Shown here: one piece after another, positions 1 through 64,000 of the stretch
Numbering within the stretch: the stretch's first letter is position 1
Layout: each line of letters opens with the position of its first letter
Assembly (NCBI GenBank): GCA_035628995.1
Contig: DASPIR010000024.1
Coordinates: forward strand, 1 to 64,000
Reading direction: 5' to 3'
Length of the DNA: 64,000 nucleotides
From: Clostridia bacterium
Lineage (GTDB): Bacteria > Bacillota > Clostridia > Lutisporales > Lutisporaceae
Notes under the pieces: generated by a model
Database searches by the model: none
Seen by the model: the letters and a program-made list of their open reading frames with translations, nothing else
What the model was told of the DNA's origin: nothing
Program-made: the position numbers and the translations under genes

Positions 1-30
1 AGTTGAAATCTAAGCATTTTATGGGGATTT

Positions 31-68
31 AAAGGCATTTAAGAAGATTATGTATCTTAAATGCCTTT
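31..68. terminator. Hairpin downstream of the ABC exporter operon
   Basis: AAAGGCATTTAAGA and TCTTAAATGCCTTT form a 14-bp perfect stem with a ten-base loop, about 80 bp past the stop of the minus-strand exporter gene. There is only a weak T-rich tail on either side, so it may be a bidirectional terminator or a 3' stabilising hairpin. Confidence 0.55.
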
Positions 69-148
69 GGGCTATTGCATAATTTGTAGTACATTTGTAT
101 ATTTATTCTAGGCTACGCATTTTTCAGCGGTTTCCCTGGCACCATGAA

Positions 149-1897
149 TTATACATCGCCCCAAATCCTGCGCATCTCTTCACATGATTCAAGAAGCATA
201 TCCAGACTGCCTTTTGCCTCTATTTTACCGTTCTTTAGAACTATAATCTGATCAGCTTGCCTTAAAGCCATACGACGATTGGATACTACAAGGCAGGTTT
301 TGTCCTTTTTTTCAAACAATCTATTCCATAGGGTGTTTTCTGAATCAACATCAAGAGCGCTTGATATGTCATCAAAAACAAGGAGTTCCGGGTCTCTTAT
401 GAACATTCTTGCGGCTGCGGTCCTTTGAAGCTGGCCACCGGATAATTTTACTCCCTTTGGACCTATGAGAGTATCCACCCCTTTCTCAAGGGCTCCAATG
501 TCCCTATCCAGAACAGCAGAGTACAGCGCCCCTTCCAGATTCTCATCCTTCTCTTTTAATCCAAGGAGAATATTATTTTTCAATGTATCGCTGAAAAGGT
601 GAGGAATCTGGGGAGTGTATGCACTCCGTGGAGGAACAAAAAATGTTTCAGGATTGTCTACAAGCCTTGAGTTCCAATATATTTGCCCCCCGTCCTTCGG
701 AAGAAGCCCCAGAAGTACTTTTAATAGTGTCGATTTACCTGAGCCTATACGCCCGGTAATGACTGTAAATGAACCTTTATCAATTGTAAAGCTTATATCT
801 TCTATGCCCGATCCTGAACCTTGATAATAGTACGAAAGGCTTTTAACCTCGAGGATTTCAAGCCTGTCATATTCTGTCTTTTTAACATAGTGCGGATCAG
901 GCAACTTTCCAATAATATATAGAGGCTTATGCTCTACCAGATTTTCTCCCGGGATTCCCTGCAGAAGCTCTGTCATACGTTCAAATGCTACATTGGACTG
1001 CTTTAAAGTGGAGAGAAAATTTCCAAAAAAGAGGGTGAAGTCCGAAACGAAGGCTAAATAGTATACAAATAATGCAAAATCTCCAATGGTGAAGGAACCG
1101 GTCCTCATATCATTTGCTGCAAGGAGTAGTATCAGCCCCGTGCCTATGCTTACTGTATTTTGATAGATAGCATCCAGGATCTGGCTTAAAACTCTGTCCT
1201 TCATCATAAACTTATGCCTTTCACTATTCAAGGACTTGAGGTTGTTTATTACAGACTCCTCTGCCGCGGCAGACTGAACCGCCTGGACCGTCTCAAACAT
1301 TTCCCCTATTATACCGGTTACCTTGCTTGTAGCCTCACGGCTTGCCCTTCTGTATTTTTGTATACGTTCGCTGGCTACCTGGGCAAGGGCTACCACGGCA
1401 ATGAGAGGCGTAAATACCAGCAGAGTAATCTTGACATTTATGGTTAAAAGTATTGCAATAGCCCCCGCTGCAAAACATGCTACCCCAATAGCATCAATAG
1501 TCCAGCTTACAGCATTTTCTATTTGAGCGGTATCTTCCCTGAAACAGCTTATCGCCTCGCCGACAGAACCCGGTATGGGTCTGTCCCCGGGCTTGTTAAG
1601 TATCGACTCCAGCATGTTACGGCGTAAAAGCCCACTGATTTTGAACCGGTGAAAAATATCAATTGGACCTCCTATTGCAATCACTATAACCTGTACAACA
1701 CCTGCAATAAGTAACAGGGAAAGGATTCCCCATATGCCCTGCACCCGCCCGCCATTGCTTATGACATCGAAAAACTCCTTTGCAATAAGCCCTGGTACAA
1801 GGGGAACAACATAGATTAATGTCCAAGCTACACAGTTTGCAAGATAAAGCCATGGTGTGTATTTAATAAGGCACCATAAATATTTGAAAGTCTTCAT
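149..1897 (-). CDS. ABC exporter half-transporter with degenerate catalytic site (ATPase + membrane domain)
   Basis: This 582-residue protein has an N-terminal six-helix exporter membrane domain (about residues 1-310) and a C-terminal nucleotide-binding domain. Walker A (GRIGSGKST) and the LSGGQ signature are intact. The Walker B region reads FDDISSALD, with Asp where the catalytic Glu is expected, and the H-loop reads VVSNRR, lacking the switch His. Its start overlaps the stop of the upstream partner by ATGA, so the two are translationally coupled. With that partner it should form a heterodimeric exporter having one degenerate and one active ATP site. The substrate is unknown; a peptide is possible because a tiny peptide gene precedes the pair. 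Confidence 0.9.
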   Translation of the reverse strand: MKTFKYLWCLIKYTPWLYLANCVAWTLIYVVPLVPGLIAKEFFDVISNGGRVQGIWGILSLLLIAGVVQVIVIAIGGPIDIFHRFKISGLLRRNMLESILNKPGDRPIPGSVGEAISCFREDTAQIENAVSWTIDAIGVACFAAGAIAILLTINVKITLLVFTPLIAVVALAQVASERIQKYRRASREATSKVTGIIGEMFETVQAVQSAAAEESVINNLKSLNSERHKFMMKDRVLSQILDAIYQNTVSIGTGLILLLAANDMRTGSFTIGDFALFVYYLAFVSDFTLFFGNFLSTLKQSNVAFERMTELLQGIPGENLVEHKPLYIIGKLPDPHYVKKTEYDRLEILEVKSLSYYYQGSGSGIEDISFTIDKGSFTVITGRIGSGKSTLLKVLLGLLPKDGGQIYWNSRLVDNPETFFVPPRSAYTPQIPHLFSDTLKNNILLGLKEKDENLEGALYSAVLDRDIGALEKGVDTLIGPKGVKLSGGQLQRTAAARMFIRDPELLVFDDISSALDVDSENTLWNRLFEKKDKTCLVVSNRRMALRQADQIIVLKNGKIEAKGSLDMLLESCEEMRRIWGDV

Positions 1898-3639
1898 GCT
1901 AGTACCTCCTCAATTCCGGATTGCATCAGGTGATAGAAATGGGAAGACTCATTCTTCAAAAGCTTCACTCTGCTGCCCTGCTCAAGTATGCTCCCATCTT
2001 CCAATATGAGTATATCATCAGAACGCTGGACTGTTTTGAGACGGTGGGCGATTATGATTGCAGTCCTTCCCATAAGCAGCTTGTCTATTGCTTTTTCAAT
2101 AAGGTTCTCCGTTACAGGGTCCAGCCTTGATGATGCCTCATCAAGAATCAGGAGTCCTGGGTTCTTTAAGAATGCCCGCACAAATGCAAGAAGCTGTGCC
2201 TCTCCTGCGGAAAGCCCTCCTCCTCCCGAATCCAGCATGGTATTGAGCCCTTGAGGCATTGAGTCAAGCCAAGGTTTAAGTCCTATTTCGCAAATCGTCT
2301 TCATAATAGCATCGTCAGTAATATCGTTATTAAAGAAGGTAAGGTTATCCCTTACGGTTGCCTTGAAAAGCTGGACTTCCTGGGTCACATAGGCAATGTG
2401 GCTTCTTAACTCCTTTAGGGGAACATTCCCTATAACCTCGCCGCCCAGCCTGATTTCACCTTTCAGTACATCATAAAATCTCACAAGGAGCCTTGCAAGG
2501 GTGGTCTTGCCGCTGCCGGTGCGCCCCAGTATTCCTAAAACCCTTCCAGAAGGGATGTTCATAGTAATATTTTTAATTAGCGACACTCCTTCTTCATAAT
2601 CAAAGCTTACATCATTCATTGAAACAGACAGCGCTCCATGGGGAAGGCAGCCGCCCTTTCCATCAACGACCTTTGATTTTATATTAAAAAGTTCATTTAT
2701 GCGAACTATGCTAGAGCCCGCATTCTGCAAGTCCTGGAACTGCCTGCGTATTTGATTGATAGGCCTTATAATAAGGTCTGTATATTTAAATATTACATAT
2801 ATTGAGCCGACGGATATTATACCCCTGCTCCACAGGTATGCCCCCAATCCGAGGCCGGTAAAGTTTCCGATTTGGGATACCATCTCTGTTGCCATCCAGG
2901 GGGAATAATTCGCCACACCGCATTTGATTCTAGCCGGCGACCATTTTCTAAGAAAAAGATAGAAGCTATGCATCACATTGGGGGATGCACCGTTTGAGCG
3001 GACATCCTCCGTACAGGCAATCTGCTCCCCGAGAAACCCGAAAAACTTTGCATTAATCTCCCTATCCTTAAGGTTGTATGGGATTGAAGCTTTCTGTATG
3101 CGCCCGAATATAAAAAAAGTGATAAGGCAGTATATAACCATAACAGCACCCACTCTCCAGTCTATACCGAACAGCAGTACCACTACACCTATTATGAGAC
3201 CGATGTTTGTCATAAGATTTACAGAAAACTTTGAAAAAAACTCAAACAAAGCTGTCACATCACCATCTACCCGCTGTATAAGCTCCCCTGACTGGTGTTC
3301 TTTATGAAAAGACATGTCAAGCTTCATACAGTGCAGAACAAGCTGACACCTAAGTTCATTTGTTGACTTCCAGCCTACATCCTGACTTACATATGTTGCA
3401 AATACCGCAATGACCTGTTGTACTATAGCTAAACCTATGTAAAGCAGCGCAGCATATATAAGATTTTTACCTGTACCATCACCAGTTACGGTATCTATAA
3501 AGTAGCGGATTATCTGTGGATTCACAAGTTGAAGCCCTATGCTGCCTGCAAGAAGGAATCCTAGAAGTACAACCTGGGGCAATTGGGGTTTTAAATACCT
3601 CGATAAAAGCTTTATGTATTCTCCAATACGAATTTTCAA
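1894..3639 (-). CDS. ABC exporter half-transporter (ATPase + membrane domain), partner of the next gene
   Basis: This 581-residue protein has six predicted membrane helices in the first 310 residues followed by an ATPase domain with Walker A (GRTGSGKTT), Walker B with catalytic Glu (LLILDEASS) and H-loop His (IIAHRL). The signature reads LSAGE rather than LSGGQ. It thus has the catalytic residues its partner lacks, while the partner has the good signature, the complementary asymmetry expected of heterodimeric exporters. It is first of the two exporter genes on the minus strand, with a stem-loop about 100 bp upstream separating it from a 27-codon ORF. Confidence 0.9.
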   Translation of the reverse strand: MKIRIGEYIKLLSRYLKPQLPQVVLLGFLLAGSIGLQLVNPQIIRYFIDTVTGDGTGKNLIYAALLYIGLAIVQQVIAVFATYVSQDVGWKSTNELRCQLVLHCMKLDMSFHKEHQSGELIQRVDGDVTALFEFFSKFSVNLMTNIGLIIGVVVLLFGIDWRVGAVMVIYCLITFFIFGRIQKASIPYNLKDREINAKFFGFLGEQIACTEDVRSNGASPNVMHSFYLFLRKWSPARIKCGVANYSPWMATEMVSQIGNFTGLGLGAYLWSRGIISVGSIYVIFKYTDLIIRPINQIRRQFQDLQNAGSSIVRINELFNIKSKVVDGKGGCLPHGALSVSMNDVSFDYEEGVSLIKNITMNIPSGRVLGILGRTGSGKTTLARLLVRFYDVLKGEIRLGGEVIGNVPLKELRSHIAYVTQEVQLFKATVRDNLTFFNNDITDDAIMKTICEIGLKPWLDSMPQGLNTMLDSGGGGLSAGEAQLLAFVRAFLKNPGLLILDEASSRLDPVTENLIEKAIDKLLMGRTAIIIAHRLKTVQRSDDILILEDGSILEQGSRVKLLKNESSHFYHLMQSGIEEVLA

Positions 3640-3736
3640 TCTATAATCCTCCTGTCAAATTAAAAAGTACGGTTTCCTACGAATTAACCACTTAAAAAGT
3701 GTAGATAGTCACTTTAGGTTTCAAATAAAATATAAA

Positions 3737-3759
3737 GCCATGGATTAGCAATCCATGGC
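3737..3759 (-). terminator. Hairpin between peptide ORF and ABC exporter genes
   Basis: GCCATGGATT and AATCCATGGC form a perfect 10-bp stem with a three-base loop, followed on the minus strand by a T/A-rich run. It sits 15 bp beyond the stop of the small ORF and before the exporter pair, where an attenuating terminator would lower transporter expression relative to the peptide. Confidence 0.7.
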
Positions 3760-3774
3760 CTAATACAAATCTTT

Positions 3775-3858
3775 TTATAAATCAAGCATTTGATATGAGG
3801 TAGGGCTATCCAGTGAATTTTCATTTCTTACTGAGCTAAAAATCATTGTAATTAACAT
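3775..3858 (-). CDS. Small peptide (27 aa) upstream of the ABC exporter, possible exported peptide
   Basis: The ORF encodes MLITMIFSSVRNENSLDSP followed by TSYQMLDL. It has a good Shine-Dalgarno (GAGGTAGG) four bases before the ATG, lies co-directionally before the two exporter genes, and is followed at once by a hairpin. That is the layout common for exported peptide plus transporter operons. It contains no Cys and no double-Gly leader, and I recognise no family. Coding status is inferred from ribosome site and context only. Confidence 0.4.
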   Translation of the reverse strand: MLITMIFSSVRNENSLDSPTSYQMLDL

Positions 3859-4125
3859 ATTTCCTACCTCTTTATCTGTATGATTATGTCATAAATATAT
3901 ATTACAGTAATATTATGGGAATTGCAAGCTGATGCAATAACGCTTATATTTTCCACAATTTCGAGACTTAAGTAGAACTTATTCTGGGTACGAGATGGTA
4001 TTATTTATAGCTAGGTCTTATTATCCAACCCGTAGAGCAATACTTTATTATTTTAAGTACCACTTCTCACAAAGCAGAAATGCAAGTATGTGGCGGTTTA
4101 ATTTATTTCATTTATAGCTTTGAAT

Positions 4126-4288
4126 GGTAATGAGTGTCAGACATTGCGCAAAAAAACTTTGCATTAATGTCTGACAAGGTCACGCAAATTAGCCATTTCT
4201 TACTGGTTAAGTGTCAGTGATTCGCGCAAATCACCAGAACTGGTAATTTGCGCGAATGTTTGACACTCATTGCACGAATGTTTGACAC
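4126..4288. repeat. Cluster of palindromic TGTCA/TGACA repeats
   Basis: Two stem-loops lie side by side, 4132-4176 (TGTCAGACATT pairing with AATGTCTGACA) and 4211-4266 (GATTCGCGCAAAT pairing with ATTTGCGCGAAT, flanked by GTGTCA and TGACAC). A third half copy follows at 4270-4288. A related half copy is found at 7321-7354 on the far side of the SecA gene. They resemble insertion-sequence ends or a small non-autonomous element; no transposase is present. The rest of 3860-4473 shows only an A/T-rich hairpin at 4384-4425 (ACTAACATAA/TTATGTTAGT). Confidence 0.6.
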
Positions 4289-4473
4289 TAGTTGCGGATT
4301 ATAAATATCAATTAACACTTATGAAATAGTTTGATAAATAATCAAATCATTCCATACGTGTTAATTATTTTTATGTTTTTTATACTAACATAATACCCTT
4401 GAAAATTTAAAGGGCTTATGTTAGTGTATCTATAGAAATACTAGAAATTTGAATCATTATAAGAAGGGTTGAA

Positions 4474-4809
4474 ATGCTTATACAGCTAGTTTTTCAAATA
4501 GTTATAATGTGTACATTAGCCGTTATTGCATGCATTGCATACCTATCCACTGTTGTTATAAAAAATGGTGGAGCAGGAATACCGGCGTATTTGTATGCCT
4601 ACATCATTGAAAATCTGCCCCTGAATTTACTGCTTATGGTTGTGCTTCAGATGGTTTTTGCTCTTATGGGCCACAAGGTCTTCTTCAAACACGTCTCAAA
4701 TCATATTATCATTTCTCTGGATATTCTATATAATGAAAGTCTTTTGCTGATTTTTTTCTGCCATACCATGAAGGGTTATAGGGATCCTCTGGAAGGAAGC
4801 TTAGTATAA
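4474..4809 (+). CDS. Small integral membrane protein of unknown function
   Basis: The 111-residue protein has about three hydrophobic segments (residues 5-28, 42-65 and 76-95). ATG is preceded by a purine-rich AGAAGGG. It lies 64 bp before the SecA homologue in the same direction and is probably cotranscribed with it, so it could assist or be a client of that accessory secretion ATPase. No family was recognised. Confidence 0.55.
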   Translation: MLIQLVFQIVIMCTLAVIACIAYLSTVVIKNGGAGIPAYLYAYIIENLPLNLLLMVVLQMVFALMGHKVFFKHVSNHIIISLDILYNESLLLIFFCHTMKGYRDPLEGSLV

Positions 4810-4872
4810 TTTAGTGCTGTACGCCATATAGGTGGTACATTTATACTGCGTTTTTTGAAGGAGGATATTATT

Positions 4873-7269
4873 ATGCCCAAAAATGGAGTTAGAATAAATA
4901 GATTTTTGACTAAACTGTGCAATCCTGCTGTTGAATGGGATATCCGGTCCTATGAGTGTCAGCTCCAAGAGGTCAATCGGATAGCGTTGGGTTCTTTGAG
5001 TGACTCTGAGCTTCAAAATATGGCTTTTGAACTAAGAGATAGAATTAAGGCAGGCGCTCCCCAAAGCAAAGCAGCCATTGAAGCATTTGCGCTTGTCAGG
5101 GAGGCATCAGATAGAGTACTTGACATGCGCCCCTTTGATGTGCAGGTAATTGCCGGAATGGCCATGTGCGATGGAAGACTTGTAGAGATGCAGACTGGAG
5201 AAGGTAAGACTCTTGCTGCTGTATTCCCCGCCTTTTTCAAGGCTCTTTCGGGAAAAGGGACCCATGTTTTGACCGTTAATGATTATCTTGCTGGAAGGGA
5301 TGCGGCATGGATGGGTCCGGTATATGAATTCTTGGGCTTGACGGTGGGGTATGTGAAGGAAGGGATGGGGAATGCTGAACGAAAAAGGGCCTATGGAAAA
5401 GATATAACTTATCTGACTGCCAAGGAGGCTGGATTTGATTTTCTCAGAGGTTTTCTTGCTTTATCAAAGGAAGAACTGGTACAAAGGTCTTTTCAGTTTG
5501 CAATCATCGATGAAGCGGATTCCATTCTGATTGATGAAGCACGGATACCCCTTGTTATAGCTGGAAATAGTGAGGCCTCCGGAGTAGATACCGGACTTAT
5601 GGCCAGAATTGTTGAGAGCCTTAGACCACATGAGGACTATGATTCCGATGAGCAGGGCAGAAATGCATATCTGACTGAATCAGGAGTGTGTAAGGTAGAG
5701 GCTATCCTTCAATGTGACAATCTGTATGAAGAAAAAAATCTGCAGCTTTTGGTTGGATTAAATAATGCTCTGCACGCAGAGGCACTTTTGAAGCGTGATA
5801 TCGATTATATCGTACGTAGGGGGAAAATTGAGCTTGTTGATGAGTTCACCGGGCGTATAGCGGATAAAAGGAACTGGCCTCACGGGCTCCAGGAGGCAAT
5901 CGAAGCAAAGGAAGGGATCGTATCCCAGTCAAAGGGACAGATATTAGCTTCCATTACCATGCAGCATTTTATCCGCCAATATCCTGCAATATGTGGTATG
6001 ACAGGGACTGCAATATCATCAGCAAATGAATTTCTGGAAAAGTACGGACTGAACGTAGTGGTAGTCCCAACAAACCAGCCATGCATTAGAGTCGACTATC
6101 CCGACATTGTTTTCGAAAACAAGGTGGCTAAAGAGGAGGCCTTGATAGCGGAAATAACCAGAGTGCACAAAACAGGACAGCCGATTCTCATCGGTACCTG
6201 CAGTATTGAGGAATCGGAGCGGCTGGCCAGTAAGCTTTTGGAATCGGAGATAGAGTGCCATATATTGAATGCAAAAAATGATGAGTTGGAAGCTCATATC
6301 ATAGCTGAGGCAGGAGCAGTGGGGGCAGTGACCGTATCTACAAATATGGCCGGGAGGGGCACAGATATAAAGCTTGGAGGATCTGGGGAGCAGGATCATG
6401 AAAGAGTCGCGGGTCTTGGAGGCTTGTATGTCATCGGCACAAATCGGAATGCCAGTCTGAGGATAGACAGGCAGCTGCGGGGTCGTGCGGGCAGACAGGG
6501 GGATCCTGGGTTCACCCGGTTTTTTGTCAGTCTGGAGGATGAGCTTTTCAAACAGTACAGAATAAGTGATGGACTGCGTTCCATGCTATGCTCCGAAGCT
6601 TGTGACAGCTCAACAGACAATCCAATGTTCAGGAAGGAGATAGCACATGCCCAGAGAGTTGTCGAAGGGCAAAACACAGCTATCCGAAGTACCTTGAACA
6701 AATATAATGAAATACTTGAGCAGCAGAGAAGGATCATATTTAATCGCCGCCTTGACGTACTTCTGGATCGGGAGCCATTAAAGCTCATGGCTGAAAGACT
6801 TTGTGAACGATACAATATGCTTTGCCAACGGCTTGGAGAAGCAGCATTGCATAAAGCAGAAAAGCAGGTAACTCTTCATTTTATCAACAGCTGTTGGGCT
6901 GACTATATAGACTATATTTCCTATATACGGGAAAGTATTCACCTTACACACCTGGCAGGGAAAAACCCGGTATATGAATTCAACAGGCTGGCATTCGATG
7001 CTTTTGAAAGGCTTTTAGAGGATATTGAGGACAGTATCATAAAGACGCTGTCCCATGCCGAAGTTACCAAAGAAGGTATTGATATGAAAAAAGAAGGCCT
7101 GGAAGTACCAGCTTCAACCTGGACTTATCTAGTGGACGATGGAATGGAACAGCTTGGGCTTAACGCGTTATGCAGGGATCCTTTGTCTGCAGCGCTGCAG
7201 CTGCCGCTTTTCATGGTGCTTCTTCTGAGCAATCGCTATCTCAGAAAAAGGGAGAATATAAAAGATTGA
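4873..7269 (+). CDS. secA: Accessory-type SecA preprotein translocase ATPase
   Basis: SecA drives ATP-dependent protein export through SecYEG. Visible motifs are Walker A (MQTGEGKTLAA), Walker B (IIDEADSILIDEARIPL) and the second nucleotide fold (GRGTDIKLGG and RQLRGRAGRQGDPG), followed by the helical scaffold. At about 798 residues it is shorter than housekeeping SecA and lacks the C-terminal Cys/His zinc site, ending instead in a hydrophobic stretch and basic tail. Together with its isolated location this suggests an accessory SecA2-like protein. I chose ATG 4873 because AAGGAGG at 4858-4864 overlaps the possible upstream TTG start. No SecY2 is nearby. The gene is flanked by related repeat fragments (4126 and 7321). 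Confidence 0.85.
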   Translation: MPKNGVRINRFLTKLCNPAVEWDIRSYECQLQEVNRIALGSLSDSELQNMAFELRDRIKAGAPQSKAAIEAFALVREASDRVLDMRPFDVQVIAGMAMCDGRLVEMQTGEGKTLAAVFPAFFKALSGKGTHVLTVNDYLAGRDAAWMGPVYEFLGLTVGYVKEGMGNAERKRAYGKDITYLTAKEAGFDFLRGFLALSKEELVQRSFQFAIIDEADSILIDEARIPLVIAGNSEASGVDTGLMARIVESLRPHEDYDSDEQGRNAYLTESGVCKVEAILQCDNLYEEKNLQLLVGLNNALHAEALLKRDIDYIVRRGKIELVDEFTGRIADKRNWPHGLQEAIEAKEGIVSQSKGQILASITMQHFIRQYPAICGMTGTAISSANEFLEKYGLNVVVVPTNQPCIRVDYPDIVFENKVAKEEALIAEITRVHKTGQPILIGTCSIEESERLASKLLESEIECHILNAKNDELEAHIIAEAGAVGAVTVSTNMAGRGTDIKLGGSGEQDHERVAGLGGLYVIGTNRNASLRIDRQLRGRAGRQGDPGFTRFFVSLEDELFKQYRISDGLRSMLCSEACDSSTDNPMFRKEIAHAQRVVEGQNTAIRSTLNKYNEILEQQRRIIFNRRLDVLLDREPLKLMAERLCERYNMLCQRLGEAALHKAEKQVTLHFINSCWADYIDYISYIRESIHLTHLAGKNPVYEFNRLAFDAFERLLEDIEDSIIKTLSHAEVTKEGIDMKKEGLEVPASTWTYLVDDGMEQLGLNALCRDPLSAALQLPLFMVLLLSNRYLRKRENIKD

Positions 7270-7320
7270 GGTCGTTGTCATCAGACTATGCTGGATATTA
7301 TTTTTGCCTTTCAATCATTT

Positions 7321-7354
7321 TGGTAATGAGTGTCAAAGAATCGTGTAAATCACC
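7321..7354. repeat. Repeat fragment matching 4126-4150
   Basis: GGTAATGAGTGTCA at 7322-7335 is an exact direct repeat of 4126-4139 and is followed by a diverged half of the palindrome seen at 4211-4266. The two copies bracket the small membrane gene and secA. Confidence 0.65.
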
Positions 7355-7360
7355 AATATT

Positions 7361-7396
7361 TACTCCTTATTCGTAGAGAATGAGGAGTTTTTTATT
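7361..7396 (+). terminator. Rho-independent terminator after secA
   Basis: ACTCCTTATTC pairs with GAATGAGGAGT around a GTAGA loop and is followed by TTTTTT. Confidence 0.85.
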
Positions 7397-7505
7397 ATCA
7401 TAAATGCCAACATTTAATAAATAAGGATGGATTTACAGATGAGGTATCTAGTGATAACAGACTGGTAAAACTAATATATTATAAGCAGAAGCAGGTGAAG
7501 TGGAT

Positions 7506-7628
7506 ATGGGTTGGATTTTATTTATGATATTTTGTTGGTCGGCTGCTTTGATGCTTGTGCCCATAAAGCATTGGGGAAAGTCATGGTCTGTGGTTTGCAG
7601 AATGGCAAGAGAGGGGTGTAATATATGA
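7506..7628 (+). CDS. Small hydrophobic protein (40 aa) coupled to the esterase
   Basis: ATG follows AGGTGA by eight bases. The product has one hydrophobic segment (MGWILFMIFCWSAALMLV) and a basic tail. Its stop overlaps the esterase start as ATGA, which suggests translational coupling. No family was recognised. Confidence 0.45.
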   Translation: MGWILFMIFCWSAALMLVPIKHWGKSWSVVCRMAREGCNI

Positions 7629-8284
7629 AGCAGCAGAGCATGATTTTTGAAAAGGATATTACCATAAGACTACACCTTAAGTATCTACTGTATCTTCCTA
7701 ATGAATATGGCAGGGACAGTAATGAGAAGTGGCCGTTACTCTTGTTCCTGCACGGCGCAGGGGAGAGCGGCGATGACGTGGAGCTTGTGAAAAGACATGC
7801 AATACCGAAGATGATTGAGGAAGGCCAGGATTTACCTTTTATAATAGCAGCACCCCAATGCCCGGCTGACTCATACTGGGATGCGCACTTTGACGCAATA
7901 GATGAGCTAATAAAGGAACTGGGGGCTTGCTACCCCATTGACAGCGATCGAATATATCTAACGGGGATAAGCATGGGAGGCTTTGGGGCTTTTGATCTCG
8001 CGATGGCTTACCCTGATAGGTTTGCAGCAGTAGTGCCTGTATGTGGGGGTGCATCGTACCCTGAACTGGCTTACGTAATAAAGAATGTACCTGTCTGGGT
8101 ATTTCACGGGGCAAGGGATGAAGCTGTGCCTATAGGGGAATCGGAAAAGGTGGTTGAAGTGCTGAAAAGCTGCAATGGCAATGTTAGGTTTACCATCTAT
8201 CCGGATAAAGGACATGATGTCTGTTCGCTGGCCTATCAGCATAAAGAACTTTTCAGCTGGCTTCTTGAGCAGAATCGGGGTTAA
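7625..8284 (+). CDS. Alpha/beta-hydrolase esterase (carboxylesterase / dienelactone hydrolase type)
   Basis: This is a 219-residue cytoplasmic hydrolase with LFLHGAGESGDD as oxyanion-hole strand, nucleophile elbow GISMGG (Ser), acid GARDEAVP (Asp) and KGHD (His), so the catalytic triad is complete. It resembles the phospholipase/carboxylesterase and PhoPQ-like esterase group; the substrate cannot be deduced. It is preceded by a coupled 40-codon ORF. Confidence 0.85.
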   Translation: MKQQSMIFEKDITIRLHLKYLLYLPNEYGRDSNEKWPLLLFLHGAGESGDDVELVKRHAIPKMIEEGQDLPFIIAAPQCPADSYWDAHFDAIDELIKELGACYPIDSDRIYLTGISMGGFGAFDLAMAYPDRFAAVVPVCGGASYPELAYVIKNVPVWVFHGARDEAVPIGESEKVVEVLKSCNGNVRFTIYPDKGHDVCSLAYQHKELFSWLLEQNRG

Positions 8285-8431
8285 AGGCACTCTTTAATAT
8301 ATCCCAACTCAGAATCAATAGGCAATTAACACAAATCAGCGAAAGCCCGCGCAGCGACTATGCTATATGGTTAAATAAGCCATAATACGACAATTTTATA
8401 CTTTTTAGGCAAAATGAGCTTAATTATTGGT

Positions 8432-8460
8432 TTGTAAAAGAAATTCGAAGATGCTAAAAT
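8432..8460 (+). promoter_or_regulatory. Probable sigma-A promoter of the atp operon
   Basis: TTGTAA, a 17-base spacer and TGC-TAAAAT (extended -10) lie 41 bp before the first atp gene. The preceding 8285-8431 holds nothing else I can recognise. Confidence 0.6.
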
Positions 8461-8501
8461 TAATCGTTGTATAAAATTTGATTTTTGAAAAAGGTGTATG
8501 T

Positions 8502-8891
8502 GTGAGTAAATACGGGGATTTTGAAATATCAAGTATATATGATAAGGCAGTTAAATATTTTCTTGTAGTCTCAATAGTTTTATTTTCTTTATTTTATAGT
8601 GATGTTTCTTATGCTTTGGGTTTTGTTCTAGGTGGTGTAGCATGTCTTATAAATTTTAGTTTACTTGTTAATTCACTAGAAGGCATGGTAAGCAAAACTA
8701 CTTATTCCAAAGCTTTTTTTAATGGATATTTTTCTCTTCGCCTTGTTTTAGTGCTGGCCGTTTTATTAGGAGCATTGTTACTGGAGTCTGTGAACCTGTT
8801 TACTACTGTAATAGGTGTTTTGTCAATCAAAATTGTAATAACCTGGGAAGTTTTATTAAAGCATATAAATAGCCTTAAGAATCCGGAGTGA
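8502..8891 (+). CDS. atpI: ATP synthase subunit I
   Basis: This hydrophobic protein of about 129 residues has four membrane segments and lies first in the atp operon, where AtpI, a factor for c-ring assembly and ion uptake, is expected. GTG 8502 is chosen because AAAGGTG lies just upstream; a longer ORF from 8478 would overlap that ribosome site. Sequence similarity within this family is weak, so the call relies on position and topology. Confidence 0.7.
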   Translation: MSKYGDFEISSIYDKAVKYFLVVSIVLFSLFYSDVSYALGFVLGGVACLINFSLLVNSLEGMVSKTTYSKAFFNGYFSLRLVLVLAVLLGALLLESVNLFTTVIGVLSIKIVITWEVLLKHINSLKNPE

Positions 8892-8897
8892 TGAAAT

Positions 8898-9587
8898 ATG
8901 TATGAAATTGAGATTTTTGGAATCCAAATGCAGATCGCGCAATCTATAATAAATATGTGGTATATAATGGCTGCATTGACTCTGATTGCACTTGCAGTGA
9001 ATATTTATATTAAGCTTGGAGGCTTCAAGCTGATACCGGAGAGTAAATATCAGCTGAGCATCGAGGCATTTGTGGAGTTTATCTATAATTTTTCAAGGTC
9101 CACAATGGGCGAGAAAAATATAGGTCTGGCTCCATATATTGGGACAATAGCTATTTTCCTTATGCTTTCAAATTTTGTAGGACTTTTGGGGATCAGGAAG
9201 GTGCCTACAACCGATTATTCTGTAGCTTTAGGCTTTGCACTGACAACGTTTATTGTAGTTCAGTCCAATCAATTGCGTGCTCATGGTGTGAAGGGCTATT
9301 TAAAGGAAATGATTGAACCTTTTCCTGTATTTTTACCACTGAACATTCTAGAGAAGGTTACACCTGTACTCTCGATGAGTCTGCGTCTTTTTGGAAATAT
9401 AACCGCGGGGGTAATAATTCTGGAGCTTTTGTATAGCTCACTTAGAGATGTTTCGGTATTTGCTATGGCTTTCATACCTGTACCGCTGCATTTTTATTTT
9501 GATATATTCGATGCTTTCATCCAGACAATGGTTTTTGTGATTCTGACGATGGAGTTTACTGCCAAAGTCACAGCGGTAGACGACTAA
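8898..9587 (+). CDS. atpB: ATP synthase Fo subunit a
   Basis: This 229-residue membrane protein carries the conserved MSLRLFGNITAG helix, whose Arg is essential for ion passage at the a/c interface. It begins seven bases after atpI and is followed by a 118-bp gap before atpE. Confidence 0.95.
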   Translation: MYEIEIFGIQMQIAQSIINMWYIMAALTLIALAVNIYIKLGGFKLIPESKYQLSIEAFVEFIYNFSRSTMGEKNIGLAPYIGTIAIFLMLSNFVGLLGIRKVPTTDYSVALGFALTTFIVVQSNQLRAHGVKGYLKEMIEPFPVFLPLNILEKVTPVLSMSLRLFGNITAGVIILELLYSSLRDVSVFAMAFIPVPLHFYFDIFDAFIQTMVFVILTMEFTAKVTAVDD

Positions 9588-9705
9588 AGAACTTGTAGGA
9601 TGAGTGAGGGGTGATGAGGAGTAATTTTGAAATAGTATAAGAGCAGATAGGAATAATATTTTAATACTTATTTTTGTTAAATACATTATTTGAGGAGGAA
9701 ATAAC

Positions 9706-9960
9706 ATGGATCCAAGAGCATATGTAGTAGTTGGCTGCGCAATAGGTGCAGCTATAGCAATATTGGTAGCTGCTGCTGCGGCTATTGTGGAAGGTCTTGC
9801 TACAGCAAAAGCAGTTGAGGCAGTTGGAAGACAACCGGAAGCAAGGAAAGAGATAGTATCAACACTTATCATAGGTAATGCTATAACTGAATCAAACTCA
9901 ATATACGGCCTTTTGGTATCGCTGCTTATAATTTTCGTTCTAGCTGGCAAATTAGGCTAA
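9706..9960 (+). CDS. atpE: ATP synthase Fo subunit c, two-carboxylate type
   Basis: This 84-residue hairpin has the RQPEA loop at 42-46. The ion site is E62-S63-N64 in helix 2, and helix 1 carries a second acid, E29, in VEG where Gln is usual in Na+ rings. The combination Glu29/Glu62/Ser63 corresponds to the two-carboxylate Na+ motif described for Fusobacterium. The glycine-rich packing motif of helix 1 (GxGxGxG) is replaced by alanines (residues 22-26 are AAAAA), a change known from alkaliphilic Bacillus. An AGGAGGAAAT ribosome site supports the high expression needed for ring stoichiometry. Confidence 0.95.
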   Translation: MDPRAYVVVGCAIGAAIAILVAAAAAIVEGLATAKAVEAVGRQPEARKEIVSTLIIGNAITESNSIYGLLVSLLIIFVLAGKLG

Positions 9961-10018
9961 ATGTAAGTAGGGGATGTTGAGTCATCACCTATTTTAGGAG
10001 GACTTGGAGGGTCGATAT

Positions 10019-10528
10019 ATGCACGAGTCTATAGTAGATTTGAATTTGAATTTGTGGACAATTTTCTTTACTCTTTTCAACGCAATGGTGCTGTATCTAA
10101 TACTGAGAAGATTGCTTTTTACTCCCGTAATGAACTTTATTGAACAAAGAAAAAGCACTATACAGAACGAAATTGCAGCTGCGGATAGCTTGAAAAGTGA
10201 AGCGAATGCTCTAAAGGATGAATATGGAAGCAGACTTGCCAATATTGACAGTGAGAAGAAAGTCATTATAGATGAGGCAAGGAAGATGAGCGGCTATATT
10301 TATGAAAAGAGCAAGAAGGAAGCTGAAAAGGAAAAGGAAAGAATTCTAAAGAGTGCAGAAACAGAGAGAAGACATTTGTATGAAAAGGCCAGGGAGGATT
10401 TGAAAAAGGAAACTGCTGTACTGTCAGTAGATATAGCGGAAGAGATATTGAAGAAAAAGATAGACAGCAATGCCAACAGGCAGATACTTGACAGTATTAT
10501 TGACGAATTATCAAATGTGAAGGTTTAG
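10019..10528 (+). CDS. atpF: ATP synthase Fo subunit b
   Basis: One N-terminal membrane helix (about residues 9-30) is followed by a long charged coiled coil that forms the peripheral stalk. ATG 10019 is preceded by GGAGGG at normal spacing; the TTG at 10004 would place the ribosome site inside the gene. It lies between atpE and atpH. Confidence 0.92.
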   Translation: MHESIVDLNLNLWTIFFTLFNAMVLYLILRRLLFTPVMNFIEQRKSTIQNEIAAADSLKSEANALKDEYGSRLANIDSEKKVIIDEARKMSGYIYEKSKKEAEKEKERILKSAETERRHLYEKAREDLKKETAVLSVDIAEEILKKKIDSNANRQILDSIIDELSNVKV

Positions 10529-10537
10529 GTGGCATTC

Positions 10538-11080
10538 ATGATTGAAATAGCAAGTAAAAGATATAGTCAATCTCTATTTGAAGCCGCTATGGATCAGGAT
10601 AAGCTGAATTTGACATTTGAAGAACTGGATGGACTAAAGAGGATAATCGGGGATAATCAGGCATTTTTCAAGGTCCTTGAATATCCCTTTATTACTTTGA
10701 ATGAGAAAATCAAAATTATAGATGAAGTATTCAGCAAGAGCTTTGATGCAATTATCTGCGACTTTTTAAAGGTCCTGATAGAAAAGGATAGGGTCTATAT
10801 ACTGAACGAAATCCTCAGGGACTTTGAAGAATTATACTATGATCATAAAAGACTTCTGAAAGTACAGGTCACAACAGCCTTTGAACTGGAAGAAGACTAC
10901 AAGGATAGACTTATAAACAAGCTAAAGGAAGTATTCAAACAGGATGTTGTCATTGAGACCAGCATAGATCCATCAATTGTCGGAGGTCTATATATTAAGG
11001 CAAAGGATAAGATAATTGATGCTACCGTAAAAGGCAAGCTGGATAAGATGAAAGACAACCTTATGCATGACAAAAACTGA
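10538..11080 (+). CDS. atpH: ATP synthase F1 subunit delta
   Basis: This protein of about 180 residues is of the OSCP/delta family, joining F1 to the b stalk. Visible are the N-terminal helical domain (IASKRYSQSLFEAA) and the C-terminal DPSIVGGLYIKAKDKIIDATVKGKL segment typical of the family. ATG 10538 with AGGTGG upstream is preferred over GTG 10529, which touches the atpF stop. Confidence 0.92.
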   Translation: MIEIASKRYSQSLFEAAMDQDKLNLTFEELDGLKRIIGDNQAFFKVLEYPFITLNEKIKIIDEVFSKSFDAIICDFLKVLIEKDRVYILNEILRDFEELYYDHKRLLKVQVTTAFELEEDYKDRLINKLKEVFKQDVVIETSIDPSIVGGLYIKAKDKIIDATVKGKLDKMKDNLMHDKN

Positions 11081-11089
11081 GGTGAGATA

Positions 11090-12592
11090 ATGAGTATTAA
11101 ACCGGATGAAATAAGTGGAATATTGAAAGAGAGAATAAAGCATTTCGACCAAAGGCTGCAATCAAGCGATATAGGTACCGTAATACAGGTTGGGGATGGC
11201 ATCGCAAGAGTATACGGACTTAGGGATTGCATGGTAAATGAGCTTTTGGAGTTCACAAATGGTGTTTATGGAATGGCCTTGAATCTTGAGGAAGATAATA
11301 TCGGTTGCGTTCTTATGGGTCCCGATCAGGATATAAAAGAGGGGGATACAGTAAAGAGCACCGGAAGAGTTGTAGAGGTCCCTGTAGGTGATGCTCTGCT
11401 TGGCAGAGTTGTTGATGCACTTGGGAACCCTATAGATGGAAACGGTCCCCTCAAGCTGGATAAGTACAGGTCTATAGGAACAACAGCACCCAGTATAGTT
11501 GAGAGAAGGCCTGTTAATCAACCGCTTCAAACAGGTATAAAGATTGTTGATGCTTTGACACCTATAGGAAGAGGCCAGAGGCAGCTTATAATAGGAGACA
11601 GGCAGACAGGCAAGACCGCTATTGTAGTTGATACAATCATAAATCAGAAAGATAAAGATATCATATGTGTATATGTAGCCATTGGGCAGAAAGCCTCAAC
11701 AGTTGCTCAGATTGTGGAGACACTGAAAAATAAGGGCGCTATGGAGTATACGATTGTAGTAGCTGCCTCTGCAAGTGAGCCGGCACCTCTCCAATACCTT
11801 GCACCATACTCGGGATGTGCAATGGCAGAGGAATTCATGTATAAGGGCAAGGATGTACTGATAGTATACGATGATTTGTCCAAGCACGCCGTTGCATACA
11901 GGGCTATGTCCCTGCTGCTCCGCAGACCGCCGGGAAGAGAAGCTTACCCTGGTGATGTATTCTATCTGCATTCCAGACTGCTGGAAAGGGCTGCAAGGTT
12001 AACTGAAGAAGCAGGAGGAGGCTCCCTGACTGCACTCCCGCTCATTGAGACTCTTGGGGGAGAGCTTTCATATATACCTACAAACGTAATATCCATCACT
12101 GATGGTCAGATATTCCTTGAATCCGAGCTTTTTCATGCAGGAATCAGGCCTGCTATGAATGTAGGTATATCTGTATCCAGAGTTGGCGGAAATGCACAGA
12201 TAAAAGCAATGAAGAAGGTATCAGGAAAGCTGAGGCTCAGCCTTGCGCAGTATAGAGAGCTTGCTGCTTTTGCACAGTTCGGTTCGGAGCTGGACGATGA
12301 TACCAAGCAGGTTCTGGAACAGGGAGAGAGAATTCAGGAACTTTTAAAACAGCCTCAGCATGAGACAATTCCGGTTGAAGAACAGATAGTTGCTATATAT
12401 GCAGTATCCAACGGCTATGCAAAAGATATTTTGTCCAGTGACGTCGGGCATTTTGCTAAGGAGCTTGTAGAGTATATAAGGAATTGCTATGAAAAGATAC
12501 TGATAAATATTACTGAGACAAAAGATCTGAGCGAAGAAACGGAAAACATGTTGAAGCAGGCTATTGAAGAATTCAAGAAAAAATTTGTTTAG
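11090..12592 (+). CDS. atpA: ATP synthase F1 subunit alpha
   Basis: This 500-residue regulatory nucleotide-binding subunit has P-loop GDRQTGKT and the [20 protein letters not shown] region, with normal family length. It is separated by nine bases from atpH and lies in the standard order. Confidence 0.97.
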
Positions 12593-12609
12593 TATCGAGA
12601 GTGATATAA

Positions 12610-13452
12610 TTGGCTGGATTAAATGATGTAAAAGCAAGAATTAAAAGTGTTACAAGCACCAGGCAGATTACAAAGGCTATGAACCTTGTGGCAACAATAA
12701 AATACAAGAAATCAAAGGAAAGCACCGAGCATATAAGGCTGTACCTGAGTGAGCTTAAAGAAGCAGTGAAAAACTTGTACAACTACAGAGTCGAAAAGGC
12801 ATACAGCGAGCTTACAGTTGAAAGGGTGACAAATAAATCCCTTGCTGTGGTAATAAGCTCTGACAGAGGACTTTGTGGGGCATACAACTCCTCGGTAATT
12901 AAAAGTGCAGTTCATGGTATGGTTGGGAAAAGCCTTTGTGTATTAGCTGTTGGAAATAAAGCAAGGGAGTTTTTCAATAAAACAGGATTTGAACTGGTGG
13001 AAAGCTATGAGGGCATTACTGATACTGTGACATACCATGATGCAGGAATTATTGCCCATAGGATAATTGACATGTATAGGGCAAAAGAAGTAGATGAGGT
13101 AGTTGTATTTTACAACAAGTTTGTATCCACAATTAAATATGATACAACAGAGCTTAGGCTCCTTCCTCTTTTACCAGAAAAAACCGCGGGTGACAGCAAT
13201 TACATTTACGAGCCCTCTCCTGTGGATGTATTTGACACGATGGCTACCGAGTATATAATAAACCAAATATACGGCATACTGCTTGAGGCGTCTGCCAGCG
13301 AGCACAGCAGCAGAATGACCTCAATGAATTCGGCAACAGATAATGCAGACAAGATGATAGATGAGCTCACGATGCAGTATAACAGAGCAAGACAAGCCTT
13401 AATAACAAATGAGATTTCTGAGATTGTGGGCGGGACAGAGGCTTTGAAATGA
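12610..13452 (+). CDS. atpG: ATP synthase F1 subunit gamma
   Basis: This 280-residue central stalk subunit has the N-terminal helix (KARIKSVTSTRQITKAM), SSDRGLCGAYN, and the C-terminal helix (SASEHSSRMTSMNSATDNA). The start is TTG with a weak GAGAGTGA site; no better start is available in frame. Confidence 0.95.
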   Translation: MAGLNDVKARIKSVTSTRQITKAMNLVATIKYKKSKESTEHIRLYLSELKEAVKNLYNYRVEKAYSELTVERVTNKSLAVVISSDRGLCGAYNSSVIKSAVHGMVGKSLCVLAVGNKAREFFNKTGFELVESYEGITDTVTYHDAGIIAHRIIDMYRAKEVDEVVVFYNKFVSTIKYDTTELRLLPLLPEKTAGDSNYIYEPSPVDVFDTMATEYIINQIYGILLEASASEHSSRMTSMNSATDNADKMIDELTMQYNRARQALITNEISEIVGGTEALK

Positions 13453-13456
13453 TTAG

Positions 13457-14848
<1,392 letters not shown>

Positions 14849-14864
14849 TGTGTTGGTGATGTGA

Positions 14865-15272
14865 ATGGCTGAGTTTAACCTTAAAATAATTACATTGGAC
14901 GAAGTGTTTTATCAAGGTCGGGCAGAAGCGCTGATAGTTAGAGGCGTTGATGGCGATTTTGAAATACTGCCCCGTCATACCAACCTTATTGCTGCTGTAC
15001 TGCCGGATGATATAAGGATCAGGACAGCAGAAGGGGAAAGACATGCTTTTATCAGCAGAGGTATAGTGAAGGTTACGGATGGAAGTGTGACAATTATTGT
15101 AAACACTGCCGAATGGCCAGAGGATATTGATATTGCGCGTGCTGAGGAAGCGGAAACGAGAGCTAGAAGTCAGCTTGTGTCCAGAGCTAGCGCAAACCTT
15201 GATATAGCAAAGGTGGAGCTGGCGCTTATGCGGGCTCTGGGGCGTAAGAAGACATCTAAGTTCCGAAGTTAA
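14865..15272 (+). CDS. atpC: ATP synthase F1 subunit epsilon
   Basis: This 135-residue subunit has an N-terminal beta sandwich (LKIITLDEVFY, DFEILPRHTNLIA) and a C-terminal two-helix part. It is last in the operon and is followed by a terminator. Confidence 0.94.
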   Translation: MAEFNLKIITLDEVFYQGRAEALIVRGVDGDFEILPRHTNLIAAVLPDDIRIRTAEGERHAFISRGIVKVTDGSVTIIVNTAEWPEDIDIARAEEAETRARSQLVSRASANLDIAKVELALMRALGRKKTSKFRS

Positions 15273-15285
15273 TTCTAAATAAAAA

Positions 15286-15311
15286 TGACAGGAAATAACC
15301 TGTCTTTTTTT
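15286..15311 (+). terminator. Terminator of the atp operon
   Basis: GACAGG and CCTGTC form a short stem around AAATAA, followed directly by a run of Ts. Confidence 0.85.
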
Positions 15312-15312
15312 A

Positions 15313-15341
15313 TTGACATTTGCTAAACAAAAGTGTAATAT
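15313..15341 (+). promoter_or_regulatory. Sigma-A promoter of the zinc-finger/DUF2087 gene
   Basis: TTGACA, 17 bases, TAATAT is a near-consensus promoter immediately after the atp terminator. Confidence 0.8.
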
Positions 15342-15378
15342 GTTTATGAAATATATAAACGTTAGGGGCGAGCAGCAA

Positions 15379-16143
15379 GTGAATGATTTGTCGGAAATAT
15401 TTTGGAATGCCAGTGTTGAAGAGATAAAAAGGGGATATGTTTTTAAGGAAGATACTGGAGAATACTTATGCTTGATCTGTGGAAAAAGCTTTGTAAAGGG
15501 CATAGTCTATTCTGAAGCTGACATTCTGTATGAAGCAGAGAAGTATATGGAAGTACATATTGTAAAGGAGCACTCATCCACATTTGAGTTCCTCATCAAT
15601 CTTGAAAAGAAATATACTGGGCTGACAGACCATCAGAAAAACCTTCTGGGTTATTTTCATAAGGGGTATAGTGACAGTGATATAGTGAAGAAGCAGGAAA
15701 GCGGCAGCACATCAACAATCAGAAACCATCGCTTCACCCTTCGTGAAAAGGAGAAGCAGGCAAAGGTTTTTCTTGCGATTATGGAGCTCCTGAACCGGAA
15801 AACTGGAAAGAAGGAAAGCCTGATAAATGTGCATAGATCGGCAACTATGACAGATGAACGCTATGCAACCACTGAGGAAGAAAATGAGCAGACTCTGTGC
15901 AAATACTTCAAACATGGCTTGGAAGGTCCACTGACCGAATTCCCCACAAGGGAAAAAAGAAAGATAGTAGTACTGAGGCATATTGTGAAAAGGTTTGACT
16001 TGAATAAGAAATATACAGAGAAAGAAATAAACGAAGTTCTAAAAGGCATTTACCCTGATTTTGCAACAGTCCGAAGGTATCTTATAGAATATGGTTTCAT
16101 GGATAGGCATGACGATGGCAGCCTATATTGGGTGAAAATTTAA
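15379..16143 (+). CDS. Zinc-finger + DUF2087 putative transcriptional regulator
   Basis: About 254 residues. The N-terminal part holds CLICGKSF...HIVKEH, a plausible Cys2-His2-type metal finger. The middle (LTDHQKNLLGYFHKGYSDSDI) looks like a LuxR-type helix-turn-helix. The C-terminal 70 residues match DUF2087 (FPTREKRKIVVLRHIVKRF, YTEKEINEVLKGIYPDFATVRRYL, GSLYW). The ORF is open from 15313, but that lies in the promoter; GTG 15379 has AGGGGCG upstream. DUF2087 is common in Bacillota regulators; the target is unknown. Confidence 0.75.
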   Translation: MNDLSEIFWNASVEEIKRGYVFKEDTGEYLCLICGKSFVKGIVYSEADILYEAEKYMEVHIVKEHSSTFEFLINLEKKYTGLTDHQKNLLGYFHKGYSDSDIVKKQESGSTSTIRNHRFTLREKEKQAKVFLAIMELLNRKTGKKESLINVHRSATMTDERYATTEEENEQTLCKYFKHGLEGPLTEFPTREKRKIVVLRHIVKRFDLNKKYTEKEINEVLKGIYPDFATVRRYLIEYGFMDRHDDGSLYWVKI

Positions 16144-16146
16144 AAA

Positions 16147-16185
16147 AGCAGCATTCTGTATTACTTGCAGAATGCTGCTTTTTAT
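16147..16185. terminator. Bidirectional terminator
   Basis: AGCAGCATTCTG and CAGAATGCTGCT form a perfect 12-bp stem with A/T runs on both sides, between convergent genes. Confidence 0.85.
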
Positions 16186-16206
16186 TGAAAACTTTTCCAT
16201 CATACG

Positions 16207-16557
16207 TCAAATAAGAAAAAACAAATAAAGTAAAATACCGATGAGGGCTGCGGATGCATTTAAAATAAGTGTCTTGTTGAACCTATCGCTCTTGCGTCTG
16301 TATCTCATAAGATTTACAGCCATGGATATCATACAGAAAAAGAAAAGCAGCACTAAGAGCAGAAGAACATACTGCATCATATCGGTATCCCAAGCAGTTT
16401 GGAGTTTTATGTGCAAGGAGTCGTCCATATACGATTCAAAGCCGGGTTTTGCAATTAAGGTAATAAAAAGTATTAATGATATCAGGATCCAGGATATAAT
16501 ACCGGACCATTTGACCCATCTTACGAGTGTATCTGGACCTCTTCTTCGGTCGAGCAT
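16207..16557 (-). CDS. Small membrane protein, unknown function
   Basis: 116 residues with three hydrophobic segments after a basic N-terminus (MLDRRRGPDTLVRWVKW). The start is set by AGGAGGTGAG seven bases before ATG 16557; an upstream extension would lack a ribosome site. No family was recognised. Confidence 0.65.
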   Translation of the reverse strand: MLDRRRGPDTLVRWVKWSGIISWILISLILFITLIAKPGFESYMDDSLHIKLQTAWDTDMMQYVLLLLVLLFFFCMISMAVNLMRYRRKSDRFNKTLILNASAALIGILLYLFFLI

Positions 16558-16649
16558 AATCTCACCTCCTATAGCTTGATTATAATAAACTACATAAAGG
16601 TAAGCAATGAATAATTGCAAATTTATACCTTTTGTTCTATATGAGGCGA

Positions 16650-16678
16650 TTGACTTTATGAGACTAAAGGCTTATAAT
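16650..16678 (+). promoter_or_regulatory. Promoter of the ABC-2 exporter operon
   Basis: TTGACT, 17 bases, TATAAT. Transcription would start near 16685 and give a leader of about 110 bases before the ATPase gene. Confidence 0.7.
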
Positions 16679-16797
16679 AGCAATGAATTTTTCACCCTAG
16701 GATTGCATAAAAAAGAAATCGGGGAAGGTATTTTTCAAGAGGTGTTGGAGCTCTTGATCGAGTTGATAGCTCAAGGCATTGTCAAAAAGGAGAAGCT

Positions 16798-17652
16798 ATG
16801 ATTGATGTAAAAGATTTAAAGTTCAGTTATACAGGAAAAGGGGAACAGACCCTGAAAGGCTTTGACTTTTCTGTAGGAAAGGGTGAAATATTCGGCTTCC
16901 TGGGTCCTTCGGGAGCAGGGAAAAGTACGACTCAAAAGATAATAATAGGCATTTTGAAAAACTACCATGGCAGTGTAAAGGTAATGAACAAAGAGCTGAA
17001 AGAACAAAAATCCGATTATTATGAAAAGATAGGAGTGGCCTTTGAATTTCCTAACCTTTACAGCAAGTTCACAGCAAAGGAAAATCTGTCATACTTCAGA
17101 TCTTTATACTCCGGTGAAACAGAAGAGCCAATGAGGCTTCTGGAGCTGGTCGGCCTGGAGAAGGATGCTGATACCAGAGTTTCAGGCTTCTCCAAGGGCA
17201 TGAAGATGCGGCTTAATTTCTGCAGGGCTCTGTTGAATAAGCCTGAAATACTTTTCCTTGATGAACCAACTTCTGGCTTGGACCCTGTTAACGCAAAAAA
17301 GGTGAAGGATATTATACTGGAGCGAAAAGCAGAGGGTTGCACTGTTTTTCTGACAACACACAATATGAATGATGCTGAGGATTTGTGCGATAGGGTAGCC
17401 TTCATTGTTAATGGGAGCATCTGCCTTATTGATTCACCCAGACAGATGATGATAGATAAAGGCAGAAAGAGCTTGAGGGTAGAATACCGCGAAAAGCAGG
17501 AGACATGCTTCAAGGACTTTGAACTTGCCAATTTAGGAGATAATCTGGAGTTCATGCAGCTTATAAAAAACAAGTCCATAGAGAGAATGCATACTCAGGA
17601 GGCAACTCTGGAGGACATTTTCATAGAAGTGACTGGAAGGGGACTGGTATGA
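16798..17652 (+). CDS. ABC-2 type exporter ATPase
   Basis: This 284-residue ATPase has Walker A (GPSGAGKST), signature VSGFSKGMKMR (degenerate LSGGQ as is common in this group), Walker B (LFLDEPTSGLD) and H-loop His (LTTHNM). AAAAGGAG precedes the ATG. It overlaps the next permease gene by ATGA. The three-gene set resembles the fluoroquinolone-export type ABC transporters of actinobacteria and clostridia; the substrate is inferred only. Confidence 0.88.
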   Translation: MIDVKDLKFSYTGKGEQTLKGFDFSVGKGEIFGFLGPSGAGKSTTQKIIIGILKNYHGSVKVMNKELKEQKSDYYEKIGVAFEFPNLYSKFTAKENLSYFRSLYSGETEEPMRLLELVGLEKDADTRVSGFSKGMKMRLNFCRALLNKPEILFLDEPTSGLDPVNAKKVKDIILERKAEGCTVFLTTHNMNDAEDLCDRVAFIVNGSICLIDSPRQMMIDKGRKSLRVEYREKQETCFKDFELANLGDNLEFMQLIKNKSIERMHTQEATLEDIFIEVTGRGLV

Positions 17653-18356
17653 GAACTCTAAGCGCAATATCATATGATATCAAGTTCCAGATAAGGCATG
17701 GCTTTTATTATGCTTATGCACTAGTAAGCGTTCTGTATATTGTGCTTCTCAGGGTAATGCCGGCGGATAGCAGGGAGTACCTATCCATACTCATACTATT
17801 AACTGACCCAACTGTGCTTGGATTCTTCTTCATAGGTGGAATAGTGCTCCTTGAAAAGGACCAAAACATATTCGCAAGTCTTTTTATCACTCCTATGAAG
17901 GTAGGGGAGTACATTACAGCAAAGCTTGTGTCGCTTACAATGCTTTCATTACTATCTTCTCTAGTCATTGCATTTTTCTCAACTCCGGGAAGCTATGATC
18001 CACTGCTGCTTTTAATATCGGTAGCTCCAAGCTCGGTATTTTTCACACTTGCAGGACTTGCTCTGGCAGTCAGGGTTAAATCAATAAATGGATATATAAT
18101 AGCATCTCCCTTTTTCCTGACACCGTTCATACTGCCATTATTGGGATTTATGAAGCTTTTCAACTCTCCAATTTACTATTTACTTCCTGGGTATAGCTCA
18201 GTACAGCTGCTTGCTGGTGCTTATAACGGAATTTCATTTGCTGATGCGTTGTATTCCATAGTACTTATTGCTGTATGGGATGTACTGGCATATATCTGGG
18301 CATGCAGATGGTTTAGAAAATATATAATAGCAGGAATTGGAGGTGGAAGCATATGA
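17649..18356 (+). CDS. ABC-2 exporter permease subunit 1
   Basis: 235 residues with six hydrophobic segments, beginning with the motif SAISYDIKFQIRHGFYYAY seen in fluoroquinolone-export-type permeases. It overlaps both neighbours by four bases, so the three genes form one translational unit. Confidence 0.82.
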   Translation: MRTLSAISYDIKFQIRHGFYYAYALVSVLYIVLLRVMPADSREYLSILILLTDPTVLGFFFIGGIVLLEKDQNIFASLFITPMKVGEYITAKLVSLTMLSLLSSLVIAFFSTPGSYDPLLLLISVAPSSVFFTLAGLALAVRVKSINGYIIASPFFLTPFILPLLGFMKLFNSPIYYLLPGYSSVQLLAGAYNGISFADALYSIVLIAVWDVLAYIWACRWFRKYIIAGIGGGSI

Positions 18357-19078
18357 GAAAGTTTTTGGCACTTTTCTTCGGGGATATGAAGAATATCAGC
18401 CGTGACTCAATGCTGCTCATATCTATATTTGCTCCCTTCATTCTTGCTTTTTTGATGAGACCGGGACTGACCTTTGCAAGGGAGATACTGCTCAGAGAAC
18501 TCTCCTTTGATCTTTCTCAGTACTACACTCTCATAATGAGTGTCATTATTCTTATCACTCCAATGATGATGGGAATGCTGTCCGGGTTTCTGATACTGGA
18601 TGAAAGGGATGAAAACATCCTGTCTTTCTATTCGGTTACTCCTCTTTCAAAGTCAGGATACCTTTTTTATAGAGTTGCAATGCCTACGGTTATGAGCTTT
18701 CTACTCTCCTTCTTCGTATTTTATTTCATAGGGATAGCAGAATGCAGAATAGAGTTTCTTATACCGGTGCTTCTGCTCTGTGCACTAGAGTCACCGATGA
18801 TGGCATTATTTCTTGGTGCTTTTGCTTCCAATAAGGTGGAGGGACTGGTACTGACAAAAGCTTTTGGGATACTTTTTATTGCTCCTGTTGCTGGGTACTT
18901 TATCAAGTCAAATTGGCAATATGCAGCTGGAATAGCCCCGACTTATTGGGTTTCAAAGGCATTGCTTGAAGGCTCTCTGGCAAACGGCAGCTATTGGATA
19001 TATGTTGTTGTTGGGGCGACTGTACACTTACTAATTATTAGCTTGCTCGTAAGGCGTTTTGAGAACCTTTATATATAG
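18353..19078 (+). CDS. ABC-2 exporter permease subunit 2
   Basis: 241 residues with six hydrophobic segments and the conserved ALFFGDMKNISRDS start. It pairs with the previous permease to form the membrane channel. No terminator is obvious before the downstream T-box leader. Confidence 0.82.
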   Translation: MRKFLALFFGDMKNISRDSMLLISIFAPFILAFLMRPGLTFAREILLRELSFDLSQYYTLIMSVIILITPMMMGMLSGFLILDERDENILSFYSVTPLSKSGYLFYRVAMPTVMSFLLSFFVFYFIGIAECRIEFLIPVLLLCALESPMMALFLGAFASNKVEGLVLTKAFGILFIAPVAGYFIKSNWQYAAGIAPTYWVSKALLEGSLANGSYWIYVVVGATVHLLIISLLVRRFENLYI

Positions 19079-19234
19079 TAATGCATATTATGAACAAACC
19101 TCAGAGCAGCACTGAATAATTGTTTGTTATAAAGTGAATTATAGGTTTATAAAGCTGGCAAAATGTACTCATATTATTGTCAAGTATAAAGCCTTGTGAT
19201 ATAATCAATTAAGATTGATTTGGATAAAAATATA

Positions 19235-19586
19235 ATATTGTAGTAATCGTTGATGGAGAGAGTAAATTGTGAAAGGCTTAAAGAGAGGTGCTGCCACAGG
19301 CTGAGAGCGCACCAGCAATGTAGCAATTGAAGTTCACTCCGGAGATTCAAGGCTGAACATGGTACCTCGTAAAGCATTTTATTTCTAGGGCGAGCGAGGC
19401 ACCAAACAGATGTAGTGCATTTTTAACACTTGAAATACGGGAAATCTGTGGTGTTAAAAAGCACTGGTAGGCTTTGACGGCTGATACCGTTATATTTTTA
19501 AGCGGTTTGCAGTTATGCAAACAAGCAGGGTGGTACCGCGGATAACCTTCGTCCCTTTTTTGGGAATGAAGGTTTTAATTTTTGCC
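19235..19586 (+). ncRNA. T-box riboswitch of pheST
   Basis: The leader shows an AGAGAGTAA stem I start near 19256 and the T-box antiterminator sequence CAGGGTGGTACCGCGG at 19526-19541. A terminator hairpin follows (AACCTTCGTCCC with GGGAATGAAGGTT, 19544-19574, then a T-run). The regulated genes are phenylalanyl-tRNA synthetase, so the specifier should be a Phe codon; TTC occurs at 19333-19335 (and 19346-19348) but I could not fold stem I fully. Uncharged tRNA-Phe would stabilise the antiterminator. Confidence 0.92.
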
Positions 19587-19626
19587 TATAATTAGTAATA
19601 TGACCTTATAGAAAGGAGCATGAAAA

Positions 19627-20646
19627 ATGAAAGAAACGCTAGAAAAAATCAAGATGCAGTCCGTTAAGGAATTGGAAAGTGTCCAGTCGCAGAAGCAGCT
19701 GGAAGAGTTAAGAATCAAGTATCTGGGTAAAAAGGGAGAGCTTACACAGGTACTTAGGGGGATGGGAGGTCTGACCACAGAGGAAAGACCCATAATTGGA
19801 CAGCTTGCTAATGAAATCAGGGATTATATCAATGAGAAGATTGAAGAAACAGCATACTGCTTGAAGAGAAAGGATTTGGAGAGCAGGCTGAGGAGCGAAT
19901 TCATCGATGTAACAATGCCGCCAAAAAGAAAAGCACTGGGCAATAAGCATCCGCTTACTAAAGTGTTGGATGAAGTCAACCAGATATTCATAGGCATGGG
20001 ATTTTCCATAGTTGAAGGGCCTGAAATAGAAAAGACCTACTATAACTTTGATGCATTAAATCACAGCAAATATCACCCAGCAAGGGATATTCAGGATACC
20101 TTCTATGTTACAGAGGAAATACTATTAAGAACACAGACCTCTCCTATGCAGGTCAGGACAATGGAGCAGCAGAAGCCCCCAATAAGGGTTCTGGTGCCTG
20201 GCAAGGTCTACAGGAGAGATGAGATAGATGCAACACATTCACCTATGTTCCATCAGATAGAAGGTCTGGTTGTGGACAAGGGGATAACAATGGCGAATTT
20301 GAAGGGGACTCTGGACGTGTTCGCAAAGAGGCTTTACGGTGAGAACACAAAGACTAGATTCAGACCTCACCACTTCCCATTTACAGAGCCAAGCGCTGAG
20401 ATGGACTGCACATGCTCCGCCTGCAAGGGAGCAGGCTGCAGAGTGTGCAAGAATGAAGGCTGGATAGAGATACTGGGTGCCGGCATGGTACATCCTAATG
20501 TACTCAGAAACTGCGGCATTGACCCGGAAGTGTACTCAGGCTTTGCATTCGGCATGGGCCTCGATAGGATTGCACTGCTGAAGTACGATGTGGAGGACCT
20601 CAGGCTTTTCTTCGAAAATGACAAGAGGTTCCTTGCGCAGTTTTAA
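19627..20646 (+). CDS. pheS: Phenylalanyl-tRNA synthetase alpha subunit
   Basis: 339 residues. It has an N-terminal coiled coil, class II motif 2 ([12 protein letters not shown]) and motif 3 ([16 protein letters not shown]). It charges tRNA-Phe as an alpha2-beta2 enzyme with the next gene. AAAGGAGC precedes ATG. Confidence 0.97.
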
Positions 20647-20675
20647 GAATGAAAAAGAAGGAAAGGTGATAGATT

Positions 20676-23066
20676 ATGCTGGTACCTATTAAGTGGTTAA
20701 AGGACTATGTTGATATAAAGATTGACTCCAAAGGCTATGCAGATGCAATGACAATGTCGGGGTCAAAGGTTGAGAGAATTGAAGAGCTTGGAAAGGAAAT
20801 CGACAATGTTGTCGTAGGAAAAATTCTGAAGACTGAGAAGCATCCGGATGCTGACAAGCTGACTGTTGCGCAGTGTGATGTCGGAACAGAGGTTATACAG
20901 ATTGTAACAGGGGCTGATAATATAAAGGAAGGGGATTATATTCCCATAGCCAAGAACGGTTCAACCCTGCCTGGCGGAGTTAAGATAAAAAAAGGAAAGC
21001 TTAGGGGCATAGAATCAAACGGAATGATGTGCTCAGCCCAGGAGTTGGCTTTAGAGCTTGACAATCTGCCTGAGGAGCTGCTGGATGGAATATATATACT
21101 GGACAAGGAATATCCTCTCGGTGCAGATATAAAGGACATACTGGGACTTAATGACACTGTGATAGAATTTGAAATAACAAACAACAGACCGGATTGTCTG
21201 AGCATCATAGGCATAGCCAGGGAAACGGCAGCAACCTTTGAGCGCGTGATGAAATACCCGGAAACAGGCTTTAAGGAAAATGCAGAAAACATAAAGGACT
21301 ATATTGACATACAGGTGAAAAACAGTGAACTATGCCCAAGATATTCAGCCAGAATGGTCAAGAATATCATCATTAAGGATTCGCCCGCTTGGATGCAGGA
21401 AAGACTGATAAAAGCAGGTGTCAGGCCAATAAGCAACATAGTTGATATAACTAACTATGTAATGCTGGAGCTTGGTCAGCCCATGCACGCTTTCGACTAC
21501 AGGGATTTGGAAGATAAAAAAATCATTGTAAGGAATGCAATGCCGGGAGAAACCATTAAAACTCTTGATGAAGTAGAACGAAAACTTGACGAGTCAATGC
21601 TTGTCATAGCAGACGCAACTAAACCTACTGGAATTGCAGGAGTTATGGGCGGTTATGGCAGTGAAATAAAAAATGATACTAATGCAGTAATATTTGAATG
21701 TGCGAACTTTGCTCCAGTCAATATAAGAATGACATCCAAGAAGCTGGGGCTAAGGACTGAGGCATCTTCGAGATATGAAAAAGGTATAGATACCGAGCTT
21801 GCCACAATTGCACTGGACAGAGCATGCAGTCTGGTTGAGCAGATAGGTGCAGGAGAAGTTGTCGGCGGAAAGATTGATCTGTACCCTGTTCCCAGAAAAG
21901 CTCGAAAACTGAACCTCAATGTCAAGAAGGTCAGGGACTTCATAGGAGCCCAGGATATAACCGGAGAAATGATAGTGAAGTATCTCACCTCACTTGAATT
22001 CAAGGTAGAAGTTAAAGAAGACCTGGAGATAACAGTACCTACTTTCAGAGACGATGTTAATGTAGATGTAGACTTGATAGAAGAAATCGCAAGGCTTTAC
22101 GGGTATGATAAGATACCTACAGACCTGATGGATACCACCTTCACACAGGGAGGAAAGAACTACAGGCAGAATATAAGAGATATGGTAAAGACCAACATGG
22201 TTGCGCAAGGACTATACGAAGTATTGACATATTCCTTTGTCAGCCCAGGGGTATATAATAAAATAAACCTTAAAGCAGAGAATCCACTGAGGAATGCCAT
22301 AAAGCTCACTAACCCCCTTGGGGAAGATCAGAGCATAATGAGAACCACAATGATACCTAATATGCTGGAGGTAATATCAAGGAACTACAACAAGAAGATA
22401 GCTGAAGGGCAGTTCTTTGAACTTGCAAAGGTGTATCTGTCTGAAGTACTGCCTTTAGAGGGACTTGCAGAGGAGAAAGAAACGCTTACCATTGGAATGT
22501 ATGGAAATGTGGATTTCTTCGACATGAAGGGTGTTGTGGAGAATCTATTGGAAGAACTGAACATATATAAATACAGGATATTGTCCTCCAATAATGACAG
22601 CATGCATCCGGGAAGGACAGCAGAGCTTCTGATAAACAACAAGAGGGTAGGCTGCTTGGGCGAAGTTCATCCTGATGTGCTGGATAACTATGATATACCG
22701 GTTGTGGTGTATATTGCCGAGCTTAATTTTGAGGAAATACTAAAGCAGAGTGATATGAATATAAAATACAGGTCTCTGCCTAAGTATCCATCAGTTGCAA
22801 GAGATATCGCAGTAGTTGTGACTGAAGAGATCACAGCTGGGCAAGTAGAGGAGATTATCAGAAACAAAGGCGGCAAGCTAATTGAAGAGGTCAAGCTATT
22901 TGACATATACAGGGGCAGCCAGATTGAGGAAGGCTACAAGAGCATGGCGTACTCAATAGTATACAGGTCTGACGAAAAGACACTGTCAGAAGAGGATATC
23001 GCAAAGGTTCACAACAAAATAGTGAACTCACTTATAAATCAGGTGGGAGCAGCACTTAGACAGTAA
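20676..23066 (+). CDS. pheT: Phenylalanyl-tRNA synthetase beta subunit
   Basis: 796 residues, the usual length. Domains in order: tRNA-binding EMAP-like fold (VVGKILKTEKHPDADKLTV), B3/B4 editing domain, B5 domain, catalytic-like core and the C-terminal ferredoxin-fold anticodon-binding domain (YPSVARDIAVVV). It lies 29 bp after pheS under T-box control. Confidence 0.97.
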   Translation: MLVPIKWLKDYVDIKIDSKGYADAMTMSGSKVERIEELGKEIDNVVVGKILKTEKHPDADKLTVAQCDVGTEVIQIVTGADNIKEGDYIPIAKNGSTLPGGVKIKKGKLRGIESNGMMCSAQELALELDNLPEELLDGIYILDKEYPLGADIKDILGLNDTVIEFEITNNRPDCLSIIGIARETAATFERVMKYPETGFKENAENIKDYIDIQVKNSELCPRYSARMVKNIIIKDSPAWMQERLIKAGVRPISNIVDITNYVMLELGQPMHAFDYRDLEDKKIIVRNAMPGETIKTLDEVERKLDESMLVIADATKPTGIAGVMGGYGSEIKNDTNAVIFECANFAPVNIRMTSKKLGLRTEASSRYEKGIDTELATIALDRACSLVEQIGAGEVVGGKIDLYPVPRKARKLNLNVKKVRDFIGAQDITGEMIVKYLTSLEFKVEVKEDLEITVPTFRDDVNVDVDLIEEIARLYGYDKIPTDLMDTTFTQGGKNYRQNIRDMVKTNMVAQGLYEVLTYSFVSPGVYNKINLKAENPLRNAIKLTNPLGEDQSIMRTTMIPNMLEVISRNYNKKIAEGQFFELAKVYLSEVLPLEGLAEEKETLTIGMYGNVDFFDMKGVVENLLEELNIYKYRILSSNNDSMHPGRTAELLINNKRVGCLGEVHPDVLDNYDIPVVVYIAELNFEEILKQSDMNIKYRSLPKYPSVARDIAVVVTEEITAGQVEEIIRNKGGKLIEEVKLFDIYRGSQIEEGYKSMAYSIVYRSDEKTLSEEDIAKVHNKIVNSLINQVGAALRQ

Positions 23067-23118
23067 GAATAACTATAGGGCGAACACTGTTCGCCCCTAC
23101 ATTTCATTAAAGATTAAG

Positions 23119-23146
23119 ACCTCGTCAGGAAACTGACGGGGTTTTT
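23119..23146 (+). terminator. Terminator after pheT
   Basis: CCTCGTCAG and CTGACGGGG pair around GAAA, followed by TTTTTG. Confidence 0.85.
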
Positions 23147-23296
23147 GTTGACTTTTTCACTGATATTTCACTAAATGTTCATAAAATATTCACAATTATC
23201 CAATGAAAGTTCAATATTTTCTGATAATATATAAATAATGCGCAATAAGGTACAGTAGATTTCTGCGATTTGTTTGGGAAGCGGGGGTAGGTTGGC

Positions 23297-24289
23297 TTGA
23301 ATAAAATCATAGAAGTAAGGGATTTGGTTAAGCACTTTGAAATCACCTCAACTAAAGGGCTTAATAAGAACTATGTAAAAGCAGTAGACGGTGTGTCCTT
23401 TGACATACTGGAGGGGGAGACTCTCGGACTTGTGGGTGAAAGCGGGTGCGGAAAATCTACCACAGGAAGGCTGATTCTAAGACTTATAAAGCCTACGACC
23501 GGGGAGATATATCTTGAGGGCAAAAATATAAACGATATTTCGGAAAAGGAGCTGAGGGGCATAAGGAAGGACATTCAGGTTGTCTTTCAGAACCCATATT
23601 CAGCCTTGGATCCAAAGATGATAATCGAGGATATCCTTTCTGAGCCCTTGAGCATACATAAAATAGTATTCAAATATGATTACGACAAAGAGGTAAAGAG
23701 ACTCCTGAATTTGGTAGGCTTAAGCGAAAAGGACGCAAAGAAATTCCCACACGAGTTCAGCGGCGGGCAGCGTCAGAGAATCGGAATTGCAAGAGCAATA
23801 GCTACGAAGCCCAAGTTCATTATATGTGATGAGCCTGTTTCTGCTCTGGACGTATCAGTCCAATCTCAGATCCTCAATCTTTTAGACGACCTTCAAAAGG
23901 AGCTTAAGGTATCCTATCTTTTCATAGCCCATGGACTAAATGTCATAAGACATGTTTCCAACAAGGTAGGGGTCATGTATCTTGGGAAAATCGTTGAGTT
24001 GGGAAGCGTAGAGGAAATATTCAACAACCCGGTGCATCCTTATACAAAGGCGCTGCTTTCATCTGCGCCAATACCTGATCCCTTCAGCCATAAAGAGAAA
24101 GAAGTGTTGGAAGGGGAAATACCAAGTCCGGTCTCACCACCAAGCGGCTGCAGCTTCCACCCCAGATGCAGGTATGCTATGAGGATTTGCAGTGAGAAAA
24201 AACCATTCATACAGAATATAAACGAAAATCATAAGGTATCATGCCACTTGATTGATTCAGATAATGACTTCAAGGGGGTGTTAGCTTGA
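23297..24289 (+). CDS. Oligopeptide-type ABC transporter ATPase (OppF-like)
   Basis: 330 residues with Walker A (GESGCGKST), signature FSGGQRQR and Walker B ([11 protein letters not shown]), all intact. The C-terminal oligopeptide/dipeptide extension carries the Cys-rich [14 protein letters not shown] motif. The start is TTG behind GGGGGTAGG. It opens a seven-gene operon in which genes overlap by one to four bases. With the second ATPase at 27593 it would energise the two permeases; no solute-binding protein is present. Confidence 0.9.
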
Positions 24290-25203
24290 TAAATAGATTT
24301 AAGTTTGCTTCAAAGAAAGTATTACTATCTGTTCTCATTTTTCTAATATTTGTCTATGTTACAGTGCTGTTATGCACTATACCAACAGACTTTACCATTA
24401 CATTTGAAAATGGGAAGGCGACGCCCTCACATATCGGAGTTTTAATAATCAAAGACACAAATGAAAAGTTCATTTCGTTATTAAAGCTTGATTTGGGTAG
24501 GACAGGCAAGGATGAAAGGTCTTTGAACTATCTGGTCACAAGTATAATGAAGAATTCTGTATTTCTTTTGGCTGGCGGAATAATACTTGCAGTACTTCTT
24601 GGTGTTTCAAAGGGCATAATTGACAGTAAAAGGGGTAGTACAAGTGAGTCCAGCCTTAAAGTACTGGGCACAATTATACCCATTTCCCTCCCTGACATAT
24701 TGGTTATAGCACTTCTGCAGCGTCTTGCAGTATTTCTGAACAATCACGGTATAGAGATATTCAAGGTAGGGGGCGGTGGTTCGATAAATCACGTGCTGCT
24801 TCCGATAATAGCTCTTTCGATACTTCCTGCCTGCTACATAGCAAGAATAACCTCGATGGCAATAGATAACTGCTATCAGCAGGATTTTATCAAGGTTGCA
24901 GTAGGGAAGGGCTGCTCAAGCTACAGGGTTCTCTGGAATCATGTTATGAGAAATGCAATACCGTCTATAATAGACAGTTTTCCTACTATCACTTCGATTA
25001 TAATTGGCAATCTTCTTATGGTGGAAAAGCTTTTTTCTTATCCCGGCTTGACACAATCGCTTCTTAATTTTTACTCCCATAATGATAGAGACGGGGTAAT
25101 AGCAAATATTATCTTAATTGGAATAATTTATTTTATTCTTGATGCGACCTTTAACATGCTTAAATGGTTGATTGTCAAGCCTCTTAAGGAGGAAAGCATA
25201 TGA
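24286..25203 (+). CDS. Oligopeptide-type ABC permease (OppB-like)
   Basis: 305 residues. It has an N-terminal anchor, a 60-residue outside segment and then five helices of the binding-protein-dependent permease fold, with the coupling segment KVAVGKGCSSYRVLWNHVMRNA before the ATPase contact loop. The start is TTG overlapping the previous stop. It is more diverged than housekeeping OppB. Confidence 0.82.
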   Translation: MINRFKFASKKVLLSVLIFLIFVYVTVLLCTIPTDFTITFENGKATPSHIGVLIIKDTNEKFISLLKLDLGRTGKDERSLNYLVTSIMKNSVFLLAGGIILAVLLGVSKGIIDSKRGSTSESSLKVLGTIIPISLPDILVIALLQRLAVFLNNHGIEIFKVGGGGSINHVLLPIIALSILPACYIARITSMAIDNCYQQDFIKVAVGKGCSSYRVLWNHVMRNAIPSIIDSFPTITSIIIGNLLMVEKLFSYPGLTQSLLNFYSHNDRDGVIANIILIGIIYFILDATFNMLKWLIVKPLKEESI

Positions 25204-27593
25204 AGAAATTAATTGCTGGCATGGCAATGTCTAGGTTTAATATAAAGAAGCTGAACATTCCCCTGATAATTGGCATTGCAATCATTGCTGCTCTGATAAT
25301 GTTCAGCATTTATCCTGAAATTTTTACCCCCTCTGATCCTTATGGAAAGGAGAGACAGGAATTTGTATTCATAGACGGCAAAATAAACCTTTTCAGTCCT
25401 CCGGTTGAGCCCTGCGCAGAATATCCATGGGGTACTGATGTATATGGACGAGATATGAGAAGCTTAATATTTTACGGCTGCAGGCTTACACTTCTTACTG
25501 CCATATTTATCGCTTTCGGAAGGCTTCTGATATCGCTTCCCCTTGCAATATTGGCGGGATATAGAAATAAACTGGCTGTATGGGTTATGCGACAGTTCAG
25601 CATAATGTTCAGTGCATTTCCTCTGATAATATTCACACTGCTTTTCACGCGAATAAAGCTTGTAGCGGATGTTTTCAAGGAGCCTACAAGTATAGTGGCA
25701 TATATACTTATAATCTTTGGATGGAGCAGGCTTTCGAATCTCCTTAAAGAGAAAGTGGAGGGAATACTCAGCCAGGATTTTATTGAGGGTGAGATAGCGA
25801 TAGGTAAGAACAGGCTGGAGATTGCTCTTCAAAACATAATACCACATTTGATACCCACTATTGTTGTGCTGTTTTTCCTCGAGATTGCACAGGCATTGCT
25901 GATATTATCGCAGATAGGCGTGTTTGGACTCATCGTGAGCGGAGGAATTGTCAACGGGGATGGGGATTACCGCATGCCCTTTGAAATAGACTGGGCATCA
26001 CTTTTGATGGCATCTCAATGGTTTATATCGACTGGGAAGTACTGGCTTGTGCTTTATCCAGCGGCGGCCTTTTCTGTTAGCATAATAGGCTTTAACCTTC
26101 TCGGAGAAGGATTGAGGCTGGAGTTTGACAAGAGAAGCTCAAGGATAATAAGCTGGATCAGAGGAATACCCGGTTTTCTTTCCCCTATAAAACTTATATA
26201 TGAAATCAGACATATTGATACCTACAGGAGAAGTGTAAGAAGAAAGCTGCTATTCTACACTGTAATACTTGTTATAGCATTCTTCCCTCAAGGAGGCAGC
26301 TTATATAAGTTCAATACAGTAAATGCTTTCAGCACAATAAGCGAGCTGTCCAAGCCTGAATATGAGGGGAGAAAAGCGGGAAGCGGAAAAAATGAGATTA
26401 TAGCAAATTATATAGCGGATAAATTGAAAGGGTATGGGATTCAGCCCTTTGACGGCAATTACTTCCATGAATTTGACATGGAGACGGCCTTTAATGTCAA
26501 GAACTCGACGATGACAGTAGTTGGAGAGGCTTCAGGATCTGCTGCCCTTGAATTCAGGAAGGATTATTTCATTACCACTCCTGCAAATATAAACGGCACT
26601 TATGAGTTAACATACGTTACTCCGAAGGAAGTAGGTCTCTATATGTACAGTCGGAATGCATTCGACCATCTGCGAAACAAGGTGCTGCTCGCAGATGTCA
26701 GAGGACTTGACGGTATTGCCTTTAAAAGGTTTGTGGGAGTAATCAATAATATTGTGAAACCACAGGCTCTTATATACATTTCTGATTGGGAAAGTGAGAA
26801 GGTAATAAAAAAGGAGACTGTTGACCGCAATGCAGCAAATGACAAAGCGACGCTCAATATCTCGCTGTCCTCTGACAAAGGCGATGAACTTCTCAGGAAG
26901 GCTAATTCCAAGATAACATTGAACATAGAGTGTGAGCTTTTCAATAATCCCAAGAGTACAAGCGTGGTAGGTTATATTCCCGGTTCTGATAAAAGTCTGA
27001 AGGATGAAATCATATTTGTGGGCAGCAGCTTTGATTCAGTGGGTGATGACGAGAATATCAAGTATCCATCCTCAATGGAAGCAGGTGGCACCGCCCTTGA
27101 ACTGGAGATTGCCCGTGTAATCGGCAGCAGTAAGAAAAGGCCTGAGCGGACAGTGATATTTGCTTTCTGGGATGGCACACTGACCAGAGACAGTGGCTGC
27201 ATGATCTTCCTGGAGAAGTATTTTAAAGAGGAGTACAAGAAAGCCTTTTATGTAGATCTTAAAAACTTTGGCTTCGAACAATCCGATAAAGTTATTATAG
27301 ATACTACCAATACCCTTCCTAAAGAGTACCTTGCGCAGAAATATATAAAAGCTTTAAAGAAGCATGCAAGAAGAAATGAAGTAAAGGTGATATATGGAAA
27401 AATTGGTTCTCCAATTACACAGTACACGCTAGAATCGGATATAAACTCTATTATTATTGATAGCGAGGGAATAGAAGAGGACATAAAGACGGCAAATGAT
27501 AATCTGGATAACATAGACAGGGGAAAGCTCAAAGGTCCGGGACAAATGATTGTTGATACAGTTTATGATATAGTGTGCGGGGGTATAAGATAA
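25200..27593 (+). CDS. OppC-like permease fused to a degenerate M28 peptidase domain
   Basis: 797 residues. About 1-310 is an OppC-type permease (PWGTDVYGRDMRSLIFYG; coupling helix EGEIAIGKNRLEIALQNIIP). An extra membrane helix lies near 350-368 and about 375-797 is an M28 aminopeptidase-like fold, probably extracellular (PEYEGRKAGSGKNE; ELEIARVIG; VIFAFWDG). Zinc ligands expected in M28 are missing: the HxD site reads SFDS, the DN site reads SSMEAGG, and the EE site reads WDG. The domain is therefore likely catalytically dead and may act as a peptide-binding module replacing the absent binding protein. AAGGAGG precedes ATG. Confidence 0.78.
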   Translation: MKKLIAGMAMSRFNIKKLNIPLIIGIAIIAALIMFSIYPEIFTPSDPYGKERQEFVFIDGKINLFSPPVEPCAEYPWGTDVYGRDMRSLIFYGCRLTLLTAIFIAFGRLLISLPLAILAGYRNKLAVWVMRQFSIMFSAFPLIIFTLLFTRIKLVADVFKEPTSIVAYILIIFGWSRLSNLLKEKVEGILSQDFIEGEIAIGKNRLEIALQNIIPHLIPTIVVLFFLEIAQALLILSQIGVFGLIVSGGIVNGDGDYRMPFEIDWASLLMASQWFISTGKYWLVLYPAAAFSVSIIGFNLLGEGLRLEFDKRSSRIISWIRGIPGFLSPIKLIYEIRHIDTYRRSVRRKLLFYTVILVIAFFPQGGSLYKFNTVNAFSTISELSKPEYEGRKAGSGKNEIIANYIADKLKGYGIQPFDGNYFHEFDMETAFNVKNSTMTVVGEASGSAALEFRKDYFITTPANINGTYELTYVTPKEVGLYMYSRNAFDHLRNKVLLADVRGLDGIAFKRFVGVINNIVKPQALIYISDWESEKVIKKETVDRNAANDKATLNISLSSDKGDELLRKANSKITLNIECELFNNPKSTSVVGYIPGSDKSLKDEIIFVGSSFDSVGDDENIKYPSSMEAGGTALELEIARVIGSSKKRPERTVIFAFWDGTLTRDSGCMIFLEKYFKEEYKKAFYVDLKNFGFEQSDKVIIDTTNTLPKEYLAQKYIKALKKHARRNEVKVIYGKIGSPITQYTLESDINSIIIDSEGIEEDIKTANDNLDNIDRGKLKGPGQMIVDTVYDIVCGGIR

Positions 27594-28573
27594 TGGGCAG
27601 CTTGTTTGAGATTAAGGATTTGAAAACCTATTTCATGATGGATAGGCAAGAGATAAAAGCAGTTGACGGAGTAACCTTCAGCCTCGACAGAAATGAAACC
27701 CTTGCAATCGTCGGTGAATCGGGCAGCGGAAAAAGTGTAACTGTTCTTTCTGCCATGCGTCTGATAAACCCCCCAGGAAAGATTGTAAATGGGGAGATAA
27801 TGTTTGATAACAAAAACCTCCTGCAGCTGACAGAAAAGCAAATGACAATGATTCGGGGAGATAGAATCTCCATGGTTTACCAGGAGCCCATGACCTCGCT
27901 GAATCCGGTAATACCGGTAGGAGAACAGATAAGAGAAGCAATTACTATTCATAAAGCCTCATCAAAAATGGAATCCAAGGAGCGAGCTATAGAGCTTATG
28001 AACTTTGTAAGCATTCCTGAGGCCAGGTTGAGATACAATGAACTGCCGGCAAAATTCAGCGGAGGCATGCGGCAAAGGATAATGATTGCCATAGCAATAG
28101 CATGCAATCCTGATGTACTTATAGCCGATGAACCGACCACCGCACTGGATGTAACTATTCAGGCTGAAATAATGGAGCTTCTAAGATCCATGAAGAATAA
28201 GCTGAACATGTCAATGCTGCTTATCACCCACGATCTGGGGATAGTAGCGGAGAATGCTGACAGGGTCATCGTGATGTACTGTGGAAAAGTTATGGAGGAA
28301 GCGACTGTGGTCAGCCTTTTCAGAAATCCGATGCATCCATATACAGTAGGCTTGATGGAGTGCATTCCGAGGATTGACATAAAGGTAGACAAATTGAATG
28401 CAATACCCGGCTATGTGCCGCATCCCTCCCAATATCCAAGGGGCTGCAGGTTCAGCAACAGGTGCAGCAGGGCAATGGATATATGCAGCAAAGAGCTGGC
28501 GGAGCTTATAGAAATTGAAGATGGACATAAGGTAAGGTGTTGGCTATATATGAAGGGAGGAGAGGCACGATGA
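27593..28573 (+). CDS. Oligopeptide-type ABC transporter ATPase (OppD-like)
   Basis: About 326 residues with Walker A (GESGSGKSV), signature FSGGMRQR, Walker B (LIADEPTTALD) and the Cys-containing C-terminal extension (GCRFSNRCSRAMDIC). ATG 27593 overlaps the preceding stop (TAATG). It should pair with the OppF-like ATPase at 23297. Confidence 0.9.
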   Translation: MGSLFEIKDLKTYFMMDRQEIKAVDGVTFSLDRNETLAIVGESGSGKSVTVLSAMRLINPPGKIVNGEIMFDNKNLLQLTEKQMTMIRGDRISMVYQEPMTSLNPVIPVGEQIREAITIHKASSKMESKERAIELMNFVSIPEARLRYNELPAKFSGGMRQRIMIAIAIACNPDVLIADEPTTALDVTIQAEIMELLRSMKNKLNMSMLLITHDLGIVAENADRVIVMYCGKVMEEATVVSLFRNPMHPYTVGLMECIPRIDIKVDKLNAIPGYVPHPSQYPRGCRFSNRCSRAMDICSKELAELIEIEDGHKVRCWLYMKGGEAR

Positions 28574-29868
28574 AAGTCAAGAAAAAGTTAGGCTTGCTGC
28601 TGGGAATAATTCTTTTGATATCAATAATAAGTATAACGACCATCATTGCAGCTGTGCCATCAAAGCACAGGAAAATTGTTATAAGCACGGCGCACAAGAA
28701 GAATCTGGTGCAGACGGTTACTGTGGAAGGTGTTGTAGAGCCTAATAAAAAGCAGATAATAAACCTTGATTCCAACCAGAAGGTGTTAGAGGTATTTGCT
28801 GCGGTCGGTCAGGAGATAAAAAAGGGAGACCTGGTCTTAAAGCTGGATAGCTCTGATAACCAGTATAAGCTGAGCGTTGAGGAGATAAACCTGAAGCTGG
28901 CAGAAAGAGAGCTGTCAAAAGTATTGAAGAATGGGAAGACTGACAAGAAAGATGTGGAGTACTCTTTTAAACAAGCGGAAATTGCATATGCAGATGGGTC
29001 GGCTGGACTGGAGTCTGCACAGAATTCACTGGCGGCTGACAAACTGCTTTTTGAAAATGGTGCAATATCAAGGAGTCAGTATGTGGAGTCACAGAAAAAT
29101 GTCAGAGACCAAGAGAACAGAATGACTCTGAAGGCTATGGAAATGAACAGGGCCAGCCAGAGTCTTGCTAATTTTGACTTGGATAAGGATGAGCAGGTTT
29201 TTAAGCTTGGGAGCAACATAAGCCTTATACAGCAGAATATAAGCAATCTGAAATCAAAGGTGGATGCAGACACAAGGGCTAATATAGACGGGAAGATAGT
29301 AAAGCTGGAGGTTGAGACGGATCAATATCCGACCGATGATAACTCTCAAATACTTATATATGACATGTCAAAGCAAATGGTTAATATTCAGCTTAAGCAG
29401 CAGGAGGCCTTGTATATAAAAGAGGGAATGAAGGCTGGTATAAAGGTCAAGGGTTTGGATGAAAAAGAGTATGCGGGCACTGTAGTTGATGTTGATGATG
29501 TAGCCCTGACTTCGATAAGCGGGGGAAATGGTTCAAAGGTAAATGTCAAAATAAGCATAGATAACCCCGACGAGAGGATAAAAATAGGATACGATGTAGA
29601 GGTGAAAATTAACCTCTACATAAAGGATGAAGCAGTTGTAGTCGATTTTGAGTCTATTGTACAGGACAATGACGGGAAGAAGTACATTTATTTCGTTAAG
29701 GATAATGTGGCACAAAGAAGGCCTGTAGGCACAGGTATAGAAACAAGCTTTGAGGTTGAAATCACTGAAGGAATCATTCAGGGCGACAGGTATGTGGTGA
29801 ATCCCCCGGAGGAAATGCAGGAAAAGAGTTCAATGAAGATCTGGGGTTGGAGGTATGAGTCAAAATGA
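28570..29868 (+). CDS. HlyD/MacA-like membrane fusion (adaptor) protein
   Basis: About 432 residues. It has an N-terminal signal anchor (residues 8-28), split lipoyl halves around a long coiled coil (about 95-230), and a C-terminal beta domain (GYDVEVKINLYIKDEAVVVDFESIVQ). GGAGGAGAGG precedes ATG 28570, which overlaps the OppD-like stop. In Gram-positives such adaptors work with MacB-type permeases, as in the YknXYZ system. Confidence 0.83.
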   Translation: MKVKKKLGLLLGIILLISIISITTIIAAVPSKHRKIVISTAHKKNLVQTVTVEGVVEPNKKQIINLDSNQKVLEVFAAVGQEIKKGDLVLKLDSSDNQYKLSVEEINLKLAERELSKVLKNGKTDKKDVEYSFKQAEIAYADGSAGLESAQNSLAADKLLFENGAISRSQYVESQKNVRDQENRMTLKAMEMNRASQSLANFDLDKDEQVFKLGSNISLIQQNISNLKSKVDADTRANIDGKIVKLEVETDQYPTDDNSQILIYDMSKQMVNIQLKQQEALYIKEGMKAGIKVKGLDEKEYAGTVVDVDDVALTSISGGNGSKVNVKISIDNPDERIKIGYDVEVKINLYIKDEAVVVDFESIVQDNDGKKYIYFVKDNVAQRRPVGTGIETSFEVEITEGIIQGDRYVVNPPEEMQEKSSMKIWGWRYESK

Positions 29869-30596
29869 TTCTTAATGAATCCAGAGTACTTATCAGAACA
29901 GAGAAGCTGAGTAAATCCTATAAGCTGGGAAATGAGATGAAGGTAGCGGTTAGGGAAGTTGATATAAAGATAGTGCAGGGAGAGTTTGTTATAATCGAAG
30001 GCTTAAGAGGGCTTCAGAAAAATGTATTTGTTAACCTTATGGGGTGCCTTGAGAGACCCACTGTGGGAAAGTACTACTTTGATTATGAGGATATCGCTTT
30101 AGCAAAAGAAGGCATATTGGATGACATAAGGAAGCTTAAGCTGGGCTATCTATTCAGGGATTTCAACCTTATTGCCAGATTGACAGCAGCTCAGAATATA
30201 GAAGTACTACTGCAGGGCTTGAATATATCACAGGCGGAGAAAAGGGACAGGCTGCAGAAGACATTAAAACGCTTTGACATCGAGTCAATTGCTGAGAAAA
30301 AGGTATCTGAGCTGACCGATTATCAGAAGCAGCTGGTTTCACTCGCAAGAGCAGTTGTGAACAGCCCGCTGATGATAATTGCAGACGAACCTGCAGCAAA
30401 TCTTAACAGCAAAGAAGAGAAGGAACTCATGGAGCATTTGCTAAGGCTGAACAGTGAAGGCATTGCTATTATGCTCATTACTGAGAATACAGAATTGAAA
30501 GCCTCGAACAGATTCAGGCTGATTTCCTTTCAGGACGGCAGGATATCTGAGGATAAGGAAGTCCAAAAGCTTTCCCTTGTAAGGAGGGAGGCTTGA
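29865..30596 (+). CDS. MacB/LolD-type ABC ATPase with eroded catalytic motifs
   Basis: 243 residues aligned throughout to MacB/LolD ATPases, but key motifs are altered. Walker A reads GLRGLQKN (residues 46-53), so Gly-Lys-Ser/Thr becomes Gln-Lys-Asn. The Q-loop reads YLFRDFN (Gln to Arg), the signature reads LTDYQ instead of LSGGQ, and the D-loop is NLN. The H-loop has LITEN instead of a Thr-His. Walker B (IIADEP) is kept. The reading frame is intact and coupled to both neighbours, so it is not a decaying pseudogene; it probably has a structural or regulatory role, perhaps with the operon's competent Opp ATPases. Confidence 0.8.
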   Translation: MILNESRVLIRTEKLSKSYKLGNEMKVAVREVDIKIVQGEFVIIEGLRGLQKNVFVNLMGCLERPTVGKYYFDYEDIALAKEGILDDIRKLKLGYLFRDFNLIARLTAAQNIEVLLQGLNISQAEKRDRLQKTLKRFDIESIAEKKVSELTDYQKQLVSLARAVVNSPLMIIADEPAANLNSKEEKELMEHLLRLNSEGIAIMLITENTELKASNRFRLISFQDGRISEDKEVQKLSLVRREA

Positions 30597-30597
30597 T

Positions 30598-31770
30598 ATG
30601 AAAGTATTAATGCTTAAGAGGACTGCAAGATATTTGATATCAGCAGCAGGAATAATCATAGGTTTAGCTGCAGCAATGGTGATTTTTGGGATTGCAGAGG
30701 GTGGGACGTCTGTATTGAATGACAGCTTTTGGCGCAATGGAGTTAAGGTTTATGACGTAGAGCTTAAGGATAGAGGACTTGACTCACAGGAATATCTGCT
30801 TAAGGAGGATGTAAGGCTGCTCACTGATAAGATGCCCGAAGTTGAGGGCAGTATCCCGGTACTTAGTCTGGAAGCACAGCTAAAGTCCTATAAGGCTGCG
30901 GTCAGTGCCCGCACATTTGCAGTGAATGAAAAGTACCAGCAGTATGCCAACCTTGAAATGCTTAAGGGTAGTTTTATTAATGAGCAGGATGTGCGTCATG
31001 CAAGCAAAATTGCAGCTATTGATGAGCTTACTGCATTGGAGCTCTATGGCACGACTGATATAATTGGACAGAAGCTGGACCTTCAGGTAAACGGAAAAAA
31101 GGTTGAGTTCATAATTGCAGGAGTTTTCAGGAACTTTAATAAGAACATTGAAACAATGTTTGATGATAAGATTCCGGGCATGTGCTTTATTCCGGACAGC
31201 GTACCCGAGGATGTTTCTTTTGAATACAGCGTAGAAAAGCTGGTTGCATTGGTGAAGGATAATCTGCATAAAGAAGAAGCTGCCGCTAAGCTCAGCCACC
31301 TGCTTGAGAAAGAGCATGGGGTTGTGGGTATGTACGATATTAATGAATATAAGCAGCTGCCGGAAGTGGCAGAGTTTACAGACAAGTATCTCGTATTCGC
31401 TGTGATTATAGCAATAGTAGGGCTAATATCCGGTGGGATTGGGGTAATGTATGCAATGCTCCTCAATATACAGGAAAGAAAAAAGGAGATAGGACTATAC
31501 AAGTTTTACGGCTCGGGAATAAAAGAGCTTCAGTATGATATTGTATATAGAACCCTAGTTATTTGTCATAGCTGCGGCGCGTTGGGGTTGATATTGGGAA
31601 TACTGACAGGAAGCTTTATAGGGAGCTTTATAAACATCCGTGCGAGGTTTACACTGCTGTCAATTTTTATAACAATAGCGGCTTCGGTACTTGTGGGTAT
31701 AATAAGCAGTCTGTATCCGGCTTCAAGGATAAAGCAGGTTGATGCTTCGGAAGCTATTTGGGGTGAGTAA
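30598..31770 (+). CDS. MacB/FtsX-family permease
   Basis: 390 residues. One N-terminal helix is followed by an extracellular MacB-type domain of about 230 residues and three C-terminal helices of the FtsX fold, ending with the typical YPASRIKQVDASEAIWGE. It starts two bases after the ATPase stop behind AAGGAGGGAGG. It forms an export-type complex with the adaptor and degenerate ATPase. Confidence 0.85.
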   Translation: MKVLMLKRTARYLISAAGIIIGLAAAMVIFGIAEGGTSVLNDSFWRNGVKVYDVELKDRGLDSQEYLLKEDVRLLTDKMPEVEGSIPVLSLEAQLKSYKAAVSARTFAVNEKYQQYANLEMLKGSFINEQDVRHASKIAAIDELTALELYGTTDIIGQKLDLQVNGKKVEFIIAGVFRNFNKNIETMFDDKIPGMCFIPDSVPEDVSFEYSVEKLVALVKDNLHKEEAAAKLSHLLEKEHGVVGMYDINEYKQLPEVAEFTDKYLVFAVIIAIVGLISGGIGVMYAMLLNIQERKKEIGLYKFYGSGIKELQYDIVYRTLVICHSCGALGLILGILTGSFIGSFINIRARFTLLSIFITIAASVLVGIISSLYPASRIKQVDASEAIWGE

Positions 31771-31912
31771 GAAGTGCTTATACAGGGCATATGCGCTTAT
31801 ATTACAATTATTTTATGCGTATGGTAAAAAATGAAGGAAAATTTGCATTTTTTGAAGAATAATATACGGATATACATGCGATAAATTTTCAACCCAAAAG
31901 GAGTTGTAATAT

Positions 31913-32482
31913 ATGACCGAGAAGAAGAAGATAGGAGTTAGCATTTTTGGCACTGAATATGTGATGCTTGCTGAAAAATCAGAAGAATATGTGCTGGAGC
32001 TTGCAAATAGAGTAGATGCAATAATGAATGAAATCGCCAAGAGCAATTTCAGGTATAACTCAACTATGGTTGCGGTGCTTACTGCCTTGAATCTGGCGGA
32101 TGCCCTTTACAAGTCACAGGAGGAGCATGCAGAAGTTTCAGAGAAGCTGGAGAACATTCAAGGAGAAATGCAGAGACCCTTTGAGGAGCTAAATGAGCTG
32201 AAACAGGAATCGGAGGCAATAAAGGAGCAATACACCAAGATGCAGAGTGAGCATACCAGATCGCAGATTGAACTGGGGAAGATAAGCCGGGAGTGGGCTA
32301 AGGCGCAGGAAGAGCTCAAGGACTTAAGGTGTGAGCTGGATGTCTCAAGAGAGACAATGAACGATGTGCAGAATAAGCTTTTCGAAAGTCAGATAGAGCT
32401 TTTGAAGACGAGGAAAGAACTTGATGATACAAAAGTAAAAAGAATAGATAAAAATAGGAACAATAGGGTAAATAATATATAG
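31913..32482 (+). CDS. zapA: Cell division protein ZapA with coiled-coil extension
   Basis: 189 residues. The N-terminal 75 match ZapA (KKIGVSIFGTEYVM...LANRVDAIMNEIA...VLTALNLADALY), which promotes FtsZ bundling. The remaining residues (about 80-175) are a long charged coiled coil, as is usual in clostridial ZapA, which is longer than the proteobacterial form. AAAAGGAG precedes ATG. Confidence 0.9.
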   Translation: MTEKKKIGVSIFGTEYVMLAEKSEEYVLELANRVDAIMNEIAKSNFRYNSTMVAVLTALNLADALYKSQEEHAEVSEKLENIQGEMQRPFEELNELKQESEAIKEQYTKMQSEHTRSQIELGKISREWAKAQEELKDLRCELDVSRETMNDVQNKLFESQIELLKTRKELDDTKVKRIDKNRNNRVNNI

Positions 32483-32512
32483 TATAAATTATTTACCTAG
32501 GAAGTGAACTTA

Positions 32513-34993
32513 ATGAATAAAATAGAACTTCTAGCGCCTGCCGGAAATTTCGAAGCATTAGCTGCTGCTGTTGAAAGTGGTGCTGATGCTGTTTATTTGG
32601 GCGGGAATAAATTTAGTGCGAGAGCTTATGCTGACAACTTTGACGGGGAAACCCTTGCCAAGGCTGTTAGCTATGCTCATATTAGGGGTGTCAAAGTGTT
32701 TGTCACCATTAATATTTTGCTGTCAGACCGTGAGCTTGTTGAAGCACTGGACTATGTAAACTACTTATATCAGATAGGTATTGATGCAATAATAGTACAG
32801 GATCTTGCACTATTGAAACTGGCTGCAAGCGCCTTTCCCGACCTGAATATACATTGCAGCACTCAAATGACTGTGCACAATGCTGAAGGAGTCAAATACT
32901 ATTCTGACTTAGGCGCAAAAAGGATAGTGCTGGCGAGGGAATTGCCCCTTGAGGAAGTGACGCATATAGCTGAGAGCACAGGGGTGGAGACTGAAATATT
33001 CATCCATGGGGCTCTTTGCGTAAGTTATTCAGGTCAATGTCTTATGAGCAGCCTTATCGGAGGCAGGAGCGGAAACCGAGGAAGATGTGCTCAGCCCTGC
33101 AGGAAGAAATATTCCTTCTACAACTTTAAAACAGGTAAAGTAGAATCTGAGAACCAAGACAAACACATTATGAGTACCAGGGACCTCAATACTTACAATA
33201 GGCTTGAAGAACTGGTGGAATCAGGGGTGACATCTCTTAAGATAGAAGGAAGAATGAAAAAAGCTGAATATGTAGCAATAGTAGTAAAGCATTACAGAAC
33301 AGCTTTGGACAGCATTCTAAAAAAAGGCGGAGGCAAAGCTAAGGAAGCAGAATATGAGCTCACAAGTGCATTTAACAGGGAGTTTACTGAAGGATATCTA
33401 TTCGGTAAACGAAATAGTGATATTGTAAGTATAGAGAGGCCTGACAATAGAGGCGTGAGATTGGGGAAGGTACTTAAACAGAAGGGTGATATAGCTTCTA
33501 TTTACATTGAAGAAGGTTTTTTGAATGATGGTGATGGAATCGAGATAGTACCACAAGAGGGCAGAAGCACGGGAACAATAATAAGCGGCATCAGGGTTAA
33601 TGGGGAAAATGTTAAAAGTGCCTTTACGGGCGATACTGCAGAAATATTCATTAGAGACAGGGTTGAAGCCGGTTCCCAGGTAAGCAAGAACCTGGACAGT
33701 GCGCTAAATAAGAAGGCAAGAGAAGAGTATGCACCGGAAAACACAAGAAAAATTACATTAGATTGCAGGATTGTTATGAAAGCCGGACAGTTTCCTGTGA
33801 TAATGGCAGCAGATAAGGTTGGAAATTCAGTAAGTTATACCGATGAGGAAAAGATAGAGCCAGCCCAGAAATCCGCCACTTCAACTGAAAAAGTGATGGA
33901 GCAGCTTGGAAAAACAGGTGATACGCCTTATTTGATAAAGGTTACAGAGGCTGAGATAGAAAACAATTGCTATATACCTGCAAGACAAATAAACCGCATG
34001 CGCAGAGAGGTACTGAGGCTGCTATCCCAGAAACGATCACAAAAGCATGACCGTCCAATACTTCAATTGGATGCCGCGGCCTTAGTAGATAGTATGATAT
34101 CTGATAATGAAGTTAGCAAGGATACTTCAGTGGAATTTATAGCGGGGGTCAGGAATCAGGCTGCTGCTATTAGTGCTGTGATGAATGGGGGCGCAGACAC
34201 TGTATATCTTTTAAGTGATGCTTACGAGGGAGATATCACTGCTGATTCCATTAAGCTTGCTGAGCTATGTAAGAGCATGGGGAAAAGCTTGTTTTACGTG
34301 CTCCCCAACGTTGCAAGGGAAAGGGAGCTCAAGCAAATCCAAAGCAGACTTGTGAAAATTACAAAAAAGATTGGACACGAGAATTTCGGTCTTGTCATTT
34401 CGGCTTCTGGACAATTCGAGCTTGCCAGGCAACTGGGAATTGACAGGGTAAGAGTCAACTATAGCTTCAACGTATTCAATTCTGTGTCTGCAAGCCATTT
34501 ATACCGTGACGGTGCAGAAGCTGTAGGGTTGTCGCCTGAGTTGAACCTGCCCCAGATACGAACAATAAGCTCTGCCTGTAAGTTCCCCCTGGAGGCTGTG
34601 GTGTACGGATATATGCCGGTTATGACCACGGAATACTGTCCCGTATCTATACAGCAAGGAGGCAGCTGCAGCGATGCGGGAGGTTGCATTAACTCTGATT
34701 ATGGTATAATAGACGAGAAGGGCAAGATATTCAGAATAATCAAGCTTGGCTCCTGCAGGACACAACTTCTGAATTCCAATGCTCTACTTTTAGCAGAGGA
34801 GTTGGGAGACGTACTAGGCAGCGGCTTAACGAAGCTGAGGGCTGATTTTTATTTTGAAAGTCCCGATGAGATAAGTAATATTATGAAGTTGTTCAGAAAC
34901 TATAAGAATATTGATGAAAACGACAGATTGATTATAGAGAAAATAAAAGACAAGGGATTTACAAAAGGGCATTTTTATAGGGGTGTTGATTGA
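32513..34993 (+). CDS. U32 family peptidase / RlhA-like protein
   Basis: About 826 residues. The N-terminal U32 domain shows ELLAPAGNFEALAAAVESGADAVY (split here: ELLAPAGNFEALA and AVESGADAVYLGG) and the signature CVSYSGQCLMSS...GRCAQPCRKKY, whose four Cys probably bind an iron-sulfur cluster or metal. A second U32-like half follows (VKFIAG-like strand, EYCPVS and GGCINSDYG). Relatives hydroxylate 23S rRNA (RlhA) or act in tRNA or ubiquinone modification; peptidase activity is doubtful. ATG 32513 with AGGAAGTG is preferred to GTG 32504. Confidence 0.88.
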   Translation: MNKIELLAPAGNFEALAAAVESGADAVYLGGNKFSARAYADNFDGETLAKAVSYAHIRGVKVFVTINILLSDRELVEALDYVNYLYQIGIDAIIVQDLALLKLAASAFPDLNIHCSTQMTVHNAEGVKYYSDLGAKRIVLARELPLEEVTHIAESTGVETEIFIHGALCVSYSGQCLMSSLIGGRSGNRGRCAQPCRKKYSFYNFKTGKVESENQDKHIMSTRDLNTYNRLEELVESGVTSLKIEGRMKKAEYVAIVVKHYRTALDSILKKGGGKAKEAEYELTSAFNREFTEGYLFGKRNSDIVSIERPDNRGVRLGKVLKQKGDIASIYIEEGFLNDGDGIEIVPQEGRSTGTIISGIRVNGENVKSAFTGDTAEIFIRDRVEAGSQVSKNLDSALNKKAREEYAPENTRKITLDCRIVMKAGQFPVIMAADKVGNSVSYTDEEKIEPAQKSATSTEKVMEQLGKTGDTPYLIKVTEAEIENNCYIPARQINRMRREVLRLLSQKRSQKHDRPILQLDAAALVDSMISDNEVSKDTSVEFIAGVRNQAAAISAVMNGGADTVYLLSDAYEGDITADSIKLAELCKSMGKSLFYVLPNVARERELKQIQSRLVKITKKIGHENFGLVISASGQFELARQLGIDRVRVNYSFNVFNSVSASHLYRDGAEAVGLSPELNLPQIRTISSACKFPLEAVVYGYMPVMTTEYCPVSIQQGGSCSDAGGCINSDYGIIDEKGKIFRIIKLGSCRTQLLNSNALLLAEELGDVLGSGLTKLRADFYFESPDEISNIMKLFRNYKNIDENDRLIIEKIKDKGFTKGHFYRGVD

Positions 34994-35006
34994 TAAGGAG
35001 GGGTTA

Positions 35007-35696
35007 ATGATGGAAAGCAGTGTTAGAGTGTTGCTGGTTGAAGATGAAGAAAAGATGAGAGAGCTAATAAAGATATCTTTCAAAAAAGAAAATTTTGAAA
35101 CAATAGAGGCTATTGACGGTAAGCAAGGATTGAATCTTTTCAAGACCAATCAGGTGGACATTGTGATACTGGATATCATGCTTCCTGAAATTGATGGCTG
35201 GACTGTGTGCAGGGAAATAAGAAGAATGTCTAATATTCCTATAATACTCCTGACTGCAAGAGGTGAGGAATTCGACAAGCTCTTTGGCTTTGAGCTGGGT
35301 GCTGACGATTATATAGTCAAACCCTTCAGTCCTAAAGAGCTGATAGCAAGGGTGAAAGCCTTACTCAGAAGGTCGGAGATAAAGAGCAGCGACTCGGCTT
35401 CTTATTTTCAAGTTGGAGATATTATGATCAACAGGCTTTCAAGAGAAGTAACGGTCAATGAAAAGCAGATCATTCTTACTAATAAGGAATATGAATTACT
35501 GTATTTCTTAGCCACCAACCCCAAGATCGTTTTTACCAGAGAGCAGCTGCTTCTGAAGGTTTGGGGTTATGAGCAGTACGGAGATCCCAGAACAGTGGAC
35601 ACTCATGTCAAGAAGCTGAGGGAGAAGCTTGGTGATTATAGCAGCTATATAAGCACCATGTGGGGGGTTGGATATAAGCTAGAGGTGCCAAAATGA
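35007..35696 (+). CDS. OmpR-family response regulator
   Basis: About 229 residues. The receiver domain has the acid pair in VLLVEDEEKM, phospho-Asp in VILDIMLPEIDGW and Lys in IVKPFSP. A winged helix follows (LTNKEYELLYFLATNPKIVFTREQLL, VDTHVKKLREKL). AAGGAGG precedes ATG 35007. Its end overlaps the sensor kinase start by four bases. Confidence 0.92.
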   Translation: MMESSVRVLLVEDEEKMRELIKISFKKENFETIEAIDGKQGLNLFKTNQVDIVILDIMLPEIDGWTVCREIRRMSNIPIILLTARGEEFDKLFGFELGADDYIVKPFSPKELIARVKALLRRSEIKSSDSASYFQVGDIMINRLSREVTVNEKQIILTNKEYELLYFLATNPKIVFTREQLLLKVWGYEQYGDPRTVDTHVKKLREKLGDYSSYISTMWGVGYKLEVPK

Positions 35697-37177
35697 GAAG
35701 CTATGGGATTTCCTTTAAGCTGTGGGCTGCAATTATTGCTATGACAATGGCACTTCTTGTTCTGACGTTGGTATTTCAGACTGAGTTTCTATATGACTTT
35801 TATTATGATCAGGAAGCGAAGCAGCTTGAAAAGGATTGTAACCTATTGTCAAAGTATATAGCAAGGGGTCAATATAATTTCACAATTCCCTATAATGGCG
35901 TAATGAGAAGGGTAAATGATATAATAATCGTTACTGATAGAAATCGAAAGATTACCTATGTGGAAGGTACAAACGAGTACAAGACGGGTTATCTTTTTGG
36001 GTTTAAGCACATTGGCAAGATCCTCAATGGTGAGACTGTTCATGAAAAAAACAAGATGATCAGGAATCCAAGCTCCGCAAGGTCAAAAGAGCTTGATACC
36101 CTTATGGTTGGGATTCCGATAAGGCAGAACTTGGGCTTTCCACAGGGGGATAGGCGGAGGTTCAATGAAAGCTATGTTGAGGAAAGATATAAAACACCTG
36201 AAATCATTGGAGCGGTTTATATTATAACCACTCTTGAGCAGATGCAGACTACTGTAGATGCCATAAGAAAGCAGTTCCTATATATTTTTATCGGTGCAAT
36301 TGTGATTGCTTCTGCACTGTCATACTTCCTGTCTCAGAGCTTTTCTACACCGCTAAAGCTTATCAACAATGCTGCACTGGAGATTTCCAAGGGCAATTAC
36401 GATACAAAGATAGACCTGCGTTCCAGCAGAGAGATAAAGGAGCTTGGAATCACCATTAACAACCTGGCGAAGCAGCTTTCACGTGTTGAACAGATAAGAA
36501 GGGAATTTATAGCCAATGTGTCCCACGAGATCAGAACGCCTTTAAGCTATCTTCAGGGTTACTCTGAGGTGCTGCTGGATGACCTTGTTGAATCAGAAGA
36601 AGACAAGAAGAAGTATCTTGGTATAATAATGGATGAGACGGTAAGGCTTAAAACAATGGTAGATGAGATATTGCAGTTGTCCCAGATTGAAGCGGGCTTT
36701 ATACAGCTTAAGCTGGTGCCCTTCAGCATGGAAGCAATGATAAGAAGGACCATAGATAAGCTTTTACCCTATGCGTCCAAAAGAAATATAACTATTAAAT
36801 TTATAAATATGTCAGAGGATGTACTTACTTGTTTCGGAGATGATAATAGAATAAAACAGGTGCTCATAAATCTGATTAATAATGCAACCAAGCATTCTTA
36901 TGATTACGGAAACATTTTGATAAGCGCATACAGACAAAATGAGAGTATTTATGTGTGCGTAAGAGATTTTGGGGAAGGGATACCGGAGGAGGATCTGCCC
37001 TTTATCTGGGATAGATTCTACACCGTTGACAAGCACAAGTCAGAGAACAGCACAGGTCTTGGGCTGGCAATAGTAAAGAACATTATAAACGCCCATGGCT
37101 GTGAAATAACTGTCAACAGTGTATTTGGGGAAGGCTCAGAGTTCTGCTTTTATCTCCCCAGTTATAATGAATTTTAA
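35693..37177 (+). CDS. Sensor histidine kinase
   Basis: 494 residues. Two membrane helices (about 12-32 and 195-215) flank an extracellular domain. HAMP, HisKA (FIANVSHEIRTPLSYLQGY, phospho-His) and HATPase (N box NLINNATKHS, G1 VRDFGEGIP, G2 STGLGLAI) follow. It partners the preceding regulator; the signal is unknown. The 120 bp after it (37178-37299) holds a short direct repeat (TTACGCG twice) and no gene. Confidence 0.92.
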   Translation: MRSYGISFKLWAAIIAMTMALLVLTLVFQTEFLYDFYYDQEAKQLEKDCNLLSKYIARGQYNFTIPYNGVMRRVNDIIIVTDRNRKITYVEGTNEYKTGYLFGFKHIGKILNGETVHEKNKMIRNPSSARSKELDTLMVGIPIRQNLGFPQGDRRRFNESYVEERYKTPEIIGAVYIITTLEQMQTTVDAIRKQFLYIFIGAIVIASALSYFLSQSFSTPLKLINNAALEISKGNYDTKIDLRSSREIKELGITINNLAKQLSRVEQIRREFIANVSHEIRTPLSYLQGYSEVLLDDLVESEEDKKKYLGIIMDETVRLKTMVDEILQLSQIEAGFIQLKLVPFSMEAMIRRTIDKLLPYASKRNITIKFINMSEDVLTCFGDDNRIKQVLINLINNATKHSYDYGNILISAYRQNESIYVCVRDFGEGIPEEDLPFIWDRFYTVDKHKSENSTGLGLAIVKNIINAHGCEITVNSVFGEGSEFCFYLPSYNEF

Positions 37178-37299
37178 ACAGTTTCGCGTTTCAAGTTACG
37201 CGTTACGCGTGGCATACCAAGGCTAGGCTTCGTAGGGATGCTTAAACCCATCGCCTATTGTCCATCGACTATTGTCCGTAGAAATTTGAGGTGAATAAA

Positions 37300-39672
37300 T
37301 TGAACGAGAAAGCACTAAGAGTTCTTGAATATAATAAGATAATAGATATGTTATGTGAGAGTACAGTTTCTGGAATGGGAAGAGATATAGCCTCGGATTT
37401 GAAGCCCTCAAGCGACCTAAATGAGGTAAAGGAGCTTCTTCAGGAGACCACAGAGGCTGTTAACCTGCTACTTAAAAAAGGGAACATTCCCATTGGGGGA
37501 GTCCAGGATATAAGGGTGCCTCTAAAAAAGGTCAAGCTGGGAGCTGCCTTGGATCCAGGGGAGCTTCTGAAGGTGGCAGATACCTTAAGAGCGGCCAGGA
37601 GACTCAAGTCCTTCATGAATGAGGACAGAAGAGAGGAAAGCTTTCCTATAATCGAGTACTATATTGAGACTTTGTCACCCTATAAAAACATAGAAGACAG
37701 AATAGGAAGCGCAATCATAAGCGAAGAGGAGATATCAGACAATGCAAGCCCGCTGCTGAACAGCATAAGGAGAAAGGTCAAGGAAAGAACAGCAGCCATG
37801 CGGGAAAAGCTGAACCATATGATTTCCTCTCCCGCTTATCAGAAATACCTGCAGGACCCCATTATTACCGTGAGGGGGGACCGTCATGTAATACCGGTAA
37901 AGCAGGAATTCAGAACTAACATACCGGGAATTGTCCATGACCAGTCGGCAAGTGGTGCGACACTATTCATAGAGCCAATGGCAATCGTGGAAATGAACAA
38001 TGATGTAAAGAAGCTGAAGCTGGATGAAGAAAATGAAATCGAGCGCATTTTAAGAGAACTTACTGCATTGATAGATGAGAAGTATGACAGCATAAAGATT
38101 AATATGGAGATATTGGCTACACTGGACTTCATATTTGCCAAAGCTAAATTTGCATTGGAGCTAAGATGCACTGAACCCAGTGTCAATGCAGAGGGCAGGG
38201 TAAACATCAAGAAGGCTAGACATCCTCTCTTGAAGCCGGATATAGTAGTGCCTATTGATATATATGTAGGTGAGACCTTCAATACTCTGGTTATCACAGG
38301 ACCGAACACGGGAGGAAAGACAGTCACGTTAAAGACCATAGGACTTTTGTCTCTTATGGCCCAGTCGGGGCTTCATATTCCCGCCAGTGATTACAGTGAA
38401 GTGGCTATTTTTGACGAGGTATTTGCAGATATAGGGGATGAACAGAGCATAGAGCAGAGCCTAAGCACCTTTTCATCCCATATGACAAACATAGTGTCCA
38501 TACTTAAGAATGTGACTCCCAGTTCTCTGGTGCTGTTTGACGAGTTGGGCGCCGGCACAGACCCCACGGAGGGTGCTGCTTTGGCAATGTCAATACTGGA
38601 GCTGCTGCATAAAAAGGATATAAGGACTGCTGCTACCACTCATTACAGTGAACTTAAGATATATGCACTTACAACCGAAGGAATCTGCAATGCCAGTGTT
38701 GAATTCGACATAGCAACTCTAAGGCCTACTTATCGGCTGCTTATTGGCGTACCAGGGAAATCAAATGCCTTTGAAATATCCAGAAAGCTTGGACTTCCTG
38801 ATGGAATCATCAAGAGAGCAAAGGAATTCATATCTCAGGATGATGTCCAGTTTGAGGATTTGATAAAAAGCCTTGAGGATGATAAGCGGAAAGCCGAAGA
38901 GGAAAGGGATACCGCTGCCAGGTTGAGATTCGAACTTCAAAAGGCTAAAGGAGAAATGGATAATAAGCTTGACAAGCTAGAAGCCCAGAAAGAGAAGATT
39001 ATAAGGGATGCCCAAAGGGAAGCCCTTGAAATAGTGCGAAGATCAAAAGAGGAAACTGAGGAGCTAATAAAGGAGCTTCGTGAAGCAATACAGAAGGAAA
39101 ATGAAGAAAAGACCGCAATGATAGAAAAAGCGAGGCTTAAGGTCAGGCAGAGGGAAGATGAGCTGGAAGACAAAATGGGAGAAACGTTATTTAAGAAGAC
39201 CAGCAGCGCACCTCCTAAGGATATAAAAATAGGCATGTCTGTAAAGATAGTCAACCTTGACCAGAAAGGAAGCGTTCTCACACTTCCGGATGAGGATGGC
39301 AACCTGACTGTACAGGCAGGTATAATGAAAGTAAACGTAAATATAAATAACCTAAAAGCAGTGGAAGAAGAGAAGGAAAAGCCGAAAAGAAGCGGCAACA
39401 CTAAGGTAAGCTCAGCGAAAGCAAGGGATGTTGCTTCTCAAATAGACTTGAGAGGACAGACCCTGGATGAAGCTCTTATGAATGTCGATAAATACCTTGA
39501 TGACGCATACCTCGGCAGCGTGCCCCAAGTAACAATAATACACGGGAAGGGCACAGGGGTCCTTCGAGCAGGAATAATGCAGCTGCTCAAAAGGCATTCC
39601 CATGTGAAATCCTACAGGAGCGGCGGCTACGGTGAAGGTGGCATTGGCGCCACAATAGTGGAAATAAAGTAA
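37300..39672 (+). CDS. mutS2: Endonuclease MutS2 (ribosome-collision / recombination factor)
   Basis: About 790 residues. MutS core and lever domains precede an ATPase with Walker A (GPNTGGKT) and Walker B (LVLFDELGAGTD). A long coiled coil (about 520-630), a KOW-like segment and a C-terminal Smr nuclease domain (IDLRGQTLDEAL, IHGKGTGVLR) follow. MutS2 lacks the mismatch-binding domain of MutS and in Bacillus acts on stalled ribosomes and recombination intermediates. TTG 37300 is chosen because GAGGTG just upstream is the ribosome site that the GTG at 37291 would consume. Confidence 0.95.
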   Translation: MNEKALRVLEYNKIIDMLCESTVSGMGRDIASDLKPSSDLNEVKELLQETTEAVNLLLKKGNIPIGGVQDIRVPLKKVKLGAALDPGELLKVADTLRAARRLKSFMNEDRREESFPIIEYYIETLSPYKNIEDRIGSAIISEEEISDNASPLLNSIRRKVKERTAAMREKLNHMISSPAYQKYLQDPIITVRGDRHVIPVKQEFRTNIPGIVHDQSASGATLFIEPMAIVEMNNDVKKLKLDEENEIERILRELTALIDEKYDSIKINMEILATLDFIFAKAKFALELRCTEPSVNAEGRVNIKKARHPLLKPDIVVPIDIYVGETFNTLVITGPNTGGKTVTLKTIGLLSLMAQSGLHIPASDYSEVAIFDEVFADIGDEQSIEQSLSTFSSHMTNIVSILKNVTPSSLVLFDELGAGTDPTEGAALAMSILELLHKKDIRTAATTHYSELKIYALTTEGICNASVEFDIATLRPTYRLLIGVPGKSNAFEISRKLGLPDGIIKRAKEFISQDDVQFEDLIKSLEDDKRKAEEERDTAARLRFELQKAKGEMDNKLDKLEAQKEKIIRDAQREALEIVRRSKEETEELIKELREAIQKENEEKTAMIEKARLKVRQREDELEDKMGETLFKKTSSAPPKDIKIGMSVKIVNLDQKGSVLTLPDEDGNLTVQAGIMKVNVNINNLKAVEEEKEKPKRSGNTKVSSAKARDVASQIDLRGQTLDEALMNVDKYLDDAYLGSVPQVTIIHGKGTGVLRAGIMQLLKRHSHVKSYRSGGYGEGGIGATIVEIK

Positions 39673-39685
39673 CGGAAGTGATTAT

Positions 39686-40156
39686 ATGAACATACTTGTA
39701 AGTGCATGCTTACTAGGCACAAACTGCAAATACAGCGGGGGAAACAACCTTACCTCCAAAGTGCTGGAGCTTATGAAAGAGCACACTCTCATACCTGTAT
39801 GTCCTGAACAGCTTGGAGGCCTGACGACACCAAGAAAGCCCTGCGAGATCGATGCAGGTGGTGGCTCTGAAGTGCTGGCAGGACATGCAAGAGTAAAGAA
39901 CAACATAGGTGAGGATTTAACCGAACAGTTTATAAAGGGCGCACAGGAAACGCTGAACCTGGCAAAGCTGTATGGCTGTACTAAAGCTATTTTGAAAGCC
40001 AACAGTCCCTCCTGCGGCTGTAGAACCATCTACGACGGCAGCTTCAGCGGAAAGCATAAAGAGGGAAGCGGCGTAACTGCACAGTTGCTCTTAGATAATG
40101 GAATCGAAGTAGTGACAGATATTGATTTTGAAGAAAAGCTGAGAGACCTGAAGTAA
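39686..40156 (+). CDS. DUF523 family protein
   Basis: 156 residues beginning NILVSACLLGTNCKYSGG and containing VCPEQLGGL...RKPCEI, AILKANSPSCGC and the terminal family pattern, so the conserved Cys residues are intact. DUF523 has no firmly established function. It closes the core-gene block before the cassette array. Confidence 0.88.
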   Translation: MNILVSACLLGTNCKYSGGNNLTSKVLELMKEHTLIPVCPEQLGGLTTPRKPCEIDAGGGSEVLAGHARVKNNIGEDLTEQFIKGAQETLNLAKLYGCTKAILKANSPSCGCRTIYDGSFSGKHKEGSGVTAQLLLDNGIEVVTDIDFEEKLRDLK

Positions 40157-40174
40157 TTTTAGGTCTCTTTTTTA
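40143..40174 (+). terminator. Terminator overlapping the DUF523 stop
   Basis: GAGACCT pairs with AGGTCTC, followed by TTTTTT. The left stem arm is inside the coding end. Confidence 0.85.
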
Positions 40175-40220
40175 TGGTACAAATGCATTTGAGGTATTTT
40201 ACCAATTTAGTAAATAATGG

Positions 40221-40349
40221 TATAATATAATATGAATTACCACTATATGGAGTGATTCACGACACATGTCGGCCATCCCACCATATTGGCATCATTCACG
40301 ACAAATGTCGTGGTTGCGGTAGTTAGCCAACATTTCCATCCCCAGTATT
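40221..40349 (+). other. Left boundary of cassette array (degenerate recombination site)
   Basis: A TATAAT element (40221) is followed by two short palindromic stretches (CGACACATGTCG at 40260-40271 and CACGACAAATGTCGTG at 40297-40312) and the core box GTTAGCC at 40322-40328. From GTTAGCC onward the sequence matches that after the first full site at 41622 (ACATTTCC..CCC, then ...TATTCCCC). No RYYYAAC partner is seen on the left. It may be a decayed attC or an attI-like entry site. Confidence 0.5.
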
Positions 40350-40355
40350 CCCCTC

Positions 40356-40447
40356 AGCCTCCACATCATTGTCTGGGTGTGGCGATGGGGTAGGATTTTT
40401 TATTTTTGGTAATAAAAAAGACTCCTGACCTAAATCAAGAGTTTTTT
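40356..40447. terminator. Terminator region at the start of cassette 1
   Basis: CCACA and TGTGG around 40366-40386 are followed by a long T-run on the plus strand. A second stem at 40412-40447 (GACTCCTGA with TCAAGAG-T, T-run on the minus strand) would end the two minus-strand cassette genes. Confidence 0.6.
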
Positions 40448-40463
40448 CTATATCAGTATTTTT

Positions 40464-40994
40464 TTATGGACGACAGCATTTTTTATATTTTTTTCCACTA
40501 CCGCAAGGGCAAGGGTCATTCATACCAATTTTATTTGCATGTTTTGGTTGTTGGGCTTGTCCAAGTGCGACATAATCAGTAGTAGCGCAAGAAGGTACTC
40601 TAAATGAAAAAATAGTCTTTCCACCAAAGTTTGAAACAGAAAAATCTCCCATATTCATAACATCCATACCAATTAGTAAATCAGCAGACGAAATAGTCCC
40701 TTCAGTTACTCTAAGCCTTTGTATACATATTTTGTTCGGCAACCACAAATCAATTACATAGGTGTTAACATTACAATCTCCATTAGCTGTACATACTCTT
40801 GCCATACCTGTAGGGAGTAAATTTAACTGCTGGACTATCCTATTTGTAATTACTGTACCAGATGCACCTGTATCCCAAATCGCATTATACTGATTTATAT
40901 TCGTTGGGTTTTGAATAGGGTCAGATACTCCTACTTGGTTTATCAATACATTTGCTAAACCATTTGAATAAGTGGTGAAAGATGAAGTTTGCAT
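40464..40994 (-). CDS. Retropepsin-like aspartic protease with C-terminal SEC-C motif (cassette 1)
   Basis: 176 residues. Residues about 38-140 match the retroviral-type single-domain aspartic protease fold ([12 protein letters not shown] with the catalytic Asp; closing strand [15 protein letters not shown]). The last 20 residues are a SEC-C zinc motif ([16 protein letters not shown]). A dimer would be needed for protease activity. It reads against the array direction and is followed upstream in the same operon by a DUF5678 protein. Confidence 0.85.
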
Positions 40995-41013
40995 AATTTA
41001 CCTACCTTATCAG

Positions 41014-41271
41014 TTAATGTACAAAATGCACTCGTGAGTGATAAGATTGTGTATAACTCTCTTCATTAGCTTGACATTTTTGAACAAGGAAAGTTCCTAA
41101 TTCTTCTGTTTTCTTTGTTTCAATTATCGCGTCATCTATAGTCTCATAAGCATTTAGTACTTGTCCGTTCTTTATAACAATATATTTGTCCTCATACTTT
41201 TTAATTAGTTCATCCAAATTCTTAATATAATACTGGAACTCTTTTTCTAAAGACAGTTTTTGGTTTTCCAT
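41014..41271 (-). CDS. DUF5678 family protein (cassette 1)
   Basis: 85 residues. The core DKYIVIKNGQVLNAYETIDD, AIIETKKTEELGTFLVQK matches DUF5678, a small domain often encoded beside retropepsin-like proteins, which is the arrangement here. AGGAGG precedes ATG and a consensus promoter lies at 41294-41322. Its function is unknown. Confidence 0.8.
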   Translation of the reverse strand: MENQKLSLEKEFQYYIKNLDELIKKYEDKYIVIKNGQVLNAYETIDDAIIETKKTEELGTFLVQKCQANEESYTQSYHSRVHFVH

Positions 41272-41293
41272 GTAAATACCTCCTCCTAATTAT

Positions 41294-41322
41294 ATCCTAT
41301 TCAATATAAAGCATATTGTCAA
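41294..41322 (-). promoter_or_regulatory. Minus-strand promoter of the DUF5678 / retropepsin pair
   Basis: Read on the minus strand: TTGACA, 17 bases, TAGGAT, ending 23 bp before the ATG. The pair thus carries its own promoter, unlike typical promoterless cassettes. Confidence 0.65.
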
Positions 41323-41487
41323 TACATATAATGAAAAGTACCTTTAAATAAGATATCGACTATTATCATTTAAAGTATTATATGTTATGAAAAGTATTTC
41401 ATTCATTGTACTAAGAACACCTAAAAAATTCCTCTAGCTAATTGATGAGAAAGAGCTATCTTGTAGTAAGTATATATATTATATTTA

Positions 41488-41513
41488 TAGTACATTATAT
41501 GGTATAATTACCC
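41488..41513 (+). promoter_or_regulatory. Repeated outward promoter before attC1
   Basis: ACATTATATGGTATAATTA has an extended -10 (TGG-TATAAT) and recurs at 42737-42758 and 63807-63833. It points toward the downstream cassette. Confidence 0.6.
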
Positions 41514-41550
41514 ATATAGTGCTATTGCCAACCAACGTTATGGGAACGTC

Positions 41551-41628
41551 GGCTAACAATCCATTCACGGACATTTTTGCTGTAGGTTCGGCTTTGGGGT
41601 AAACGTCGTGAATGGAAAGACGTTAGCC
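41551..41628 (+). repeat. attC-like site 1 (end of cassette 1)
   Basis: GGCTAAC (41551-41557) pairs with GTTAGCC (41622-41628), and inner stem CCATTCACG (41561-41569) pairs with CGTGAATGG (41607-41615). The spacers are AAT and AAAGAC. At 78 bp it is the shortest and cleanest site of the array. Cassette 1 start GTTAGCCAACATT complements its end AACGTCGGCTAAC in 11 of 13 positions. Confidence 0.85.
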
Positions 41629-41657
41629 GACATTTCCCTCCCATGTATTCCCCGCAG

Positions 41658-41700
41658 ACTCCACATAATATTAGGGCATGGCGTTGGAGTTTTTATTTTT
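41658..41700 (+). terminator. Terminator at the start of cassette 2
   Basis: ACTCCA pairs with TGGAGT and is followed by a T-rich run. It lies 30 bp after the recombination point, where it would block read-through from the upstream cassette. Confidence 0.55.
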
Positions 41701-41718
41701 TATGGTTTTTAACAATAA

Positions 41719-41790
41719 AAAAGACCTTCAACTAAGAAGGTCTTAAAATATAAAAGACCTGATGCTTTTTCAGCTTAGGTCTTCTTTTTA
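41719..41790. terminator. Two tandem hairpin terminators
   Basis: AAGACCTTC/GAAGGTCTT and AAGACCT/AGGTCTT stems have T-runs on both strands. They would stop the minus-strand DUF3800 transcript. Confidence 0.8.
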
Positions 41791-41897
41791 TATGGATGAA
41801 TAACTTTACGTAGCTCATCCACAAAATACTATATTTAAGTCATCTTTTCGATAACTTCAATATAATATTACCTTTATCTTAACCGGATGTCAAGCAA

Positions 41898-42641
41898 TTA
41901 TGTAATTATTTTTAAACCAAATCGTTCTTTTAGGTTACAATTTCCATTATAAAGTTTAGAATCTATTAAGTCAAATACATTAGGTTTTTTCTGCTTTTTA
42001 ATATCATAATTATAACTACACGCTCTATTTAATGGATTAGGAATAAAATCTGCAATTTGTAATCCTACATTATCATCCTGTTTCATGGAAAAGTTAATTG
42101 TAGTCAGTCTTTTTTGAAAAATAATCTTGTTAAAAAATAATGTCCCATTGGCTACAATAGTATGATAATGACTAGCAAGTCTAGTATCATCTGTAGGAGT
42201 TCTTGATTCAATATATATTATGCCTTTACCCTCATTATGTTCCAAGAAATGGACAAAGTTTTCTAAAATAATCTGAAGAGCAACAAAATAATCATTGTTT
42301 GCATATTTCTCACAATATAGTTTTTTATATTCTACAGGATTAATTCCAACTCCTATCGTAGTTATATTGCAACTATCAATAATATTTCTTAACCCATTCC
42401 AGAATCCCTTTTTCTTTTCAAAATCTTTCAGTATATCATATGGAGGTTTTTCGGGATCTCTTATCTCCGATTCGTGCAATACTACAGTAGTATTATTGAA
42501 AATTACATTTTTTAGACTATTTACTAATGGAATCATCTTTTGAACATATTCATTTTCCTCTATTATATAGCCACCGAGACAAAAATATTGCAGATTGCCT
42601 GATGGCTTTGATTCATCTAAAAATAAATAATAATTACTCAT
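41898..42641 (-). CDS. DUF3800 protein (cassette 2)
   Basis: About 247 residues beginning MSNYYLFLDES, the DUF3800 hallmark, with later acidic positions (YIESRTPTDD and GLQIADFIPN) typical of this RNase-H-like fold. DUF3800 proteins are common in mobile islands and near defence genes; activity is unproven. ATG 42641 follows GGGGGAA. It is oriented against the array. Confidence 0.82.
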   Translation of the reverse strand: MSNYYLFLDESKPSGNLQYFCLGGYIIEENEYVQKMIPLVNSLKNVIFNNTTVVLHESEIRDPEKPPYDILKDFEKKKGFWNGLRNIIDSCNITTIGVGINPVEYKKLYCEKYANNDYFVALQIILENFVHFLEHNEGKGIIYIESRTPTDDTRLASHYHTIVANGTLFFNKIIFQKRLTTINFSMKQDDNVGLQIADFIPNPLNRACSYNYDIKKQKKPNVFDLIDSKLYNGNCNLKERFGLKIIT

Positions 42642-42736
42642 ATACAATTCCCCCCTACAAAGCACTTCCTAAATTTTACCACAATTTGACACAATATAAA
42701 ATGTTTTGTAGGTTTTTAATTTGTTATGTTTATGCC

Positions 42737-42758
42737 GCATTATATGGTATAATTATCC
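42737..42758 (+). promoter_or_regulatory. Repeated outward promoter before attC2
   Basis: CATTATATGGTATAATTA is the same extended -10 element as at 41488, directed into cassette 3. Confidence 0.6.
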
Positions 42759-42796
42759 ATATGGCGCCATTCCTAACCAACGTCAAGGGAAACGTC

Positions 42797-42965
42797 GGCT
42801 AACAATGCACTCACGTGGCATTTGCATAAGGGATGCGGTAAGTTAAATAATAGGTTTCCTTAATAATGGTTGGTTTTACATCCCTTCACCGGGTGTCACC
42901 ACCGCCAAGGTGGGAAAGGCTCTGGTGTCCGGTTCAGGGACGTCGTGAGTGCGGAGACGTTAGCT
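42797..42965 (+). repeat. attC-like site 2 (end of cassette 2)
   Basis: GGCTAAC pairs with GTTAGCT, and GCACTCACG (42807-42815) pairs exactly with CGTGAGTGC (42944-42952). Cassette 2 start GTTAGCCGACATTTCC complements its end in 15 of 16 positions. The central variable part is shared with site 3. Confidence 0.85.
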
Positions 42966-43183
42966 GACAGATAATGCAGATTGACTTATGCAAGAAGTAA
43001 TACTCTCATATTGCGTAAAGGTTTATTTAAAAAAAGTTATTGGGATAAACTATCTTTCTTAAAACAGCATTATTTAACTATTGAATAAAACAATTAATAT
43101 AACTCTTGTTTAGACTAATAATCTTATTTAGTATTGTCTACCAGTAGAATCATACAAAGTAGATATTAGGTAGGAGGTCAAAA

Positions 43184-43696
43184 TTGAAGAAGCATGCTAT
43201 AGATTTCTTATTATCAGGTAAAGTTATTATAACTACTTTTGTAGTAGCCTTATGCCTATATACATGGATTTATATATCATATAACCAACCAGAGCATATT
43301 GAATATAAGTACAATGGAATAAAATATCAGGCTGGCAATCCGCAAAATGTAGAAACAATTAATATCGAAATCAAAGGGAAATATGTAAAAGAATTATTTG
43401 TGAAAGAAGTAGAATTTTTCGGTACTATAAAGGTAGGAGAAAAAGTGTTTTCTTGCAACCCAATAAAATTTAATAGAGACAAAATGGGTGAATTGAAGTC
43501 CTACGGAACTATATATGTAAGTGATGAGTTTGAAAAATTAACCATTGAGATTCTTGAACCAACGCATAATGGTGGCTATAGTTTCAGTCTTAGAAAGGGT
43601 TGGTTAATTTCAGCACCTTGCAATAGTAGGAAGGAAGCCATTGAAATCTCAAATGCTCTTATGAAAAGGCTATACAAAGGGTTAGTAATAGAGTAA
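43184..43696 (+). CDS. Membrane-anchored hypothetical protein (cassette 3)
   Basis: 170 residues with one N-terminal helix (about 12-32), then a beta-rich extracellular domain. The start is TTG behind TAGGAGGTC. No family was recognised. The 120 bp before the gene (43051-43170) recur at 57107-57220, outside the array. Confidence 0.65.
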   Translation: MKKHAIDFLLSGKVIITTFVVALCLYTWIYISYNQPEHIEYKYNGIKYQAGNPQNVETINIEIKGKYVKELFVKEVEFFGTIKVGEKVFSCNPIKFNRDKMGELKSYGTIYVSDEFEKLTIEILEPTHNGGYSFSLRKGWLISAPCNSRKEAIEISNALMKRLYKGLVIE

Positions 43697-43716
43697 TGTG
43701 ATTCATTTCTTTTTAT

Positions 43717-43866
43717 AAGGTGCAATCTCCTATGCGGAGTTTGTGAGAGATTTGAACTCAAGAGAGGCAATATTAACATAAGCGACACATGACAGGTCCC
43801 GAGTACCGGCAGCGGTATACAAAGGTTATTAAGCTAGGCGTTGCGGGACATTATCCATTAGCTAAC
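43717..43866 (+). repeat. Class II cassette-end module, copy 1
   Basis: A hairpin region (CTCCTATGCGGAG) is followed by GAGATTTGAACTCAAGAGAGG-like and GTACCGGCAGCGGTATA-like segments. Similar copies precede the sites at 48015 and 50944. It lies between the stop codon and attC3. Confidence 0.7.
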
Positions 43867-44027
43867 AATGTACTCACGTGGCATTTTTATAAGGGATACG
43901 GAATGCTAATTAATAGGTTTCCTTATTAAAGTTTCGATTTACATCCCTTCACCGGGTGTCACCACCGCCAGGAGGACAGGCTCTGTGGGTCCGGTTCAGG
44001 GACGTCGTGAGTGCGGGACCGTTATAC
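43860..44027 (+). repeat. attC-like site 3 (end of cassette 3)
   Basis: Left box AGCTAAC, right box GTTATAC (44021-44027), inner stem GTACTCACG/CGTGAGTGC with one mismatch. Cassette 3 starts GTTAGCT, complementary to AGCTAAC. Confidence 0.85.
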
Positions 44028-44057
44028 GAAATCGCAGGAGGAAAGAAGGTAAAAAGT

Positions 44058-44903
44058 GTGGAAGTAACTTGTGATAATAGGAACATACCCTTGTCAATAC
44101 AACGTACGGTTAGGCAACGTTGTGGCTTTGGTTGTGTTATTTGCGGATTCCCTCTTTATGAATATGATCATATAAAAGGGTGGGCTAATGTACACGAACA
44201 TGTTGCAGAAGATATAACTCTTTTATGCGATTTACACCATCGCGAGGCTACATCTGGCCTTCTACCAAGAGATAAGATTATTGAAGCAAATAAAGCACCT
44301 CACAACTTACAAAGTGGTATAAGTAAACCATTACAACTTCATTTTGAAGGAGACTCTTGTGAAGTTCATATTGGTGGTAATTACTTTACAACTAAAATGT
44401 CTGGAGATTATACGGAATCAATACCTATCATAGTAGATGGCATCCCTTTGATTGCTTTTATCTTACAGGATGGTCATTTATTATTAAATGTAAACTTATT
44501 CGATGAGTATAACCAGCTAGTATTACGTATTGTTAACAATCAGCTGTTTTATTCAATTAGTCCATGGGATATTAAAATTGTTGGAAAGACACTTACAATT
44601 CGTGAGAAGGCAAGAAAAATGCTGATTAGGATGACTTATGAGCCACCAAATAAAGTAGTTATAGATAAAGGACGTTTCCTATGTAACGGGGTCGAAATAT
44701 TAGTAGATAGTGATCAAATCTTAGTAACAAATAATAACACTTTAATTAGTGGCTGCTCTTCAACTAATTGCCACGGAGGTTTGATAATCGGACCTACTTC
44801 TAATCCGATTGGCGGCTTTATGTCCCTTCAAGGTATTAGTCGGTATCTTGGTGACTCTAAAGCATCACTAGCTTGGGCTAAATCAATAAAAGAAGAGTTT
44901 TAG
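44058..44903 (+). CDS. HNH endonuclease-like protein (cassette 4)
   Basis: About 281 residues. Near the N-terminus CVICGFPLYEYDHIKGW and ITLLCDLHHREATSGLL form an HNH zinc/nuclease motif. The remaining 200 residues are beta-rich (repeated strands such as VHIGGNYF and GGLIIGPTSNPIGG) and may be a recognition or sensing domain. GTG 44058 is 37 bp inside the cassette, behind AGGAGGAAAGAAGG; an open frame extends upstream through the recombination site and is not used. Confidence 0.75.
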   Translation: MEVTCDNRNIPLSIQRTVRQRCGFGCVICGFPLYEYDHIKGWANVHEHVAEDITLLCDLHHREATSGLLPRDKIIEANKAPHNLQSGISKPLQLHFEGDSCEVHIGGNYFTTKMSGDYTESIPIIVDGIPLIAFILQDGHLLLNVNLFDEYNQLVLRIVNNQLFYSISPWDIKIVGKTLTIREKARKMLIRMTYEPPNKVVIDKGRFLCNGVEILVDSDQILVTNNNTLISGCSSTNCHGGLIIGPTSNPIGGFMSLQGISRYLGDSKASLAWAKSIKEEF

Positions 44904-44915
44904 ACTCGCGACTTC

Positions 44916-45102
44916 GTATAACAAAGCACTCACGCTGCGGCACGTAAGGAAAGGGCAAGGAGCATGCGTGCCTTGGGTTGCCGATGCCATTGCTCTGGAG
45001 TAAAGGCAGCAACCACACCCCTTCACTGGGAGCGGAGCTCCGCCAGGAGGCAGGGTTTTGCGGGTCCGGTTCAGGGACGTCGTGAGTGCGAAACCGCTAG
45101 AT
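44916..45102 (+). repeat. attC-like site 4 (end of cassette 4)
   Basis: Left box GTATAAC (44916-44922), right box GCTAGAT (45096-45102), inner stem GCACTCACG/CGTGAGTGC perfect. The end TTCGTATAAC is the exact complement of cassette 4's start GTTATACGAA (44021-44030), extending to 13 of 14. Confidence 0.88.
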
Positions 45103-45180
45103 GACATTGTTTGCTAAGTTGGAGTTATTATAAAGCGTGATTCTTGTTATTTAAGTAATTTAATAGGGAGGAAATGTAAT

Positions 45181-45738
45181 ATGAAATTTGTACATTTGAT
45201 TAAATTGCTATCAAAAATTATTTATGATCCAAGAGGTGCTTTTACTAGTGAAAGTTTCGAGACATATAGTGTCAAGCTTCTAAATGTTTTATATTACCTA
45301 TTTTTTACTTTTACAGGGGGATTAAGTGTATTTTTGCTTTACTATGGACCAACGAGAGGATATAACTTAGCACTGTTGATAAGATGCCTTATAATGATGT
45401 TGATTTATTCTTTCATAGTAAAAAAAATCACAGTGGTATTTTACTATTTTATACTAAATATAAAAAACGAAAGCAATTTGTCATTTAAACAAACAGAAGT
45501 AGTATTACTTCCGATTATATTCTTATTTTGGTTTATCAATTATTCTGGTGGATTATTACTTAGTGGAATTCCAATTACAAAGATAATCTTGGGATTTGTT
45601 CCGTTTCTATGGTTTAATTATATGATTTTTTTACTTTTAAGATATAAACTTAGGCAAAGTAATATTAAAAGTATATTGTTATCCATTATACCTGTGATAT
45701 TATATACAACATCTATTTTTGTTAATAGATTACATTAA
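45181..45738 (+). CDS. Multi-pass membrane protein, YIP1-like topology (cassette 5)
   Basis: 185 residues with five hydrophobic segments and a cytoplasmic start PRGAFTSESFETYSVKLL. The overall layout recalls YIP1-family proteins, but similarity is too weak to assert. GGGAGGAAATGTAAT precedes ATG. Confidence 0.65.
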   Translation: MKFVHLIKLLSKIIYDPRGAFTSESFETYSVKLLNVLYYLFFTFTGGLSVFLLYYGPTRGYNLALLIRCLIMMLIYSFIVKKITVVFYYFILNIKNESNLSFKQTEVVLLPIIFLFWFINYSGGLLLSGIPITKIILGFVPFLWFNYMIFLLLRYKLRQSNIKSILLSIIPVILYTTSIFVNRLH

Positions 45739-45785
45739 GAAGTTAATTATTCAATATTTGATTATAGAAAATGGCAAACAACATC

Positions 45786-45975
45786 ATCTAACAATGCGCT
45801 CACGCTGCGGCACGGCGGGTATGAGCAAGGAGTATGCGTGCCTTGGGTTGCCGGATGTATTTACTATGGAGCAGGAGCAGGGCAACCACACCCCTTCACC
45901 GGGTGCAAGCACCGCCAGTGGATTAGAGCTCTGTGGGTCCGGCTCAGTGGTGTCGTGAGTGCGAAACCGTCAGAT
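45786..45975 (+). repeat. attC-like site 5 (end of cassette 5)
   Basis: Left box ATCTAAC, right box GTCAGAT, inner stem GCGCTCACG/CGTGAGTGC. The end AACAACATCATCTAAC complements the cassette start at 45096 (GCTAGATGACATTGTT) in 13 of 16. Confidence 0.85.
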
Positions 45976-46081
45976 GACACTTAATGCAGAATGATTTACG
46001 TAATAAGTACCATTTTTATATTGCATATCAGTAATATATTACGAACTAAACATTATTTATATAATATACAGGAGGTACTAT

Positions 46082-46594
46082 ATGATTATACGGCAAGAAC
46101 AACCGACTGATTATGATGAAGTCTATGAACTTGTTAAAATATCATTTGCCACATCTACTAATGAGGGTGAGTGGGACTATTTGAATGAAGTACGAAAAAA
46201 AGATACCTTTATTCCTGAACTTTCATTGGTTGCAGAGAATGAAGATAGAAAACTAATTGGTCAAATCGTTTTATATAAAACAAGCATTACTACATCTGAT
46301 AATGTTTATACTGAACTCTTACTATCTCCTATAAGTGTTCATCCCGATTTTTTTCGCAGGGGAATTGCTCGCGCAATGATGATGGAAGCTTTTCAAATTG
46401 CAAAAAGTATGAGATATACATCTGTATTCCTTTGTGGTGAACCAGACTTTTATCATAAGTTTGGGTTTAAGCCGTCTTACGAATATGGGATATTCCATAT
46501 TGCTGATAAAACAAAAAATGCCGAATGGTGTATGGCTCTTGAATTGACACTTGGCGCTTTATCAGGTAAAACTGGAACTATCAACATACAATAA
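46082..46594 (+). CDS. GNAT family N-acetyltransferase (cassette 6)
   Basis: 170 residues. The acetyl-CoA site pyrophosphate loop is HPDFFRRGIARAMMMEA, with strands LLSPISVHPD and SVFLCGEPDFYHKFGFKPSYEY. AGGAGGTACTAT precedes ATG. The substrate is unknown; GNATs are frequent integron cargo. Confidence 0.85.
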   Translation: MIIRQEQPTDYDEVYELVKISFATSTNEGEWDYLNEVRKKDTFIPELSLVAENEDRKLIGQIVLYKTSITTSDNVYTELLLSPISVHPDFFRRGIARAMMMEAFQIAKSMRYTSVFLCGEPDFYHKFGFKPSYEYGIFHIADKTKNAEWCMALELTLGALSGKTGTINIQ

Positions 46595-46675
46595 TGTATA
46601 GTATAAGCATAATACTAAGTTAAATTACTTCACTATTTTTATATAATGCGTAACTTGAACTTAAGATTTAAGGGC

Positions 46676-46690
46676 GCGACATCCTGTCGC
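46676..46690 (+). repeat. Class I cassette-end hairpin, cassette 6
   Basis: GCGACATCCTGTCGC is a hairpin 27 bp before the left box, followed by CTCTGAA as in the other copies (50271, 51838, 52799, 54078, 56569). Confidence 0.65.
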
Positions 46691-46717
46691 ACTCTGAATT
46701 ACGGGGCTTTCGACGGC

Positions 46718-46917
46718 GTATAACAAGGCTTCTGCACAAGGGGCTCGGGGGTCATATCCATGAAGTATCCCTAATGGGTTATTCATGAAGAAGGGCTTGC
46801 CCACAGCTTCCAAGCTAAGCGCAGTCGCGCCCGGCAACCGGGAAACCAAGATAAGAGCTATCTAAGTTCTCCGGTTGCCTTAAGCCTGAAAGCCGTCGCA
46901 GAAGCAAACCGTTATAC
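46718..46917 (+). repeat. attC-like site 6, divergent type
   Basis: GTATAAC (46718-46724) pairs exactly with GTTATAC (46911-46917), and GCTTCTGC pairs exactly with GCAGAAGC. The 160-bp centre is unlike the main family. Unlike most others, its left box matches the next cassette's start rather than the start of cassette 6 (GTCAGATG). Confidence 0.78.
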
Positions 46918-46977
46918 GGAAGATGGTGCGGATTGGTTTATGTAAGAAGTACTATTTTAAAATGGGGGTATAAAGTT

Positions 46978-47868
46978 ATGAGTGAAACTTTATGGAATGA
47001 ACAACTAGAATTTTTACGAGCCATTCGCACTGGTTGGTGTAATAATGATTACATTGAATTCTTGGTTGAAAGAGTTTGGAAAATAAATAAGGCAGTCAAC
47101 ATAATAGATTTTGGATGTGGCTTTGGATATGTCGGATTGTTATTGCTACCGATATTGCCTAGCGGAAGTACATATACGGGTATTGATATTAGTGAAATTC
47201 TTTTAGAAGAAGCAAAGAATATTTTTGCAGATTCAGGATACTCGGCAAGATTTATTAAAGCAGACCTAAATGAGTATGAACCCAAGGAAAACTATGATAT
47301 TGCTATATCACAAGCAGTTTTAAGGCATATACCTAATGCAAAGAACATCCTAGAAAAAATGATACAATCTGTTGTAAATGGTGGTTTAGTAATCTGTATG
47401 GAGGGAGATTTAGAAATAGAAAAGGCAGGGCAATATTTCAATGGCTTTGATTATACAGATCTTAATATGCCATATTTGCATCGGAAAATTTATAAAAAAG
47501 AATTGGAAAATGGAGGGAGGGATTATAGGTTTGGCATTAAAGCTCCTATATATATGCAAGAATTAGGTTTGCATAATGTTGGAGTTAGAATGAATGATAG
47601 TGTTAAATTTGTTAACCCATATGGAGTTAAGGATGAACATACCAAACAATATAACGCAATGACTAAAGCTTGGGGATGGAATAAGCATTTATCAGAGGAT
47701 GATAGAGTAGAGTATATTAATGAACTTATAGAAAGAGGCTTAAGTAAGCAGGAAGCAGAAATGTATGTAAATGGTGAAATAAAAATTAGTGAATACGTAG
47801 TGAAACACAAGGATAGAGCTTACATAATTCAAGCACCATGTACACTCATATCATATGGAACAAAATAA
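46978..47868 (+). CDS. Class I SAM-dependent methyltransferase (cassette 7)
   Basis: About 296 residues. SAM-binding motif I is IIDFGCGFGYVGLLLL, motif II TYTGIDIS and motif IV ENYDIAISQAVLRHIP. The C-terminal half is helical with a cap. ATG 46978 follows GGGGGTATAAAG. Substrate unknown. Confidence 0.82.
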   Translation: MSETLWNEQLEFLRAIRTGWCNNDYIEFLVERVWKINKAVNIIDFGCGFGYVGLLLLPILPSGSTYTGIDISEILLEEAKNIFADSGYSARFIKADLNEYEPKENYDIAISQAVLRHIPNAKNILEKMIQSVVNGGLVICMEGDLEIEKAGQYFNGFDYTDLNMPYLHRKIYKKELENGGRDYRFGIKAPIYMQELGLHNVGVRMNDSVKFVNPYGVKDEHTKQYNAMTKAWGWNKHLSEDDRVEYINELIERGLSKQEAEMYVNGEIKISEYVVKHKDRAYIIQAPCTLISYGTK

Positions 47869-47878
47869 GTCCAGTTAT

Positions 47879-48020
47879 GTGCAAACTCCTACGCGGAGTT
47901 TGTGAGATTTAAACCCAAGAGAGACAATATTTATATAACCGGCACATGTCAGGTCTCGGATACCGGAAGCAGTATATGAATATAATGGCAAGGCTCTGCG
48001 GGGCACCATACATCAGATAA
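47879..48020 (+). repeat. Class II cassette-end module, copy 2
   Basis: AAACTCC and GGAGTTT form a stem around TACGC, followed by the conserved GAGATTTAAACCC and GGATACCGGAAGCAGTATA segments shared with 43717 and 50812. It ends in the left core box AGATAA, broken by the IS at 48020. Confidence 0.7.
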
Positions 48021-49570
48021 ACCAGCTAATCACAGTCAAGTGATTTAGTAAAATAAATTTATCCTAGTAAAAGTTGCAATAGCAAAGCTAGCCTATTCAA
48101 GAATAGGCCTTGAACTAATAACATCAGTCTATGCTACTCGGCTTTAAACTCGGTTTGAGTACTTAGCATTCCGAAAATAATCCTTAGAAGCTTGTTGCAG
48201 GTGGCAACCAGTGCAACTTTAGGAGGCTTCCCTACATTTACTTTATTGGTATAATATTCATAAAGCACAGAGTTACATGGTCCCTTTGGCCGCTTTCTAA
48301 CAGCGGCTGAGGCAGCCTGAAATAAAGCCTTCCTTAAGTAGGGAGTACCCCTTTTGGATATCTTGGTATTCTTCGCTCTGAAGTTACCAGACTGATAAAC
48401 AGAAGGATCTAGTCCTGCATAAGCAACTAATTGCTTAGCAGTTTCAAAGTTACTAATGTCACCAATCTCTCCAAGAATGGTGGCTGCTGTTACTTCTCCT
48501 ACCCCTGGGATGGATAGTAGGAGCTGGAAGTCAGGAGAGAGCTTAGCCCATTCATTGATTTGAGCCCGTATATCAATCAGGATTTCTTTGTGGGTCAGCA
48601 ATGACTTTATATAGCTTTGCAGAACCCGGATATTGGACTGTTGGGCACCATCATAGGATAAGCTTTCTCTTGCAGCAGCAATAAGCATGTCCACCTTTTG
48701 GTTACACCAATCATTGGAGTGTCTAGATAGTTTAATTAGGTTAAATAGCTCTTCACGTTTGGCAGAAAGAACAGCCGCAGGTGAAGGGAAAGAGGAGATA
48801 ACTCTTAGTGATGTCGGATTGCATAAATGATCAAACACAGTATCGTATTTAGGAAACACGAGGGTGAGCAAGCTTCTGAACTTTAACTGGGTTTCAGTAT
48901 TCAATGCATTAAATCCATCCCACTGTCTGCAAAGGCTTCGAAGTTCTTGCACATCATGCTTTTGTTCCTTGAAGGGCATTAAGTCGTTAGTATAGTAGAC
49001 CTGTGCAATACGGAAAGTATCAATAGGGTCAGTCTTAATCTTACGAATTGACTTACGCTTCTGCAAACTTGTTTGTAGAGGATTCAGCACATAGACAGAA
49101 TAACCAAGGTTCACAAAATACTGTGTGACAGGTTTGTAGAAGTTTCCTGTTGCCTCTAAGACAACATCAGGTATACTGCTAGTACTGTTTTGAAGATCCT
49201 TAAGACAGCAAAGAGCAGATTTCATTCCCTCGGGAGTATGGGAGAAATCAAAAGGTTTTGTATAAGGTTTGTTGTAAGAGAGAAAGCCGGTAGCAAAGCT
49301 GGATGATTTAGATACATCAATACACAAAGCAGGATTGTTCATATAATACCTCCTTACTTTCTGGGTCTCCTCATCTGACGACCCTCAACAGGTTCGTACG
49401 GTGATGCGTGCTATAAGCACAACCAGCTCAATCGAGGTATGAGTGTCAGCAAGGTTAAAACAGTTTATGCGACGGGATCAAAGTCCCAACAAAGCCCACG
49501 TTTTTCACCCAGATTATATACTTTAAGCATACAAGAAAATGAAAAATGTTCATACCCAGATAAGCTGGTT
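48020..49570 (-). mobile_element. IS110-family (IS1111-like) insertion sequence in an attC site
   Basis: Subterminal inverted repeats AACCAGCTAAT (48020-48030) and ATAAGCTGGTT (49560-49570) match in 10 of 11. The transposase reads leftward. Noncoding ends are about 105 bp (left) and 218 bp (right). Exact right end is uncertain (49570-49582). IS1111-attC elements are known to target integron attC sites, which agrees with the location. Confidence 0.8.
48134..49342 (-). CDS. IS110-family transposase (DEDD recombinase)
   Basis: 402 residues. The N-terminal RuvC-like DEDD domain shows D9 (CIDVS), E63 (VLEATGNF) and D105/D108 (KIKTDPIDTFRIAQ). The C-terminal Tnp20 domain has SIPGVGEVTAATILGEIGD and YQSGNF, whose Ser (about 318) is the likely second catalytic nucleophile, then KRGTPYLRKALFQAA. 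The frame is full length, so the element may be active. IS110 enzymes use a bridge RNA from a noncoding end. Confidence 0.93.
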   Translation of the reverse strand: MNNPALCIDVSKSSSFATGFLSYNKPYTKPFDFSHTPEGMKSALCCLKDLQNSTSSIPDVVLEATGNFYKPVTQYFVNLGYSVYVLNPLQTSLQKRKSIRKIKTDPIDTFRIAQVYYTNDLMPFKEQKHDVQELRSLCRQWDGFNALNTETQLKFRSLLTLVFPKYDTVFDHLCNPTSLRVISSFPSPAAVLSAKREELFNLIKLSRHSNDWCNQKVDMLIAAARESLSYDGAQQSNIRVLQSYIKSLLTHKEILIDIRAQINEWAKLSPDFQLLLSIPGVGEVTAATILGEIGDISNFETAKQLVAYAGLDPSVYQSGNFRAKNTKISKRGTPYLRKALFQAASAAVRKRPKGPCNSVLYEYYTNKVNVGKPPKVALVATCNKLLRIIFGMLSTQTEFKAE

Positions 49571-49789
49571 ATGAACCTAGTATACGAACAATGCCCTCAC
49601 GCTGCGGCACGGCAGGTTGAAGCAAGGAGCAAGCGTGCCTTGGGTTGCCGGATGTAATTGCTTTGAAGAGGGAGCAGGGCAACCACACACACTTCACCGG
49701 GAGTGCAACTCCGCCGAGAGGACAGGCTCTAGGGTCCGGTTCAGGGACGTCGTGAGTGCGGAACCGTTAGGTGAAATGTGGTGTGGGTG

Positions 49790-49807
49790 CCCGCCATCCG
49801 TGGCGGG
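49790..49807 (+). repeat. Cassette-start hairpin, cassette 8
   Basis: CCCGCCATCCGTGGCGGG is a perfect hairpin 24 bp after the recombination point. Similar start hairpins are at 51152-51166, 52021-52038 and 53015-53029. Confidence 0.65.
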
Positions 49808-49839
49808 ATTATATCGAGATTAGAAATATTGAGGTGCGT

Positions 49840-50172
49840 ATGCATAAAGATGTGGATTTCCATATTCCTAAAAGCTTAGTTTTGGCGCAAGAACTCCAGA
49901 AGGGAAGAGATTATTATAACTCACGAAACCTGTATAATGATTTTTTTATTAATAATCAAAACCACTATTTGAGGTTTAAAGCTTTATTTGAAGTTGCTGA
50001 TAATTGGTTTCATGAGAAAAAGTACGCAAATGCAGAAATATCATTTAGTGAGTTCATCAATTACTGTGACAAACAGCAAAACTTGACAGAACAGGAGAAA
50101 GAATGGATTAAATACTATAGACAGTTAGCCTTAAGTAGGATAAAAGAGATAAGTAAGGTTATAAGAAAGTGA
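49840..50172 (+). CDS. Hypothetical protein, helical (cassette 8)
   Basis: 110 residues, soluble and helix-rich, with a TPR-like pattern (AQELQKGRDYYNSRNLYNDF; LFEVADNWFHEKKYANAEIS). No known function. GAGGTG precedes ATG 49840; the longer open frame upstream crosses the cassette-start hairpin. Confidence 0.6.
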   Translation: MHKDVDFHIPKSLVLAQELQKGRDYYNSRNLYNDFFINNQNHYLRFKALFEVADNWFHEKKYANAEISFSEFINYCDKQQNLTEQEKEWIKYYRQLALSRIKEISKVIRK

Positions 50173-50270
50173 ATTGATGATTAATCTTTACTTTTATTAT
50201 GGTAGTGATTTTAGTTTATTATGAGCAAATAGATAATATAAAGATAGTCTGTAAGTGTATATTATGGTAA

Positions 50271-50286
50271 CTGCCATCCGTGGCAG
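50271..50286 (+). repeat. Class I cassette-end hairpin, cassette 8
   Basis: CTGCCATCCGTGGCAG, followed by TTTCTGAAGC, lies 27 bp before the left box of site 8. Confidence 0.65.
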
Positions 50287-50313
50287 TTTCTGAAGCTAGG
50301 GACACCAGACTCC

Positions 50314-50437
50314 ACCTAACAACATGTTTGCGCTACGGGTTGGGGAGCAGAGGCAAGGGGTAAGCCAACCACCATCCCGAACCTAACATAAGAGCTATGT
50401 AAGATTCGAAATAGTCGCAAACACCGGGACGTTATCT
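50314..50437 (+). repeat. attC-like site 8, GTTTGCG type
   Basis: Left box ACCTAAC (50314-50320), right box GTTATCT (50431-50437), inner stem GTTTGCG/CGCAAAC perfect. The centre differs from the main family. The end CCAGACTCCACCTAAC complements the cassette start at 49766 in 13 of 16. Confidence 0.82.
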
Positions 50438-50534
50438 GACAGGTGATGTAGGTGGAGTAGAAGAAATATATTTGCTTTTTTTAAGCATAAGATATATTGC
50501 ATATAATTTAATGAACTAAGAGGGGTGATTGTTT

Positions 50535-50687
50535 GTGGGTTTTGGATATACTTTTGCAGCGTTAATACCTTATTTGATAACATTGGGTATTTCTATTTAT
50601 GCGTTTGTACTTTTCGTTAAGCTTGCTAAGAGAGGAATTAAGGCACTTGATATATACATAGAAGAAAAAACTAAAAAAGATCTTTAA
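50535..50687 (+). CDS. Small single-pass membrane protein, 50 aa (cassette 9)
   Basis: The start is GTG behind AGAGGGGTGA. One helix (about 6-30) is followed by a basic and then acidic amphipathic tail (KLAKRGIKALDIYIEEK). It is the only credible gene in cassette 9 (50432-51126). The shape is compatible with a type I toxin-like or modulator peptide, but no function can be assigned. Confidence 0.6.
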   Translation: MGFGYTFAALIPYLITLGISIYAFVLFVKLAKRGIKALDIYIEEKTKKDL

Positions 50688-50811
50688 TACGACTATTTCA
50701 TATTATATAGATAGTAAAAGTATAATTTGGTGCGCTAGTATTGAGCGGGATAAAGGGAGAAAAGCAAACAGAGAAAGTATATTGATAAAGTGTTGTTCTG
50801 CAAGGTACAAA

Positions 50812-50950
50812 CTCCTATGCGGAGTTTGGTAGAGATTTAAACCCGAAAGGGACAATACTTACAGAAGCGATTCAAGTAAGGTTCCGGATACCGTCAGCGG
50901 TATATTAAGATACTTAAGCAAGTCGTTGGGGACATCACCCATCAGATAAC
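50812..50950 (+). repeat. Class II cassette-end module, copy 3
   Basis: ACAAACTCC and GGAGTTTGG pair around TATGC, followed by GAGATTTAAACCCG and GGATACCGTCAGCGGTATA as in 43717 and 47879. It sits before site 9. The 120 bp between the gene and this module show nothing else. Confidence 0.7.
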
Positions 50951-51132
50951 AAAGCGCTCACGCAGCGGCACGGCGGGATGTGCAGGAAGCGTGCGTGCCT
51001 TGGATTGCCGGACGCATTTGCTATGGAGCAGGAGCAGGGCAACCACATCCCTTCACCGGGAGCGAAGCTCCTCAAGGGAGACAGGCTCTGCCGGTCCGGT
51101 TCAGGGACGTCGTGAGTGCGGAACCGTTAAAT
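50944..51132 (+). repeat. attC-like site 9 (end of cassette 9)
   Basis: Left box AGATAAC, right box GTTAAAT (51126-51132), inner stem GCGCTCACG/CGTGAGTGC. The end CATCACCCATCAGATAAC complements the cassette start (50431 onward) in 16 of 18; both mismatches become G.T on the bottom strand. Confidence 0.9.
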
Positions 51133-51151
51133 GAAATTGGTCGCAAAGGCC

Positions 51152-51166
51152 GCCACATCGTGTGGC
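51152..51166 (+). repeat. Cassette-start hairpin, cassette 10
   Basis: GCCACATCGTGTGGC is a perfect hairpin 20 bp after the right core box. Confidence 0.6.
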
Positions 51167-51274
51167 AGGTTGAGAGGTAAAGGCTTTAAAGCCTTCATTA
51201 TAGAGTAACAGTATTAATCAGCAAGTATAATGTTAATATATCCCATGAGAGTTTTAAATTGGAGGATAACGGAA

Positions 51275-51742
51275 TTGGCTATAAGAAATGCGACAAAAGC
51301 AATTATTGTGCGTGATGGAAAAGTATTATTAAATAAGTGTAAAGGATATCATGGAGAACTCTATTATGATATGCCGGGCGGTGGTCAACAGCAATATGAA
51401 ACTATGGAAGAAGCTGTAGTTAGAGAATGTTTAGAGGAAACAGGATATTTAGTTAAAGTTGTACGCTTTGCTGCACTTGCAGAGGAAATATATGATAATA
51501 CGGAAATAAGGCATAAATATGCTGACTATTCACATCGGGTACACCATATTTTTATCGTCGAATTTGTTGATGGAATATTGCATGAACCTACAGAAATAGA
51601 TTTTCAACAAGAAGAATGTCAATGGATTGATATAAAAGAGATATCTCAAATTGATTTAAGACCAAGGCAGATTAAAGAGAATTTTGTAAAAATAATATCT
51701 TCTACAGTTCCGCTATATTTAGGATCGATATACATGTACTAA
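51275..51742 (+). CDS. Nudix hydrolase (cassette 10)
   Basis: 155 residues. The Nudix box is complete: GGGQQQYETMEEAVVREC then LEETGYLV, with the Gly, Arg-Glu and Glu-Glu residues that bind Mg. It hydrolyses some nucleoside-diphosphate-linked compound. TTG 51275 follows GGAGG by nine bases; the frame is open to 51230 but without a ribosome site. 51743-51837 shows no gene. Confidence 0.85.
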   Translation: MAIRNATKAIIVRDGKVLLNKCKGYHGELYYDMPGGGQQQYETMEEAVVRECLEETGYLVKVVRFAALAEEIYDNTEIRHKYADYSHRVHHIFIVEFVDGILHEPTEIDFQQEECQWIDIKEISQIDLRPRQIKENFVKIISSTVPLYLGSIYMY

Positions 51743-51837
51743 TCAACCGAATATTATGTTGCCAATGTGTGATTGAGAGTTTAATCTGCTTTGTTCACAT
51801 AGAGCGGCGCTTATTGAAAGATTACAATGCTTTGAGG

Positions 51838-51857
51838 GGCCGACATCCGTGTCGGCC
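51838..51857 (+). repeat. Class I cassette-end hairpin, cassette 10
   Basis: GGCCGACATCCGTGTCGGCC, then TCTGAA, lies 26 bp before the left box. Confidence 0.7.
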
Positions 51858-51883
51858 TCTGAACAAGCGGGACGACCAACTTC

Positions 51884-52002
51884 ACTTAACAATGCACTCA
51901 CTTGGATAGCACAAGGCACACCCCTTCACCGGGTGCAAGCACCGCCAGGGAGTAGGGCCTATGGGTCCGGTTCAGTGGTGTCGTGAGTGCTGGACGTTAA
52001 GC
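51884..52002 (+). repeat. attC-like site 10 (end of cassette 10)
   Basis: Left box ACTTAAC, right box GTTAAGC (51996-52002), inner stem GCACTCAC/GTGAGTGC. The centre is short. The end CGACCAACTTCACTTAAC complements the cassette start (51126 onward) in 16 of 18. Confidence 0.9.
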
Positions 52003-52020
52003 GACATTCGACGAGATTTT

Positions 52021-52038
52021 CCGGGCATTCATGCCCGG
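52021..52038 (+). repeat. Cassette-start hairpin, cassette 11
   Basis: CCGGGCATTCATGCCCGG is a perfect 7-bp stem 18 bp after the right core box. Confidence 0.6.
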
Positions 52039-52076
52039 CTTATATGGAGAATCTAGTATGTCTGGAGGTAAATTCA

Positions 52077-52787
52077 ATGGAAATTGATAATGAGATAATA
52101 CAATCTGAGGATGATGTTTTTACTATGCTTGATACTCTTCTTCAAAGAAGAGACGGAGAGTGGTGGAATAAATTTTACTCTGACAGAAATAAACCAGTGC
52201 CATTCTTTATTGATGCGCCTGACGAGAACTTAGTATCTTACCAGAAAAAGGGTTTGCTTGAAAAATCAAAAGTTCTTGATATTGGGTGTGGAAATGGAAG
52301 AAATTCAATATATCTAGCTAAACATGGATTTGAGGTAGACGGAATAGATTTTTCAAGCACCTCAATTGAGTGGGCTAATCAAAAAGCTAATGAGAATTCT
52401 GTAAGTGTAAAATTCATTAACCAATCCTTCTTTGACTTTGAAGCATCATGCAATAGTTATGATTTCATCTATGATAGCGGTTGTTTACACCATGTAAAAC
52501 CTCATCGAAGAAATCAATATATTAAAAGAATTGTAGATTTACTTAAGCCAGAAGGATATTTCGGACTTACGGCTTTCAATCTCAAAGGTGGGGCAAATAT
52601 CTCAGACTATGATGTTTACAGAGATTTTTCTATGCATGGTGGAATTGGTTTCTCAGAACATAAGCTGAGAACTATACTTTGTCCTTATTTCGATATTATT
52701 GAGATCAGAGAAATGAAAGAAATTGATGACAATAGTCTGTTTGGCAAATCATTTTGCTGGGCAGTGTTGATGAAAAATAAGAAGTAA
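52077..52787 (+). CDS. Class I SAM-dependent methyltransferase (cassette 11)
   Basis: About 236 residues with SAM motif I VLDIGCGNGRNSIYLA, DGIDFSSTSIEWA, and FIYDSGCLHHVKPHRR as motif IV. The N-terminus (DTLLQRRDGEWWNKFYSDR) resembles tellurite-resistance TehB-like or nodulation-type methyltransferases. ATG 52077 follows TGGAGGTA. Confidence 0.84.
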   Translation: MEIDNEIIQSEDDVFTMLDTLLQRRDGEWWNKFYSDRNKPVPFFIDAPDENLVSYQKKGLLEKSKVLDIGCGNGRNSIYLAKHGFEVDGIDFSSTSIEWANQKANENSVSVKFINQSFFDFEASCNSYDFIYDSGCLHHVKPHRRNQYIKRIVDLLKPEGYFGLTAFNLKGGANISDYDVYRDFSMHGGIGFSEHKLRTILCPYFDIIEIREMKEIDDNSLFGKSFCWAVLMKNKK

Positions 52788-52798
52788 AGGTGAGGGAC

Positions 52799-52818
52799 GG
52801 TTGGCGTCCGTGCCAACC
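52799..52818 (+). repeat. Class I cassette-end hairpin, cassette 11
   Basis: GGTTGGCGTCCGTGCCAACC, then ACTGAAGC, lies 25 bp before the left box. Confidence 0.7.
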
Positions 52819-52843
52819 ACTGAAGCTATGGCCGTCGAACGTC

Positions 52844-52992
52844 GCCTAACAATATGTTTGCGCTATGGGTTACTAGCTGTAAGTCGAGTAGAAGGTTCAG
52901 TAACCATACCCCTTCATCGGGAGCGGAGCTCCGCCAAGGAGTAAGGCGTTGATGTCCGATTCAGGGATGTCGCAAACACGGAGACGTGAGAT
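52844..52992 (+). repeat. attC-like site 11, GTTTGCG type
   Basis: Left box GCCTAAC, right box GTGAGAT (52986-52992, a non-canonical second T to G change), inner stem GTTTGCG/CGCAAAC. The end CGTCGAACGTCGCCTAAC complements the cassette 11 start in 16 of 18. Confidence 0.85.
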
Positions 52993-53014
52993 GCAATCCC
53001 ATGCGGATTTTACC

Positions 53015-53029
53015 GCGACATCGTGTCGC
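53015..53029 (+). repeat. Cassette-start hairpin, cassette 12
   Basis: GCGACATCGTGTCGC is a perfect hairpin 22 bp after the right core box. Confidence 0.6.
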
Positions 53030-53148
53030 TAGGAAGAGCTATTGGGCTATCGTTAAAATCAAAATCATTTTTAGAGTAAAGATTTTATAATACATATTTG
53101 TTTGATTTAGTGAAATAGTCTCAAATTATAAATTATGAGGAGGACATT

Positions 53149-53970
53149 ATGATTATTGACGGACATGCTCACGCTTGTGGTGAATATTATAATATTGAAA
53201 GCATTCTAAGAGTTTTAGATTCCAATAATACGGACAAAGTTGTATTGTGTCCTGGTGAAGCAAATAGTAAAAAAACTTATGGACTACCACTATTATCTGA
53301 GAAGTTTCCTAATAAAGATTTTATATTTGTGGTCAATAGAATTATTGGTTTTATTACAAAAATTAATGGTGCAGCCAAACACATTAATGAACATAATAGG
53401 TATGTGTATGAGCTTTTTCAAATGTGTCCTGATAAAATAATACAATCTTACTGGGTAAACCCTCTTGATAATGACTGTTTAACAAAGCTCAAAGATGATT
53501 ACGCTAAATACAACTTTAAAATTATTAAATTGCACCAGTGCTGGCATAAGTTTGACATTTCGAACGAAAATTCTACAAAAATTATTGAGTGGGCGTTTGA
53601 ACAGAGTATTCCCATATTTATTCATATTTCTACAAAAAAACAAGTACAGGCATTTATTCAAACAGCAAATAAATATTATAATAATACCTTTATAGTAGCC
53701 CATCTAATAGGGTTTGAGGACATTTATGAGCATGTGAAAAACAGCAATATTTACTATGAAGTGTCTCCTCCTCAACTAATACCAATAAACAAATTAAAAA
53801 TTGCTATAAGTAAGGTGGGAGCAGAGAGATTGATATTAGGCTCAGACACACCTTATGGTAAGAATAATCTACGAATAAATATCGACTGTATTAACAGTCT
53901 TGATATAAGTGAACACGAGAAAGATTTAATTAAAGGACAAAATATGTATAAGCTTCTATTTTCTAAATGA
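53149..53970 (+). CDS. Amidohydrolase-2 family metal-dependent hydrolase (cassette 12)
   Basis: 273 residues, TIM-barrel. Metal ligands are visible in IIDGHAHAC (HxH), IKLHQCWH, IFIHIST (His), VAHLIG (His) and LILGSDTPYG (Asp), so the site is complete for the amidohydrolase_2 group. The substrate is unknown. GAGGAGG precedes ATG. Confidence 0.85.
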   Translation: MIIDGHAHACGEYYNIESILRVLDSNNTDKVVLCPGEANSKKTYGLPLLSEKFPNKDFIFVVNRIIGFITKINGAAKHINEHNRYVYELFQMCPDKIIQSYWVNPLDNDCLTKLKDDYAKYNFKIIKLHQCWHKFDISNENSTKIIEWAFEQSIPIFIHISTKKQVQAFIQTANKYYNNTFIVAHLIGFEDIYEHVKNSNIYYEVSPPQLIPINKLKIAISKVGAERLILGSDTPYGKNNLRINIDCINSLDISEHEKDLIKGQNMYKLLFSK

Positions 53971-54077
53971 GTATTGTGATAATGTAATATGTAAATTATT
54001 TTGTATATTAATGAGTTTTTGCTACTTGAAGTGGTAAGTTAAAGTATAGTGACACATACAAATAACTGCAAATTTAA

Positions 54078-54097
54078 GGCGCTACGCCCGTGCGGCT
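54078..54097 (+). repeat. Class I cassette-end hairpin, cassette 12 (imperfect)
   Basis: GGCGCTACGCCCGTGCGGCT, followed by CTGGCTCTGCGGGG, is close to the copy at 56569. Confidence 0.5.
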
Positions 54098-54122
54098 CTG
54101 GCTCTGCGGGGCATAGGACAGC

Positions 54123-54292
54123 ATCTAACAACGGTTTCACACAAGGGCTCGAGAGTATATACATGAAGTAGGCTTCTGTAGAATGAGCATGAAGAAGAGT
54201 TCACCACAGTCCTTCACCGGGAGCGGAGCTCCGCTAGTGGGAAAGGCTCCGGGGTCCGGTTCAGTGGTGTCGTGAGTGCGAAACCGTTAGGC
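54123..54292 (+). repeat. attC-like site 12, chimeric
   Basis: Left box ATCTAAC, right box GTTAGGC (54286-54292). The left inner arm is GGTTTCACAC, which no longer pairs with CGTGAGTGC in register; it pairs instead with GTGCGAAACC directly beside the right box. The end complements the cassette start at 52986 in 14 of 18. Confidence 0.75.
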
Positions 54293-54352
54293 GACAGACT
54301 TTCTCACTTATTAGGAATGATTTAGATAATAACATTTTGGGAGGTTTATAAC

Positions 54353-55579
54353 ATGAAGAAATCACTTAAATATTTATTACTCTTAGTCATATTTGGACTT
54401 GTTGGTTGTACAAGAACGCAAACAGTTGTTGAAACCGAAATAACACCAAGAATTTCACGGTATCCATCAGCAATAGATTTTAAAGGTCTTCACGGAAAAT
54501 TAGAAACCCTACCTAAATATGATGAAAATTCTAGTGATAATTGGCAATTAGATGTTAGGAGCACAGATTTATCTTTACTAGATTTACATGACAGATTAAC
54601 TGACTTGTTACATGCAGATTTTGATAGTGAAACAAAATGGTCTGATAAATTACCTGAGAACTTTGACCCTATGAAGATAATGGAGTTAGGTAAAGATCCA
54701 GGCCTAAATATCAGAGAGCTGCACAAACAAGGTATTACTGGTAAAGGAGTAAGTGTTGCGATAATTGATCAGACACTACTAGTAGATCATAAAGAGTATG
54801 CTGATAGAGTAAGGTTTTATGAAGAAATAAACATCCGGAAAGATGAAGAAGCACAAATGCATGGTCCAGCTGTCACATCAATTGCTGTTGGAGAAACAGT
54901 GGGTGTTGCACCTGAGGCAGAACTTTATTATATTGCAGAGACTCATGGAACCTATAAAAAGGATGGATTTGATTGGGACTTTACATATTTAGCACAATCC
55001 ATCGATAGAATTCTAGAAATTAACAAAAGCTTACCTATACATAAAAAAATAAGAGTTATATCTATTTCGGTAGGCTGGAGTCAAGATGAAAAAGGGTATA
55101 AAGAAGTTACAGAAGCGGTAGAAAGGGCAAAAAAAGAAGGCATTTTTGTAATTTCATCATCACTACAAAAAACTTATGGCCTAAAATTTTCAGGATTAGG
55201 AAGAGATAGCTTAAGTGACCCCAACAATTTTAATGATTGCAGACCTGGTTCATTTTGGATGAAGAGATATTTTGCTGGAACTATTAGCTTAGAACAAGAT
55301 ACACTATTGGTCCCTATGGATTCAAGGTGTACAGCGAGCCCAACTGGACAAGAGGACTATGTGTTTTACTCTCAGGGTGGGTGGAGTTGGTCCATTCCAT
55401 ATATTGCTGGATTATATGCGTTATCCTGCCAAGTAGATTCAAGCATTACACCAGAGGTATTTTGGAAAAAGGCACTAGAAACAGGTACAACTATTGATAT
55501 TGAGAAGAATGGCAAAATATTTAAATTAGGCAAAATCGTTGATCCCGCCAAACTTATTAAAAGTTTTGAAAAAAATTAG
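54353..55579 (+). CDS. Lipoprotein subtilisin-like serine protease (cassette 13)
   Basis: 408 residues. Lipobox LVGC gives lipid-anchored Cys19. The S8 triad is visible: Asp in VAIIDQTLLVDH, His in AQMHGPAVTSIAVG, and Ser in GWSWSIPYIAGLYAL (the usual GTSxAxP region). It is preceded by a propeptide-like region of about 100 residues. GGGAGGTT precedes ATG. It is a large and unusual cargo for a cassette. No dedicated partner was found. Confidence 0.85.
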   Translation: MKKSLKYLLLLVIFGLVGCTRTQTVVETEITPRISRYPSAIDFKGLHGKLETLPKYDENSSDNWQLDVRSTDLSLLDLHDRLTDLLHADFDSETKWSDKLPENFDPMKIMELGKDPGLNIRELHKQGITGKGVSVAIIDQTLLVDHKEYADRVRFYEEINIRKDEEAQMHGPAVTSIAVGETVGVAPEAELYYIAETHGTYKKDGFDWDFTYLAQSIDRILEINKSLPIHKKIRVISISVGWSQDEKGYKEVTEAVERAKKEGIFVISSSLQKTYGLKFSGLGRDSLSDPNNFNDCRPGSFWMKRYFAGTISLEQDTLLVPMDSRCTASPTGQEDYVFYSQGGWSWSIPYIAGLYALSCQVDSSITPEVFWKKALETGTTIDIEKNGKIFKLGKIVDPAKLIKSFEKN

Positions 55580-55624
55580 CTAATAGAATTAGATATAATT
55601 TTTATTATCTACATGGAAAGTCCA

Positions 55625-55813
55625 TACGAACAAAGCCCTCACGCTGCGGCACGGCGGGCTGGAGCAAGAAGCATGCGTGCTTTGGGTTGCCTGACGCATT
55701 TACTTTGAAGCGAGGGCAGGGCAACCACACCCCTTACCGGGAGCGAAGCTCCGCCAAAGGGGACAGGCTCTGGAGTCCGGTTCAGTGGTGTCGTGAGTGC
55801 GTAAACGTTCTGT
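55625..55813 (+). repeat. attC-like site 13 (end of cassette 13)
   Basis: Left box TACGAAC, right box GTTCTGT (55807-55813), inner stem GCCCTCACG/CGTGAGTGC with one mismatch. The end shares GAAAGTC with the complement of the cassette start, then differs by a small indel. It is near-identical in the centre to site 7. Confidence 0.82.
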
Positions 55814-55875
55814 GACATGTGGCGGAAAAGGTTTGGCCTATCCAAGCCTCACATTAAAACAAGGAGGGATATTTT

Positions 55876-56559
55876 TTGATAACAGACAAAAGTATAAGGC
55901 AAAAAAGAATGAGAGTACTTATAATATATATTTTAATATTTTTTACAGTATGGACTATTTATGAGTTGGTTTTTTCTACAAATGTTTATAGTAATAATGA
56001 TGTTTTGAATATTATAGTAAAAAATAGTATTAAATATATTGTCTGGACTGTTCCTGTTTTCATACTTCTCAAATATATTTATAAAACAAATCCGATTTCA
56101 TATCTAAAATTAAATAGTAATGCGATAAGAGGGCTAATATGGGGAATTGTTATTGGAATTTTTATAGTTATATACCATGTTATAAGAAATTATATTATGG
56201 GAGATGGTAAGTTTGATTTTAATATTGATATATACACATGGATACATAGAATTATTCTAATAGGTTTAACAGAAGAAATTGTATTCAGAGGATTTATATT
56301 GCAGAAACTCCAAGAGGGAATAGAATTCAAGTATGCCAATGCTATATCATCAGTTTTATTTGTACTGATACATTTTCCTAAATGGTATATGAGTGGAATA
56401 CTGAGTTTTGAAAAAATTACTTACTTTATTTTATCCACAGCGTTTGTATTGGGATTTGGATTATTGCAAGGATATGTATTGAAAAGAACAAAATCTTTAT
56501 GGGCATGCATGATAATTCATTCATTTAACAATCTAATTAGTACAGCTATGAAGGTTTAA
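55876..56559 (+). CDS. CPBP (CAAX/Abi) family intramembrane protease (cassette 14)
   Basis: 227 residues with about seven membrane helices. Motif 1 LTEEIVFRGFIL (EExxxR), motif 2 FVLIHFP and motif 3 MIIHSFNN supply the predicted Glu and His residues. Relatives process prenylated or bacteriocin-type peptides or act in immunity. The start is TTG behind AAGGAGGG. Confidence 0.86.
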   Translation: MITDKSIRQKRMRVLIIYILIFFTVWTIYELVFSTNVYSNNDVLNIIVKNSIKYIVWTVPVFILLKYIYKTNPISYLKLNSNAIRGLIWGIVIGIFIVIYHVIRNYIMGDGKFDFNIDIYTWIHRIILIGLTEEIVFRGFILQKLQEGIEFKYANAISSVLFVLIHFPKWYMSGILSFEKITYFILSTAFVLGFGLLQGYVLKRTKSLWACMIIHSFNNLISTAMKV

Positions 56560-56568
56560 GTGCTTTAA

Positions 56569-56619
56569 GGCGCCGCGTCCATGTGGCTCTGCCGTTGGAG
56601 CCCGCCACACATCGCAGAA
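56569..56619 (+). repeat. End of cassette 14: class I hairpin and broken attC left box
   Basis: GGCGCCGCGTCCATGTGGCT is followed by CCCGCCACACATCGCAGAA, which complements the cassette 14 start (55807 onward) in 15 of 19. The box stops at the point where IS110-like sequence begins, the same position as in site 7. Confidence 0.75.
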
Positions 56620-57106
56620 ATCAGCTAATCGCAGTCAAGAGGTTAAGGAAAATGAATTTTCCCAGGATAAGCTTTCTCTTGCAGCAGCGATAAGCATGTC
56701 CACCTTTTGGTTACACTAATCATTGGAGTGTTTAGATAGTTTAATTAAGCTAAAGAGCTCTTCACGTTTGGCAGAAAGAACAGCCTCAGGTGAAGGGAAC
56801 GAAGAAATCACCCTTAGGGATGTTGGATTGCACAAGTGATCAAACACAGTATCGTATCTTGGAAATATCAGGGTGAATAGGCTTCTGAACTTCAATTGGG
56901 TTTCAGTATGCAATGTGTTAAATCCATCCCACTGTCTGCAAAGGCTCCGTAGTTCTTGCACATCATGCTTCTGCTCCTTGAAGGGTTTTAAATCATTAGT
57001 GTAATAGACCTGTGCAATACGGTAAGTATCAATGGGGTCAGACTTAATCTTACGGATTGATTTGCGCTTCTGCATACTGGTTTGGAGAGGGTTAAGCACA
57101 TATACA
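56620..57106 (-). pseudogene. Remnant of an IS110-family element (truncated transposase)
   Basis: The left end (ATCAGCTAATCGCAGTCAAG) matches 48020-48040. Then a deletion joins to sequence matching 48657-49090 of the intact copy at roughly 90%. The surviving frame (56716-57099) contains IRKIKSDPIDTYRIAQVYYT but lacks both the first catalytic Asp and the C-terminal domain, with a stop after HSND. The right end and the rest of the attC are missing. Confidence 0.88.
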
Positions 57107-57220
57107 CTCTTTCTTAAAACAGCATAATTAACTATTGAATAAAACTAGTATAATTCTTATTTGGACTAATAATCTTATTTAGTATTATCTACTAGTAGAA
57201 TCCTAGGAAATAGATATTAG
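57107..57220 (+). repeat. Second copy of the cassette 3 leader
   Basis: This stretch matches 43051-43170 (CTTTCTTAAAACAGCAT, AACTATTGAATAAAAC, ACTAATAATCTTATTTAG, AGATATTAG) with scattered changes. It abuts the IS remnant, marking a rearrangement that brought cassette sequence outside the recognisable array. Confidence 0.8.
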
Positions 57221-57369
57221 CTTCTATGCTGTTTGAACCTGATAAGTTGACTGAAAGCGATATAGGCAAGTTATCGAAGATCTTCTAATGTAAAAGTATG
57301 TCAATATGAACTAAATCATAATCCTAGATAGGGAGCGAAATATTCTTAAATGAGAGGTAAGAATGAGAT

Positions 57370-57543
57370 ATGATTAATAAAGCAAAAGTATTAATTGGAG
57401 CGATTATTTTATCTTTGATTTCTTTAGGATGGATTATTGGGGATGTATTCTTGTCTGACTATGGAGTATTGATATATTTTGGCTTAGTTGCAGCCATATT
57501 ATTTTTAATAGTTATAATTAATTTTAAATCGAAGAAGGTGTAA
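57370..57543 (+). CDS. Small membrane protein, 57 aa
   Basis: MINKAKVLIGAIILSLIS starts a product with two helices (about 5-22 and 32-51) and a basic end. AGAGGTAAG lies upstream. It may be the cargo of a lost cassette, since a copy of a cassette leader lies just before it, but no attC follows. Confidence 0.5.
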   Translation: MINKAKVLIGAIILSLISLGWIIGDVFLSDYGVLIYFGLVAAILFLIVIINFKSKKV

Positions 57544-57631
57544 TATAGACTTCCTTTTTATAATTGCTGAACAAGAGCCATTTCATAAGAACTTATTTAT
57601 TGTATATTATACGACTTTAGGGGGAAAGCAT

Positions 57632-57967
57632 ATGAGCAAAAAACTTTTATATATTAAACTAGGACATACAATAATATGGATTTTTTACGTTTTTGTAATT
57701 TTTTATGTTTTATATTCAGGGATATATAACAAGATAGATATTTATACGTGGGTAGCTATTGGTTTAGTAATTTTTGAGGGAATAGTCTTGATGATTTTTA
57801 AAGGTAAATGCCCTTTTACTATTTTAGGATATAAATATACCGAGAATCCTGAAGTTGGTTTTGACATATTTTTGCCGAAATGGTTAGCAAAGAATAATAA
57901 AGCAATATTTACAACAATATTTATTATTGGAATAATTACGATTGTTTACAGAGAAGCGAAGATATGA
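57632..57967 (+). CDS. Hypothetical membrane protein
   Basis: 111 residues with three helices and a conserved-looking core GKCPFTILGYKYTENP then FLPKWLAKNN. No function is known. AGGGGGAAAG precedes ATG. It ends just before the acetyltransferase gene. Confidence 0.65.
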   Translation: MSKKLLYIKLGHTIIWIFYVFVIFYVLYSGIYNKIDIYTWVAIGLVIFEGIVLMIFKGKCPFTILGYKYTENPEVGFDIFLPKWLAKNNKAIFTTIFIIGIITIVYREAKI

Positions 57968-57983
57968 TTTGGGAGGAATAAAA

Positions 57984-58424
57984 TTGGATAATATACATAG
58001 ATTGAAAGAAGTTCACTTAAAAAGCTGTACAGAATTATACATGAAAGTATTTAATGCAGAGCCATGGAATGATGAATGGACTACGGAATCCGCATATAAC
58101 AGACTTAACGACATACTCATATCGCCAAATTTTATTGGTGTTTATTATGAGAAAGATAATGAAATAAAAGCTGCAGTATTTGGCAACTGTGAACATTGGT
58201 TTGAAGGCATGCATTACGATTTGAAGGAAATGTTTGTCTCAACAGAATTGCAAGGAAGAGGTATCGGAAGCAAACTGCTGAAATACTTGGAAGAACGATT
58301 GAAAAAACTAGGAGTAATTACGATATTGCTTTTTACATCAAAAGAGAATAGAACGAGTTACTTTTATGAGAAAAGTGGCTTTAGTGAGCTTGAGGATATG
58401 ACTATGATGGCTAAAGATATTTAG
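57984..58424 (+). CDS. GNAT family N-acetyltransferase
   Basis: 146 residues. The acetyl-CoA loop is ELQGRGIGSKLLKYLEE, with LFTSKENRTSYFYEKSGF after it. TTG 57984 follows GGGAGGAATAAA. The frame is open further upstream but would overlap the previous gene. Confidence 0.82.
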   Translation: MDNIHRLKEVHLKSCTELYMKVFNAEPWNDEWTTESAYNRLNDILISPNFIGVYYEKDNEIKAAVFGNCEHWFEGMHYDLKEMFVSTELQGRGIGSKLLKYLEERLKKLGVITILLFTSKENRTSYFYEKSGFSELEDMTMMAKDI

Positions 58425-58448
58425 TGATATTGTACGGGGGGTGCTAGA

Positions 58449-59360
58449 TTGAAAATATTAAAGACATGCTTTGAGTTTTTATGGAAGGGTTTGGTGATAG
58501 GATTTCTAAATTTAGTAACTCTAACGATAGTTGGTGGAGTTCTTACAAGCCTTGGAGTGAAATTCCCTGAGGTAAAAGGTGATTTCAGTTTTATCTTATA
58601 TATCATGTTTTTATCCGGATTTATTATTTCAATTATTGGTGGAATAATTGTTAAGCAGCTGCACTTACCGAAATCAAAGGTCTTCGTTGCTCTATTTCTA
58701 ATGTTTTTTTTGAATGTTGTTACACAGATGCTGGAGGCATTGTTCTTTGCTCCTGGGTTAGTGAGTTGGGAAACTGCGCCAGCGATATTTGGACAACAAT
58801 CTATAATGTATCTTTTTATAAGCGCTGGAATTACATTGTTATTTAGATATAATGGGGAAACAGAACAAGCTGGAAAAAGGCAAAAGAGGAGTTGGCGCGG
58901 ATGGCTCGGGAGAATACTTGTGAGTTCTGGCAGTTATGTGCTGTTTTATTTTATTTTCGGAAGTATCAATGCAGCGTTGATTACTGGAGATTATTATAGG
59001 TCTGAAATTAGCGGACTGCATCTACCAAGTACACTTGAAATATTAATGCTGGAACCTATCCGCGCAGCTTTGCTGGTTTTATCTGTTATACCACTTATAA
59101 TGTATTTGAGAGTATCAAAGAAAAAATGCGCGGCAATAGTGGGGATGGTACTTTTTATTTTAGGTGGATTACTTCCTATGCTCCAGCAATTAAATACTTT
59201 ACCAACAGCAGTTGCAGTAAGCAGTATTTTCGAAATGTTTTTTCAGTTCTTTTTAACTGGAGTAGTTATAACTTATATTTTCCTATATGAAAAGCCTACT
59301 ATTCAGGAATCACCTTCTGTGTCAGATGCTGAAAAAGGTAATGGATCAGGTTTAAACTAA
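58449..59360 (+). CDS. Multi-pass membrane protein, unknown function
   Basis: 303 residues with about eight hydrophobic segments and a basic central loop (ETEQAGKRQKRSWRGW). The start is TTG behind GGGGGGTG. No family was recognised. The stop lies inside the following terminator stem. Confidence 0.65.
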   Translation: MKILKTCFEFLWKGLVIGFLNLVTLTIVGGVLTSLGVKFPEVKGDFSFILYIMFLSGFIISIIGGIIVKQLHLPKSKVFVALFLMFFLNVVTQMLEALFFAPGLVSWETAPAIFGQQSIMYLFISAGITLLFRYNGETEQAGKRQKRSWRGWLGRILVSSGSYVLFYFIFGSINAALITGDYYRSEISGLHLPSTLEILMLEPIRAALLVLSVIPLIMYLRVSKKKCAAIVGMVLFILGGLLPMLQQLNTLPTAVAVSSIFEMFFQFFLTGVVITYIFLYEKPTIQESPSVSDAEKGNGSGLN

Positions 59361-59378
59361 TCCATTACCTTTATTTTT
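59335..59378. terminator. Bidirectional terminator between convergent genes
   Basis: AAGGTAATGGAT and ATCCATTACCTT pair over 12 bp, with A and T runs on both sides. Confidence 0.88.
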
Positions 59379-59385
59379 ATTACAA

Positions 59386-60483
59386 CTATACGTTAAATCT
59401 AAAGTTTACGACGTCGCCATCTTTCATGATGTATTCTTTACCTTCAATCCTCACAAGTCCTTTTTCCTTAGCAGATGTCATGCTGCCACCATGAGCCATT
59501 AGATCATCATAAGCTATTATCTCGGCACGGATGAAGCCTCTTTCTATATCAGAGTGAATTTTACCGGCTGCTTGAGGCGCCGGGGTACCGGCTTTTATGG
59601 TCCATGCTCTTGACTCCATAGGTCCTGCAGTCAAAAAGCTTATAAGTCCCAGCAGCTTGTAGCTTGCCTGTACTAATTTATCGAGGCCTGATTTATCAAG
59701 TCCCAGATCATTAAGGAATTCGATTCTTTCTTCCTCTGGCAACTGTGATATCTCTTCTTCTATCTGCGCAGAAACAACAACCACTTCAGCATCTTCTGTA
59801 GACGCAAATTTTCTTACACTTGCTACATGAGGGTTTGAGTTGCCATCATTGGCCAAATCTTCTTCAGCTACATTGGCGACATAAATAATTGGCTTTGAGC
59901 TTAGGAGATTGAAGGATTTAACAAGCTCTTTCTGCTCATCGGACAGGTCCAATGTTCTAATTGATTTACCTTCGCCCATCACTGCCATTGCATTTTGAAT
60001 TAATTCAACCTCAGCAGCTAAAGTTTTATCTCCCTTTGCGGCTTTCTGAGATCTTTGAAGTCTTCTTTCAAGCAGCTCAATATCGGAGAATATTAACTCA
60101 AAATTTATCGTTTCGATATCTCTAAGAGGATTTACGCTTCCATCTACATGGACAATGTCTCCATCTTCGAAACACCTGACAACATGCACGATAGCTTCAA
60201 CTTCGCGGATATGTGAAAGAAACTTATTTCCCAGTCCCTCTCCTTTACTTGCACCTTTTACTAGTCCTGCTATATCATAGAATTCAATAGCAGTTGGGAC
60301 TATTTTCTTTGATGCATATATCTCAGCTAGTTTTGTCAGTCTTTCGTCAGGTACTGCAACTACACCTACGTTTGGCTCAATTGTACAGAATGGGTAATTG
60401 GCAGATTCTGCTCCAGCTTGGGTAATAGCGTTAAAGAGTGTGCTTTTTCCTACATTTGGTAGACCTACAATTCCAAGTTTCAT
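59386..60483 (-). CDS. ychF: Redox-regulated ATPase / GTPase YchF
   Basis: 365 residues, Obg-like. P-loop [34 protein letters not shown], the NxxE motif (YVANVAEED) that gives ATP preference, a helical insertion, and a C-terminal TGS domain ([29 protein letters not shown]). It is a conserved single gene linked to translation and stress. Confidence 0.96.
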
Positions 60484-60649
60484 TTAATTTGTCCTTTCTA
60501 TAATAAAAAGTATTACTTTGATAGTCTAAACGGCTTAAAACTAATATTGCCACAAAATAAAATTATATTATAGATGAGGGATAAGTGCAACTTTTGTATT
60601 GCAAATTTATTTCATAATATTCAGAAAGACATATAAAGGGGGTGAACAT

Positions 60650-60676
60650 ATGGAAGGAATTTACTGTAATATATAG
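60650..60676 (+). CDS. Possible 8-codon leader peptide
   Basis: ATG with an excellent AAAGGGGGTGA site encodes MEGIYCNI and stops 46 bp before the GNAT gene. The ribosome site is better than those of many real genes here, so a translational leader is possible. Confidence 0.3.
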   Translation: MEGIYCNI

Positions 60677-60721
60677 AATTATAGTCTTATATGAATATTA
60701 ATACAGGGAGGAAGTGTGAGG

Positions 60722-61258
60722 ATGAAAACAGTAAACTTGAAAGATGGAAGGAAAATAACTATTCGGAATGCTTCGAAGTCCGATGCTGCATCAATGCTAA
60801 AGTTTATAGATATTATTTGCAGGGAGACTGCTTATCTTACTTTTGGTGAGGGCGAATTTCAAATGTCTATTGAAGAAGAGGAAAATTTGATTGAAAGTAA
60901 AAGTAAAACTGACAATGCTCTATTCTTAGTTGCTGAGATCAATGACGAAATTGTTGGGAACTTGAGCTTTAGTGCTGGAATGCGAAAGAGATTAAGACAT
61001 GTTGGAGAGTTTGGAGTTAGTGTCAGAGGCGATCATTGGGGACTTGGAATCGGGAGGGCATTAATTGAATATTTGATTGATTGGGCTGGAACGACTGGTA
61101 TAGTAAGAAAGATCAACCTAAGGGTAAGAACGGATAATGAGAAGGCAATCAAACTCTATAAGAGTCTTGGTTTTGAAGTGGAAGGAAGATTATTAAGAGA
61201 TCTTATGATTGATAACAAGTTTTTTGATAGTTACCAAATGGGACTAAAGTTAGATTAA
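60722..61258 (+). CDS. GNAT family N-acetyltransferase
   Basis: 178 residues. VGEFGVSVRGDHWGLGIGRALIEYLI is the acetyl-CoA region (key GLGIGRAL), then LRVRTDNEKAIKLYKSLGF. Most similar in layout to RimI/ribosomal-protein or spermidine-type acetyltransferases. ATG 60722 follows GGGAGGAA. Confidence 0.85.
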   Translation: MKTVNLKDGRKITIRNASKSDAASMLKFIDIICRETAYLTFGEGEFQMSIEEEENLIESKSKTDNALFLVAEINDEIVGNLSFSAGMRKRLRHVGEFGVSVRGDHWGLGIGRALIEYLIDWAGTTGIVRKINLRVRTDNEKAIKLYKSLGFEVEGRLLRDLMIDNKFFDSYQMGLKLD

Positions 61259-61271
61259 CAGGGAGATATCT

Positions 61272-61523
61272 ATGAATTGCTATGAGATGAAGAACTGCTG
61301 TTTTAACGGCACCAATCCACAGGGATCAAAATGTCCTCCGCATCAGATGCAAATAGGCTGTTGGGAGTATGATTGGTTAAGCTTTTATACTATTATGCTA
61401 GAATGTGAAGAGAAATACAAATGGCGCGATATCATGTTGGAAAAGTGTCCTGAATGTGTTGTTTACTGTCTGCATAAACATGAAATAGATAGAATACTTG
61501 AAGGGTTAAAGAATTCGCAGTAA
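61272..61523 (+). CDS. Cysteine-rich small protein, probable metal binding
   Basis: 83 residues with eleven Cys (MNCYEMKNCCFNG, KCPPHQ, GCWEYDW, LEKCPECVVYCLHKH), recalling two-CW-type domains. It lies in a run of acetyltransferase genes. Function unknown. Confidence 0.65.
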   Translation: MNCYEMKNCCFNGTNPQGSKCPPHQMQIGCWEYDWLSFYTIMLECEEKYKWRDIMLEKCPECVVYCLHKHEIDRILEGLKNSQ

Positions 61524-61550
61524 CAATTAGCAAATAAGTGAGGAAATTAA

Positions 61551-62003
61551 ATGATTAGATTTTTAAAAGCATCGGAAGAGGATGCAGAATCGTTGGTAAA
61601 AATTCAGATTAGAGCCTTTTCTATAGATGTTGATTTTTGTGGAGAAGGACCTCCTGGTTATGACTCAGTTGAAAGACAAATCGAATTAATGGGAAGTCAT
61701 ATTTACTATAAGATAGTTGATGAGGATAAACTCATTGGAGGTTTTTATATACACTCCAAACAAAATGGGTATTACGAAATCATAAGACTATTTGTTGAAC
61801 CGACCTATCAAGGTAAGGGGATAGGCTGCATGGCTTTGAAGTATATTGAAGAGTTGTTTGATGATTTAGGGCTGCTTGAATTGGAGGCATCAGACTTCAG
61901 AAAGGATAACCATGCTTTTTATAAGAGCAGGGGATATGTGAAGGTCGGAGAGAAAGAGTATTCTGAGGGTGGTTTTTCTTACATATACCAGAAGATTTTC
62001 TGA
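61551..62003 (+). CDS. GNAT family N-acetyltransferase
   Basis: 150 residues, acetyl-CoA loop EPTYQGKGIGCMALKYIEE and DNHAFYKSRGYVKVGEKEY. GAGGAAATTAA precedes ATG. Cotranscribed with neighbours. Confidence 0.84.
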   Translation: MIRFLKASEEDAESLVKIQIRAFSIDVDFCGEGPPGYDSVERQIELMGSHIYYKIVDEDKLIGGFYIHSKQNGYYEIIRLFVEPTYQGKGIGCMALKYIEELFDDLGLLELEASDFRKDNHAFYKSRGYVKVGEKEYSEGGFSYIYQKIF

Positions 62004-62041
62004 TCTTTAAGTACAACATCAGGGAAAAGGGGCAAATTAAA

Positions 62042-62464
62042 ATGGAATTAAGATATGCGACATTGAATGATTTACAGGGTGTCTATAAGCTGATTTGTGA
62101 GCTAGAAATGACAGGGATGCCAATTATAGAATTTGAGAGCATATATTCGCAGAACATAAATAGGAATGATGTTCACTATTTAGTCGTTGAGGAGAAGGGT
62201 GAATTAATTGCTTTTGCAAGTATGCATATACAAAGTCTTTTACATCATTCTGCAGATGTCGCTGAGATTCAAGAGTTGATTATTCAAAATGACTTCAGGG
62301 GCAAAGGCACTGGTTCGAAGCTAATAGATAAATTGGTTGAAATAAGTAAAGAAAAGAAATGTGAGCTTATAGAAGTATCCTGTAATAGAAAGAGAATAGA
62401 TTCACATGAATTTTATGAACATAATGGTTTCAGTAAAAGCCATTATAAATTTACTTTACGCTGA
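62042..62464 (+). CDS. GNAT family N-acetyltransferase
   Basis: 140 residues with IIQNDFRGKGTGSKLIDKLVE as acetyl-CoA loop and SHEFYEHNGFSKSHYKF at the end. Third acetyltransferase of this group; different enough from the others not to be a recent duplicate. Confidence 0.84.
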   Translation: MELRYATLNDLQGVYKLICELEMTGMPIIEFESIYSQNINRNDVHYLVVEEKGELIAFASMHIQSLLHHSADVAEIQELIIQNDFRGKGTGSKLIDKLVEISKEKKCELIEVSCNRKRIDSHEFYEHNGFSKSHYKFTLR

Positions 62465-62478
62465 ATATCTTAGGAATA

Positions 62479-62625
62479 ATGCAGCAAATACTTAACAAAT
62501 CCTTGGAGCATGCTTGCTACGGTTATATAAAGTATTTGTATAATAACCGGGAGAGCTTGAAAGTGATGCATCCATGGACTGAAGAGGCATATATTTACTT
62601 AACCCAAAAGCTCACAGGTGTTTGA
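62479..62625 (+). CDS. Small hypothetical ORF, 48 aa
   Basis: It encodes MQQILNKSLEHACYGYIKYL and continues to KLTGV. The ribosome site is weak (TAGGAAT). It may be a fragment of a longer regulator or a spurious ORF. Confidence 0.3.
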   Translation: MQQILNKSLEHACYGYIKYLYNNRESLKVMHPWTEEAYIYLTQKLTGV

Positions 62626-62636
62626 TTTTTAAACAT

Positions 62637-62667
62637 AAAAAAAGCCTCCGATATAGGGAGGCCATAA
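62637..62667 (-). terminator. Terminator of the minus-strand pair
   Basis: GGCCTCCC/GGAGGC stem followed on the minus strand by a run of Ts. Confidence 0.82.
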
Positions 62668-62679
62668 AATCTTTGTATT

Positions 62680-62844
62680 TTACTTGGCTGGTTTTGTTTT
62701 CACAGGCTTTCTATAAATAAGGCTTTCAAAAAAATCCCTAGGGGTCATAGTTTTACCTTTTTTATGCTTTAAATCTACAGCCGCAATATTACTTAAATAC
62801 ATTCCATTTCCTTTAGAAACGATTTTTACCTTATCAACTGTCAT
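62680..62844 (-). CDS. Small hypothetical protein, 54 aa
   Basis: Basic product MTVDKVKIVSKGNGMYLSNI...; the start is set at 62844 behind AGGCAGGTG, because the longer frame from 62895 overlaps the upstream gene's end and lacks a ribosome site. No family was recognised. Confidence 0.45.
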   Translation of the reverse strand: MTVDKVKIVSKGNGMYLSNIAAVDLKHKKGKTMTPRDFFESLIYRKPVKTKPAK

Positions 62845-62882
62845 AAAAACACCTGCCTTAATAAGAATTATATCACCACAGT

Positions 62883-63719
62883 TTAGTATACGCAATTGAA
62901 AAAATTATAGAGACCAGCAAGACTTTTCTTATAGTTATTCGTTATTTTATGAGCATATGTTAATTGTATCTTTCTTTCATTATTTGTCTTTTTACTCCAA
63001 GTAAAACTTTGGTCTATGCAATTTATACTAATGACAAATACCACTTTTGAATCTGATTCATTTTTCTTAATAGGTATATTTATTCTATATATTATGTTTT
63101 GCTTTGACCAATTCAAGATATTGGCAGGCAGACCCTTGTACTCAGCATCATTAATTTCTGCAAAGTTGATTGTGTTTCCAGCTTGCAGCAATACCGTTTT
63201 TCCTGTACTTGTATTCCTATAATCTTTAATAATCCCATCCCAATTCGGTTCGGATAGTATTCCAGGCATTCCGGAATGACCGATTCTTACAACTTTCCAA
63301 ATTATTTTGTCCCAGAATACTCTTTTCACAAAGAATAAAGATATGAATAAATCATTTCCATAGTATTTTTTGTGCTCAAGAAATTCTTTTCTAATGTCAT
63401 CTAGCAAATTCTGTATTTCTTCGTTGATAAACTCATTGGCATAAGAAATATGATGCTCCATCTTTTTAATCTTTAGGACTTTAAAAATCAAGAAAGATAT
63501 TGAGGTGCCTGTGCAATATAGTATTATTGCTGCTGTTATCGTTAGCTCGTCCAGTCTGGTCAATGCTTTAATACTATTCATGATAGCGCTACTGCCTATA
63601 AGAGTAGGCAGAACAAAAGCCAACATTGTACCTAGAAAGGATATTATATAATATTTCTGCAGTTTCTGCATCAGAAGGCCTAGTACCAGTGCCACAACGC
63701 ATATAACAAAGCTAAGCAT
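62883..63719 (-). CDS. Membrane protein with C-terminal soluble domain, unknown function
   Basis: 278 residues. Three N-terminal helices (about 3-20, 26-46, 61-82), then a cytoplasmic domain with HISYANEFINEEIQNLLDDI. No family was recognised. A GGTAAGAGAT stretch precedes ATG. Confidence 0.6.
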   Translation of the reverse strand: MLSFVICVVALVLGLLMQKLQKYYIISFLGTMLAFVLPTLIGSSAIMNSIKALTRLDELTITAAIILYCTGTSISFLIFKVLKIKKMEHHISYANEFINEEIQNLLDDIRKEFLEHKKYYGNDLFISLFFVKRVFWDKIIWKVVRIGHSGMPGILSEPNWDGIIKDYRNTSTGKTVLLQAGNTINFAEINDAEYKGLPANILNWSKQNIIYRINIPIKKNESDSKVVFVISINCIDQSFTWSKKTNNERKIQLTYAHKITNNYKKSLAGLYNFFNCVY

Positions 63720-63806
63720 ATCTCTTACCTCCGCAAAACACTTGCTTATATTATACCATAAAATGGGATAATATGAAAAGTTTTGTAGGATTAACTAATT
63801 TATCTG

Positions 63807-63833
63807 TAGTACATTATATGGTATAATTATCCA
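63807..63833 (+). promoter_or_regulatory. Promoter identical to the cassette outward promoters
   Basis: ACATTATATGGTATAATTA as at 41488 and 42737, here 44 bp upstream of a chromosomal gene start. Confidence 0.65.
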
Positions 63834-63870
63834 CAAGTGTCAGGAGTCTAACATGAAATGAGGACAAGAA

Positions 63871-64000
63871 ATGAAAAAAATTCAAGCATATGTTGAGAAA
63901 CTTAAAAGCATGGAAAACTGGGATGAGTATTTAAAGCAGGAGTCTGGGTTGCCTGGCCCGCGCGGGAATCTCGAATTAATATACGCTGTTGCAGAGGTAG
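63871..64000 (+). CDS. Hypothetical protein, partial (cut by window end)
   Basis: The first 43 codons are present (MKKIQAYVEKLKSMENWDEY..., SGLPGPRGNLELIYAVAEV). GAGGA precedes ATG. The SGLPGPRGNLEL stretch recalls the start of HEAT-repeat proteins, but too little is present to decide. Confidence 0.6.
   Translation, partial: MKKIQAYVEKLKSMENWDEYLKQESGLPGPRGNLELIYAVAEV

What the first reader, a model, noticed from the sequence alone, without database searches (positions are those of the whole stretch)
48015..49600. Intact IS110-family element inserted exactly in an attC core box
The element's subterminal repeat AACCAGCT begins at the last bases of the left box (AGATAA|). IS1111-attC elements of Proteobacteria are known to target integron attC sites; finding the same habit here independently supports attC identity and suggests a clostridial branch of attC-specific IS110 elements.
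Basis: partly seen in the sequence, partly recalled or inferred. Interest (0 to 1): 0.78.

Follow-up and report, generated by a model that had tools for sequence, protein, structure and literature searches.

The report
Bridge-RNA transposon targeting clostridial integron sites
A small jumping gene in a clostridial bacterium appears to carry a guide RNA that steers it into attC, the recombination site that ends each gene cassette of an integron; a different transposon group in Proteobacteria has the same habit, so this looks like a second, independent origin of it.

Summary
A complete 1,568-bp IS110-family element (window 48021-49588; 402-aa DEDD transposase on the minus strand) sits in the R'' core box of an attC site, with a shared 2-bp core: CATCAGAT-AA | IS | TACG-AA-CAATGCCC. 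Its two flanks joined give an attC found uninterrupted in a related genome. All four copies found (two here, one in another genus, one fragment in a congener) lie in attC arrays, in the same orientation.

The upstream non-coding region encodes a predicted bridge RNA whose two target guides match the attC R''-L'' sequence and whose two donor guides match the IS ends. An unguided scan picks the same position in two elements 73% identical in protein. Bacillal relatives (about 39%) keep the same scaffold and donor but carry different target guides that match their own, non-attC targets. So attC targeting is explained by guide retargeting.

The element is not an IS1111-attC member: the RNA is upstream, the transposase is 402 aa, the repeats are placed differently, and the tree separates it from IS4321/IS5075. 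The habit appears convergent. Not shown: RNA expression, mobility. Novelty: new variant of a known kind.

The parts
48021..49588 (-). IS110-family insertion sequence, 1568 bp including one copy of the AA core (left copy of the core at 48019-48020)
   Evidence: Flank join equals the uninterrupted attC in G008; ends agree with the second full copy G006/L004
48134..49342 (-). transposase, 402 aa, DEDD_Tnp_IS110 + Transposase_20; D9, E63, D105/D108 and the G--P----SG motif (S318) present
49382..49512 (-). predicted bridge RNA in the left end, about 131 nt, target loop then donor loop (ends inferred)
49488..49497 (-). left target guide GGGCTTTGTT; target GGGCATTGTT (9/10)
   Evidence: covariation
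49465..49474 (-). right target guide CGTCGCATAA; target CATCAGATAA (7/10)
49420..49428 (-). left donor guide AGCTGGTTG; donor AGCTGGT-TT (8/9)
49393..49401 (-). right donor guide CCGTACGAA; donor end GTATACG-AA (6/9)
48034..48039 (-). -35-like TTGACT at the right end; forms a promoter only when the ends join in a circle
   Evidence: TTGACT-17-TATACT across the predicted circle junction in both full copies
49579..49584 (-). -10-like TATACT at the left end
48014..48020 (+). left part of the split attC R'' box (CAGATAA), core AA at 48019-48020
49587..49773 (+). rest of the attC site: core AA, CAATGCCCTCACG (L''), through L' CGTGAGTGC to R' GTTAGGTG
56620..57108 (-). second, truncated copy of the same IS (transposase residues about 72-233), lying at another R'' box (CATCGCAG-AA, 56610-56619)

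Best explanation
This is an intact IS110-type transposon whose transposase is guided by a bridge RNA encoded in its own left end. The RNA's target loop pairs with both sides of the attC R'' box (R'' on one side, the start of L'' on the other), and its donor loop pairs with the joined IS ends. The transposase then recombines the circular element into attC at a shared AA/TT core, in one orientation, with no target duplication beyond the core. attC specificity arose by change of the target guides in a Bacillota IS110 lineage, independently of the IS1111-attC elements of Proteobacteria. Shown here by sequence: ends, core, empty site, orientation, guide matches and their covariation, junction promoter. 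Inferred: that the RNA is made, binds the transposase and directs transposition.
For: Exact empty site in G008. Four of four copies in attC arrays, same orientation, different boxes. An unguided scan of the upstream region for a sense/antisense guide pair finds the same offset in both elements: 16/20 in the window (1 of 1000 shuffled regions as good) and 18/20 in G006 (0 of 1000); random TT sites reach these scores in 6 and 0 of 1000; the downstream region gives only 12/20. The G006 guide pattern (up to 3 mismatches) hits G006 20 times against 0 for the reversed control, most of them in attC. Guide/target covariation over ten related elements: own pairings total 77, null mean 47.7, 1 of 20000 shuffles as good. 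Conserved scaffold with swapped guides in Cytobacillus. Junction promoter TTGACT-N17-TATACT in both copies. Two-loop fold of the window RNA when the guides are kept unpaired. Transposase related to IS621 and ISCro4, whose structures are solved; NCBIfam 'IS110 family RNA-guided transposase' over cut-off.
Against: Only two full copies and two fragments are known. The window's own guides match its own site imperfectly (4 mismatches in 20) and would pair better with some other attC sites. Only 5 of the 12 G000 genome sites within 3 mismatches of the window guide pattern are attC, though the two best both are. Free-energy folds without constraints do not show the two-loop shape clearly, and the constrained fold of G006 does not show it as well as that of the window. 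The donor-guide matches alone are weak (44 and 34 of 1000 shuffles as good).
Confidence: 0.88

Rival explanations
1. It is a diverged member of the IS1111-attC group that reached Clostridia with attC arrays.
For: Same target class; an imperfect inverted repeat (ACCAGCT-TATC / ACCAGCT-AATC, 10/11) lies near both ends.
Against: Long non-coding region upstream (246 nt) rather than downstream (about 100 nt); the two guide segments are in the IS110 order; repeat offsets from the core are 16 and 0 bp rather than 7 and 3; transposase 402 aa versus 330-350 for IS1111 (PMC11187229); the tree puts it with a bacillal IS110 in a starred set that excludes IS4321/IS5075.
Confidence: 0.04
2. The transposase or the folded single-stranded attC hairpin, not RNA guides, gives the specificity.
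For: attC folds strongly, and relatives of this element also insert in an inverted-repeat target.
Against: Guide and target change together across ten elements; the two-part match has the anatomy tested experimentally in IS621 and ISEc21 (PMC11208160, PMC11187229).
Confidence: 0.05
3. There was a single ancient insertion and the copies spread inside mobile cassettes, so attC association is hitch-hiking and not target choice.
For: Cassettes do move, and the known copies are few.
Against: The copies interrupt different R'' boxes (CAGATAA, CGGATAA, CGCAGAA) next to different cassettes. In G006 the cut box is the complement of the preceding cassette's R' (GTTATCCG), so insertion came after cassette integration; the truncated window copy likewise follows R' GTTCTGTG.
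Confidence: 0.03

Closest known systems
IS1111-attC group (ISKpn4, ISPst6, ISPa25), Tetu & Holmes 2008 and Post & Hall 2009, as described in PMC11187229
   Same: Inserts at one end of integron attC sites; DEDD transposase; RNA-guided (seekRNA)
   Different: RNA upstream and not downstream, guide order reversed, longer transposase, different repeat placement, separate branch from IS1111 representatives, Bacillota host; works like it, is not a member
IS621 / IS110 group with bridge RNA in the left end (PMC11208160; solved structures 8wt6 and others)
   Same: Family, left-end RNA, target loop before donor loop, 2-bp core, sequence-related transposase
   Different: Target is attC, core AA/TT instead of CT, transposase 402 aa versus 328 aa
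ISEc21 (IS110 family, PMC11187229)
   Same: Upstream non-coding region, guide order, circle with junction promoter
   Different: Targets the DDE region of IS3-family transposases
Bacillal IS110 elements (Cytobacillus, Peribacillus, Niallia plasmids; L198, L204-L211)
   Same: Closest relatives outside the lineage (36-39% protein identity); same scaffold and nearly the same donor AGCTGGT-TT-CGTAT
   Different: Target guides and targets differ (for example GCACCCG-TT-AGTT) and are not attC

Membership tests
IS110 family (bridge-RNA recombinases) | DEDD RuvC-like N-terminus, Transposase_20 C-terminus, G--P----SG motif | tested here: met
IS110 family (bridge-RNA recombinases) | Non-duplicating insertion with a short shared core | tested here: met
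   2-bp AA core from flank comparison and the empty site
IS110 group (left-end RNA) | Longer non-coding region upstream of the transposase, holding target guides in the order left-sense then right-antisense | tested here: met
   compared with PMC11187229 and PMC11208160
IS110 group (left-end RNA) | RNA is expressed and bound by the transposase | not testable with these tools
   needs RNA sequencing or purification
IS1111 family | 11-13 bp subterminal repeats with extensions of 7 (or 6) and 3 bp | tested here: not met
   10/11 repeat present but offsets from the core are 16 and 0 bp
IS1111 family | Downstream non-coding region; transposase of 330-350 aa | tested here: not met
   upstream 246 nt versus about 100 nt downstream; 402 aa
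IS1111-attC group | Insertion in an integron attC site | tested here: met
IS1111-attC group | Transposase clusters with ISKpn4/ISPst6/ISPa25 | tested here: inconclusive
   those sequences were not on hand; IS4321 and IS5075 (IS1111 family) fall on a separate branch
Integron attC sites (the target) | R''/L''...L'/R' structure with R'' complementary to the R' that opens the cassette | tested here: met

The most novel reading that the evidence does not exclude
The IS end supplies ...TACGAA so that insertion rebuilds an R''-like box (TACGAAC) on an otherwise complete attC. The IS would then be tolerated and could be carried as part of the cassette by the integron: a transposon fitted to ride in cassettes. 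Two undisturbed sites with CGAAC boxes that break the R''/R' rule (window 55629, L133:5667) could be scars of such events.
Probability: 0.15. Interest if true: 0.75.

Novelty: new variant of a known kind. Interest (0 to 1): 0.55.

Why it matters
If true, two separate branches of RNA-guided transposons have independently settled on integron attC sites, here by changing a few guide bases. That gives a natural case of guide retargeting to compare with engineered bridge RNAs, with bacillal relatives that keep the same scaffold and donor as the comparison, and it offers a further marker for integrons in Clostridia, where almost none had been reported (one complete Firmicutes integron, Limnochorda pilosa, in PMC9024848).

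Tried and rejected
A genome-contig scan with the single protein found nothing, and with the two-row alignment only the G006 genome (Clostridiales bacterium GWB2_37_7). A viral-contig scan gave only distant IS110s. A class-wide search of 391 genomes found no further close relative. IS1111 membership was considered and rejected (see membership test). An array integrase in the window's own genome was sought: the best hit (C16) belongs to an IS91-like pair. Unconstrained RNA folds were uninformative. The idea that TACGAAC on the right is the original R'' box, with the IS lying beside attC, was rejected by the exact empty site in G008. Tetu & Holmes 2008 is not in the paper library.

Full report
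What is there. The window holds an intact IS110-family element at 48021-49588, with a 402-aa transposase on the minus strand. It lies inside a gene-cassette array (about 41.5-57 kb) whose genes on the plus strand are separated by attC sites. The left flank ends CATCAGAT-AA and the right flank begins AA-CAATGCCCTCACG; the two flanks share a 2-bp AA core. Joining them gives ACCATACATCAGATAACAATGCCCTCACGCTGCG, which occurs uninterrupted as an attC in G008, a different genus of the same family. The IS therefore interrupts the R'' box, between GATAA and C.

The sites are real attC. A stem-and-box scan gives 13 candidates on the plus strand of the window against 0-2 in shuffles. In integrons, R'' of a cassette's attC should complement the R' at the start of that cassette. 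Across 63 neighbouring pairs from eight arrays in four genomes this holds (3.95/5 against 2.90 expected, 0/5000 shuffles). The motif GTCGTGAGTGC-N-GTTA occurs 29 times in the window's genome and 0 times for its reversed control, and it is confined to this family among the 23 genomes searched.

Copies. Besides the intact copy there is a truncated one at 56620-57108, again at an R'' box (CATCGCAG-AA); a full copy in G006 (another genus; 73% protein identity; one in-frame TAA); and an internal fragment in G004 followed by an attC right half. All four lie in attC arrays in the same orientation. In 78 loci of IS110 relatives scanned, only loci of this lineage have both halves of attC near the element; three others show a single isolated half-motif. 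In G006 the interrupted box CGGATAA is the complement of the preceding cassette's R' GTTATCCG, so the IS came after the cassette. The intact window copy is an exception to that rule: the preceding R' (GTTATACGGA) predicts CGTATAAC, but the box is CAGATAAC, and the 3' region of this cassette resembles that of the cassette ending at 50948, which suggests an earlier exchange of cassette ends.

Guides. In the upstream non-coding region an unguided search for a sense match to the left of the target plus an antisense match to its right picks the same offset in the window (GGGCTTTGTT / CGTCGCATAA, 16/20) and in G006 (GTGCATTGTT / CGCCGGATAA, 18/20), with 1 and 0 of 1000 shuffled regions as good. Within the target loop the two RNAs differ mainly in the guides, and several of these differences follow the target (G/T in the left guide; in the right guide G matches G006's box, and C matches the box of the window's truncated copy but not that of the intact copy). 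A second pair, AGCTGGTT and TACGAA, matches the joined IS ends, as donor guides should, but that match alone is weak. With guides held unpaired, the window RNA folds into two loops, each with a small apical hairpin; the G006 RNA does so less clearly. Joining the ends creates TTGACT-N17-TATACT in both full copies, as reported for circles of ISEc11 and ISEc21 (PMC11187229).

Relatives. Bacillal plasmid IS110s (36-39% identity) carry the same scaffold and nearly the same donor ends, AGCTGGT-TT-CGTAT. Their left target guides match their own targets (for example AAGCATCAG, ACGCACCCG, ACGGGTGC), and over ten elements own pairings beat shuffled ones (77 against 47.7; 1 of 20000; the strings were copied by hand, and related elements are not fully independent). 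So the scaffold is shared and the guides differ; attC targeting is best read as a retargeted state. The tree groups the window transposase with a Cytobacillus IS110 and the long-branched ISSep2 (99/99) and apart from IS4321/IS5075.

Comparison with what is known. RNA-guided IS110 and IS1111 elements are established (PMC11208160, PMC11187229). attC targeting is known for IS1111-attC elements, whose RNA lies downstream. This element has the same habit but IS110-group anatomy: upstream RNA, reversed guide order, 402 aa, and repeat offsets of 16 and 0. Searches of the held library for IS110 with attC found only the bridge RNA paper as relevant; subscription papers are not held, so priority cannot be proven. 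The host context is itself unusual: PMC9024848 reports one complete integron in Firmicutes.

What is inferred. No transcription, RNA binding or movement was shown. The RNA's ends are estimates. The effect on the cassette is unknown; the right side keeps a complete L''-L'-R' and gains an R''-like TACGAAC, so the site may remain usable, but a computed fold loses the outer R''/R' pairing, so this is a guess.

Noticed in passing
L092:11429-12520 (G003:C121); also G005:C212, G008:C9, G012:C171, G006:C35, G010:C349, G013:C9: A tyrosine recombinase of about 360 aa precedes attC arrays on the same strand by roughly 1-4 kb in the four genomes with enough sequence (G003, G005, G008, G012). It scores as NF040815 (XerA-like / integron integrase), falls below the IntI cut-off, and the middle part of the IntI model (about positions 180-234, where the IntI-specific patch is expected) is unmatched. 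It looks like the integrase of a clostridial integron lineage.
   Followed up: partly
window 41.5-57 kb; L133, L134, L135: The window's genome has at least 29 attC motifs on several contigs but no clear copy of that array-linked integrase (best 42%, in an IS91-like pair).
   Followed up: partly
window 55629; L133:5667: Two undisturbed attC sites have R'' boxes ATACGAAC and ACACGAAC that break the R''/R' rule and resemble the IS end ATACGAAC; possibly scars of IS loss.
   Followed up: no
L204-L211 flanks: Bacillal relatives insert in a repeated inverted-repeat target (AACTAA-CGGGTGC-TTAGTT type), so this lineage may favour hairpin-forming repeats in general.
   Followed up: no
L091:8588-10604: An IS91/IS801-like transposase next to a tyrosine recombinase related to integron integrases in the window's genome (G000:C16).
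   Followed up: no
window 47880-48018 and 50800-50948: Similar 3' non-coding regions end two different cassettes, including a short hairpin (AAACTCC..GGAGTTT); suggests exchange of cassette ends.
   Followed up: no
window 19241-19559: T-box leader (Rfam RF00230) upstream of a phenylalanyl-tRNA synthetase-like gene pair; ordinary.
   Followed up: no
L004:1501-2706: The G006 transposase copy has one in-frame TAA and is probably inactive.
   Followed up: no
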